This document shows, one piece after another, positions 1-40,863 of a stretch of DNA of 40,863 nt. Below the pieces are notes generated by a model, which did no database searches, was not told where the DNA came from, and saw only the letters and a program-made list of their open reading frames with translations. The stretch lies in contig JAETTM010000036.1 of the NCBI GenBank assembly GCA_021769135.1, positions 1 to 40,863 on the forward strand, read 5' to 3'. The translations under genes and the position numbers were made by a program. Source of the stretch: Lachnospiraceae bacterium (GTDB taxonomy: Bacteria > Bacillota > Clostridia > Lachnospirales > Lachnospiraceae). The first letter of the stretch is position 1. Each line of letters opens with the position of its first letter.

Positions 1-711
1 CTGGAAAATTACATCAAGCATGAAGGATGGAAAGATTTCAGCGCATTTATGGATGCGCTGCAGAAGGATTCTTCCGGCAAGCTGGAAAAGGCTTTGGTTG
101 ACCATTTGACTACTAATCATACTTTTTTTATGCGGGAATTTGAGCATTTCGAATTTTTCAGGGATACCGTACTTCCTTATTTGAGGGATAAGGAAAGGGC
201 GCGCAAAGATTTGCGCATTTGGTGTGGGGCATCTTCCACAGGGGAAGAACCGTATATGATTGCAATGATGTTAAGGGAATTCTTCGGAACGGATCATAAG
301 TCATGGGATACGAAGGTACTGGCGACCGACATTTCCACAAAGGTTCTGCAGAAAGCGATTGCAGGAGTTTACAAGAGCGACAGCATAGCGTCCCTTCCGG
401 ATAAGTGGAAGAAGCAGTATTTGAAAAAGCTTCCCGGAGGCGACCAATACGCAGTGGTCGATGACATAAAAAAGGAGGTTATTTTCCGCCAGTTCAATCT
501 GATGGATCCATTTCCTTTCAGAAAAAAAATGCATGTGGTATTTTTGCGTAATGTGATGATATATTTCGATGCTCCGACAAAACGGGAATTGGTGCAAAAA
601 GTTTATAATTGCCTGGAACCCGGGGGGTATCTGTTCATTGGAACAACGGAGACGCTGGACAGGGAGTGCACCGCATTTCAGCTGATTCGCCCATCAATAT
701 TTAGAAAATAG
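1..711 (+). CDS. cheR: CheR chemotaxis protein methyltransferase (5' end cut by window)
   Basis: SAM-dependent methyltransferase that methylates glutamates on chemoreceptors for adaptation. The frame is open from base 1, so the start lies outside the window; the first ATG in frame (49) is internal. Visible family signatures are LTTNHTFFMRE (the CheR substrate-side motif), the SAM-binding loop WCGASSTGEEPY, ATDIS, and the C-terminal FLRNVMIYFD with the glycine-rich EPGGYLFIG. About 237 residues are present, so only part of the N-terminal helical domain of a roughly 260-280 residue protein is missing. cheB starts 15 bases after the stop, and the order cheR-cheB-cheY-cheA-cheW-mcp indicates one operon. 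Identification is secure. Confidence 0.95.
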   Translation: MENYIKHEGWKDFSAFMDALQKDSSGKLEKALVDHLTTNHTFFMREFEHFEFFRDTVLPYLRDKERARKDLRIWCGASSTGEEPYMIAMMLREFFGTDHKSWDTKVLATDISTKVLQKAIAGVYKSDSIASLPDKWKKQYLKKLPGGDQYAVVDDIKKEVIFRQFNLMDPFPFRKKMHVVFLRNVMIYFDAPTKRELVQKVYNCLEPGGYLFIGTTETLDRECTAFQLIRPSIFRK

Positions 712-726
712 GAAGGGAATGATTTT

Positions 727-1758
727 ATGCGTCAAATAAAAGTTTTGGTAGTGGAAGACTCTATGGTCTTCAGGGAGATTTTAGTGCAGAACCTGAATAA
801 AGATGCTGAAATTCAGGTTGTGGCTGTGGCAAAAGATCCTTTTGAAGCGAGGGATGCGATACTAAAATACCGCCCGGACGTTATGACATTGGATGTAGAA
901 CTTCCAAGGATGAGCGGCATTGAATTTTTGAGGAAACTGATGCCGCAGTATCCGATTCCTGTTGTGGTCATCAGCGCGCTTAGCGATAAGGTTTTCGAAG
1001 CCCTGAATGCCGGGGCGGTGGATTTTGTGGCAAAGCCCGTGAACGCCACCAGGCAGCAGATAGAAGATTTCATCAATAATGAACTGTGCGTGAAGGTGAA
1101 AATTGCCGCGGCCGCCAAAATCAGCAATGTGAGAAAAATGGGCATGGTGCAGACGCAGCATCAGCCGATGCCTTTAAAGGATAACGGGCTTATCGTGGCA
1201 ATCGGCGCATCCACAGGGGGAACGGAAGCGATTTTTTCCGTGGTGAAAAATTTCGGGCCGGACATTCCGGGAGTAGTTATCGTACAGCATATGCCGCCGG
1301 GCTTTACGGAAATGTATGCGAAAAGGCTGGATAACCAATGCCGGGTAAGGGTGAAGGAGGCATGCACCGGGGATCGGGTTTTGCCGGGGCAGGTATTGAT
1401 TGCCCCCGGGGGCGACAAGCATATGAGGCTGGTGAAGGTTAACGGAGTATACCAGGTGGAATGCAGGCCGGGGCCAAAGGTAAACGGCCATTGCCCTTCG
1501 GTGGACGAATTGTTCTACTCGGTGGCAAACGCAGCGGGGGCCCGGGCGCTGGGGATTATCCTCACGGGAATGGGGGGCGACGGTGCCAAGGGGCTTCTGG
1601 CTATGCGAAAGGCAGGGGCGGAAACCATAGGGCAGGATGAATCCACCTGCGTGGTTTACGGGATGCCGAAGGTGGCATATGATATTGGCGCCGTAAAGTA
1701 TCAGGCAAGGTTAGAGGATATTGCAAAAAAAGCGTATTCGCTTTTAAGTAAAATGTAG
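727..1758 (+). CDS. cheB: CheB protein-glutamate methylesterase/deamidase
   Basis: Two-domain adaptation enzyme that removes methyl groups from receptors when phosphorylated by CheA. An N-terminal receiver (about residues 1-120) has acidic E10/D11, phospho-acceptor D56 in TLDVELP, a conserved Ser in VVISALS, and Lys in VAKPVN. The C-terminal esterase (about 155-340) carries the triad S162 in IGASTGGTEA, H188 in VQHMPPGF and D285 in TGMGGDGAKG, matching the family. The 343-residue length is typical. The start at 727 has GGAAGGGAA upstream. It lies between cheR and cheY, and no CheC or CheD gene is seen in the cluster, so methylation-based adaptation is the visible mechanism here. Confidence 0.97.
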   Translation: MRQIKVLVVEDSMVFREILVQNLNKDAEIQVVAVAKDPFEARDAILKYRPDVMTLDVELPRMSGIEFLRKLMPQYPIPVVVISALSDKVFEALNAGAVDFVAKPVNATRQQIEDFINNELCVKVKIAAAAKISNVRKMGMVQTQHQPMPLKDNGLIVAIGASTGGTEAIFSVVKNFGPDIPGVVIVQHMPPGFTEMYAKRLDNQCRVRVKEACTGDRVLPGQVLIAPGGDKHMRLVKVNGVYQVECRPGPKVNGHCPSVDELFYSVANAAGARALGIILTGMGGDGAKGLLAMRKAGAETIGQDESTCVVYGMPKVAYDIGAVKYQARLEDIAKKAYSLLSKM

Positions 1759-1770
1759 AGGAGAGAAGGC

Positions 1771-2163
1771 ATGAAGATTTTATTGGCGGAAGACGATTTT
1801 GTAACCCGTAAATTTATGTTAAATTTTTTATCCAAATATGGGGAATGCGATGTGGCCGCAGACGGTATGGAAGCCGTGGACGCGTTTACGCTGGCTCTGG
1901 AGGACGGAGAACCTTATGATTTGATATGCTTGGATATTATGATGCCTGCAATGGACGGGTATCAGTCGCTGGCGGAAATCCGGGAGGTGGAAAAGAAGAA
2001 AAATATCCCGGAGGAAGAGGCCGTAAAGGTAATTATGACAACGGCCTTGAATGATGAGCGGAATGTAAAGATGGCTTTTGAACTGGGCTGTTCGGTATAT
2101 TCCGGTAAACCTATTGACCAGGAGAGGTTTGAAAAGGCATTAAGGAAGCTGGGCCTGGTTTAA
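1771..2163 (+). CDS. cheY: CheY-like single-domain response regulator
   Basis: Stand-alone receiver domain of 130 residues with no output domain, as expected for a diffusible phospho-signal from CheA to the flagellar switch. Key residues are in place: acidic pair E7/D8-D9, phospho-acceptor D55 in CLDIMMPAMDG, T90/T91 in VIMTTA, aromatic Y110 in the switch position, and K113 in SGKP. A GAGGAGAGAAGGC ribosome-binding stretch precedes the ATG. It sits 12 bases after cheB and 35 bases before cheA. The insert of charged residues around 75-85 (VEKKKNIPEEE) makes it slightly longer than classical 120-residue CheY. A role in something other than the motor cannot be ruled out because no flagellar gene is in view. 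Confidence 0.9.
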   Translation: MKILLAEDDFVTRKFMLNFLSKYGECDVAADGMEAVDAFTLALEDGEPYDLICLDIMMPAMDGYQSLAEIREVEKKKNIPEEEAVKVIMTTALNDERNVKMAFELGCSVYSGKPIDQERFEKALRKLGLV

Positions 2164-2198
2164 AATAAAAGTAAAGATGAATGAGGAAGGAGAAACAT

Positions 2199-4340
2199 AT
2201 GGCTGACGAATTTAACACGGACGGCATGTTGGACATGTATTTGTTTGAGAATGAACAGTTGCTTGAGCAACTACAGGAGATGGTGCTGGAGCAGAAGGAT
2301 GCAGAATGCTTTGATGAAGACAGCATCAACGAAATATTCCGGACGATGCATACTATCAAAGGTTCATCAGGCATTATGATGTTTGATAATATAACAGCAA
2401 TCGCCCACAAGCTAGAAGATGTATTTTATTTTTTAAGGGAGTCCCATCCCGATAATGTTCCTCACCTGGAATTGGTGGAGCATGTATTGGAAGTGGAGGA
2501 TTTTATCAGCGGGGAAATGGCAAAAATTAAAGAAGGGCAGAGCTCGGACGGCGACCCCAGCGAAATTATCGATGACCTGAACCAATTCCTGGATAAAATC
2601 AAAGGCAATGGGAATGGAGAAAAAGCCGCCAAGGATATACCGGAAAATGTGCATGAGGAAGCGAAGCAGTTTTATATAGCCCCCGTGGCAAACGCGGATA
2701 GCCGGTTTTATAAAATTACAGTCCACTTTTTCCAGGAAACGGAGATGTCCAATGTCCATGCATATAAAGTAGTATATGCATTAAAAGAAATTGCAGAGGA
2801 TATTTTATATTCCCCCGAGGAAATCCTTACGGATGAAAGCTGCGCGGATGTGATTTTGGAAAAAGGCTTCCGCATTTTGCTGCAGGCACAGGCTTCGGAA
2901 GAGGAAATCCGGGAAATTATCGGTATCGGATACGATATCGAGAAGGTGGATGTACTGGAATGCAAAGCTGAAGAATTCCTGAAGGGATTCAAGTTTGGGG
3001 AAGAAGAAACGGGCATCGACCTGGATTCCAGCGTGGAGGAAATCGAAGCGAAAGCGGAGAACGCATTGGAAGTAAAGAAAGAGAATAAGATAGCTCCAGG
3101 GGATTTTGTAGTTAAACCGAAGGAGCAGACGAAGCCGAAGAAGGTGGTAAAAGAGAAACCCAAGGCGGACAACAAGGCAACGTTCATCAGCGTCAATGTA
3201 AGCAAGATGGATATGCTGATGGATTTAATAGGGGAACTGGTTATTTCCGAATCGGTAGTAATGCAGAACCCGGATTTGAAAGTGCCGGGCCTGGATTTGA
3301 CCAATTTTAATAAAGCGGCAACCCAAATGGCAAAAATTTCAACGGACCTGCAGAATGTAATCATGTCCATGAGAATGGTGCCTTTGACAAATACGTTCCA
3401 GAAAATGAACCGTATCGTATTCGATGTATCCCGCAAACTGGGGAAAGATATCGAATTTGAGATGGTCGGGGAAAATACGGAAGTAGATAAGAACATTATC
3501 GAACATATTTCCGACCCGCTGATGCATATTGTCCGCAATGCTTTGGACCATGGCATTGAAAGCAATGAAGAGCGCAAGGCTGCCGGTAAGAAGGAAAAGG
3601 GTAAAGTTACCCTGTCGGCGAAGAACGAAGCCGGCAAGGTATGGATCAGCGTTACGGATAACGGGAAGGGCTTAGACCGTCAAAAAATCCTGTCAAAGGC
3701 AAGGCAGCAGGGGATTTTGGAAGAAGGGAAACCGGATTCGGCTTATAGCGACAAGGAAGTTTATCAGCTTATCACCTTGCCGGGATTTTCCACCAACGAT
3801 CAGGTAACGGAATATTCCGGGCGAGGCGTGGGTATGGACGTAGTAGTCCAGAACCTTCAGGCCATCGGCGGAATGCTGGAAATAGAGAGCACGCCGGGCG
3901 AGGGCAGTACGATGAACCTGAAGATACCGCTTACGCTGGCGATAATTGACGGGATTGTAATCGAAACGGGAACGTCTTCTTTCGTGGTAGAAACAGGGCT
4001 GGTAAAGGAATTCGTGAGCGTCAGGGAAGATATGATGATACATGAACCCAACGGGGATGAATTCATCATGCTGAGGGGCGAATGTTTCCCGGTACTGCGT
4101 CTGGGCGACTGGTACGAACTGGAAAACTACTGTAAGAATGTGGAAGACGGGATGATGGTAGTCTTAGAGCTGGATGGTAAGACGATTTGCATGTTTGTGG
4201 ATAAATTGGTAGGAAAACAGGAAATTGTTGTAAAACCGATACCTTCTTATATTAAGAAAATCAAAGGCTTATCGGGTTGTACGCAGCTGGGGGATGGCAG
4301 CATAGCGTTAATCCTTGATCCCAGTGGATTTGTAGAATAG
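2199..4340 (+). CDS. cheA: CheA chemotaxis histidine kinase
   Basis: Cytoplasmic dimeric histidine kinase that couples receptors to CheY and CheB. Domains in order: P1 HPt (about 1-125) with phospho-accepting H51 in RTMHTIKGSSG; a P2-like response-regulator docking region (about 150-270); a charged linker (about 295-325); P3 dimerisation helices starting near 328 (VSKMDMLMDLIGELVI); P4 ATPase with N box EHISDPLMHIVRNALDHG near 434, G1 DNGKGLD and G2 GRGVGMDVV; and P5 CheW-like domain from about 585 to the end. The start is set at 2199 because the strong AGGAAGGAGA site lies just upstream; an in-frame ATG at 2181 overlaps that site and is unlikely. 713 residues. Confidence 0.96.
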   Translation: MADEFNTDGMLDMYLFENEQLLEQLQEMVLEQKDAECFDEDSINEIFRTMHTIKGSSGIMMFDNITAIAHKLEDVFYFLRESHPDNVPHLELVEHVLEVEDFISGEMAKIKEGQSSDGDPSEIIDDLNQFLDKIKGNGNGEKAAKDIPENVHEEAKQFYIAPVANADSRFYKITVHFFQETEMSNVHAYKVVYALKEIAEDILYSPEEILTDESCADVILEKGFRILLQAQASEEEIREIIGIGYDIEKVDVLECKAEEFLKGFKFGEEETGIDLDSSVEEIEAKAENALEVKKENKIAPGDFVVKPKEQTKPKKVVKEKPKADNKATFISVNVSKMDMLMDLIGELVISESVVMQNPDLKVPGLDLTNFNKAATQMAKISTDLQNVIMSMRMVPLTNTFQKMNRIVFDVSRKLGKDIEFEMVGENTEVDKNIIEHISDPLMHIVRNALDHGIESNEERKAAGKKEKGKVTLSAKNEAGKVWISVTDNGKGLDRQKILSKARQQGILEEGKPDSAYSDKEVYQLITLPGFSTNDQVTEYSGRGVGMDVVVQNLQAIGGMLEIESTPGEGSTMNLKIPLTLAIIDGIVIETGTSSFVVETGLVKEFVSVREDMMIHEPNGDEFIMLRGECFPVLRLGDWYELENYCKNVEDGMMVVLELDGKTICMFVDKLVGKQEIVVKPIPSYIKKIKGLSGCTQLGDGSIALILDPSGFVE

Positions 4341-4360
4341 GGTGAAGAAAGGAGTATTCT

Positions 4361-4903
4361 ATGGAGGAATTAAGTAGGCCCAATACCAAGGCTGTTGCAG
4401 TGCCGGACGAATTTAGCGAGCAGGAGACACAGAAGGGGATGTATATGACCTTTAAGTCCGGGAATGAATATTATGGGCTAAAGATTCAGTATGTCAATGA
4501 GATTATCGGGTTTCAGGATATCACTCCGGTTCCCGAAACGGAAAACTATATTATGGGGTTGATTAACTTAAGGGGAAGAATTATCCCGGTTATCGATGTC
4601 CAAAAACGATTTGGCCAGGAGCCTTTCGAATATAATGACAGGACCTGCATTATTGTGGTAGATGTGAAATCCACGACAGTGGGCCTGATTGTGGAGAAAA
4701 TCGCAGAGGCAGTTGAAATCAAAGATGAAAATATCCTTCCGCCGCCGACAATCAGCCGCGTGGACCGGATACAGAACAAATATGTATATGGAATCGCGAA
4801 AGTGGGGGATTCCGTAAAACTATTGCTTGATCCGGAGAGGCTGCTGGGCGAAGATGAACAGCAGACGGCAGAGCAGACGAATGAATTAATGGTGGAGAAT
4901 TGA
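4361..4903 (+). CDS. cheW: CheW receptor-kinase coupling protein
   Basis: Adaptor that bridges chemoreceptors and the CheA P5 domain in the polar array. The CheW fold is visible from about residue 30 to 165: YMTFKSGNEYYGLKIQYVNEI, then PVPETENYIMGLINLRGRIIPVIDV, and the late DRIQNKYVYGIAKVGDSVKLLLDPERLL. The first 30 residues and the acidic/Gln-rich C-terminal tail (EDEQQTAEQTNELMVEN) are variable extensions, giving 180 residues against a usual 140-165. An AAAGGAG site precedes the ATG, 20 bases after cheA. It is followed 27 bases later by a receptor gene. Confidence 0.95.
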   Translation: MEELSRPNTKAVAVPDEFSEQETQKGMYMTFKSGNEYYGLKIQYVNEIIGFQDITPVPETENYIMGLINLRGRIIPVIDVQKRFGQEPFEYNDRTCIIVVDVKSTTVGLIVEKIAEAVEIKDENILPPPTISRVDRIQNKYVYGIAKVGDSVKLLLDPERLLGEDEQQTAEQTNELMVEN

Positions 4904-4930
4904 TGGCTAGCAGAAAGGGATGGGTATTAA

Positions 4931-6283
4931 ATGATGAAGAATATGAAGATGAAAGCAAAGCTGATGCTTGGATTTTTAATTCCTATAGTGATTACTGTAC
5001 TGAACATGCTGATCAGCAACCTTTCGACGAGACGCGCGGCGCGGATTACCGACCCGGTGGAACAGGAAAGGTACGCTTTGATTTCTTCGATTGTATCTTT
5101 TGCATTTGCGGCGATATCCGTAGTAATTACCGTTTGGATTGCATTAAAGCTGATTAAGGCCATTGAGAAGTCCGTAGTGCAACTGTCCAATGCAGCGAAG
5201 GAAATTGCATTGGGCCATGTGGATATTGAATTGATAAAGTATAATAATGATGAATTTGGAGACTTGGTGGATGAATATCGAAAAGTAATCAATAACATCA
5301 AATACCAGGCGCAGATTGCCGAGGAAGTATCACGGGGTAATTTAACAATCAGCGTGAAGCCGAACTCGCCGGAAGATTTGCTTGGCAATTCTTTGAAGCA
5401 ATTGGTGGAAGACAATTTTCATATTTTGAGCAATATTAAAGAAGTAGGGAACCAGGTGACGACGAATTCTTCCCAGGTAGCGGGGGCCAGCCAGTCTTTG
5501 GCGCAGGGCTCTACCGAACAGGCCAGCGCTATTGAGCAGATTACAGCGTCTATCGACGAAATAGCGGATAAGACAAAACAGAATGCGGAGGAAGCGAATT
5601 CTGCCGCGGAATTGGTGGCACAGGCCATCAATGATGTAAAATACGGAAATAGCCAGATGCAGGAGATGATGACAGCTATGGAAGACATCAACCGGTCATC
5701 CGAAAGCATTTCCAAAATTATCAAAGTCATTGATGATATTGCGTTCCAGACCAATATCCTCGCATTGAATGCGGCTGTAGAAGCGGCCAGGGCAGGTGAA
5801 GCCGGCAAGGGATTTGCAGTCGTGGCGGAGGAAGTAAGAAGCCTGGCGGCAAAGAGTGCGTCGGCGGCTTCCGAAACGGCTGAATTGATTGAGGATTCTA
5901 TCAATAAAGTAAGCACAGGCTCCAAGCTGGCGGGCGATACGGCGAAAGCGCTGGAAACGATTACCGGTGTGGTGCAGCAAAGCGAAATGATTATCAACGG
6001 CATTGCGGAATCTTCCAATTACCAGGCAACAGCAGTATCCCAGATTAATCAGGCAATCGCACAGGTTTCCCAGGTAGTGCAGACGACATCGGCAACCAGC
6101 CAGGAATGCGCGGCAGCCAGTGAAGAATTGTCCAATTTGGCGTCCAGGATGCATGAGCTGCTTTCCAGCTACAATCTTGGGGATGGTTCAGCTGTAAGCA
6201 CCGCAAAAGGAACCGGTTTTTCCTCCAATTTGTCTAACAATGAAGAGATTATTTCTTTAGAGGACGGATTTGGAAAATATTGA
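4931..6283 (+). CDS. Methyl-accepting chemotaxis protein with minimal extracellular loop
   Basis: Chemoreceptor of 450 residues. Two hydrophobic segments (about 9-29 and 50-73) are separated by only some 20 residues (starting [20 protein letters not shown]), too short for any known ligand-binding domain. A HAMP domain follows (about 74-125), then a methylation-helix region and the signalling hairpin with the conserved tip [20 protein letters not shown] near residues 270-290. The protein ends in DGFGKY, a tail shared in form with the next receptor (IDLGKY). It is the last gene of the che operon, 27 bases after cheW. It may sense a membrane, cytoplasmic or energy-related cue, or rely on a partner protein; this is inference. 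Confidence 0.93.
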
Positions 6284-6463
6284 TGGGGTAAGCGGATACC
6301 GGTGAAAGCATAGAAAGCGTGGAACGCCATGGGAAGGGGGAGAATAAGTCATAGTGCAGCGATAAAGCGGCCAGAATAACAGGAAATTCATAAAAAACGG
6401 GCGCCCAGTCCTGCTTCTGTTCAAAATTGGAAGTAAATTTGAAAAATGGATGTGCGAATCTTG

Positions 6464-6492
6464 TAGACAGAACGATAAAAATCGACTATAAT
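6464..6492 (+). promoter_or_regulatory. Sigma-A type promoter for the second receptor gene
   Basis: TAGACA (6464-6469), 17-base spacer, perfect TATAAT (6487-6492). It lies in the 465-base gap after the che operon and points at the receptor gene beginning at 6749, implying a leader of about 250 bases. Apart from this promoter and the hairpin at 6688-6718, I see no gene in 6284-6748. Confidence 0.65.
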
Positions 6493-6687
6493 AAAAAATA
6501 GTGTAATTATTGCACAATTCAGTGGTATGTTCAGATTTAAAAGAATAAGAATAATTTGCTATGATTAATGGGATGAGGAGGGTTAAATTGAAAGAAAAAG
6601 CTAGAAACAACCACAATTTAACAAGAGCGCCGGCAAAACTTTTCCATGATGCGGCTGTAAAATAAGGTAAAAAAGATAATGGATAAG

Positions 6688-6718
6688 CATTTATTTCCTG
6701 CCGGACGGAAAATAAATG
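6688..6718 (+). promoter_or_regulatory. Leader hairpin in front of second receptor gene
   Basis: CATTTATTTCC (6688-6698) pairs with GGAAAATAAATG (6707-6718), one bulged base, around the 8-base loop TGCCGGAC. The hairpin sits 30 bases upstream of the chosen ATG (6749) and swallows an in-frame ATG at 6716, which argues that 6716 is not the start. It could be a leader RNA structure; no known riboswitch consensus was recognised. Confidence 0.35.
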
Positions 6719-6748
6719 TTAAACCAGGCGAAAGGGATGCGAGATAAA

Positions 6749-8530
6749 ATGAAAAATCTAAAAATCGGGAAAAAACTTTTAATTACATTTATGTTGATTA
6801 TTGTATTATTCTGCTGTACCGTGTTTGTTGCAGTTTGGGGATTGCGGCAGAATGCGAAAAGCTATACGCAATTTTATAACGTAGGCTATCAGATTACGAA
6901 TAAGGTGATGAGCATGCGCCGCGGGCTGCAGATTATTGCGAAAGACCTTACATATCTGACCATCGAAGAGGATGCGGGACAACGTGAAGAATCTTCAGCG
7001 GATTTGCAGAAGGAACTGGATTTGATGGAAGAAAATGGAAACTGGCTGTTTGCTAACTTCCAGGGGGATAAGGCTCTGCTGGATGATTTCTCTACAAGTA
7101 TGACAAAAGCGGTGGAACTGCAGTCGGAGATACTGGAACTGACGGAGACTGATAAGGAACAGGCGAGAAACGTGCTGCTGGATGAATACCAGCCTATGCT
7201 GGAAAAGGCAGTGGATTCTCTGATAGAAATCAGCGCGTCAGCGGAAGCGGATGCGGAGAGCGATTATGTGAGCACTTCATCCATGCAGAATGTGCTTGTA
7301 GCTGCACAGCTGGGCATGGCAGGGGTTGCATTGGTTATTACGCTTTTCATTTCCACATATCTTACAAGGGGAATTGTAAAGCCGATTAGCGAACTGGAAG
7401 AATCGGCAGAGAAGATTGTAAGCGGCGATTTCGATATCAACATAACTTATGAATCAAAAGACGAGATGGGAAAACTTGCAGTAGCTTTTAAGAATATGGC
7501 GGCAATATTGGGCGATGTAATCGCCGATGCTTCCAGACTTTTGGAAGAAATGGCAAACGGAAACTTCGACGTGCGTACAAGGGCGGAAGAACGTTATGTA
7601 GGAAGATGCCAGAATCTGTTGATATCCATCCGTAAATTGAACCGTGACTTGAGTATGACTATGGGACAGATTAATAAGAGCGCCGACCAGGTGGCTTCCG
7701 GCTCCGGACAGGTATCCAGCGGTGCACAGGCTCTTGCACAAGGGGCAACGGAGCAGGCTGCTGCGGTACAGGAATTGGCAGCAACTATTGCGAATATTTC
7801 CCAGCAGGTAAAAGATACGGCAGAGAACGCAAGGGATGCGAAAAATCAGTCGAATATGGCTGGCGATGAAGTGGAAAGATGCAACAGCCAGATGCGCGAT
7901 ATGATGAACGCTATGGACGAAATTACACGTTCCTCCAATGAAATCGGCAAAATTATTAAGACAATTGAAGATATTGCATTCCAGACCAATATTCTTGCAT
8001 TGAACGCGGCAGTAGAAGCAGCCCGTGCAGGCGAAGCAGGAAAAGGCTTTGCAGTCGTAGCGGAAGAAGTAAGAAGCCTTGCCAGCAAGAGTGCGGCAGC
8101 GTCTAAGGATACTGCTGATTTGATTGAGAGCTCTATTGAAGCAGTATCCCGCGGAACAGAGATTGCAAATGCTACGGCAGAATCCTTGGTAAAGGTTGTA
8201 GGAGATGTGCGTACGGCAGCGGGTACGGTTGATAAGATTGCGGATGCGGCAGAGGAACAGGCGGATGCGGTAGAACAGGTTACTGTCGGTGTGGATCAGA
8301 TTTCCAGCGTAGTGCAGACCAACTCGGCAACTTCTGAACAGAGTGCTGCGGCCAGCGCTGAACTTTCCAACCAGGCAGAAGTGCTGAAAGGGCTTGTTGC
8401 TAAGTTTAAGCTCCGTGCGGAATATGCGATGGGAACATCCAGTTCTGCGGCAAGCTACAGCAGTGCTCCGGTAAGCCTCGATAACGGACCGGAAGTAGAA
8501 AATTTGACCATTGATTTGGGAAAATATTAA
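6749..8530 (+). CDS. Methyl-accepting chemotaxis protein with 4-helix-bundle sensor
   Basis: Transmembrane chemoreceptor of 593 residues. It starts [16 protein letters not shown], the usual start of this receptor class, with an N-terminal membrane helix (about 9-30), an all-helical extracellular sensor of about 150 residues resembling the 4HB_MCP type, a second membrane helix (about 185-210), HAMP (about 210-265), a second linker helix pair, and a cytoplasmic hairpin whose tip [20 protein letters not shown] lies near residue 410. The C-terminus IDLGKY resembles the tail of the upstream receptor. ATG 6749 is preferred over 6716 because the GAAAGGGAT stretch lies between them and 6716 is inside a hairpin. 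It has its own promoter and a strong hairpin after it. Confidence 0.94.
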
Positions 8531-8562
8531 TGTAAAAAGATAAAGTGAATCAATAAATATTT

Positions 8563-8604
8563 GCAACAAGAAACCGGGTTGAAAAATACCCGGTTTCTTG
8601 TTGC
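8563..8604. terminator. 17-bp perfect hairpin between convergent mcp and purC
   Basis: GCAACAAGAAACCGGGT (8563-8579) and its exact complement (8588-8604) flank the 8-base loop TGAAAAAT. It lies 32 bases after the receptor stop and 46 bases from the convergent purC stop, so it may end transcripts from both sides. There is no U-run after the stem in the plus direction; the T-rich part is inside the stem. Confidence 0.7.
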
Positions 8605-8650
8605 TGACGAAGAACCAAAACAAGAGCATTGCTTATGGAAAGCGCATGTA

Positions 8651-9520
8651 TTATAACTGCTTCCCTGTCAGGAGTTCATATCCATGCAAATATTTATCGA
8701 TAGTCTTGCGCACAATTTCTTCCGGCAGGGTCCAGTCATGGCCTTCGTTGGCCTTGAGCCAGTCCCTTGCAAACTGTTTGTCAAATGAAGGCTGGGCGTG
8801 GCCGGGTTCATAGCCCTCCGCAGGCCAGAAACGGGAACTATCGGGAGTGAGCATTTCATCCCCCAAGACAATATTTCCTTCTTCATCCAGCCCGAATTCA
8901 AATTTGGTATCAGCGATGATAATGCCGCGGGTTAAAGCATATTCCGCACATTTCTTATAAAGGGCGATGGTATAATCCCTCAGCTTCGAAGCGTACTCTT
9001 CGCCTCTGCCGGGAAATCTTTTTTCCAGATAATCTACGCTTTGTTCATAGGAGATATTTTCGTCATGGTCGCCCAGCTCCGCTTTGGTGGAAGGGGTGTA
9101 AATGGGCTCCGGCAGCTTGTCCGACTCCCGTAAGCCTTCCGGCAATTTGATGCCGCATACGGTGCCGGTTTTTACATAACTGGCCCAGCCGCTTCCTGTA
9201 ATATAGCCACGCACAATGCATTCCACGGGAAGCATTTCCAGTTTACGGCACAGCATGCTGTTGCCGTCGAATTTTTCCTGACGGAAAAATTCAGGCATAT
9301 CCTGTACATCTACGGAAATCATATGGTTAGGCAGGATATCCTGGGTCATGTCAAACCAAAACTTGGACATTTGCGTCAGGACGGCGCCCTTTTTGGTCAC
9401 CTGGTTTTTCAGGATGACGTCAAAACAGCTGATACGATCCGTGGCAACCATAATCAAGCTGTCGCCGTTGTCATAAATCTCGCGTACTTTACCTTCTTTG
9501 ATAGGTTTTAGTTCAGTCAT
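8651..9520 (-). CDS. purC: SAICAR synthetase (phosphoribosylaminoimidazole-succinocarboxamide synthase)
   Basis: Joins aspartate to CAIR using ATP in de novo purine synthesis. The 289-residue protein shows the family features in order: KPIKEGKVREIYD with the nucleotide-binding start, ATDRISCFDVILKNQVTKKGAVLTQ (as separate blocks), VECIVRGYITGSGW, the long central loop with TKAELGDHDENIS, and IIADTKFEFGLDEEGNIVLGDE, TPDSSRFW. The length is of the longer type found alongside the 235-residue bacterial form. Other purine genes are not in this window, so purC stands alone here. A promoter is visible at 9581-9608. Confidence 0.96.
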   Translation of the reverse strand: MTELKPIKEGKVREIYDNGDSLIMVATDRISCFDVILKNQVTKKGAVLTQMSKFWFDMTQDILPNHMISVDVQDMPEFFRQEKFDGNSMLCRKLEMLPVECIVRGYITGSGWASYVKTGTVCGIKLPEGLRESDKLPEPIYTPSTKAELGDHDENISYEQSVDYLEKRFPGRGEEYASKLRDYTIALYKKCAEYALTRGIIIADTKFEFGLDEEGNIVLGDEMLTPDSSRFWPAEGYEPGHAQPSFDKQFARDWLKANEGHDWTLPEEIVRKTIDKYLHGYELLTGKQL

Positions 9521-9580
9521 ATTTAATCCTCATTTCTGCATATTTTCTGCGTTTGTTTTTGATAGATATTCTACTATTAG

Positions 9581-9608
9581 ATTATACATATACACAGCGG
9601 ATTGGCAA
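9581..9608 (-). promoter_or_regulatory. Sigma-A type promoter for purC
   Basis: On the minus strand TTGCCA (9608-9603), 16-base spacer, perfect TATAAT (9586-9581), about 60 bases upstream of the purC start. No purine riboswitch or clear PurR box was recognised in the short leader. Confidence 0.6.
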
Positions 9609-9657
9609 GTATTTCTTGGATAATCGCTATTATTCCGTAACAATTCAGCCTTCGGAT

Positions 9658-11049
9658 TCAACGGACTTTGCGGCAAGGGGCAGAACGCTTGCCTATAATC
9701 TTGATTTTGCTGAAAAAGCAGTAATATACGATAAAAAGTATACTGGTGGCCACCCAGGTGAGGGGATAGCTGAAAATAATGGTGTAGATATCCGGCCTTA
9801 GGGGCACTGCCAGCATAATCCACAGTATGCGAATCAGGCATATGCCGCTTAAGCATATAAGGGTAGGAATCCAGCAGTCTCCCACGCCGCGCAGGGCACC
9901 GGAAAGCACTTCCACGCATACATAGGTAAAAAAGGCGGGTACTAAAAAGTAAGTGATTTGCATGCCGATGGCCATCACCTCTTCATCGGAAGTAAAAAGG
10001 CCGTAAATGGCATGGCCGCCGAAACGGAGCAGTATGCTGATGAGTACTGCCGCCGCAAACCCCATGGCCAGGCAGCTCCGGATGCCTTTGCGTACCCGGT
10101 CCGTTTTACCGGCGCCATAGTTTTGGCCCACAAAGGTGGTGATAGCGATGCCGAAGGAATTGATGGTCATCCAAAACAATACATCCATTTTTCCGTATAC
10201 GGTCCAGGCCGCCACGGTGTCCGTTCCCAGGCCGTTGATTGCGGACTGGATAATAATGTTGGAAAGGCTGTACATAACGGACTGCAAACCGGCGGGAAAG
10301 CCGATTCGGACGATGCGTTTCAGCATCCTTTTGTCAAACCGGATGCGGCGCAGTTCCAGATGGTGCATATCTTTCACCCGGGTGAGCGTGAGGATAACGA
10401 GCAGGGCGCTTAAGACCTGGGAGCAAATGGTGGCCACAGCGGCGCCAGTTACGCCCAGGCCCAGGCCTGCGATGAGGATGAGGTCCAGTATGATATTGGT
10501 TATGCAGCTGGCGATGAGGAAATAAAGAGGTCGCCTGGAATCCCCTACTGCGCGGAGGATGCCGGAACCCACGTTGTAAATCAGATTTCCTATGGTTCCT
10601 GCATAGTAAATGCGGATATAGAGGATGGCAGGCTCCAGAACATCCTGAGGCGTATTCATGGCGGTGAGGATGGCGGGGGCGGTGAGGATGCCGCCTGCCA
10701 TCAGCACGATGCCGCCCACAATGCTGAAGGCCATGGATGTATGTACCGCATAATCCACCAGCTCCGTCTTCTTCGCGCCGTAATATTGGGAAATCACCAC
10801 AGTTGCGCCGCTGGAGAGGCCGACGAAGAAGCCCACAAGGAGGTTGATGACAGTACCCGTGCCTCCGCCCACTGCGGACAGCGCTTCTTTGCCTACAAAG
10901 CGGCCTACAATGACAGCATCCGCCGCATTATAAAGCTGCTGAAAAAAAGTTCCGAACAGGATAGGAAAGAAAAATAGAAGGAGCTGCTGCCAGATGACTC
11001 CTTCGGTGATTTTATTTTCTGTTTTCATATGCGCTTTTTTCGTTTTCAT
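9658..11049 (-). CDS. MATE family multidrug/cation efflux transporter
   Basis: Integral membrane antiporter of about 463 residues with twelve predicted hydrophobic segments in two homologous halves. Typical MATE sequences include LFFFPILFGTFFQQLYNAADAVIVG at the start of helix 1, the AVGGGTGTVINL and GLSSGATVVISQYYGA region, the mid-protein repeat FPAGLQSVMYSLSNIIIQ, and NSFGIAITTFVGQNYGAGK. The start is set at 11049 (MKTKKAHMKTENK); 11028 (MKTENK) is an alternative. Reading further upstream gives unlikely sequence. A promoter lies at 11096-11124. The substrate cannot be told from sequence; the closest recall is the NorM/DinF-like clostridial group with a divergent debris region behind it. 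Confidence 0.92.
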   Translation of the reverse strand: MKTKKAHMKTENKITEGVIWQQLLLFFFPILFGTFFQQLYNAADAVIVGRFVGKEALSAVGGGTGTVINLLVGFFVGLSSGATVVISQYYGAKKTELVDYAVHTSMAFSIVGGIVLMAGGILTAPAILTAMNTPQDVLEPAILYIRIYYAGTIGNLIYNVGSGILRAVGDSRRPLYFLIASCITNIILDLILIAGLGLGVTGAAVATICSQVLSALLVILTLTRVKDMHHLELRRIRFDKRMLKRIVRIGFPAGLQSVMYSLSNIIIQSAINGLGTDTVAAWTVYGKMDVLFWMTINSFGIAITTFVGQNYGAGKTDRVRKGIRSCLAMGFAAAVLISILLRFGGHAIYGLFTSDEEVMAIGMQITYFLVPAFFTYVCVEVLSGALRGVGDCWIPTLICLSGICLIRILWIMLAVPLRPDIYTIIFSYPLTWVATSILFIVYYCFFSKIKIIGKRSAPCRKVR

Positions 11050-11095
11050 ATGTAAATCATGCCTTTCTTGAGGTGGATAAATGCCAATATTTAAG

Positions 11096-11124
11096 ATTGT
11101 ATCACCGCCGTGGATAGGTTGCAA
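11096..11124 (-). promoter_or_regulatory. Candidate promoter for MATE gene
   Basis: Minus strand TTGCAA (11124-11119), 17-base spacer, TACAAT (11101-11096), about 47 bases upstream of the MATE start codon. Confidence 0.5.
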
Positions 11125-11194
11125 GGGGATTTGTCGGGGTTTGCGGACGGGCATGGGCTGAACTGTTACATATACGGACAGTGGCCTTAAACAG

Positions 11195-11223
11195 TTGCTT
11201 CTTCCCGTTCGGAATAGTATATT
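11195..11223 (+). promoter_or_regulatory. Candidate promoter in front of gene debris
   Basis: TTGCTT (11195-11200), 17-base spacer, TATATT (11218-11223) directly upstream of the esterase remnant. It may be the surviving promoter of a deleted gene. Between 11050 and 11194 I see only promoter-like sequence and no gene. Confidence 0.4.
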
Positions 11224-11236
11224 ATATATAAAAACT

Positions 11237-11450
11237 ATAGGGGGGCAGTGTATTGCCAAAGCCGGATACCGTTTCGTTTCACTGGGCTACAGGCTGTCGC
11301 CGAAGAATAAGTACCCATGCCAAATCGAAGACGTATGTGCTGGCTATAAGGCGGCAATTGGTTTTTTGAAGGGAAAGGAGATTGAAACGCCAAAGATAAT
11401 TGTTTCGGGCCCGTCTGCCGGGGCGTATTTGGCTTCTATTCTATGCTATA
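11237..11450 (+). pseudogene. Alpha/beta hydrolase (esterase/lipase-like) fragment
   Basis: A stretch of about 70 residues reads as the middle of an alpha/beta hydrolase: the piece after the oxyanion loop (IGGQCIAKAGYRFVSLGYRLSP), then KYPCQIEDVCAGYKAA and the nucleophile elbow GPSAGAYLAS (G-x-S-A-G) near 11410-11440. The N-terminal strand and HGGG motif are degraded and everything after the nucleophile elbow, including the catalytic Asp and His, is missing. The frame then runs without a stop into unrelated DUF362-like sequence, so a deletion has joined two genes. Confidence 0.7.
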
Positions 11451-11454
11451 ATAC

Positions 11455-11758
11455 TTCCAGTGTATTCGTGTCGCAAGACCCGGTGGCGATAGATTCTGTC
11501 GGAGCGGATTTTCTAATGAATGAACCCGTAGTTGTTGACAGAAACGGAGCTTTGAAGGGTAATCCGAATGTGGAGAATTATCTTCATGAGGCCGGACTTG
11601 TCAGGGATGCGCCGTCAGGAAATGTGTATCAAAACGGAAATGGAGAAATCGTTACGAATCTTGGCGTACATGAGCATTGGAATAATTCTGCTGAAAAGCT
11701 GTATGGCCGTAATCTGGGGAAGGATGAAGGGATTGAACTTATTAGTATAGTAAGGTGA
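11455..11758 (+). pseudogene. DUF362 protein C-terminal fragment, in frame with hydrolase piece
   Basis: From about 11462 the same reading frame becomes VSQDPVAIDSVGADFL and then NVENYLHEAGL, SGNVYQNGNGE and LGVHEHWNN, ending YGRNLGKDEGIELI. This order is the C-terminal end of DUF362 (uncharacterised iron-sulfur-associated) proteins. Only about 100 residues remain. The joint with the hydrolase piece lies near 11445-11465. The resulting 187-codon open frame could still be translated, but neither half is a complete domain, so a function is unlikely. Confidence 0.7.
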
Positions 11759-11768
11759 GAGATAATAT

Positions 11769-11963
11769 ATGAAAGAGATGGGACATGCCAATGTGTCCGT
11801 AACACTGGATGTATATACTCATTTGGATTTTACACAGATTCAGGAGAAGATGACAGCAGGTTTTTCGCAAAAAGTACAAAAAGAATACAAAATACAAATT
11901 TGCAAAAGTATTGATACCCCCAAAAGCCCCATTTTATCAGCTTATCATAAAAAATTCACATAA
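11769..11963 (+). pseudogene. Tyrosine recombinase C-terminal fragment
   Basis: The frame reads MKEMGHANVSVTLDVYTHLDF followed by QIQEKMTAGF. This is the end of a tyrosine integrase: the late LGH-type box (here MGHANVS) and the catalytic tyrosine in DVYTHLDF. The catalytic Arg and the HxxR box are absent, so it is inactive. The 64-codon frame ends 2 bases before the CIRCE element of clpB. It marks an old integrative element whose remaining end now abuts the heat-shock promoter. Confidence 0.75.
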
Positions 11964-11965
11964 TT

Positions 11966-11992
11966 TTAGCACTCACCTCTTGACAGTGCTAA
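11966..11992 (+). promoter_or_regulatory. CIRCE operator (HrcA binding site)
   Basis: TTAGCACTC (11966-11974), 9-base spacer, CAGTGCTAA (11984-11992). The consensus is TTAGCACTC-N9-GAGTGCTAA, so only one base of the right arm differs. It overlaps the -35 box of the clpB promoter. HrcA is known to bind this palindrome and repress; occupancy here would block RNA polymerase. Confidence 0.92.
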
Positions 11993-12008
11993 TAACCAGT
12001 GTTATAGT
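11980..12008 (+). promoter_or_regulatory. Sigma-A promoter of clpB, overlapped by CIRCE
   Basis: Perfect TTGACA (11980-11985), 17-base spacer, TATAGT (12003-12008). The expected transcription start near 12015 gives a leader of about 100 bases. Confidence 0.8.
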
Positions 12009-12112
12009 TCGTATAGAACAAAAAACAATAAGTAGCAGTTTAGCCGGGTATGCTATGAATGAGGCGTTGAAACAAGGCGGCCCATTCACAAAAGCGGCGG
12101 AGAGGAGTGCTT

Positions 12113-14704
12113 ATGAATATATCAAAGTTTACACAGAAATCCATGCAGGCGGTGGAGCAGTGCGAGAAGCTGGCCTATGAATATGGGAATCAGGAAATCG
12201 AGCAGGAACATCTGTTATACAGCCTGCTGACCATTGAAGACAGTTTGATTTTGAAGCTCATTGAGAAAATGGAGATTCAAAAGGAGCATTTTTTAAACCG
12301 GGCGGAATCGGCATTGCAGAAGCGCGTCAAAGTCCAGGGCGGCAGAGTCTATGTGGGTAAGGATTTGAACCAGGTCCTGGTCAATGCGGAGGATGAGGCA
12401 AAGCAGTTAGGCGATGAATATGTATCGGTGGAGCATTTATTCCTTGCCATGCTGAAACACCCCAATAAAGAGATTAAGGAAATTTTCCGTGAATATGGCA
12501 TTACGAGAGAGCGGTTCCTTCAGGCCCTGTCCACAGTCAGGGGAAACCAGAGAGTTACTTCCGATAACCCGGAAGCCACTTATGATACGTTGGAAAAATA
12601 TGGGCAGGAACTGGTGGAAAAAGCCAGGAACCAGAAGCTGGACCCGGTCATCGGCAGGGATGGGGAGATAAGGAATATTATCCGTATCCTTTCCAGAAAG
12701 ACGAAAAATAACCCGGTGCTAATCGGGGAGCCGGGGGTAGGAAAAACCGCGGTGGTGGAAGGCCTTGCCCAGCGTATTGTCCGTGGGGACGTACCCCAGG
12801 GGCTAAAGGATAAAAAGATTTTTGCCCTGGATATGGGGGCGCTTGTAGCCGGGGCCAAGTACCGGGGCGAGTTTGAAGAGCGTCTGAAGGCGGTTTTGGA
12901 AGACGTGAAAAACAGCGACGGCCAGATTATTCTTTTTATTGATGAACTGCATACTATCGTAGGTGCAGGCAAGACGGACGGTGCCCTGGATGCGGGAAAT
13001 ATGCTCAAGCCGATGCTGGCCAGGGGCGAACTGCATTGTATCGGCGCTACCACGTTGGACGAATACCGGCAGTATATCGAGAAGGATGCGGCGCTGGAAC
13101 GGAGGTTTCAGCCTGTAATGGTGGAAGAGCCTACCGTAGAGGATACGATTTCTATTCTTCGCGGGCTGAAAGAACGGTATGAAGTATATCACGGCGTAAA
13201 AATTATGGATAATGCGCTGGTGAGCGCGGCAATTTTATCCCACCGTTATATTTCCGACCGTTTCCTGCCGGATAAGGCCATCGACCTTGTGGATGAGGCC
13301 TGCGCACTGATAAAGACGGAGCTGGATTCCATGCCTACGGAACTGGATGAACTGCAGAGGAAGATTATGCAGATGGAGATTGAGGAAGCCGCCCTGAAAA
13401 AAGAGGATGACAGAATCAGCCGGGAAAGGCTGGAAGCTTTGCAAAAGGAACTGGCGGAATGGAAAGAGGAATTCAACAACAGAAAGGCGCAGTGGGATAA
13501 CGAAAAAGCTTCGGTAGACAGGCTTTCCAAGCTGCGTGAACAGATAGAGGCGATAAATGGGGAAATCCAGGTGGCCCAAAGGGAAGGAAACCTGGAAAAG
13601 GCGGCGGAATTAAGCTATGGGAAACTGCCCGCTTTAAGAAAACAGCTGGAAATAGAAGAAGATAAGGTTAAAAGCGAGGATTTATCCCTGGTTCATGAGA
13701 GCGTCAGCGATGAGGAAATCGCAAAGATTATTTCCCGCTGGACAGGGATTCCGGTGGCGAAACTGACGGAAAGCGAAAGGAATAAGACCCTTCACCTGGA
13801 CGAGGAACTGCATAAGCGGGTTATCGGACAGGAGGAAGGCGTGACGAAGGTGACGGAGGCCATTATCCGTTCCAAGGCGGGCATTAAAGACCCGGCCAAG
13901 CCCATCGGCTCTTTCCTTTTCCTGGGGCCTACTGGCGTGGGGAAGACGGAGCTGGCTAAGGCGCTGGCGGCTTCCTTATTCGATGATGAGAATAACATGG
14001 TGCGCATCGATATGAGCGAGTATATGGAGAAATATTCCGTATCCCGGCTGATTGGGGCCCCTCCCGGATATGTGGGTTATGAAGAGGGCGGCCAGTTGAC
14101 GGAGGCGGTCAGGAGAAAGCCTTATTCGGTAGTGCTTTTCGATGAAATAGAAAAAGCCCATCCGGACGTGTTCAATGTGCTTTTACAGGTATTGGATGAC
14201 GGGCGGGTTACCGATTCCCAGGGGCGCACGGTGGATTTTAAAAATACAATACTGATTATGACTTCCAATATCGGCGCCAGCTATCTTTTGGAAGGGATTG
14301 GGGAAGACGGCAGCATAAACGGCGAAGCGGAAGCAATGGTTATGAATGAACTCCGCGCCCATTTCCGTCCGGAATTTTTAAACAGGCTGGATGAGACAAT
14401 CCTCTTTAAACCGTTGACGAAAGCGGACATCGGGGGCATCGTCCATCTGATTGTAAAGGATTTGAACGAGCGTCTGGCGGACAGGGAGCTTTCCATCGAG
14501 ATTTCTCCGGAAGCGGAAGACTTTATCGTGGAGAATGCCTATGACCCGGTGTACGGAGCGAGGCCGTTGAAACGGTATATCCAGAAACATGTGGAAACTT
14601 TGGCGGCTAAGCTGATCTTGGCCGATGTGGTTAAGGCAAGGGATACGATTGTAATTTCCTTAAATGACGGGGAATTGGCGGCGGAATGCAGGCATGTTGA
14701 ATAG
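12113..14704 (+). CDS. clpB: ClpB disaggregase (Hsp100 AAA+ chaperone)
   Basis: Hexameric cytoplasmic ATPase that, with DnaK, pulls proteins out of aggregates after heat stress. The 863-residue length matches ClpB. In order: N-terminal Clp repeat domain (about 1-150), first AAA+ with Walker A GEPGVGKT at 205-212 and Walker B ILFIDELH, the M-domain coiled coil (about 410-525) that separates ClpB from ClpC/ClpA, second AAA+ with GPTGVGKT at 605-612 and [11 protein letters not shown], and the C-terminal [11 protein letters not shown]. The ATG at 12113 is chosen because AGAGGAG sits 5 bases upstream; a GTG at 12107 lies within that site. CIRCE control is evident. Transcribed alone. Confidence 0.97.
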
Positions 14705-14754
14705 TGTGGTGCGATATGAAGGCAAAGTCCGTACCAATGTGCAGATGTGACAAC

Positions 14755-14793
14755 GAATCCGGCCCTTTTGCAGTAGGCAAAAGGGCTGGATTC
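14755..14793 (+). terminator. Long stem-loop after clpB
   Basis: A 17-base left arm (14755-14771, GAATCCGGCCCTTTTGC) pairs with 14777-14793 around the 5-base loop AGTAG, all Watson-Crick except one G-U. It is 51 bases after clpB. No U-run follows the stem, so it is either an atypical terminator or an mRNA 3'-end stabiliser. The rest of 14705-14941 shows no gene. Confidence 0.6.
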
Positions 14794-14941
14794 CGTAACA
14801 GGGCAGCCGAAAGGCTGAACTGTTATTTATAAACTCTTGCCCAGGAAAATGCGGAATAGAAAAAAGTATGCGAATGTGGTAAAATGTTGAAAACAATAAT
14901 GGAATTTATTCTAGAACTGCAATTTGACAGGAGAGCATACT

Positions 14942-15982
14942 GTGAAGGAAAGAAATAACAGAAATGGGAAGCGCTTGCGCATAATACCTTTGATATTGGG
15001 GCTGTATGGGGCATTTCTTGGTTTCGGGCTGGTGGCTATAGGGCTTGCCGGGATAGGGGAAGGGGTTGGAATTGTCCGGCTTCTGATAGGACTTGGCATG
15101 GCATGTTTTGGCCTTTACGGGATATGGGATGGAGTGCGCGATTTGGCCGGGCCGAAGAAAACGCCGGAAAATCTTCCTGCCAGGCAGCTTATCCTTACCG
15201 ATATGTCCGGGAACAAGAGCTCCAATGTTACGATGGAGCGATTGGAAGAGCAGCTGAATGGCCTTATGGAAAAGGGGAACGGGGGAGGCTTCCATATTCA
15301 GATATTGCCGCCGCCCGATGTCGGGGAACAGGGAAGGCTAAAGCAGATTTCCTGTATTTTTCAGGGGGAAATGATACTGATAGCTTTTTTTGAGAAGGAA
15401 GGGGAAGGATACGGAATATGCCAGAGAAAAGCGGGAATGGATATGACAAAAGGCTGGCTTTCGCAATTCTTGTCCGGCAGTCTTGATTTTTCCGGGTGGG
15501 AAAATGTGGAGACAAAGATTCATGTACGCGAGGAAGGAGAGGTAGATGCATATACGGAGGAGGAAGCGGAAGACTGGCATCAGTTCTTGACTGCCAAGGA
15601 AGGCGTTTTGGCTTACTGGCATCAGCTCTTGGTTATTTTTGGAGAAAGCTGGCATGATGAGCATAAATTTTTTTCCGCCAAGGATGTGGAACTGGCCGTG
15701 GAAGGGGTTCATGAGGGGAAATACCAGAAAGCAGTGTTGGAGTGGGGTGCGCAGGCTCTCCATGTATTCCCTGGACAACAGGATGAATTGATGGTGATTT
15801 GGAGCAGAAATAATCCGCTGAAAAAGGAGAAATCTTTCTTGGCAAGGGAAGGAACCGCAACCCAGGTGAAATTTTGGCTGAACAGCTATTTGAACAACGG
15901 ATTTTTTGAAGAAATGGGAGGTTGGAGCGACATTACGGCCCAGGTGGAAAAAGAATGGAGGAAGTATGGGAAAGTACTTTAG
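14942..15982 (+). CDS. Membrane-anchored protein of unknown function
   Basis: I do not recognise the family. The protein is about 346 residues. Near the N-terminus there are two closely spaced hydrophobic, glycine-rich segments (about residues 12-34 and 40-60) forming a membrane hairpin, followed by a large soluble domain rich in Trp and acidic residues (for example WLSQFLSGSLDFSGWENVET and EEEAEDWHQFL). No catalytic motif stands out. GTG 14942 is taken as start because AGGAGAG lies 6 bases upstream. Its last 17 bases overlap the start of a Sel1-repeat gene, so the two are translationally coupled and probably act together. Confidence 0.75.
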   Translation: MKERNNRNGKRLRIIPLILGLYGAFLGFGLVAIGLAGIGEGVGIVRLLIGLGMACFGLYGIWDGVRDLAGPKKTPENLPARQLILTDMSGNKSSNVTMERLEEQLNGLMEKGNGGGFHIQILPPPDVGEQGRLKQISCIFQGEMILIAFFEKEGEGYGICQRKAGMDMTKGWLSQFLSGSLDFSGWENVETKIHVREEGEVDAYTEEEAEDWHQFLTAKEGVLAYWHQLLVIFGESWHDEHKFFSAKDVELAVEGVHEGKYQKAVLEWGAQALHVFPGQQDELMVIWSRNNPLKKEKSFLAREGTATQVKFWLNSYLNNGFFEEMGGWSDITAQVEKEWRKYGKVL

Positions 15983-17195
15983 CGATGTGGTGGATAAGGC
16001 TATTGAAGGGCTTTATTATTGTTATGACAGCGGCAGGGCGAAGGAAGCGGCGGACGAGCTGTTCCTTGCGGCAAAAGAGGGGGATGGGGATGCCTGCTAT
16101 TTCCTTTCCCGGTGTTTTTCCGGCGTTTGCTACAGCTGGGAATACCATCCTTTTGAGGAAAACGAAGCGGCAGCCTATGCCATGCTCCATCAGGGAATTT
16201 CGCTGGGAAGCGCGGCGGCAGTTCTGGGGGCGCTTCGGATGGATATGCTTACCCCCGAGCTTCGTGAGATTATGCCCTTTGAAAGCATCAAAGAAGCATG
16301 GAATGTGATTTATGAGAAAGCGGAAAACGGCTGCCTGTTCTGCCAGTATATGATTGGGAATACTTATTATTTTCTGGATGTGATTGAGATTGAAGACAGG
16401 AAGGAAAGCGAATTTGAAAGCAGGGCGGCATGGGATGACTGGCGGCGGGAACAGATGGAAAAGAGCATTCCCTGGTTTGAGAAGGCATTTTCTGGAGGCA
16501 TGGGTCTGGCTGGCCGAAATTACCGGAATTATTACGGGGAAGGAAGGGGAAGTCTGATTCCTCCCGTTTATGAGAAAAAAATGGAGGTGCTGCGGCAGGG
16601 GGCAAAGCTGGGATATCCAGACTGGATGTATGCCCTCGCCTTTGAACTTTACTATAAGCTGGATAAGGCGGAGGAAGCCCTTCCCTGGGCCATAAGGGCA
16701 GCGCAGGCGGGCCATCTGTTCGGGTGGCATATTGTGGGGGATATTTATTGGGACGGCAAGGTGGTGGAACGCAATATGGCCTATGCCCTGGAGTGTTTTG
16801 AGAAAACTGCCGGTTATGGAAATGACCCTTATGCCTGCCGCCGGGCCGGCGACATGTATTTCAGGGGATTGGGAACTGATAGGGATTATGCCCGTGCCGT
16901 GCAGTATTTGGCGAAGAAGGATGAGCCATATGACGATGATAAGTTAGGGCTGTGCTATCTTTTGGGATATGGATGCGAACAGGATGTGGTTCGGGGACGG
17001 ATGCTGCTGGAAAGGAGCGGCGAGACGGTATATAGGAATTATGGCCTGGGGATGATGTATGCCGAAGGGCTGGGCGTTGGGGAAAATATTGAAAAGGGCG
17101 TGGAATATCTAAAAGCGGCGGGGGATTATGGGCCGGCAAAGGAAGCTTTGAAAAATTATAAGAAAAGCCTTTTCGGCGTCTGGCGGCGGAGGTAA
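15966..17195 (+). CDS. Sel1/TPR-like repeat protein
   Basis: Soluble 409-residue solenoid protein. Helical repeats of the Sel1 type are seen through the protein, clearest in the second half: WHIVGDIYWDGKVVERNMAY, ACRRAGDMYFRGLGTDRDYA, KLGLCYLLGYGCEQDVVRG and YGLGMMYAEGLGVGENIEKG, each followed by an amphipathic second helix such as ALECFEKTAGYGN. Sel1 repeats make protein-protein contacts. No signal peptide is seen, so it is probably cytoplasmic. The start is ATG 15966 with GGAGGAAG just upstream, inside the end of the preceding gene. The pairing with a membrane protein suggests a scaffold role; the client is unknown. Confidence 0.82.
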   Translation: MGKYFSDVVDKAIEGLYYCYDSGRAKEAADELFLAAKEGDGDACYFLSRCFSGVCYSWEYHPFEENEAAAYAMLHQGISLGSAAAVLGALRMDMLTPELREIMPFESIKEAWNVIYEKAENGCLFCQYMIGNTYYFLDVIEIEDRKESEFESRAAWDDWRREQMEKSIPWFEKAFSGGMGLAGRNYRNYYGEGRGSLIPPVYEKKMEVLRQGAKLGYPDWMYALAFELYYKLDKAEEALPWAIRAAQAGHLFGWHIVGDIYWDGKVVERNMAYALECFEKTAGYGNDPYACRRAGDMYFRGLGTDRDYARAVQYLAKKDEPYDDDKLGLCYLLGYGCEQDVVRGRMLLERSGETVYRNYGLGMMYAEGLGVGENIEKGVEYLKAAGDYGPAKEALKNYKKSLFGVWRRR

Positions 17196-17219
17196 GCTAT
17201 TTCGAGACAGTTCCTGATA

Positions 17220-17249
17220 TTGACAGATATATGCCGGAGGAATTAAACT
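17220..17249 (+). promoter_or_regulatory. Weak candidate promoter for DUF4250 operon
   Basis: Perfect TTGACA (17220-17225), 18-base spacer, poor -10 TAAACT (17244-17249). It lies in the 112-base gap between the Sel1 gene and the DUF4250 gene. Confidence 0.35.
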
Positions 17250-17307
17250 AAAGAAAGAAAAAGTATAGTTGCATTAGGCCAATGGCCGATAGGGAAAGGG
17301 AGAGCAA

Positions 17308-17481
17308 ATGATACCGAAAGAGCCTGTGATGCTGTTAAGCTATGTGAATTTGAAGCTAAGGGATTACTATAGCAGTTTTGATAGTATGTGTGAGGATATG
17401 GATATCAGCAGGGAAGAAATAGTGGAGAAGCTGGCATCCATCGATTACCACTATGATGGGGAGAGGAACCAATTTGTCTGA
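17308..17481 (+). CDS. DUF4250 small protein
   Basis: A 57-residue protein, MIPKEPVMLLSYVNLKLRDY at the start and ending DYHYDGERNQFV. This pattern, with the conserved PVMLLSYVN start, the acidic centre (CEDMDISREEI) and the YD-x-ERNQF end, matches the DUF4250 family of short clostridial proteins of unknown function. AAAGGGAGAG precedes the ATG. The stop codon lies within the first codons of the ferredoxin-ATPase gene (8-base overlap with its TTG start), so the two are coupled. No catalytic residues are evident; it may be a small adaptor. Confidence 0.85.
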   Translation: MIPKEPVMLLSYVNLKLRDYYSSFDSMCEDMDISREEIVEKLASIDYHYDGERNQFV

Positions 17482-19141
17482 ACAGATTAAGATAACGGTA
17501 ATAGAAGAAGTGGATAGGGGGCGGCCAGCCGGTAAGGGAAGCGGCGGGAAAAAAACCGTGCTTTTTCATGATGCGGGAAAGACATTGCTTCATACATTGA
17601 GGGAAGGTGGCATTCAGCTGCCTTCCCTTTGTGGCAGTATAGGAAAATGCGGCAGATGCCAGGTGAAGTTTCACGGCCAGGCCCCCCTTCCTTCTCCGGC
17701 GGACAGGGCCATAATTTCCCCAGATAAACTGAGGGAAGGGTATCGTCTGGCATGCACGGTGCGGCCGAGGAAGAGCATCACGGTGGAAACGGCTTTTGGG
17801 AAAGAAGCCGAAGTCCATGTGGTGGTAGGAAGCAGCACGGAGGGAGGATGGAAGGATAGCGGCTGTGGGAAAAATGATGTGGGTGGCGAACGGGTTAGAG
17901 GAAGAAAAGGCTTTGCAGGAGAGGGCATGGTGGCGGCGGTGGATATCGGAACAACTACGATAGCCATGCAGCTGATGGAAGCGGAATCCGGGCAGGTTTT
18001 GGATACCTATACATGTTTAAATCCCCAGAGAAGCTATGGGGCGGACGTGATTTCCCGTATCCGGGCGGGAACTGAAGGGGAAGGGGAGCGGATGAAGCGG
18101 CTGGTCAGGGAGGCGCTGGCAGCCGGGTTGGAGCATATGTTGGGAGGGAATGCCTTAAGCGAAGAAGACCGAAACGGGAATGCCTTGGGCGAAGAGGCTT
18201 GGAACAGGAAGCCAGGGATGCCGAAGCTTATGGTGATTGCCGCCAATACGGTGATGGGGCATCTGTTTATGGGATATCCGGTGGAGACGCTGGGGAGGAG
18301 CCCTTTTTCGCCGGTGAATATAAAAACGGTAACGTTGGATTTTTTAGGCATTCCTACCATATTGATTCCCGGGATATCGGCTTTTGTAGGCGGGGATATC
18401 GTATCCGGCCTGTATGCCTGCGGGCTGTACCCTTTCAGGGGAGTCATGTCAGGAGTACCTATGAAAGATGCCATGAAAATGGGCGAAACCCATTCCCATG
18501 CCGGACGAAGGCAAAGGCAAAGGGAAAAAGCCTGGCTGTTCCTGGATTTGGGAACCAATGCGGAGATGGTGATAGGGAAAGGCAATCGGATTGCATGTAC
18601 GGCGGCGGCGGCCGGTCCGGCTTTTGAAGGCAGAGGGAGACAGGGGCGGAATGGCTCGGAGCGGATAGAAGCGATAGCGTTTTTGCTGGAAAAGGGCATT
18701 ATTGACAGGGGAGGATTATTAAAAGACCCTTATTTTGAAACCGGTATCGAAGTGGAATTGGAAGATAAGAAGGGGAAAATCCGGATTTTGCAGGAGGATA
18801 TCAGGGATATTCAGATGGCGAAGGCTGCGGTGCGGGCTGGGATATATTTCCTGATGAAAAGGATGGGAATAACGGACGTTGATGAAATAGAACGGGTCTA
18901 TGTGGCGGGAGGGTTCGGCTTTTACTTAAAACGGGAGGCGGCTGTGGAAATCGGGCTGGTTCCGGCAGGGCTTGGGGAGAAGATGGAAGCGGTGGGAAAC
19001 ACTTCCCTGGCAGGGGCGAAGCTGATGGGAATGAGGGGCCTTTCGGAAGATATGGAAGCATTGGCTTTGAAGGCGGAAGCATTTCAGCTTGCAGATGAAC
19101 TGTTATTTGAGGAAAAATATATAGAGTATATGAATTTTTAA
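17474..19141 (+). CDS. [2Fe-2S] ferredoxin-ASKHA ATPase (RACo-like, DUF4445 family)
   Basis: About 555 residues. An N-terminal plant-type ferredoxin domain has C53, C59, C62 and C94 (C-x5-C-x2-C-x31-C) for one [2Fe-2S] cluster, followed by a linker and an ASKHA ATPase domain: phosphate-1 loop VDIGTTTIAMQLM, NPQRSYGADVISRI, phosphate-2 loop FLDLGTNAEMVIG, GPAFEG, and the adenosine loop VYVAGGFGFYL. The best known members reductively reactivate corrinoid proteins with ATP. No corrinoid protein or methyltransferase is nearby, so the substrate here is open. TTG 17474 is chosen because GGGGAGAGGA lies 6 bases upstream; ATG 17453 is an alternative. The linker (about 115-145) is low-complexity Gly-rich. 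Confidence 0.85.
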   Translation: MSEQIKITVIEEVDRGRPAGKGSGGKKTVLFHDAGKTLLHTLREGGIQLPSLCGSIGKCGRCQVKFHGQAPLPSPADRAIISPDKLREGYRLACTVRPRKSITVETAFGKEAEVHVVVGSSTEGGWKDSGCGKNDVGGERVRGRKGFAGEGMVAAVDIGTTTIAMQLMEAESGQVLDTYTCLNPQRSYGADVISRIRAGTEGEGERMKRLVREALAAGLEHMLGGNALSEEDRNGNALGEEAWNRKPGMPKLMVIAANTVMGHLFMGYPVETLGRSPFSPVNIKTVTLDFLGIPTILIPGISAFVGGDIVSGLYACGLYPFRGVMSGVPMKDAMKMGETHSHAGRRQRQREKAWLFLDLGTNAEMVIGKGNRIACTAAAAGPAFEGRGRQGRNGSERIEAIAFLLEKGIIDRGGLLKDPYFETGIEVELEDKKGKIRILQEDIRDIQMAKAAVRAGIYFLMKRMGITDVDEIERVYVAGGFGFYLKREAAVEIGLVPAGLGEKMEAVGNTSLAGAKLMGMRGLSEDMEALALKAEAFQLADELLFEEKYIEYMNF

Positions 19142-19196
19142 GTGATTTCCGCAAGTATGCGTGGGAAAATATAAGATTGTGAATATGGAGGTAAGA

Positions 19197-20483
19197 ATGG
19201 GAAAATGGCTGGAATGTATTTCAGGAAAGGAACTGAAGGTTTTTAGTATCTTTTCGATGGCCGCGTTTTTTATGGCGGCTGTTATAGTAACTTTTGTCAC
19301 GGGGAATCCTATGGAACTGGTAGACGGCATGAAGTTGATTGTCATATCCCGGGATGCCCTGATTACCGATTATTTTGAACTGGCAGGCTATGGAACCGCT
19401 TTTTTGAATGCCGCATTGGTATTGGGAATCAGTATCCTTTTAGTCATCAGCCAGAAAATACCGTTTACGGGGCCGACGATGGCGGCACTTTTTATCAATG
19501 CAGGGTATGGACTGTGGGGGAAAAATCCGGTGAACATCATTCCCGTGATTTTGGGAACGGCTCTTTATGCCAGGATTCATAAATCAAAGCTGAGCCGTTA
19601 TATATACACTGCGCTGTTCGGCACATGCCTGGCACCGCTGATTACCGAACTGGTCTACCTGTTTCCTTTCGGATGGCAGGTGAACCTGCTGCTCGCGGTG
19701 ATGGCAGGGATGCTAATCGGCTTCGTATTGCCGCCGTTGTCCATGCATACGGCATCTATGCATCAGGGCTATAACCTGTTCAATGTAGGGTTTTCCGGAG
19801 GAATACTGGCTTTCGCAGTGGTATGTCTGCTTAGGTCTTTTGGGATGGAAAGCGAGTCGGTGCTGGTGTGGAAAGAGGGGCAAAACCAGGTAGTGGGGAT
19901 TGGATTGTTTTTATATTTTTTGGCGGCAATTATCTTTGGCTTCCTTGTAAGCGGCAGAAAAATGGATGGGCTTAAAAATATTATGAAGCATCCCGGCCGG
20001 GCGGTGGCCGACTTCGTCCTGATGGATGGGGCCGGACCAACCCTGATGAATATGGGGCTGGTGGGTATTCTCTGCGAAGGGTATATTCTGTTGACGGGAG
20101 GGGATTTTTCTGGGCCAGTGGTGGGGGCCATCCTGGCGGTATTCGGATTTTCCGCATTTGGCGTACACGTGAAAAACTATTTTCCGGTGATGGCAGGCGT
20201 GTACATATCCACTTTTTTTACCGTATTTTCGCCCGATACTCCCAGTATTCAGCTGGCGGCGATTTTTGCGGCAGGCTTATCGCCCATTGCCGGGCAGTTC
20301 GGAGTGGCGGCGGGCATTCTGGCGGGCTTTCTTCATGCGGCGGTGGTGGTGTGTACAACGCCGATGTATGGCGGGCTGAATTTGTATAACAACGGGTTCA
20401 GCGCCGGCTGGGTGGCGGTCATTATGGTTCCGGTGATAGAGAGCTTTATGAAACACTTTAAGGAGAGGAAGAGGGAGAAATAG
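19197..20483 (+). CDS. DUF1576 multi-pass membrane protein
   Basis: Integral membrane protein of about 428 residues with ten or more hydrophobic segments, starting MGKWLECISGKELKVFSIFS. Characteristic pieces include PFTGPTMAALFINAGYGLWGKNPVN, the central HTASMHQGYNLFNVGFSGGI and the C-terminal GGLNLYNNGFSAGW, a sequence echo between the halves (GYNLFNVGFSGG versus LNLYNNGFSAGW) that suggests an internal duplication as in transporters. The family (DUF1576) has no known function. GGAGGT precedes the ATG. It lies 55 bases after the ferredoxin-ATPase and directly abuts the next gene. Confidence 0.85.
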   Translation: MGKWLECISGKELKVFSIFSMAAFFMAAVIVTFVTGNPMELVDGMKLIVISRDALITDYFELAGYGTAFLNAALVLGISILLVISQKIPFTGPTMAALFINAGYGLWGKNPVNIIPVILGTALYARIHKSKLSRYIYTALFGTCLAPLITELVYLFPFGWQVNLLLAVMAGMLIGFVLPPLSMHTASMHQGYNLFNVGFSGGILAFAVVCLLRSFGMESESVLVWKEGQNQVVGIGLFLYFLAAIIFGFLVSGRKMDGLKNIMKHPGRAVADFVLMDGAGPTLMNMGLVGILCEGYILLTGGDFSGPVVGAILAVFGFSAFGVHVKNYFPVMAGVYISTFFTVFSPDTPSIQLAAIFAAGLSPIAGQFGVAAGILAGFLHAAVVVCTTPMYGGLNLYNNGFSAGWVAVIMVPVIESFMKHFKERKREK

Positions 20484-20837
20484 ATGGTACATGAAAAGAA
20501 AAAGATAGTGAAAATAGTGGAGGAGCTTACTTTGTATTTTTTTACATTGGGTGCGGACAGGATTCAGTCGGGGATTGAAAAGAAAGGGAAAAACGTGGTG
20601 ATTACGTTCCGGACCAACTATCATCCGGATTATGAGAAACAATTGCAGCAGCTGGAAAAATATTTAAACTGCCCGAAAAACGACGGGATGGAAGACGTTT
20701 ACTGGGAACTGGCCGGTTCCGGGGAACCGGGGGAAACGAGCCAGCTGTTGCTTGTAGGCATGATGATTGACCGGGCGCAGATAAGGCTGGAAAAGGGCGA
20801 GGTATATTTGGAATTGTTTAAGGAACAGCTGGAATGA
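20484..20837 (+). CDS. Small conserved protein of unknown function
   Basis: A 117-residue soluble protein, family not recognised. Its ATG follows the DUF1576 stop without a gap (TAGATG), so it depends on translation of that gene. The composition is mixed alpha/beta with an amphipathic N-terminal helix (KKKIVKIVEELTLYFFTLGA), a predicted strand NVVITFRTNY, a His/Pro turn, and an acidic C-terminal helix (IRLEKGEVYLELFKEQLE). No cysteines suited to metal binding apart from C64, and no signal peptide. It is probably a cytoplasmic partner of the DUF1576 membrane protein. Confidence 0.7.
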   Translation: MVHEKKKIVKIVEELTLYFFTLGADRIQSGIEKKGKNVVITFRTNYHPDYEKQLQQLEKYLNCPKNDGMEDVYWELAGSGEPGETSQLLLVGMMIDRAQIRLEKGEVYLELFKEQLE

Positions 20838-20940
20838 ACGTAGGTTCTCTATGCTGCCAGCGCTGACAGAATGGAGTACCAGGGATTGGAAGGAAAGTCT
20901 GGCTGGGGAGTTGGAAGTTTTTTATAAAAAGGGAGGAAGT

Positions 20941-21966
20941 ATGGGAATTTATCTGAATCCGGGAAATAAAAATTTTTGGAAAGCAATCCGCTCCGAGATA
21001 TATGTGGATAAAACGGAACTGATAGCGTATACCAATAAATATTTGAATACAAAGGAGCAATTTATTTGCGTCAGCAGGCCGCGGCGGTTTGGAAAATCTA
21101 TGGCATGACAGAGTATTTGGAGTGGGCCGTCATTGCTGAGATGCGTAAGGTATATGGGGGGGTGTTTCCGGAACAGGAAACGGCTCTTGCCGTTGTATTG
21201 GAGCAAATTTATGTGGAAACGGACAGGCAGTTTGTTTTTCTGATAGATGAATGGGATTGCGTGATGCGCGAAAAGCAGGAAGAGGCATTGCAGAAGCATT
21301 ATCTGGATTTTTTGCGCAATCTTTTGAAAGACCAGCCGTATGTTGCATTGGCATATATGACAGGTATTCTTCCGGTGAAAAAATATGGCACACACTCCGC
21401 ACTGAATATGTTTGCTGAGTATTCGATGATGAACCAGTATGTTTTTGAGGAATATACTGGTTTTACGGAGGAAGAGGTAAAAGCGTTATGTCAGCGTTAT
21501 GGGATGGCAGGAAGTTATGCAAGTCCTGAAAGCATCGGATAAACTTCTTGAGGATACACTGTCGGGAAACGAAAAAGGTGTTGCGGAGGGGCTTGATAAG
21601 GCGCATATGGAAGTGGCTTCCATATTGGCTTATAATGATGAAAATTCGTTAAGCTGCGCTATTGCCCTTGCATATTACAGTGCAAGAAAGTACTACAAAG
21701 TAATCAGAGAACTTCCCACAGGGCGCGGTTTTGCCGATGTCGCCTTCGTGCCGTTGCCCCATAGCGGGAAGCCGGCAATAGTAATAGAATTAAAGTATAA
21801 CAAATCAGCCTATGCAGCGATACAGCAGATGAAAGAGAAGCATTATTCAAAGGCATTGGAAGGATATAGCGGTGAAATATTGCTGGTAGGCGTGAATTAT
21901 GATAAGGATAAAGGAAATAAGAAGCACAGCTATATCATAGAAAAGCTGGAAATCCGGGGCCAATAG
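20941..21966 (+). pseudogene. AAA-ATPase/PD-(D/E)XK nuclease family protein, multiply deleted
   Basis: Three pieces of one protein family occur in order but in different frames. 20941-21108: MGIYLNPGNKNFWKAIRSEI, YVDKTELI, and the Walker A start SRPRRFGKSMA, then a stop. About 21110-21500 in another frame: FVFLIDEWDCVMREKQEE (Walker B type), VALAYMTGILPVKKYGTHSA, LNMFAEYSMMNQY. About 21500-21966 in the first frame: GWQEVMQVLKASDKLLEDTL, then RGFADVAFVPLP and IVIELKYNKSA, the nuclease-like core. The intact family is about 550 residues; the region between Walker A and B and a large middle part are gone. This family is often present in many copies in Lachnospiraceae and its role is unknown. The gene here is dead. 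Confidence 0.82.
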
Positions 21967-22048
21967 ATATGTATAAGACTTTTTTATGCATGCAGGCATT
22001 TTCCACGCATATAAATTAGATAAGGCGGGAAGAAAGAAAATCTGGATT

Positions 22049-22729
22049 ATGAATTGGATGAAAAAAATAATGTCTTGTATAATATTGCTTCTTCTTTTGG
22101 CAGTAGTCTGTGCAATAGGATATTGGAAACAGGGGGGCCTGCCGGTTTTTGGCAAAACCCTGGAGGAACCTATGGGGAAAAAGGTAGCCCTGACATTCGA
22201 TGACGGCCCCCATCCTTATTATACGGAACAGCTGTTAGACGGGCTAAAAAAACGTGGTGTAAAAGCTACGTTTTTTGTTACGGGAGAACATGCTTCCCTG
22301 CATCCGGAAGTGATAGAAAGGATGGACAAGGAAGGCCATCTCATCGGCAACCATACCTACAGCCATATCCAGCTGAAATCGTCCAACAGGGAAAAATTCA
22401 AAGAAGAACTGGTAAAGACCAACGAAATCATTGAAGGGATTACGGGAAAAGAGGTGGTTTATGTGCGGCCGCCTTATGGCACATGGGATAAGTCCTTTGA
22501 AGCGGAATTGAATATGATTCCAGTGCTCTGGACTGTGGATCCTCTGGACTGGTGTTCGAGAAATGCAGGATGTGTGGTGGATAAAGTAGTGAATAAGGCG
22601 AAGGAGAATGACATAATCCTGATGCATGACTATTATGAATCGACGGTTACGGCAGCGCTTGAAATCGTGGACCAGCTGCAGGAAGAGGGGTATGAATTCG
22701 TGACGGTGGAGGAGATTTTGTTTGATTGA
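22049..22729 (+). CDS. Polysaccharide deacetylase (NodB domain), membrane-anchored
   Basis: Carbohydrate esterase family 4 enzyme that removes N- or O-acetyl groups from surface polysaccharide or peptidoglycan, outside the membrane. One N-terminal membrane segment (about 7-25, IMSCIILLLLLAVVCAIGY) is followed by the NodB domain. All five motifs are present: TFDDGPHP (catalytic base and metal Asp), HTYSH (metal His pair), RPPYGTWD, the VDPLDW strand and the LMHDYY His motif. The start is uncertain: 22049 (MNWMKK) is given, with 21986 and 22058 possible, since no strong ribosome-binding site is seen. About 226 residues. It stands alone between pseudogene and acetyltransferase. Confidence 0.92.
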   Translation: MNWMKKIMSCIILLLLLAVVCAIGYWKQGGLPVFGKTLEEPMGKKVALTFDDGPHPYYTEQLLDGLKKRGVKATFFVTGEHASLHPEVIERMDKEGHLIGNHTYSHIQLKSSNREKFKEELVKTNEIIEGITGKEVVYVRPPYGTWDKSFEAELNMIPVLWTVDPLDWCSRNAGCVVDKVVNKAKENDIILMHDYYESTVTAALEIVDQLQEEGYEFVTVEEILFD

Positions 22730-22740
22730 AAAGAGGTAAG

Positions 22741-22857
22741 ATGTTTCGGTGGGAATGCAAGCTGATGGAAAGCATTGAGAAATGGATTTTTATAGGATAT
22801 GGGGAAAGATTTGAGCTTCTACGAACGGAAGCGGTTGGTTTGAGTTTCTGTGAATAA
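22741..22857 (+). CDS. Possible 38-residue small protein
   Basis: An ATG at 22741 lies 7 bases after AAAGAGGTAAG, a fair ribosome-binding site, and opens a frame of 38 codons beginning MFRWECKLMESIEKWIFIGY. It begins 11 bases after the deacetylase stop, so it could be a trailing small gene of that transcript. No family is recognised and no homologue evidence is available; it may be a chance frame. Confidence 0.25.
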   Translation: MFRWECKLMESIEKWIFIGYGERFELLRTEAVGLSFCE

Positions 22858-22886
22858 AACTGCGGAAACTTAAGGGAGAAAGAGGG

Positions 22887-22915
22887 TTGAGGAAAGCCGT
22901 CTTTTAGAGTATACT
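22887..22915 (+). promoter_or_regulatory. Promoter for GNAT acetyltransferase
   Basis: TTGAGG (22887-22892), 17-base spacer, TATACT (22910-22915). It lies 31 bases upstream of the chosen GTG start. Confidence 0.6.
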
Positions 22916-22946
22916 TATATCAAACGTGCAGAGAGGGAAGCTTATT

Positions 22947-23480
22947 GTGAAACAGGATATTCATATCAAAAAAGCCGTAGAAGCAGATGTGGATGGTATC
23001 GAGAAGCTATATGAGGATATATGTGATTATCTGGAAATGCACAAGAATTATCCTGGGTGGAAAAAGGGCGTTTATCCGGTTCGTTTCGATGCAGAAAAAG
23101 CATTGATGAAAAATGCGCTGTATATTGCTCGGATTGAAGGAAAAACTGCCGGAACGATTATTTTAAAGCATGAACCGGAAGACGGGTATAAAAAGGGTAA
23201 ATGGCTGGTGAGAGATGATTACAGGTATATTTATGTGGTTTATACCCTTGCTGTCCATCCGAATTTCCTAAAGTGCGGTGTAGGGAAAGAACTACTGATG
23301 TTTGCTGAACAGGTGGCGCGAAAAGAAGGGTGCGTAAGCATAAGGCTCGATGTTGTAAAAGGGAATATCCCTGCGGAGCGGCTTTATCAAAAATGTGGAT
23401 ATCAGCTGATAGGAACGGTAAGCCTGGGTTATGAAGAGTATGGGCTGCCCTGGTATCATCTTTACGAAAAAGTTTTATAA
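22947..23480 (+). CDS. GNAT family N-acetyltransferase
   Basis: Acetyl-CoA dependent acetyltransferase of about 177 residues; the substrate is unknown. The GNAT fold is readable: strand 1 with IHIKKAVEADVDGIEKLY, strand 4 YIYVVYTLAVHPNFLKCGVG (motif A, with the pyrophosphate-binding K-C-G-V-G-K turn), helix 3 LLMFAEQVARKEG, strand 5 IRLDVVKGN and the motif B-like AERLYQKCGYQLIG. GTG 22947 is chosen with AGAGAGGGAAG just upstream; GTG 22926 would place that site inside the gene. The frame stays open for 60 more codons after the stop (see 23481-23663). Confidence 0.88.
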   Translation: MKQDIHIKKAVEADVDGIEKLYEDICDYLEMHKNYPGWKKGVYPVRFDAEKALMKNALYIARIEGKTAGTIILKHEPEDGYKKGKWLVRDDYRYIYVVYTLAVHPNFLKCGVGKELLMFAEQVARKEGCVSIRLDVVKGNIPAERLYQKCGYQLIGTVSLGYEEYGLPWYHLYEKVL

Positions 23481-23663
23481 GAGAGAAAATGTTCCCTGCT
23501 TGGCATTGTTAATGGAACAAGAAAAATATGGAATAAATATAGGAAGAAAGCAAAGGATATTTATATAGCGGAGGACAAACCGAAATTGATATGTATTGAA
23601 AAATTGCAGGAATACTACAGGCAGGATAGGGTTATTATAAGCATCCATTTATTTTCCAAGTAA
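23481..23663 (+). other. Open frame after GNAT stop, no start codon; probable remnant
   Basis: Directly after the GNAT stop the same frame continues for 60 codons to TAA at 23661, including IYIAEDKPKLICIEKLQEYY. It has no ATG or good ribosome-binding site. The first 15 bases of interest (GAAAATGTTCCCTGC, 23485-23499) recur exactly at 23796-23810 inside the zinc-finger gene. It may be a decayed gene, possibly the lost partner of the zinc-finger protein, but no family is recognised. Nothing else is seen in 23481-23708. Confidence 0.3.
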
Positions 23664-23708
23664 TAAAAAATTTGAAGTCGATATGAAAACGAGAAAGGAG
23701 CCTGGATA

Positions 23709-23939
23709 ATGAAATGTACAAGCTGTAAATACGGAGAAATGGAAGAAGCGGTTACAACATATTTTACACAATTAAATGGCTGCTATGTGATTATAGAAAA
23801 TGTTCCCTGCCTAAAATGCAGCCAATGCGGCGAGGAGTTTCTGGCCGCATCCGTGGCAGAAAAAATTGATGATATCTTGGATAGCGTGGAAAAAATCACC
23901 AGCAAAATTTTTATTTTAGATTATATGACAGCAGCGTAG
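23709..23939 (+). CDS. YgiT-type zinc finger protein (orphan antitoxin-like)
   Basis: A 76-residue protein with two CxxC pairs, C3-x2-C6 and C37-x2-C40, in the YgiT arrangement (MKCTSC..., then YVIIENVPCLKCSQCGEEF). In toxin-antitoxin loci this zinc domain forms the N-terminal half of MqsA-like antitoxins, which normally continue into an HTH domain of about 70 residues. Here only a short helix (AEKIDDILDSVEKITSKIFI) follows, so the protein lacks DNA-binding capacity, as in many short YgiT antitoxins paired with a RelE- or DUF4258-type toxin. No toxin gene is recognisable on either side. AAAGGAG precedes the ATG. Confidence 0.82.
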   Translation: MKCTSCKYGEMEEAVTTYFTQLNGCYVIIENVPCLKCSQCGEEFLAASVAEKIDDILDSVEKITSKIFILDYMTAA

Positions 23940-24044
23940 AGATATTATTAGGGGTATCGAAATGCTGCGATGTTGTGATAAAATATTTGAAAAGCGGCGG
24001 ATATGGAATGGGATGCCAAAAACAATAGAAAGGAAGATAAGGTT

Positions 24045-24476
24045 ATGAGGATTGCGGTAACTTATGAAAATGGAAATGTATTCCCTCATTTTGGGCATAC
24101 GGAGCAGTTTAAGGTTTATGAGATTGAGGATGGAAAAATTACAGGGTCGCAGATTGTGGATACGGAAGGGAGCGGCCATGGAGCCCTGGCAGGGATGCTT
24201 TCCGCATTAAAAGCGGATACCCTTATCTGCGGCGGGATTGGAGCGGGAGCGCAGACCGCGTTGGCGGAAGAAGGAATCCGCCTTTATGGAGGGGTATCCG
24301 GCAGCGCGGATGAGGCGGTGGATGCGCTGCTTGCGGGAAACCTTTCGTACAATCCCGATGTCCATTGTGACCATCATGGACATGAGCACCATGGGGAAGA
24401 ACATTGCCACGGGAACGGGCATCGCTGTGGGGAAGACAAGCATGGTTGTGAAGGAAATGGAGGCAGGTGCCAATAA
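24045..24476 (+). CDS. NifX/NifB-like dinitrogenase cofactor-family protein with His-rich tail
   Basis: A 143-residue protein. The first 105 residues form the NifX/NafY-like ribonuclease-H-type fold: MRIAVTYENGNVFPHFGHTEQFKVYEIEDG, then GHGALAGMLSALKADTLICGGIG and QTALAEEGIRLYGGVSG (each in order). This family binds FeMo-cofactor or related clusters, but many members occur in species without nitrogenase. The last 30 residues hold many His and Cys (for example DHHGHEHHGEEHCHGNGH), a probable metal-storage or metal-delivery tail. AAGGAAGATAAGG precedes the ATG. No nitrogenase gene is nearby. It is 32 bases upstream of the STM4015-type gene, so co-transcription is possible. Confidence 0.88.
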   Translation: MRIAVTYENGNVFPHFGHTEQFKVYEIEDGKITGSQIVDTEGSGHGALAGMLSALKADTLICGGIGAGAQTALAEEGIRLYGGVSGSADEAVDALLAGNLSYNPDVHCDHHGHEHHGEEHCHGNGHRCGEDKHGCEGNGGRCQ

Positions 24477-24508
24477 ACGCAAAAGATGCGCAGAAATGAG
24501 GTGGAAAG

Positions 24509-25396
24509 ATGAATTTGGAATCAGGAAATGGAAAAAACGGAAAGTGTAAAAAATATGCATATAGTTATGAGGAATATGAAGAACAGGGAAAGGGAGCGGA
24601 AAGCCTGATAGGAGATATTTTGGCTGATTCGGATTTCCCAGAATTGACGGAATTGGTAATTGGAGATTGGGGTAACGCATGGGAAGAGGACTGTCAGAAG
24701 ATTCTGGACGGTATTGTGGAGCAGTCAGAACATTTTTCCCATATTGAGAAACTGTTTATAGGCGATATGGATTATGAAGAGTGCGAAGTGTCATGGATTA
24801 TGCAAGGGGATTACAGCAGGCTGTGGGCTGCCATGCCACAGTTGAAGGAACTGACAATTAAGGGGAGCATGGATTTGGAGTTGGGTGAAATTCATCATGA
24901 AGGGTTAGAGTCGCTGACCATTATTTGTGGCGGACTTTCCCGGTCAGTGTTCCGTTCGATTCAGGATGCGAAGCTGCCCAGCTTGAAAAAACTGCTCCTT
25001 TATATCGGCATTGAAGACTATGGATTCGATGGCGATGCGGATACGGTAAAAGAACTTTTGGAAAAGGCAGATTTTCCAAAACTTACATATTTGGGGATTG
25101 AAGACAGCGAAATACAGGACGAACTGGCGCAGATTGTTTTGGATAGCAAATTTATGGGCCAAATCAATACATTGGATTTGGCCAACGGAACTTTGACGGA
25201 TAAGGGCGGCGAACTGCTTCTGAAGGAACTTCCCAAATGGCCTAACGTGAAGAAGCTGGATATCCATTATCATTATCTGTCCAACGAGATGGTAAGAAAG
25301 CTGGAAGGGCTTCCCATGGAGATAGATGCTTCCGATGGGAATGAGGAAGAAGAATATGATGGCGAGATTTACCGGAACGCCATGCTGACAGAATGA
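24509..25396 (+). CDS. STM4015 family leucine-rich-repeat protein
   Basis: A 295-residue cytoplasmic protein made of irregular leucine-rich repeats. Matching features of the STM4015 family, in order, are ELVIGDWG, KLFIGDMDYEECEVSWI, LKELTIKGSMDLELGEIHHE, LESLTIICGG, LYIGIEDYGFDGD, LTYLGIEDSEIQDELA, TLDLANGTLTDKGGELLL and KKLDIHYHYLSNEM. There is no signal peptide and no catalytic motif. It begins the five-gene cluster and its last bases overlap the ATP-grasp gene by ATGA. In the family it always seems to travel with the enzymes, so it is likely a scaffold or substrate-recognition protein; this is inference. The function is unknown. Confidence 0.88.
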   Translation: MNLESGNGKNGKCKKYAYSYEEYEEQGKGAESLIGDILADSDFPELTELVIGDWGNAWEEDCQKILDGIVEQSEHFSHIEKLFIGDMDYEECEVSWIMQGDYSRLWAAMPQLKELTIKGSMDLELGEIHHEGLESLTIICGGLSRSVFRSIQDAKLPSLKKLLLYIGIEDYGFDGDADTVKELLEKADFPKLTYLGIEDSEIQDELAQIVLDSKFMGQINTLDLANGTLTDKGGELLLKELPKWPNVKKLDIHYHYLSNEMVRKLEGLPMEIDASDGNEEEEYDGEIYRNAMLTE

Positions 25397-26520
25397 GACA
25401 GGCGGTGCTTCTGGGAAATCCGGGAACAAAGCGGACCGAATATTTAAGGCAGGCGGCAGCGCGGGCGGCTGTGCCTGTCCTTTTTGTGGACTGGACGGAT
25501 TACGAAGGTTGGATAGATAATAGTAAGGGCAATCCTGATGACCGGTACTTTTTGAAAGTAGACCCGCCGCTTTGGAAAAGCAGTTCGCTGGAAGAACTGG
25601 ACAGTCTGGCAGGAGAATACAAAGGACGGCTGAAACGGCTGGAAAGGGCGGCCGTCAGGAACTCTATAGAATTTTTGAATACTCCCTTGTCCATAGAGGA
25701 ACTATTAGATAAACGGGTATGTAAAGCAAGGCTGGCAGCAGTCAGCTTGCCGGTGACCGAGACTTTACAGGGATGGGGAGAATGTTCGGATTCTGCGATG
25801 GAAAAACGGTTGGCAGGCAAAGGGGTATCGGCGAAGGAAAGCCAGCTTGGCGGTAAACTTCTGGAACAAATGCGTGAACAGAGGGTGTATCAGGTATTCA
25901 TCAAACCGATAAACGGCTCTGGGGCCGCCGGGGTATCGGCCTTTCGGTGGCAGCCCCGGACAGGCCGGATGGCGCTTTATACTTGTTCTCTGGACAGGCC
26001 GGATATCGGATTGGTTAACACGAAGCGTCTGCGACGTTTTTCGAATCCCTCGGAGATTATCCCATTGTTGGATAAACTGTTAGGTCTGGGATGTATTGTG
26101 GAGCGATGGTATGCGAAAGCGGAATACCAAGGTTATTCCTATGATTTGCGGGCAGTGGTTCAGGAGGGGAACATGGACTTTCTGCTGGCCAGACTTTCCA
26201 AGGGCCCGATTACGAACTTGCATTTAAATAACCATCCTCTGGGGGCGGCTGCACTGGGACTTCCTGATGGGGTTCTGTCCGCAGTGGAGCAGATATGCCG
26301 AAAGGCGGTTGATTGCTTTCCAGGCCTTAGATGTGCGGGGATAGATATGTTATTGGAAAAAGGAAGCCTGCGGCCAAGGATTATTGAAATGAATGCCCAG
26401 GGAGATTTGATTTATCAGGATATTTATAACGGCAATGTGATATATGGCCATCAAATAGAAATGATGAAGCGCTGGATGGAAAATGTACCGGATGGAAGGA
26501 AACTGGAACAGGAGGGATAG
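25393..26520 (+). CDS. STM4014 family protein (ATP-grasp-like)
   Basis: A 375-residue protein. The N-terminal region (MRQAVLLGNPGTKRTEYLRQ, VPVLFVDWTDYEGW) resembles the pre-ATP-grasp domain. The centre and C-terminus have ATP-grasp signatures: FIKPINGSGAAGVSAF (nucleotide-binding Lys and flexible loop), VERWYAKAEYQGYSYDLRAVV, and the metal-binding end IIEMNAQGDLIY (Glu and Asn). ATP-grasp enzymes join a carboxylate to an amine or thiol through an acyl-phosphate, so a ligation step is expected. It overlaps STM4015 by 4 bases and is 3 bases from the next gene. The substrate is not known. Confidence 0.85.
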   Translation: MRQAVLLGNPGTKRTEYLRQAAARAAVPVLFVDWTDYEGWIDNSKGNPDDRYFLKVDPPLWKSSSLEELDSLAGEYKGRLKRLERAAVRNSIEFLNTPLSIEELLDKRVCKARLAAVSLPVTETLQGWGECSDSAMEKRLAGKGVSAKESQLGGKLLEQMREQRVYQVFIKPINGSGAAGVSAFRWQPRTGRMALYTCSLDRPDIGLVNTKRLRRFSNPSEIIPLLDKLLGLGCIVERWYAKAEYQGYSYDLRAVVQEGNMDFLLARLSKGPITNLHLNNHPLGAAALGLPDGVLSAVEQICRKAVDCFPGLRCAGIDMLLEKGSLRPRIIEMNAQGDLIYQDIYNGNVIYGHQIEMMKRWMENVPDGRKLEQEG

Positions 26521-26523
26521 AAA

Positions 26524-27405
26524 ATGAGTGACAACAAAGAAAAAATAGAAGAACAGGAAGTGCCTTTTCGCTTGTTTGCGTCATCTAAGGGGAGGGCGAA
26601 AACTTCGGTGGATATGAACCAGGTAGTGGGGGAATGTGATATTCTATTTATCTGCTTGGATACTTTGCGCTATGATGTGGCGTGCCGGGAGGAAGAGGCC
26701 GGAAATACCCCTGTGCTGAACAGATATGGAACATGGGAAAAATGCCAGGCACCCGGCAATTTCACCTATCCCTCCCATCATGCTATGTTTTCAGGGTTTT
26801 TCCCTTGCAAATATGATGCCAAAAATATGACGGACAGGGAATTTTTATTTTTTCCGAAAGCCATTGGTCTGGGGAAAAAAACGCCGGAGGGAGCTTATGG
26901 ATTTTCTGGCAGTACAATTATGGAGGGGCTGGAAAAGGATGGTTATGACACATGGTGCGTAGGCGGAGTGTCCTTTTTTGACAAACGGTCGGATATGGGA
27001 AAGGTGTTCCCTGGCTTTTTTCAAAAAAGCTATTGGAATCCCTCCTTTGGCTGCCCGGTTAAAGAGAGCACGAAAAACCAGGTGGACTTCATTCTGAAAA
27101 AGGTTGGTTCGGCAATGAGGGATAAGCCGATTTTTCTCTATTTGAATGTGGATGCGATTCATTATCCCAACTATTTTTATTTGGAAGGGGCATCCCATGA
27201 CAGCCTGGAGAGCCATGGGGCGGCTCTTCGTTATGTGGATGGGGAATTGGGGCGTTTGTTTGATGGCTGGAAAGGGCAGCGGGGCAATACGTTTGTCATT
27301 TGCTGTTCGGACCATGGAACCTGTTATGGAGAAGACGGCTGCCAGTTCCATGGCATTGACCATCCGGCGGTAAATACAATTCCGTACAAACACTTTTTCC
27401 TATAA
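26524..27405 (+). CDS. STM4013/SEN3800 family sulfatase-like hydrolase
   Basis: Cytoplasmic enzyme of 293 residues in the alkaline-phosphatase/sulfatase superfamily. The first metal motif is D46 in ICLDTLRYDV, and the second is D263-H264 in CCSDHGTCYGEDG, followed by H276. The likely nucleophile region is APGNFTYPSHHAMFSGFFP, with T81 or S84 as candidates. There is no CxPxR sulfatase box, so formylglycine-type sulfatase chemistry is unlikely; a phosphatase, phosphodiesterase or phosphonate-like hydrolysis fits better. No signal peptide is seen, unlike most secreted sulfatases. It is tightly linked in the cluster. Confidence 0.85.
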   Translation: MSDNKEKIEEQEVPFRLFASSKGRAKTSVDMNQVVGECDILFICLDTLRYDVACREEEAGNTPVLNRYGTWEKCQAPGNFTYPSHHAMFSGFFPCKYDAKNMTDREFLFFPKAIGLGKKTPEGAYGFSGSTIMEGLEKDGYDTWCVGGVSFFDKRSDMGKVFPGFFQKSYWNPSFGCPVKESTKNQVDFILKKVGSAMRDKPIFLYLNVDAIHYPNYFYLEGASHDSLESHGAALRYVDGELGRLFDGWKGQRGNTFVICCSDHGTCYGEDGCQFHGIDHPAVNTIPYKHFFL

Positions 27406-27416
27406 CAGGACAAGCC

Positions 27417-28718
27417 ATGAGGGGAAAATATACGATGAATCCTTATATACAATATATGTACAGCTATCCGCATAAGACAGCATACCGGCCGCTGCAGGGT
27501 ATTTTTTTAAAAGATTATGCCCCATTGTTAGTCGGCGGCGGGCATGGGCTGTATCTGCATATTCCGTTTTGCCAGACAAAATGCGGTTACTGTAATTTAT
27601 TCTCTGCAGCTGGGCAAGGGGAAAAAGAAATTGACCGGTATTTGGACACCGTGGAGCGCCAGAGCATTCAATACAAAGAAGTAATAGCGCCCTATAAGCC
27701 TGTGTTTTCTGAAATAGTAATTGGCGGCGGCACTCCTTTGCTTTTAACAAAAAAGCAAATGGAGCGTATGTTTTTGATTTTGGAGGAATATTTTCCTTTT
27801 GATATAGACCGGGAACTGGTGGTGGAAACTGCGCCTAATCAGACTACGGAAGAAAAATTGGAGGTTTTGCGTTGGGCGGGTGTAACGAGAGTGAGCATGG
27901 GCATTCAGAGTTTTTTGGACAGTGAACTTTCCGTTTTGGGGAGAGGGCATAGGGCGCAAAAAGCCAGGGAAGCCTTAGGGCTTTTAAAATCTTTTGGCTT
28001 TCCATGCATAAATGTGGATTTTATCTATGGAATTCCGGGGCAGACAGTGGATAGCCTGCTGGCCTCGCTGGAGGAAGCGGTGGATTTTGCGCCGGATGAA
28101 GTTTTTTTATATCCCCTATATGTGAGGCATGGCGTGGGAATGGAAAAGAAAGGAATCGTTCCTGATGCGGAAGGCGCTTTGGAGCAGTACAGAAGGGCCA
28201 GCCGTTTTTTGGCGGAAAACGGCTATTTGCAGGAATCCATGAGACGGTTTGTGAAACGGGAAGGGGAACGGGAATTTTCAGAATGCGGACTGGGAACTTC
28301 CCTGGCCCTTGGCTGTGGGGGAAGAAGTTACCTGGGGAAGCTTCATTTCTGCACCCCCTATGCGGTTGGGGGGAAGGAATGCCTGGAGCAGATAAAACGG
28401 TTTGAAGAGACAAAGGATTTTACCAGAATTACTCATGGCATTGTACTGGATGGGGAGGAAATAAAACGGCGCTATGTGATTCGGCATTTGCTGATTCGCC
28501 CCGGTTTGGATCTAAGGCGGTATGAGCAGCAGTTTAAGAGCCAGGTTATGGAGGATTTTCCGATGTTGGCCAATTGGGTGGAACGGGGCTTTCTGCATAA
28601 AGATAAATTTCTTGGCCTGACGGAAAAAGGAATGGAATGGTCCGACTATTTAGGCCCACAGCTGATTTCGTCCAAAATCAGGGGCGAAATGGAGCGATGG
28701 GAGGATGGGAATGGTTAA
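27417..28718 (+). CDS. STM4012 family radical SAM protein (HemN-like)
   Basis: A 433-residue radical SAM enzyme with [4Fe-4S] motif C52-x3-C56-x2-C59 (IPFCQTKCGYCNLF), GGGTPLLL, the SAM-side IQSF and the GIPGQT loop, as in HemN/HemW. The C-terminal part is HemN-like but the conserved PHKTAYRPL at the N-terminus and GCGGRSYLGKLHFCTPYA mark the STM4012 group. The start is taken at 27417 (AGGA upstream); 27435 (MNPYIQYMYSY) also has a fair GAGGGG site. The end overlaps the next gene by 8 bases. It is not HemW, since the cluster context and the family-specific blocks differ. Confidence 0.88.
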   Translation: MRGKYTMNPYIQYMYSYPHKTAYRPLQGIFLKDYAPLLVGGGHGLYLHIPFCQTKCGYCNLFSAAGQGEKEIDRYLDTVERQSIQYKEVIAPYKPVFSEIVIGGGTPLLLTKKQMERMFLILEEYFPFDIDRELVVETAPNQTTEEKLEVLRWAGVTRVSMGIQSFLDSELSVLGRGHRAQKAREALGLLKSFGFPCINVDFIYGIPGQTVDSLLASLEEAVDFAPDEVFLYPLYVRHGVGMEKKGIVPDAEGALEQYRRASRFLAENGYLQESMRRFVKREGEREFSECGLGTSLALGCGGRSYLGKLHFCTPYAVGGKECLEQIKRFEETKDFTRITHGIVLDGEEIKRRYVIRHLLIRPGLDLRRYEQQFKSQVMEDFPMLANWVERGFLHKDKFLGLTEKGMEWSDYLGPQLISSKIRGEMERWEDGNG

Positions 28719-30402
28719 CGGGGAAGAAAAAAAACATATGGTTTTATACCGGGGCAGTTTAAAAAGCTGTAATTACCATTGTTCTTACTGCCCTTTTTCA
28801 AAAAGGCAAATGTCTCCAAGAGAGTTGGAGAAGGACAGGGAACAATGGGATGCCTTTGTCCAGTCTTTGATGGAAAAGGGCGGTGTGCTGGGGATTGGTG
28901 CATTGATGATAGTTCCCTATGGGGAGGCTATGATTCATCCATGGTATTGGGAGGGGTTAGCGCGTATCAGTACCCTTTCCTTTGTGGATGCAGCTGGCAC
29001 CCAGACTAACCTTAGCTTCGATGTGGAAAAAGCGCTGGAGGGCTTTCAAAAGGCAGGCGGAAGAACGGATAAATTAAGGCTATGGGCTACATTTCATCCG
29101 GAGATGGCAAATCTAAGGGAATTTGTACAGAAATGTAAAATATTGATAGGTTTGGGCGTGGCGGTTAGCGCCGGTGCAGTGGGTGTGCCGCAGAATCTGG
29201 AAACGCTGCATCTGCTAAGAAAGGAATTGCCGGAAGAAATTTATTTGTGGGTGAATAAAATGGATGGGCTTGGGCGGCTCTATACACAAGAGGAAAAGGA
29301 AGGGTTCCTTCGGATTGACCCATATTTTTTAAGGGAATTAGTTCCTGTTCCGGCGGACATTTCTCAGTGCCGGGGGCGGCTCTTCGTAGAAGGAAACGGC
29401 AGGCTTCGCATTTGTAATATCGGCCCTCTGCTGGAAGAAGGATGGGAAGATATTTGCAGGAAGGCAGGGGAAAAAAATGATGGACTATTGTCAGGGTTTC
29501 ATGGAACGATATGGGAAAAAGGAGAAAAGGATATTTTCCCATCTCCGAAATGCGGGCGTAAGCGTTGTTCCTGTTACCTTGCCTATGGGGGACGGGAGAA
29601 TGACTGGAACTGGCTGCTATTTGGCAAATATCCCCTGTACCGTATTCCACAGCGGCCCAAAGCTGTTTTTCTGGATATTGAAGGAACATTGCTTCCAGAT
29701 GCTGGTTTGGATAGAAATCCAGTTACGGGCGGCGGTTTGAAGCAGTCGGCACGGAATTTGCAGAGGACTGTTCCGGCCATGATTTTGGCAGGGCTGGAAG
29801 GGCTTTATCGGGAAGGGATTCCCCTTTTTTTCGCCACCACATTACCCTTGAAAGATGCCCGGAAACGCTGCCGGAAAATATGGCATTTGTTCAACGGGGG
29901 AATTTTTGCCGGGGGCGCCTGTCTTTTGATGAAAAAAGAAGAGGCCGATGGAACAGAAGCTGAAGCGGGGAGAAACGAAGATGGGTGGCGGAAGGAGGTT
30001 TTCTGCTATCTGGATGAAACTGTCTTGAACAAGCTGGAACTCCTAAAGCAAAAATTTTTTTTCCGCATACTGGCTATCCGCAATGGAGAAAAGATTTATA
30101 AGATAACATTGCTGCGCCCATGCCGTAAAGCCTGGAAGGAGCAGGAGGCGGAAGAACTGTTTATGGCTTTGGGGGAAGAAGTCGGGCATGGGATACGCTA
30201 TTTTACAGAAGAGAACTGCCTGCAGATTGTGGCAAAAGAAGCGACAAAAGAAAACGGGGTAAGAATATTTTGCCAATGGATGAATATAACCCCAAAAGAA
30301 ACGTTTGCAATAGGGGATTCGAAGGAAGATGAAGAAATGATGAGGTTATGCCATGCTCTTTCGGACCCCGCTGAAAGAGGAGGAACACCCCCCATAGATT
30401 AA
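28711..30402 (+). CDS. STM4011 family radical SAM protein fused to HAD-type domain
   Basis: A 563-residue two-domain protein. The N-terminal radical SAM part has C20-x3-C24-x2-C27 (SCNYHCSYCPF), the strand VPYGEAMIHPW and TFHPE, with further Cys (CRGRLFV, RICNIGP and PKCGRKRCSCYLAYGG) that could bind an auxiliary cluster near residues 230-300. STM4011 proteins are usually near 280 residues. From about 318 a HAD domain follows: motif I D322-I-E324-G-T, T near FFATTLPLKDARKR, and the GDS motif D536/D540 in FAIGDSKEDEEMM. Motif I has Glu where most phosphatases have the second Asp, as in enolase-phosphatase types. ATG 28711 is preferred, since GGGAGG lies 6 bases upstream. Confidence 0.83.
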   Translation: MVNGEEKKHMVLYRGSLKSCNYHCSYCPFSKRQMSPRELEKDREQWDAFVQSLMEKGGVLGIGALMIVPYGEAMIHPWYWEGLARISTLSFVDAAGTQTNLSFDVEKALEGFQKAGGRTDKLRLWATFHPEMANLREFVQKCKILIGLGVAVSAGAVGVPQNLETLHLLRKELPEEIYLWVNKMDGLGRLYTQEEKEGFLRIDPYFLRELVPVPADISQCRGRLFVEGNGRLRICNIGPLLEEGWEDICRKAGEKNDGLLSGFHGTIWEKGEKDIFPSPKCGRKRCSCYLAYGGRENDWNWLLFGKYPLYRIPQRPKAVFLDIEGTLLPDAGLDRNPVTGGGLKQSARNLQRTVPAMILAGLEGLYREGIPLFFATTLPLKDARKRCRKIWHLFNGGIFAGGACLLMKKEEADGTEAEAGRNEDGWRKEVFCYLDETVLNKLELLKQKFFFRILAIRNGEKIYKITLLRPCRKAWKEQEAEELFMALGEEVGHGIRYFTEENCLQIVAKEATKENGVRIFCQWMNITPKETFAIGDSKEDEEMMRLCHALSDPAERGGTPPID

Positions 30403-30415
30403 GGAGAAAGAAACC

Positions 30416-31744
30416 ATGGATTTATTTGAATATATGCGGAACACAAATATGGAAAAGGAGTCTCCCCTGGCGGCCAGGCTGCGCCCGAAAACGCTGGATG
30501 AAGTAGTGGGCCAGCAGCATATCATAGGGAAGGACAAGCTCCTTTACCGGGCGATTAAGGCGGATAAACTCAGTTCCATCATTTTATACGGCCCTCCGGG
30601 AACGGGAAAAACAACCCTGGCCAAAGTAATTGCCAATACCACCAGCGCGGAGTTTACCCAGATTAATGCCACGGTGGCGGGGAAAAAGGATATGGAAGAG
30701 GTAGTTGCCAAGGCGAAGGACATGCAGGGGATGTATGGCCGCAAGACAATATTGTTTATCGATGAGATACATCGATTTAACAAAGGGCAGCAGGACTATC
30801 TTCTCCCTTTTGTAGAGGACGGTACGCTGATTTTAATCGGGGCCACTACGGAAAACCCTTATTTTGAAGTAAACGGGGCATTGATTTCCCGCTCCATTGT
30901 TTTTGAATTGAAACCTCTGTCAAGGGAAGACATCAAGACGCTGTTAAAGCGCGCGGTATACGATAAGGATAGGGGGATGGGGGCATATGATGCGGAAATA
31001 GAGGAAGACGCTCTGGAATTTCTGGCAGAACTGTCAGGCGGGGATGCCAGGCATGCTTTGAATGCGGTGGAACTGGGGATTATGACAACGCAGCGGGGCG
31101 AAGACGGAAAGATACATATCACAGTGGACGTAGCCCAGGAATGTATCCAGAAACGGGTGATGCGTTATGATAAGACCGGCGATAACCATTACGATACCAT
31201 ATCCGCTTTTATCAAGAGCATGAGGGGCTCGGACCCGGATGCGGCGGTGTACTATCTGGCGCGGATGCTGTATGCGGGGGAAAGCGTTACATTCATTGCC
31301 AGACGGATTATGATTTGTGCGGCGGAGGATGTGGGGAATGCGGACCCCAATGCCCTTCAGGTGGCGGTGAGCGCTTCCCTTGCGGCGGAGCGAATAGGCA
31401 TGCCGGAAGCGCAGATTATTTTAGCCCAGGCGGTTACTTATGTGGCCAGCGCGCCGAAAAGCAATTCGGCAGTAGTGGCCATCGGGAAAGCATCGAAGGC
31501 GGTGGAAGAGACGGGGAATCTGCCCATACCCGTCCATTTGCAGGATGCCCATTACAAAGGGGCGTCCAAGCTGGGTCATGGAACCGGTTACCTTTATGCC
31601 CATGACTATCCCAACCATTATGTAAAACAGCAGTATCTCCCTTATGAACTGAACGGGAAAGAGTTCTATAAGCCGTCGGGCAATGGTTATGAGGTAAAGA
31701 TAAGGGAACATATGGCGAGAATTAAAAAAGAGGCGGAGCAATGA
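30416..31744 (+). CDS. rarA: RarA (MgsA) replication-associated recombination ATPase
   Basis: AAA+ clamp-loader-like ATPase of 442 residues that acts at stalled replication forks. Family features: PLAARLRPKTLDEVVGQQHI at the N-terminus, Walker A GPPGTGKT at 59-66, Walker B ILFIDEIHRFNKGQQD, sensor 1 GATTENPYF, and the C-terminal tetramerisation region with ISAFIKSMRGSDPDAAVYYL and HYKGASKLGHGTGYLYAHDYPNH split in order. AAGGAGAAAG precedes the ATG, 13 bases after the STM4011-HAD gene. It overlaps the next gene by 4 bases. Housekeeping gene; its position downstream of the cluster suggests it shares the transcript. Confidence 0.96.
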   Translation: MDLFEYMRNTNMEKESPLAARLRPKTLDEVVGQQHIIGKDKLLYRAIKADKLSSIILYGPPGTGKTTLAKVIANTTSAEFTQINATVAGKKDMEEVVAKAKDMQGMYGRKTILFIDEIHRFNKGQQDYLLPFVEDGTLILIGATTENPYFEVNGALISRSIVFELKPLSREDIKTLLKRAVYDKDRGMGAYDAEIEEDALEFLAELSGGDARHALNAVELGIMTTQRGEDGKIHITVDVAQECIQKRVMRYDKTGDNHYDTISAFIKSMRGSDPDAAVYYLARMLYAGESVTFIARRIMICAAEDVGNADPNALQVAVSASLAAERIGMPEAQIILAQAVTYVASAPKSNSAVVAIGKASKAVEETGNLPIPVHLQDAHYKGASKLGHGTGYLYAHDYPNHYVKQQYLPYELNGKEFYKPSGNGYEVKIREHMARIKKEAEQ

Positions 31745-33672
31745 ATTTGAAAAAAAAGATAGCTGATTGGATAACAAAGGAAAAGAAAAGGAAGCAAAAA
31801 GCGGACGGGAGCACGTTGGGGCAGGAAATGAAAGTGGCTGAGGATAAGGCGGTCAGGAAAAAGGCAAAAATCTACGGGGCAGCAGCAGCCCTTTGCCTTG
31901 CGGCGCTTTTTGCAGGAGTTATTACGGGAAGAATGCTTTTGGAGAGGAAAGTGACGGTGCTCCAGGCCGCCCGCATGGATAGGGAACAGAGCGGGCAGGC
32001 AAAGGCGGAAGAAGAAAGGGCGGCGGCAGGAAAGGCGGCAAAAGAGCAGGGGAACCGCATATTGGAATTTCCGGCCCAGTCCGCGAAAAATGTGCTGGAA
32101 GCCCTGAAGAAGCGTCCGCCTTCCGTGGAACTGACGGAGGAAAATACGGAGGATTTCGTACAAATCGCTTCCTGCAAGATTGATAGCGAATTGGATAAAA
32201 TAGTGGTGGAGACATCGGCGCAGGGGATTCCTGTCAGCGATGACAAATATTATTACCTTTTTTCCATAAAGGCTCTGGCAAACGGGCTGGGGGAAGAGGT
32301 ATCCTATATCGGACAGGAATATAAAGACGAAAGGGTGGAATTCCAGACCGCCCGGAGCGGCGCGGCAATCGATATTTTCCGAAAATTTCTGGTGGCGGTG
32401 AAGAAGGATGGGGAATATGTGGCGGTGAGCAGGCCCAGCTATATTACCAATCCGGGCGCGGCGGCTAAATATCATTCGGGAAGAAAAGAGACGTCTTCAA
32501 AAAAAGGGCTTTTGGTGGACCCGAATAAGCTGCGGACTTCGGAACTGGATGATTTGGGCGTAAAGCATGCATCCTATAATATTCCCGTATCAAGAATCCT
32601 GGGGAGCTCGACCGACGGCATTCACCCTACGATTCAGTACAACTACCGGGGAAAAAGCTACTCGTTTAACGGCCAGGTGATGTCGGAATATGATTTGGTA
32701 TTCGGCATCCTCACTTCCAAGGGTATCGAAGTGACGGCCATCCTTTTGAACGATATTTCCGCCTATCCCCAGCTGATTCACCCTATGGCCCGTTCCGGGA
32801 TGGGAAGCGCTCCTTATTATGCTTTTAACGGAAGCGATGAGGCGGGGCAGGAATATTTGGCGGCCATAGGCTCATTTCTGGCGGAAAGGTATTCCAGCGC
32901 ATCCAGCGGCAGGGGGCTCGTGACCAACTGGATAATCGGCAACGAAATTAATGCGAGAAAAGAATGGAACTACATGGAGCATGTGGATTTGGAAACTTAC
33001 GTGAAGGAATATGCGAAGGCTTTCCGTGTGTTTTACAATGCGATTAAAAGCACCAACGGCTCCTGCAACGTATATATTTCCCTGGACCAGCAGTGGGATA
33101 GGAACAATGCTTCTTCCGGGAATTATGATGCAAGGGACATTCTGGATGTGTTCAACCGGGAGATAAAAGCGGAGGGGAATATAGACTGGGGGCTGGCTAT
33201 CCATCCTTACAATGTGCCGTTAACTACTCCTTACATATGGAATGCTACCAAATATGTAAAAGCTTCAGCGGATACCCCTATGGTTACTATGGCCAATATC
33301 CATATTGTGACCGATTATATGCAGCAGGAGCAGTTCCTTACGGAAGAAGGGGAAGTGCGTTCCGTTATTTTGAGCGAATTGGGGTATACTTCATCCAAAG
33401 GGGAAGAAGTGCAGGCGGCCGCAATTGTATATGCCTATAAGATGGCGGAGGCAAATGAACATATCGATTCCATCCTGTTTTCCAGGCAGACCGATGCGGT
33501 GGAGGAAATTGCCCAAGGGCTGGCCCTGGGGCTGAACAGGCCGGACGGCTCCCATAAATATGCCTATAATATATACAAATATATGGATACGGAGCAGGGC
33601 GAAAATTATACCGGGTTTGCCAAGAATATCATAGGCATTTCCGGCTGGGGGGAAGTAATAAAAAACCGTTAA
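31741..33672 (+). CDS. DUF5722 glycoside-hydrolase-like membrane-anchored protein
   Basis: A 643-residue protein with a cytoplasmic Lys-rich start (about 1-40), one membrane helix (about 41-62, AAALCLAALFAGVITGRML), a Glu/Ala-rich coiled-coil stretch (about 68-125) and an extracellular region. The C-terminal half (about 270-640) matches DUF5722 with a TIM-barrel glycosidase look: IGNEIN carries E402 (acid/base position) and LSELGYT carries E546 (nucleophile position), as in clan GH-A. It may act on cell-surface or host glycans. ATGA overlap with rarA. Its stop overlaps the stop of the convergent DUF4364 gene, leaving no room for a separate terminator. Confidence 0.82.
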   Translation: MNLKKKIADWITKEKKRKQKADGSTLGQEMKVAEDKAVRKKAKIYGAAAALCLAALFAGVITGRMLLERKVTVLQAARMDREQSGQAKAEEERAAAGKAAKEQGNRILEFPAQSAKNVLEALKKRPPSVELTEENTEDFVQIASCKIDSELDKIVVETSAQGIPVSDDKYYYLFSIKALANGLGEEVSYIGQEYKDERVEFQTARSGAAIDIFRKFLVAVKKDGEYVAVSRPSYITNPGAAAKYHSGRKETSSKKGLLVDPNKLRTSELDDLGVKHASYNIPVSRILGSSTDGIHPTIQYNYRGKSYSFNGQVMSEYDLVFGILTSKGIEVTAILLNDISAYPQLIHPMARSGMGSAPYYAFNGSDEAGQEYLAAIGSFLAERYSSASSGRGLVTNWIIGNEINARKEWNYMEHVDLETYVKEYAKAFRVFYNAIKSTNGSCNVYISLDQQWDRNNASSGNYDARDILDVFNREIKAEGNIDWGLAIHPYNVPLTTPYIWNATKYVKASADTPMVTMANIHIVTDYMQQEQFLTEEGEVRSVILSELGYTSSKGEEVQAAAIVYAYKMAEANEHIDSILFSRQTDAVEEIAQGLALGLNRPDGSHKYAYNIYKYMDTEQGENYTGFAKNIIGISGWGEVIKNR

Positions 33673-34184
33673 AACAGTTCCCCGATAAGAAACTGATAGA
33701 TTTCCTGGTTTTTCTTCTGCCAGTTGTCGCAGATAGCGGCAGCGGTTTCCTGTGTGGGAACGGACAGGGTAAGCTCCATCAGCTTTACATTTTTTTCCTT
33801 TGCGGTAAGGTGGGCTTCATATTCCCCGCTGGTGGATTTGTAATATTCCCCGGTGATGGAGACTTCATCCCTTAGGGCAGCTTCATGGACGCCCAGATAA
33901 TTCAGGATTTCCTTTTTGATTGTTTCGCCGATATTGTCTTCGAAGAAGGAGAGGGTGTTTTTCCCTTCCCCGGTAATCATCAGGTGAGTCCGGTTGCCGA
34001 TGGAATGGGTGGTAATCAGCCCGGCATCGGTCAGTTCGGAAATGGCCTGCTGCAAAGTAAGGAAATTGGTGTATTCCCCTTCCAGCATAAAGTCGCTCAC
34101 CTGAGCGCTGGTGAGGGGGAAATCCACCTGGTTCAGCATGTAAAGGATAATCAATTTATAAAGGGTCAGTGGTTCGTGGGTCAT
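33669..34184 (-). CDS. DUF4364 winged-helix family protein
   Basis: A 171-residue protein. The N-terminal part reads as a winged helix: LYKLIILYMLNQVDFPLTSA, FLTLQQAISELTDAGLITTH and the wing NRTHLMITGEGKNTL. The remainder (ALRDEVSITGEYYKSTSGEY, AHLTAKEKNVKLMELTLSVP) is a mixed strand region typical of DUF4364, a clostridial family of unknown role. It resembles PadR-like regulators in layout, so DNA binding is plausible but not shown. It begins inside the end of the TIGR01212 gene (4-base ATGA overlap), so the two form an operon. Confidence 0.85.
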   Translation of the reverse strand: MTHEPLTLYKLIILYMLNQVDFPLTSAQVSDFMLEGEYTNFLTLQQAISELTDAGLITTHSIGNRTHLMITGEGKNTLSFFEDNIGETIKKEILNYLGVHEAALRDEVSITGEYYKSTSGEYEAHLTAKEKNVKLMELTLSVPTQETAAAICDNWQKKNQEIYQFLIGELF

Positions 34185-35218
34185 AAGATGCCGTTCCTTT
34201 CCTGAATTTTATAATTTCCCATATTATAATTCTTGCCCTGATAGGCATTTTCCAGCCGCATGCGGCGGTGGAGGCCGTTCAGGACTCTTTTTTTATCTCT
34301 GCTCCACAAGGGGGCGATTAACAGTTCCCTGGGCCCATCCCCGGTGACCCGATGGATGACGGTATCCGGAGACAGGCGGCAGATACAGGCAATGAGGATT
34401 TCCAGATAGTCATCCATGGACAGGACGGAAAAGAGGCCGCCCCGGTAATCCTTTGCCAGGTCAGTGCCCGTGAGCACATGAAGAAGCTGTAGCTTGATGC
34501 CCATTATGGGGAGGGAGTTGATGTAGTCTACCGTTTGGAGCATCATTTCCAAGTCTTCTCCGGGAAGCCCCAGAATCACATGGGCGATGGCCGGAATATC
34601 CCGCTGATGGAGCTGTCTGACCGCATGGGAAAAGCAGCAGGCGGGATAGTCGCGCCGGATGTACTGTGCGGTTTTTTCGTGGACGGTCTGCAGCCCTAAT
34701 TCTATCCAGATGAATTTGCCGGGATAATCCGCCTTTAGCCCGGACAGCAGGGAAAGCACATCCACCGGCAGACAGTCCGGGCGGGTGGCGATGGAAATGC
34801 CGATGACCGCAGGATTGTCCAATGCTTTCCGGTAGAGCCGTTCCAAATAAGGAACAGGGGCATAAGTGCACGTATAAGCCTGAAAATAGGCGATATACGG
34901 TTCTATATTTTCCAAGGTACGGTTTTGGACATCATGAGAAGCGGTGCCGCCTGGGCACGCGCTGCCGGAAGCCAGGGGGACCGTTTTGCCGTGCTGCGAA
35001 CCCCCGGGCATGGAAGTCCAGGGCAGCGCAAAGTCGCCGCTTCCTCCGGCGCTGCAGAAGATGCAGCCCCGTGTATCCAGCGTGCCATCCCGGTTAGGGC
35101 ATGTAAAGCCCCCGTCTATGGCGATTTTTTTTATTTTTTTCCCATAAGTATTTTTCAGGTATGCACTTAGGGAATAATAGGGTTTGCCCTGCCATTTTTG
35201 TAATAAATTTTGGTTCAT
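34181..35218 (-). CDS. TIGR01212 family radical SAM protein (YhcC-like)
   Basis: A 345-residue radical SAM protein. The cluster-binding cysteines C40, C52 and C55 (FTCPNRDGTLDTRGCIFC, C-x11-C-x2-C) have the wide spacing of the TIGR01212 family. Further signatures are YFQAYTCTYAPVPYLERLY, GISIATRPDCLP, WIELGLQTVHEKT and VILGLPGEDLEMM. The family is widespread; its reaction is not established, although relation to the Elp3-type fold has been proposed from sequence. An insert (about 61-92, GSQHGKTVPLAS and following) is low-complexity and species-specific. No strong ribosome-binding site precedes the ATG. Confidence 0.92.
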   Translation of the reverse strand: MNQNLLQKWQGKPYYSLSAYLKNTYGKKIKKIAIDGGFTCPNRDGTLDTRGCIFCSAGGSGDFALPWTSMPGGSQHGKTVPLASGSACPGGTASHDVQNRTLENIEPYIAYFQAYTCTYAPVPYLERLYRKALDNPAVIGISIATRPDCLPVDVLSLLSGLKADYPGKFIWIELGLQTVHEKTAQYIRRDYPACCFSHAVRQLHQRDIPAIAHVILGLPGEDLEMMLQTVDYINSLPIMGIKLQLLHVLTGTDLAKDYRGGLFSVLSMDDYLEILIACICRLSPDTVIHRVTGDGPRELLIAPLWSRDKKRVLNGLHRRMRLENAYQGKNYNMGNYKIQERNGIL

Positions 35219-35372
35219 AGATGATTATATGGTAATGTCAGGGCATTGCATCCATTGGATTGTCATGAGCGGATGCAGGTGCCTGACAGGGTGTATGTTT
35301 GCCATGATTTCTTTATTCCTGCGAGCAATAAGCCAAGTAGACGCGCTTGTGCGTATATTTGGCGAATGCCGC

Positions 35373-35447
35373 GAGGGTCAAATACCCCGCCCCTTGGGGC
35401 GTTTCAAGCTTGAGGCCCCGCTGCTTGCGGCGGGGTCTTTGACTCTT
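35373..35447. repeat. GC-rich palindromic repeat element after malic enzyme
   Basis: Outer arms GAGGGTCAAATACCCCGCC (35373-35391) and its near complement (35429-35447) enclose three smaller perfect palindromes: CGCCCCTTGGGGCG (35388-35401), TCAAGCTTGA (35404-35413) and CCCCGC/GCGGGG (35416-35435). Repeats of this form occur in many Lachnospiraceae genomes as far as I recall. It lies 18 bases beyond the malic enzyme stop and could act as its terminator. The rest of 35219-35465, with no gene in it, may belong to the same element. Confidence 0.75.
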
Positions 35448-35465
35448 GTCCAGCCGTTTCCTTTC

Positions 35466-36617
35466 CTACCGAATGTGCGACTTTACCGTTTCGGCTACGG
35501 CCTGCACCACCCTGGGGTCAAAAGCTTCCGGCATAATATTATTTTCATTCAGCTCTTCATCGGGAACAAGGCCGGCAATAGCATTGGCGGCAGCCAGCTT
35601 CATTTCTTCCGTAATCTGGGAGGCACGCCCTTCCAAAGCCCCTTTAAAAATGCCTGGGAAGGCCACCACATTATTAATCTGGTTAGGGAAATCGCTGCGG
35701 CCTGTGCCTACGATTCGAGCCCCCGCCTCTTTGGCCAAATCGGGCATGATTTCCGGAACCGGGTTTGCCATGGCAAAGAGGATGGAATCTTTATTCATGG
35801 AAGCCACCATCTCTTTCGTTACGATACCCGGTGCGGATACCCCTACGAAAATGTCGGCTCCCTTCAGCGCATCGGCCAGGGAACCTGTTTCTCCTGACAG
35901 ATTGGTAACCTCTACCATTTTTTCCTGCATCCAGTTTAAACCTTCGCTCTGCCTGGAAAGGATTCCCGATTTATCGCACATGATGATATGGGGGAAACCG
36001 TAGGTGAGAAGCAGCTTGGTAATCGCGACCCCTGCGCTTCCGGCCCCGTTTACCACTACGCGGCAGCTTTCTTTCTTTTTCCCTGTTACCTTCAAAGCAT
36101 TGATGATTCCCGCAAGGACAACGATGGCCGTACCGTGCTGGTCATCATGAAAAACGGGAATGTCCAGTATTTCCTTAAGCCGCTGTTCGATTTCAAAGCA
36201 GCGGGGGGCGCTGATGTCTTCCAGGTTAATCCCGCCAAAACCGGGGGCGAGATAAGTGACCGCTTTAATGATTTCCTCGGTATCCTGTGTATCCAGGCAG
36301 ATGGGCACCGCATTGACACCGCCGAATTCCTTGAAAAGGACGGCTTTCCCTTCCATCACCGGCATGGCGGCATAAGGTCCGATATTTCCAAGCCCGAGAA
36401 CTGCGCTGCCGTCGGATACAACGGCCACGGTATTGGCTTTCATCGTGTAAGTATAGGCTTCTTCTTTGTTTGCGGCGATTACTTTACATGGTTCGGCAAC
36501 GCCGGGGGTATATGCGTAGGAGAGATCCTCTCTGGATTTTACCGGCGTCTTGGATATGGTTTCCAGTTTCCCGTTCCATTGTTTATGAAGCTCCAAAGCT
36601 TTTTCGTTTGTTGTCAT
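35466..36617 (-). CDS. NAD(P)-dependent malic enzyme, short form
   Basis: Oxidative decarboxylation of malate to pyruvate, giving NADH or NADPH. The 383-residue protein is the short bacterial type without a phosphotransacetylase domain. Motifs in order: YTPGVAEPCKVIA, DGSAVLGLGNIGP, GFGGINLEDISAPRCFEIE (metal site), PVFHDDQHGTAIV (metal and catalytic), the Rossmann loop VVNGAGSAGVAITKLL, and FAMANPVPEIMPD. GAGGAAA precedes the ATG. Cofactor choice cannot be read with confidence. An upstream leader with two hairpins (36747-36820) and a palindrome just after the stop frame the gene. Confidence 0.95.
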   Translation of the reverse strand: MTTNEKALELHKQWNGKLETISKTPVKSREDLSYAYTPGVAEPCKVIAANKEEAYTYTMKANTVAVVSDGSAVLGLGNIGPYAAMPVMEGKAVLFKEFGGVNAVPICLDTQDTEEIIKAVTYLAPGFGGINLEDISAPRCFEIEQRLKEILDIPVFHDDQHGTAIVVLAGIINALKVTGKKKESCRVVVNGAGSAGVAITKLLLTYGFPHIIMCDKSGILSRQSEGLNWMQEKMVEVTNLSGETGSLADALKGADIFVGVSAPGIVTKEMVASMNKDSILFAMANPVPEIMPDLAKEAGARIVGTGRSDFPNQINNVVAFPGIFKGALEGRASQITEEMKLAAANAIAGLVPDEELNENNIMPEAFDPRVVQAVAETVKSHIR

Positions 36618-36746
36618 AGTTTTTCCTCATTTCTGTGCGGCTTTTCGTACTTAAAACCATTTCTTTATCAAGTTTGCGGATGCCGTACGGACACAAACTT
36701 ATGAAATTTTTCAATTTTATAAATATGGAATTAAGTTTTTGGTTAA

Positions 36747-36820
36747 CATAAGGATGGCTGGCGAAGCCTGACATCCGTTGTTTCATAAGGATGGCTGGCG
36801 AAGCCTGGCATCCGTTGTTT
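36747..36820. repeat. Two tandem 37-base hairpin units upstream of malic enzyme
   Basis: A 37-base unit (36747-36783) is repeated directly (36784-36820) with one difference (GACAT versus GGCAT). Each unit folds on itself: GGATGGCTGGC pairs with GCCTGACATCC (or GCCTGGCATCC) around the loop GAA. If the minus-strand promoter at 36832-36860 is used, both hairpins lie at the very 5' end of the malic enzyme mRNA. The remaining part of 36618-37025 holds only promoters. Confidence 0.85.
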
Positions 36821-36831
36821 ATGCTGGGATT

Positions 36832-36860
36832 ATCATATAATATTTGGAGGGGAAATGCAA
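36832..36860 (-). promoter_or_regulatory. Candidate promoter for malic enzyme
   Basis: Minus strand TTGCAT (36860-36855), 17-base spacer, TATGAT (36837-36832). The start would be near 36825, giving a leader of about 200 bases that begins with the two tandem hairpins. Confidence 0.35.
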
Positions 36861-36965
36861 GGGTATGGGCGGACTGTGTTATAAGCTCATCACGGAAATC
36901 AATTTTCATGGCCCCCGCTGCGCCGCCTATGAAAAATGATTTCCGCGTAAGCTCATTTTGCCAAC

Positions 36966-36994
36966 TTGAATGTATTTGTTTATCCGTATATAAT
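36966..36994 (+). promoter_or_regulatory. Promoter of LysR remnant
   Basis: TTGAAT (36966-36971), 17-base spacer, perfect TATAAT (36989-36994), 31 bases upstream of the ATG at 37026. Confidence 0.65.
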
Positions 36995-37025
36995 GGTAGC
37001 GTATAAATGGAGGTTAAAGGAATAA

Positions 37026-37408
37026 ATGATATGGCAAATTAGATATTTTCAGTCTGTAATCCGCAACAATAGCTTTTCTGAAGCGGCAGAGGAATGTCAC
37101 ATTTCCCAATCCGCCATTTCCCAGCAGGTACAGGCTCTGGAACGTGAACTTGGATTTGATTTGTTAGAACGAAAGTTCTGTACGCAGAAAATTTGGAAGA
37201 AGCCCGTTTTCTCGTCATTGGAGGACAAGGGTTCATGCCGGTGGAGGGTGTGAAACAGGCCGGAAATTTTGGCTCGTCCATCAGCCGTATTCCGCTGTGC
37301 CGCGGTGAGAAACAGATTACCCGCAATTACTGTGCATTTTGGAAAAAAGATAATTCCGGCTACTATGTAGAGGAATTTGTTGAAATACTGAAACAACAAT
37401 TTGAATAA
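37026..37408 (+). pseudogene. LysR-family regulator with internal deletion
   Basis: The N-terminal helix-turn-helix is intact: IRYFQSVIRNNSFSEAAEEC then SQSAISQQVQALERELGFDLL (about 50 residues). At about 37172-37180 the sequence jumps to the extreme C-terminus of a LysR-type effector domain in another frame: NLEEARFLVIGGQGFMPVEG, then SISRIPLCRGEKQI and YYVEEFVEILKQQFE. About 170-200 residues of effector domain are missing and the joint is out of frame. As read, a 75-residue product with an HTH but no effector domain would result. Promoter and ribosome-binding site are intact. Confidence 0.88.
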
Positions 37409-37425
37409 AGATTTTGTTATAAGGG

Positions 37426-37456
37426 CCGCCCTGTTGAAATTGCAGGGCGGTTCTTT
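37426..37456 (+). terminator. Terminator after LysR remnant
   Basis: CCGCCCTG (37426-37433) pairs with CAGGGCGG (37443-37450) around a 9-base loop and is followed by TTCTTT. A normal intrinsic terminator, 18 bases after the remnant's stop. Confidence 0.75.
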
Positions 37457-37495
37457 CATATAAGTTTTTCTTATAACTTTGCCCCGAAAGTCAAA

Positions 37496-37524
37496 TTGAT
37501 TCAGAAGCCCGATTTTTTTATAAT
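37496..37524 (+). promoter_or_regulatory. Promoter of flavodoxin remnant
   Basis: TTGATT (37496-37501), 17-base spacer, perfect TATAAT (37519-37524). It still has an AAGGAG site and the flavodoxin ATG (37559) downstream. Confidence 0.6.
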
Positions 37525-37558
37525 AGACGCAGGAAAGCAAAACAAGGAGAAAATTACA

Positions 37559-37650
37559 ATGGCAAAGTTGGTTGTTTTTTATTCAAGAGCAGATGAAAAT
37601 TACTTCGGCGGTGCTTGCCGCTATATCCCTGTGGGGAACACGGAAAGGGT
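37559..37650 (+). pseudogene. Flavodoxin N-terminal fragment
   Basis: About 30 residues, MAKLVVFYSRADENYFGGAC followed by RYIPVGNTERV, the start of a flavodoxin with the FMN-phosphate region. The sequence then breaks near 37645-37652 and continues as an unrelated pilin-like reading frame. AAGGAGAAAATTACA precedes the ATG, so this 5' end is otherwise sound. The rest of the protein is deleted. Confidence 0.8.
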
Positions 37651-38058
37651 TCGTTCTGGACGATACGCCAATCGAAGCAGACCTTTCCTATATTGATCAG
37701 AATACAAAAGTGGTTTATGCGGGAATGAACATCAGCAATGAGAGACAGAAAGTGCAGATCACCGTGGTTAAGAAAGAGGCAGGCACGAAAGAGGTTCTTG
37801 AGGGAGCCGTATTCGGACTGTTTGCAAAAGAGGACATTGTGAACAAGGATGGTAAAGTCGTTGTAAAAGCCGGAACTGAAATTGAGCGTGGCGTGATCGG
37901 AAAGGATGGAAAGCTGACCTTTGTATCTGACCTCCCGCTTGGAAAGTATTATGTGCAGGAGTTGACAGCGCCAAAGGGATATGTGAAGTCCGACAAGGTA
38001 TTTGATGTGGATGCGTTATATCAGGGCGATGATAAGGAAGTAATCGAGTTCGAGGCAA
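37651..38058 (+). pseudogene. SpaA/Cna-B type pilin domain fragment
   Basis: About 135 residues of a prealbumin-like (SpaA) surface protein: FVLDDTPIEADLSYIDQNTK, VQITVVKKEAGTKEVLEGAV, FGLFAKEDIVNKDGKVVVKA, and LGKYYVQELTAPKGYV (the E-motif before the isopeptide domain end). Such proteins are carried on integrative conjugative elements of Clostridia. The signal peptide, further repeats and cell-wall sorting signal are missing. The frame is open into a conjugation ATPase, which is not natural. Confidence 0.78.
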
Positions 38059-38061
38059 GGG

Positions 38062-38714
38062 ATATAGCGTTGTCACTGGAACTATTTGTCAACGGTTCGC
38101 TGAATATCTTCAACCACCAGACGAATGTGGATGTGGATAACCGCTTTACGGTGTATGGAATCCGTGACTTAGGTACGGAACTTTCGCCTATTACTATGCT
38201 TGTAATGATGGAGAGCATACAGAACCGCATCATTGCAAACGGCAGGAGGGGAATTGCAACATGGCTCTACATTGATGAGTTCCACGTCCTGTTAAATTCA
38301 GAGTATTCCGCAAAGTATTTACAGCAGTTGTGGAAAAAGGTGCGTAAGCAGGGTGGTCTGTGTACCGGAATTACGCAGAACATCGTTGATCTGCTGCAAA
38401 ACTACACGGCGACAACCATGCTTGCAAACTCGGAGTTCGTGGCGCTCTTAAAACAGGCAAATACAGACAGTTCCCGCATGGCAGAGGTAATCGGCGTGTC
38501 GGAGACACAGTTGCGTTTCGTAATCAACACGTCAAGCGGAATGGAACTTATGAAGTGTGGAAATGTGGTAATTCCTTTTGACAATACCATTGAGAAGGGG
38601 ACAGACCTCTATAATCTGTATAACACAAATATCCACGAAAAAATACAAATGCAGAAAATGGCGGAAAGGCGGAAAAAGGGCAGAAAAGCAGTTGACAATG
38701 CAGCAGAGGCATGA
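38062..38714 (+). pseudogene. VirB4/TraE-type conjugation ATPase C-terminal fragment
   Basis: About 217 residues of the C-terminal part of a type IV secretion ATPase: IALSLELFVNGSLNIFNHQT, YGIRDLGTELSPITMLVMME, Walker B TWLYIDEFHVLLNSEYSAKY, KQGGLCTGITQNIVDLLQNY, EFVALLKQANTDSSRMAEVI. The Walker A domain is missing, so it cannot work. The fragment joins the pilin piece near 38058-38064 without a frame break. It points to an old Tn916/Tn1549-like element. Confidence 0.85.
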
Positions 38715-38869
38715 TAAGTTATAAGTAATGAAAAGCTTTAGTGCTTTTGCGGCGATAGAGAGGAGTTACCCGTCCCGACTTTGCGGGCAATAGAAATACA
38801 AAGGTCGTCTCTGCCTATGGAATTATCATAGGACTGCTCCCAGAATTGCAATTCAAAAAGAAATGTAAT

Positions 38870-38891
38870 GCCTGAGCCTAACCGCTCAGGC
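38870..38891 (+). terminator. Perfect 8-bp hairpin with T-rich tail
   Basis: GCCTGAGC (38870-38877) and GCTCAGGC (38884-38891) enclose the loop CTAACC, followed by AATTTCTTTTC. It is 155 bases after the VirB4 remnant and 27 bases before the next gene. It may end element transcripts or attenuate the next gene. Nothing else is seen in 38715-38918. Confidence 0.6.
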
Positions 38892-38918
38892 AATTTCTTT
38901 TCACGGAAGGATGAAACA

Positions 38919-39753
38919 ATGCAGACGCTTTTGGATATTTTTCAGGATACGAAAGAGGTGTTGTGCAGATATGATTATTATATCCATACACAGAAGCGTA
39001 TCCTCCATCTTACAAATTCAGAAATTAAGATACCGCATTTAATGGGTATGCAGTAACTTGGAAGACCAAACCAGTTCACAGGGGATTACGGCGCTTATGC
39101 AATTAAAAAGCAGCGTATTACAATGGAGTCAGTGGAAAAACTGGTGCGGAAATATTATAAGACAGAGGAAAAACAGCGCAGAATGCTGGAGATGATCCAC
39201 AGAAAGCTGGATAACCTTGGGGGATTAGGGGAAATGTTTTCTTCTTATTCAAAGCTGTACCTGTATGAAAAGGAACAGAACGGGGATTCAGAATTTCAGA
39301 GTGATTATCTGCTGGTGCATGAGAATGGGAAGAAAATCCTGCATCTGGGGTTTGTTAAATCGGAAAGGGGAAAAGACATTTACCATTGTAATTCCTTTAT
39401 GACAACTTACCAGAATGACCGTGACAGGGACTCTTTTTACCGTAATCTGCCAAACCGTTATGAGATAACAAAGATTGTAAGGGAAAACAAGGATACAAAG
39501 CATAAAGAAGTTATTTATCAGAGCATGGAGGCGGAGCAGAGAGAAAAATCCGGTATAGAGAAAATGCTTACAGCGGAAGGCATACACGCAGATAAAAAAC
39601 TGTTAAATCTTATCTTCCAGTTGAATAAGAAATTCGGTATATACCATACAGTGGATATGCTGAATGACAATGAGGCTCTGCTTGGAAAGTGTGCAGATAA
39701 AAGGGAGAAGAACCTTGTATCAGATTTTCTGGCATTATGGGAGAAAAAAGAAG

Positions 39754-39764
<11 letters not shown>
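38919..39764 (+). pseudogene. Conjugative-element cargo protein (PBECR4-like), interrupted by a stop codon
   Basis: One reading frame of 282 codons with an internal TAA at 39054-39056. Before it: MQTLLDIFQDTKEVLCRYDY to SEIKIPHLMGMQ; after it, in the same frame, LGRPNQFTGDYGAYAI and on to KKEDGI. The position of the stop is where a Tyr codon (TAC or TAT) is expected, so this is a single-base nonsense mutation. The protein looks like the PBECR4 (toxin-like) cargo often found in clostridial integrative conjugative elements; this name is from memory. A restart at ATG 39123 could give a 213-residue C-terminal product. AAGGATGAAACA precedes the first ATG. Confidence 0.7.

Positions 39765-40863
<1,099 letters not shown>

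Follow-up and report, generated by a model that had tools for sequence, protein, structure and literature searches.

A conserved five-gene STM4011–STM4015 cluster and the predicted carrier role of its Glu-ended LRR protein

STM4011–STM4015 is a set of five genes, found in numerous distantly related bacteria, including Salmonella, Streptomyces, Deinococcus, Paenibacillus and gut Lachnospiraceae, that behave as one unit. Our analysis of the copy at positions 24509..30402 of a 40,863-nucleotide stretch of Lachnospiraceae DNA (contig JAETTM010000036.1; hereafter, this whole stretch is designated ‘the window’) points, with moderate confidence, to one carrier-protein pathway in which a building block is tethered on the terminal glutamate of STM4015. 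The initial annotation held that no reaction had been assigned to these families, in line with our literature search, which found no assigned reaction for STM4011–STM4015; PMC4431377 contains no mention of leucine-rich, LRR, radical SAM, sulfatase, HemN or Salmonella.

The cluster consists of five plus-strand open reading frames (ORFs), each scoring above its curated NCBIfam cut-off, and this five-family match is not chance. In order, they encode an STM4015 family LRR protein, the predicted carrier or substrate (24509..25396; 295 amino acids; 332.1 bits, cut-off 275); an STM4014 family ATP-grasp ligase, with the C-terminal Glu of STM4015 as its predicted ligation site (25393..26520; 375 amino acids; 322.1 bits, cut-off 175); the STM4013 hydrolase of the alkaline phosphatase superfamily, which is phosphodiesterase-like (26524..27405; NF038075, 388.5 bits, cut-off 250); the HemN-like radical SAM enzyme STM4012 (27417..28718; NF006067, 511.2 bits, cut-off 380); and the radical SAM enzyme STM4011, fused to a C-terminal HAD domain (28705..30402; 565 amino acids; NF038073, 264.9 bits, cut-off 200). 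The ORFs are separated by a 4-base overlap (STM4015/STM4014), gaps of 3 bases (STM4014/STM4013) and 11 bases (STM4013/STM4012), and a 14-base overlap (STM4012/STM4011), bearing out the gene order and close spacing first described for this locus. No known RNA family reaches its gathering score in the window.

Gene order is kept in 74/80 (genome contigs), 12/13 and 16/20 loci. Among 197 genomes of one family, STM4015 and STM4011 both exceed their cut-offs in 73, do so alone in 1 and 0, respectively, and both fall short of them in 123; only matches above cut-off were counted, because the STM4011 and STM4014 profiles also give sub-cut-off matches in 2 and 5, respectively, of 14 control genomes. 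STM4014–STM4013 fusions occur in two loci from two phyla (L036 and L100), and three genomes with a split cluster still contain all five genes. The single pathway proposed by the initial annotation is well supported by this kept order, the co-occurrence of the end genes, the fusions and the retention of the full set when dispersed: homologues do sometimes lie apart, yet in the same genome rather than scattered in unrelated contexts, and no known function of STM4013 or STM4012 that is independent of the other genes emerged.

A constant extra gene was rejected, as HAD is fused or adjoining in some lineages only. A pair comprising DUF6745 and a gene of about 100 amino acids accompanies 7 of the 13 plasmid loci; elsewhere, among 188 loci with any match, it appears only in overlapping loci of the same plasmid records. 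Genes lying between STM4013 and STM4012 in four loci (L012, L035, L044 and L056) differ from each other by eye, and inspection of ten annotated plasmid regions, also by eye, revealed no recurring peptidase or transporter beside the cluster. Several STM4015 copies per genome are present in some actinomycetes. When 5,426 E. coli genomes were searched by megablast with the Salmonella cluster, 94 had some match; in no case was more than 80% of the cluster covered, and the five matches listed fall in the HAD gene.

STM4015 has an LRR fold, matching 2ra8 (structure comparison by VIA-align, as for STM4014 below), and ends in a conserved tail, IYRNAMLTE (25367..25393, plus strand), of which the last codon encodes Glu295, the predicted attachment site. 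Glu is the last residue in 137 of 140 distinct STM4015 C-termini, including that of the window protein, and the other three belong to broken genes. E295 is invariant in 43/43 aligned rows and is the only invariant residue of the tail, which is conserved at 2.69 bits per column versus 1.79 for the preceding linker, a variable and partly acidic segment. A terminal Glu is found in few members of the other families (STM4014, 6/131; STM4013, 4/108; STM4012, 3/112; STM4011, 5/114), and a search of the organism's own genome for proteins with the exact end AMLTE returned one match, STM4015 itself. The Glu end is retained in all tandem STM4015 copies (4 loci) and in each of the 7 additional copies that Streptomyces cadmiisoli, two Embleya and Calothrix carry elsewhere than at the STM4015 position.

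Conservation of the tail merely through overlap with the STM4014 start was rejected: coding ends other than GAATGA occur in 65 of the 137 Glu-ended genes, so that both codon and stop vary, and the loci of the unlinked STM4015 copies contain no STM4014 match. STM4015 looks like a covalent substrate or carrier protein, with predicted chemistry at its end, which takes further the earlier suggestion that the LRR protein is a possible scaffold.

In its fold, STM4014 resembles most closely the ligases that work at the C-terminal Glu of a protein, and we infer that it would ligate to STM4015. The nine best solved folds for its model (pLDDT 90.2) are all RimK, ArgX or LysX, and three of these entries contain LysW or RpsF as partner. 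In a profile search of the PDB, LysX is the best match (E 1.4e-4), followed by 3vpd (2.3e-4) and D-Ala ligase (1.8e-3). NCBIfam matches of 40 STM4014 members at E ≤ 0.01 comprise MptN (29), the RimK family (TIGR00768; 27, best E 3.9e-10) and LysX (11); the window STM4014 has no match to TIGR00768. Together with the LysX/ArgX-type fold, an ATP-grasp core is present. The R267..T274-N275 motif (26191..26217, plus strand) aligns to the R-x-S...ITN stretch of LysX (1uc8), with R267, T274 and N275 invariant in 40 rows. In the same 40 rows, the loop at the position of LysX GSWGR reads GSGAAGV, GSSASGV, CSGAAGV or similar, and never GSWGR.

Sulfatases use Cys or Ser as nucleophile. In STM4013, Thr81 (codon 26764..26766, plus strand), which we take to occupy the nucleophile position, is invariant in 108/108 aligned rows; STM4013 therefore lacks the sulfatase Cys/Ser, and sulfatase activity was rejected. 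The label ‘sulfatase-like’ is better replaced by ‘phosphodiesterase-like’, although a Pfam match to PF00884 (Sulfatase) exists at 56.5 bits; PF01663 scores 21.6, just under its cut-off of 23, and the best solved match is the NPP phosphodiesterase 2gsn (E 4.5e-5). PMC3844500 describes a sigma-54 binding peak at STM4013.S, with the site antisense.

STM4012 carries four Cys that do not vary across 98 aligned rows (C52, C56, C59 and C290) and matches HemN (1olt, E 6.9e-33) and the methyltransferase NocN (9p2u, E 1.4e-21) in the PDB. Heme synthesis was rejected for this enzyme, which scores below the HemN and HemW cut-offs (146.6 bits against the HemN coproporphyrinogen oxidase model TIGR00538, cut-off 324.95). 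In STM4011, the radical SAM motif CxxxCxxC (C22, C26 and C29; 28768..28791, plus strand) and the five Cys of a SPASM-like auxiliary cluster region (C222, C237, C283, C288 and C290; 29368..29574, plus strand) are invariant in 104 rows. The SPASM model PF13186 matches the Salmonella STM4011 homologue weakly (19 bits, below the cut-off of 21.5; E 0.0017), and one Streptomyces STM4011 protein, used as query in a sequence search up to E 1, yielded no relative of solved structure. The STM4011 ORF of the window ends in a Cof-type HAD phosphatase domain (29650..30351, start approximate, plus strand) that matches PF08282 over residues 457–549 (E 2e-10) and, weakly, PF00702 over residues 319–547 (E 0.019). 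This domain is part of the STM4011 ORF in 63 of the 76 genome-contig loci having STM4011 and forms a separate adjoining gene in two Salmonella plasmid records. Neither it nor the conserved STM4015 tail figured in the initial annotation.

All of the catalytic residues named above are intact. In the pathway that we propose, the LRR protein STM4015 would serve as carrier, with the terminal Glu of its tail as the attachment point. STM4014, an enzyme of the RimK/LysX/ArgX kind, would use ATP to activate a carboxylate of this Glu and link it to a building block through the amino group of the latter. Once tethered, the building block would be altered by the SPASM-like STM4011 and by the HemN-like STM4012, perhaps a methyltransferase, and acted on by the Thr-type phosphodiesterase-like STM4013 and, in some lineages, the HAD phosphatase; the product would be either freed from the tail or left on it. 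The reaction of STM4014 on STM4015, the sequence of the subsequent steps and the occurrence of phosphorylated intermediates are all inferred. A more specific version, in which STM4015 is a new, unrelated amino-group carrier, loaded at its terminal Glu by STM4014, and its load is converted to a small molecule or cofactor by the phosphodiesterase together with both radical SAM enzymes, is put forward tentatively. If true, it would represent terminal-Glu carrier-protein biosynthesis with a fold unrelated to LysW, coupled to radical chemistry, and would indicate a metabolite so far unseen.

The same enzymes could instead install a stable tag, with STM4014 modifying the STM4015 C-terminus as RimK does on ribosomal protein S6 and the radical SAM enzymes finishing the tag. 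The end product would then be the tagged LRR protein itself, serving in regulation or binding; two radical SAM enzymes, a phosphodiesterase-like protein and often HAD seem excessive machinery for a tag, and we consider this unlikely. Quite unlikely, too, is a tail that merely docks the enzymes onto STM4015 as a non-covalent scaffold while the substrate of STM4014 is a free small molecule. LRR surfaces lend themselves naturally to binding, small-molecule ATP-grasp enzymes give Z scores nearly as high against the STM4014 model, and Pfam favours other ATP-grasp models, its RimK model matching 2/40 members; however, binding would seldom require one invariant acidic last residue across several phyla, and the nearest fold relatives of STM4014 act on a protein terminal Glu. 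Very improbable is a RiPP whose core is the STM4015 tail, crosslinked or trimmed by the radical SAM enzymes, closed into a ring by the ATP-grasp enzyme and cleaved off: SPASM-like radical SAM and ATP-grasp enzymes are found in RiPP pathways, and the tail is conserved with tandem precursor-like copies, but the five genes include no peptidase, a conserved 290-residue LRR leader is unlike known RiPP leaders, and tail residues other than Glu are not invariant.

Among known systems, RimK polyglutamylates S6 (RpsF), whereas the acceptor here would be STM4015, with its own conserved tail; RimK clusters are not known to contain radical SAM enzymes. The amino-group carrier proteins LysW/ArgW with LysX/ArgX (AmCP pathways) share with our cluster the ATP-grasp ligase fold and a protein ending in Glu, for which STM4015 is the predicted carrier here. 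According to PMC10433800, the bond that LysX makes is between an amino group and the gamma-carboxyl of the C-terminal Glu in LysW, ArgW E54A causes auxotrophy, and these carriers have a terminal EDWGE and zinc-binding Cys residues. In contrast to such small zinc proteins, STM4015 has an LRR fold and about 290 residues, with no EDWGE among the listed tails, and STM4014 lacks the GSWGR loop by which LysX recognizes EDWGE. Furthermore, the LysW pathway employs amino-acid pathway enzymes, whereas here radical SAM and phosphodiesterase-like enzymes occur, and none of the five genes encodes a peptidase for release. In pearlin pathways (for example, to 3-thiaglutamate), an amino acid is added to a carrier C-terminus and remodelled there, in one case by a radical SAM enzyme (PMC9303977); the carrier peptides are short, with 50 residues in TglA (PMC9016710). 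Pearlin loading uses aminoacyl-tRNA and a PEARL, which is not among the five genes by NCBIfam and is not a name in the gene tables, themselves incomplete, of ten annotated plasmid regions. The NCBIfam STM4011–STM4015 families cover the same five proteins under names that give no reaction; what the sequences would newly suggest here is the conserved STM4015 tail and its link to RimK/LysX.

The gene set STM4015–STM4014–STM4013–STM4012–STM4011 occupies positions 24509 to 30402 of the forward strand, where the initial annotation had placed its five open reading frames (ORFs). Neighbouring ORFs overlap or are separated by 3 to 11 bases, and each product scores above its own NCBIfam cut-off. The ORF of STM4011, one of two radical SAM enzymes, is longer than is usual for this family; a Pfam search assigns the C-terminal half to a Cof-type HAD domain. 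Among genome_contigs loci with STM4011, 63 of 76 carry the enzyme and the HAD domain on one ORF, as do 1 of 13 plasmid loci and 3 of 18 genome regions, and HAD is a separate gene directly behind STM4011 in two Salmonella plasmid records. Immediately upstream of the cluster (24003–24476) lies a dinitrogenase FeMo-co binding protein of the NifX/MrpORP C-terminal type with a His-rich C-terminus. Three ORFs in different frames at 20851–21966 look by eye like one broken AAA-ATPase/nuclease-like gene; longer ORFs resembling them lie within the STM cluster in locus L056 and next to STM4013 in L064. Outside the cluster, 34181–35218 of the reverse strand encodes a radical SAM protein of tRNA modification, MnmL/YtqA, which scores above its cut-off.

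The five genes travel as one unit. Of 80 genome_contigs loci, 74 match each of the five genes, in order, at more than 60 bits, a definition that does not require intact genes and admits some damaged ones (STM4014 on two ORFs in L010, early stops in STM4015 in L024, a 6-kb gap in L067). The set is complete in 12 of 13 plasmid loci and in 16 of 20 genome regions, the latter chosen by us among genomes with matches. Four of the six incomplete genome_contigs loci run off a contig end (L027, L043, L063, L089), and L064 and L065 are truly partial. The plasmid exception, from Bacteroides finegoldii (L090), retains STM4015, STM4014 and STM4011-HAD; at 10000–10380, an internal deletion has removed most of STM4013 and STM4012, sparing only the first part of the former and the last part of the latter. 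One of the incomplete genome regions stops at a contig end and has broken frames (L198); the others are a cluster that is truncated (L199), a dispersed set (L204) and a decayed one (L205). STM4014 and STM4013 are on one ORF in Hungatella (L036) and Embleya (L100).

Among 197 genomes from a single Bacillota family, 74 have STM4015 above its cut-off, and 73 of these 74, but no other genome, have STM4011 above its own; in 72 of the 73 genomes with both end genes, the two lie on one contig with starts 4.2–4.7 kb apart. Two genomes counted as having neither (G720, G777) carry remnants below cut-off. The genes are rarer elsewhere: the window's own family has STM4015 above cut-off in 6 of 200 genomes and its phylum STM4011 in 8 of 398 (both counts including the window's genome), and another order has STM4015 above cut-off in 2 of 113. 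Three genomes hold all five genes in dispersed form: G430 (STM4013-4012-4011, STM4015 and STM4014 on three contigs), G887 (STM4015-4014-4013 and STM4012-4011 on two contigs) and G886 (STM4015-4014, STM4013 and STM4012-4011 in three places), the last of which may be failing, since its STM4012 and HAD part are broken over frames. Complete sets occur in Bacillota, Pseudomonadota (Salmonella, Methylobacterium), Actinomycetota (Streptomyces, Embleya, Nonomuraea) and Deinococcota; Bacteroidota are represented by a broken set, and a cyanobacterial plasmid has a lone STM4015. In 7 of the 13 plasmid loci (L092, L093, L094, L096, L097, L098 and L099; Actinomycetota, Alphaproteobacteria and Deinococcota), the cluster adjoins a DUF6745 gene, whose product has LRR-like repeats by eye in Deinococcus and Methylobacterium, paired with a gene of about 100 aa with a GEVTGHSH motif, for which two proteins tested gave no Pfam match. 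STM4014 is also present in 7 of 11 plasmid records matched by a DUF6745 query.

The leucine-rich repeat (LRR) protein STM4015 has a conserved C-terminus. Its last residue is Glu in 137 of 140 distinct C-termini; 72 of the 140 come from the single search that gave the genome_contigs loci, and the profiles used include the tail, so that copies lacking it are slightly easier to miss, though truncated ones were still picked up. The three others are truncated with the cluster gone (L199), decayed (L205) or interrupted by stops within the tail, in which ALLTE is still legible (L024); further copies ending in Glu occur in L211 and L213. Terminal Glu is found in 6 of 131 STM4014, 4 of 108 STM4013, 3 of 112 STM4012 and 5 of 114 STM4011 proteins. 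The ends are alike (NAMLTE in Lachnospiraceae, NAMYTE in Salmonella, YPSLTE in Paenibacillus, YVALGE in Deinococcus, YVAVSE in actinomycetes), whereas the linker ahead of them varies widely; the information content is 2.43 bits per column for the LRR body, 1.79 for the linker and 2.69 for the tail, and E295 is invariant across 43 aligned diverse sequences. A family member from Bacteroides fragilis has been solved by structural genomics (2ra8), and the copy from Bacteroides in the present analysis carries a WGR domain at its N-terminus. The predicted structure of the window's STM4015 is confident (pLDDT 92.5), with a mean of 76 over the last five residues.

STM4015 forms tandem pairs in four loci and has seven further copies outside its slot in the cluster, and the tandem and outlying copies alike retain the final Glu. 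The outlying copies are one in S. cadmiisoli, about 30 kb from the cluster, three in Embleya NBC_00888, two in Embleya NBC_00896 (one short, immediately behind STM4011 on the opposite strand) and one on a Calothrix plasmid (L165:1999–3288, ending DRYCSVAE), where a search of the 12-kb locus gave no match to the other four genes. Copies that multiply and move while keeping the Glu end behave as expected of a substrate.

STM4013 belongs to the alkaline phosphatase superfamily (Pfam Sulfatase above cut-off, Phosphodiest just below), and its nearest solved sequence is an NPP phosphodiesterase; Thr81 is invariant in the alignment, as are Asp and His residues that would suit a role as metal ligands. 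STM4012 carries the radical SAM motif and is similar to HemN and to the methyltransferase NocN. STM4011 has the motif and five further invariant Cys, and is SPASM-like, yet below the Pfam cut-off.

Taken together, these facts are most simply accommodated by a carrier-protein pathway, in which the ATP-grasp ligase STM4014 would load the last residue, Glu, of STM4015, the radical enzymes would remodel whatever cargo it carries there and phosphate-handling enzymes would act on that cargo. One weak point of this reading is the lack of a release enzyme within the set. Two rivals are live: RimK-like ligation could tag STM4015 stably, or the tail could serve for non-covalent docking.

The set itself is already known, its five families being named in NCBIfam; its function, as far as the open-licence papers searched extend, is not, for these assign no reaction to any of its members, as the initial annotation had held, and the STM401x names appear in two papers, in the portions available in tables only. 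What is new is the link between the tail Glu of STM4015 and a ligase of the RimK/LysX type. For the carrier-protein pathway, the comparison is with amino-group carrier proteins, which, according to one account, use the gamma-carboxylate of a C-terminal Glu and have both their globular domain and their C-terminal extension read by enzymes (PMC9303977).
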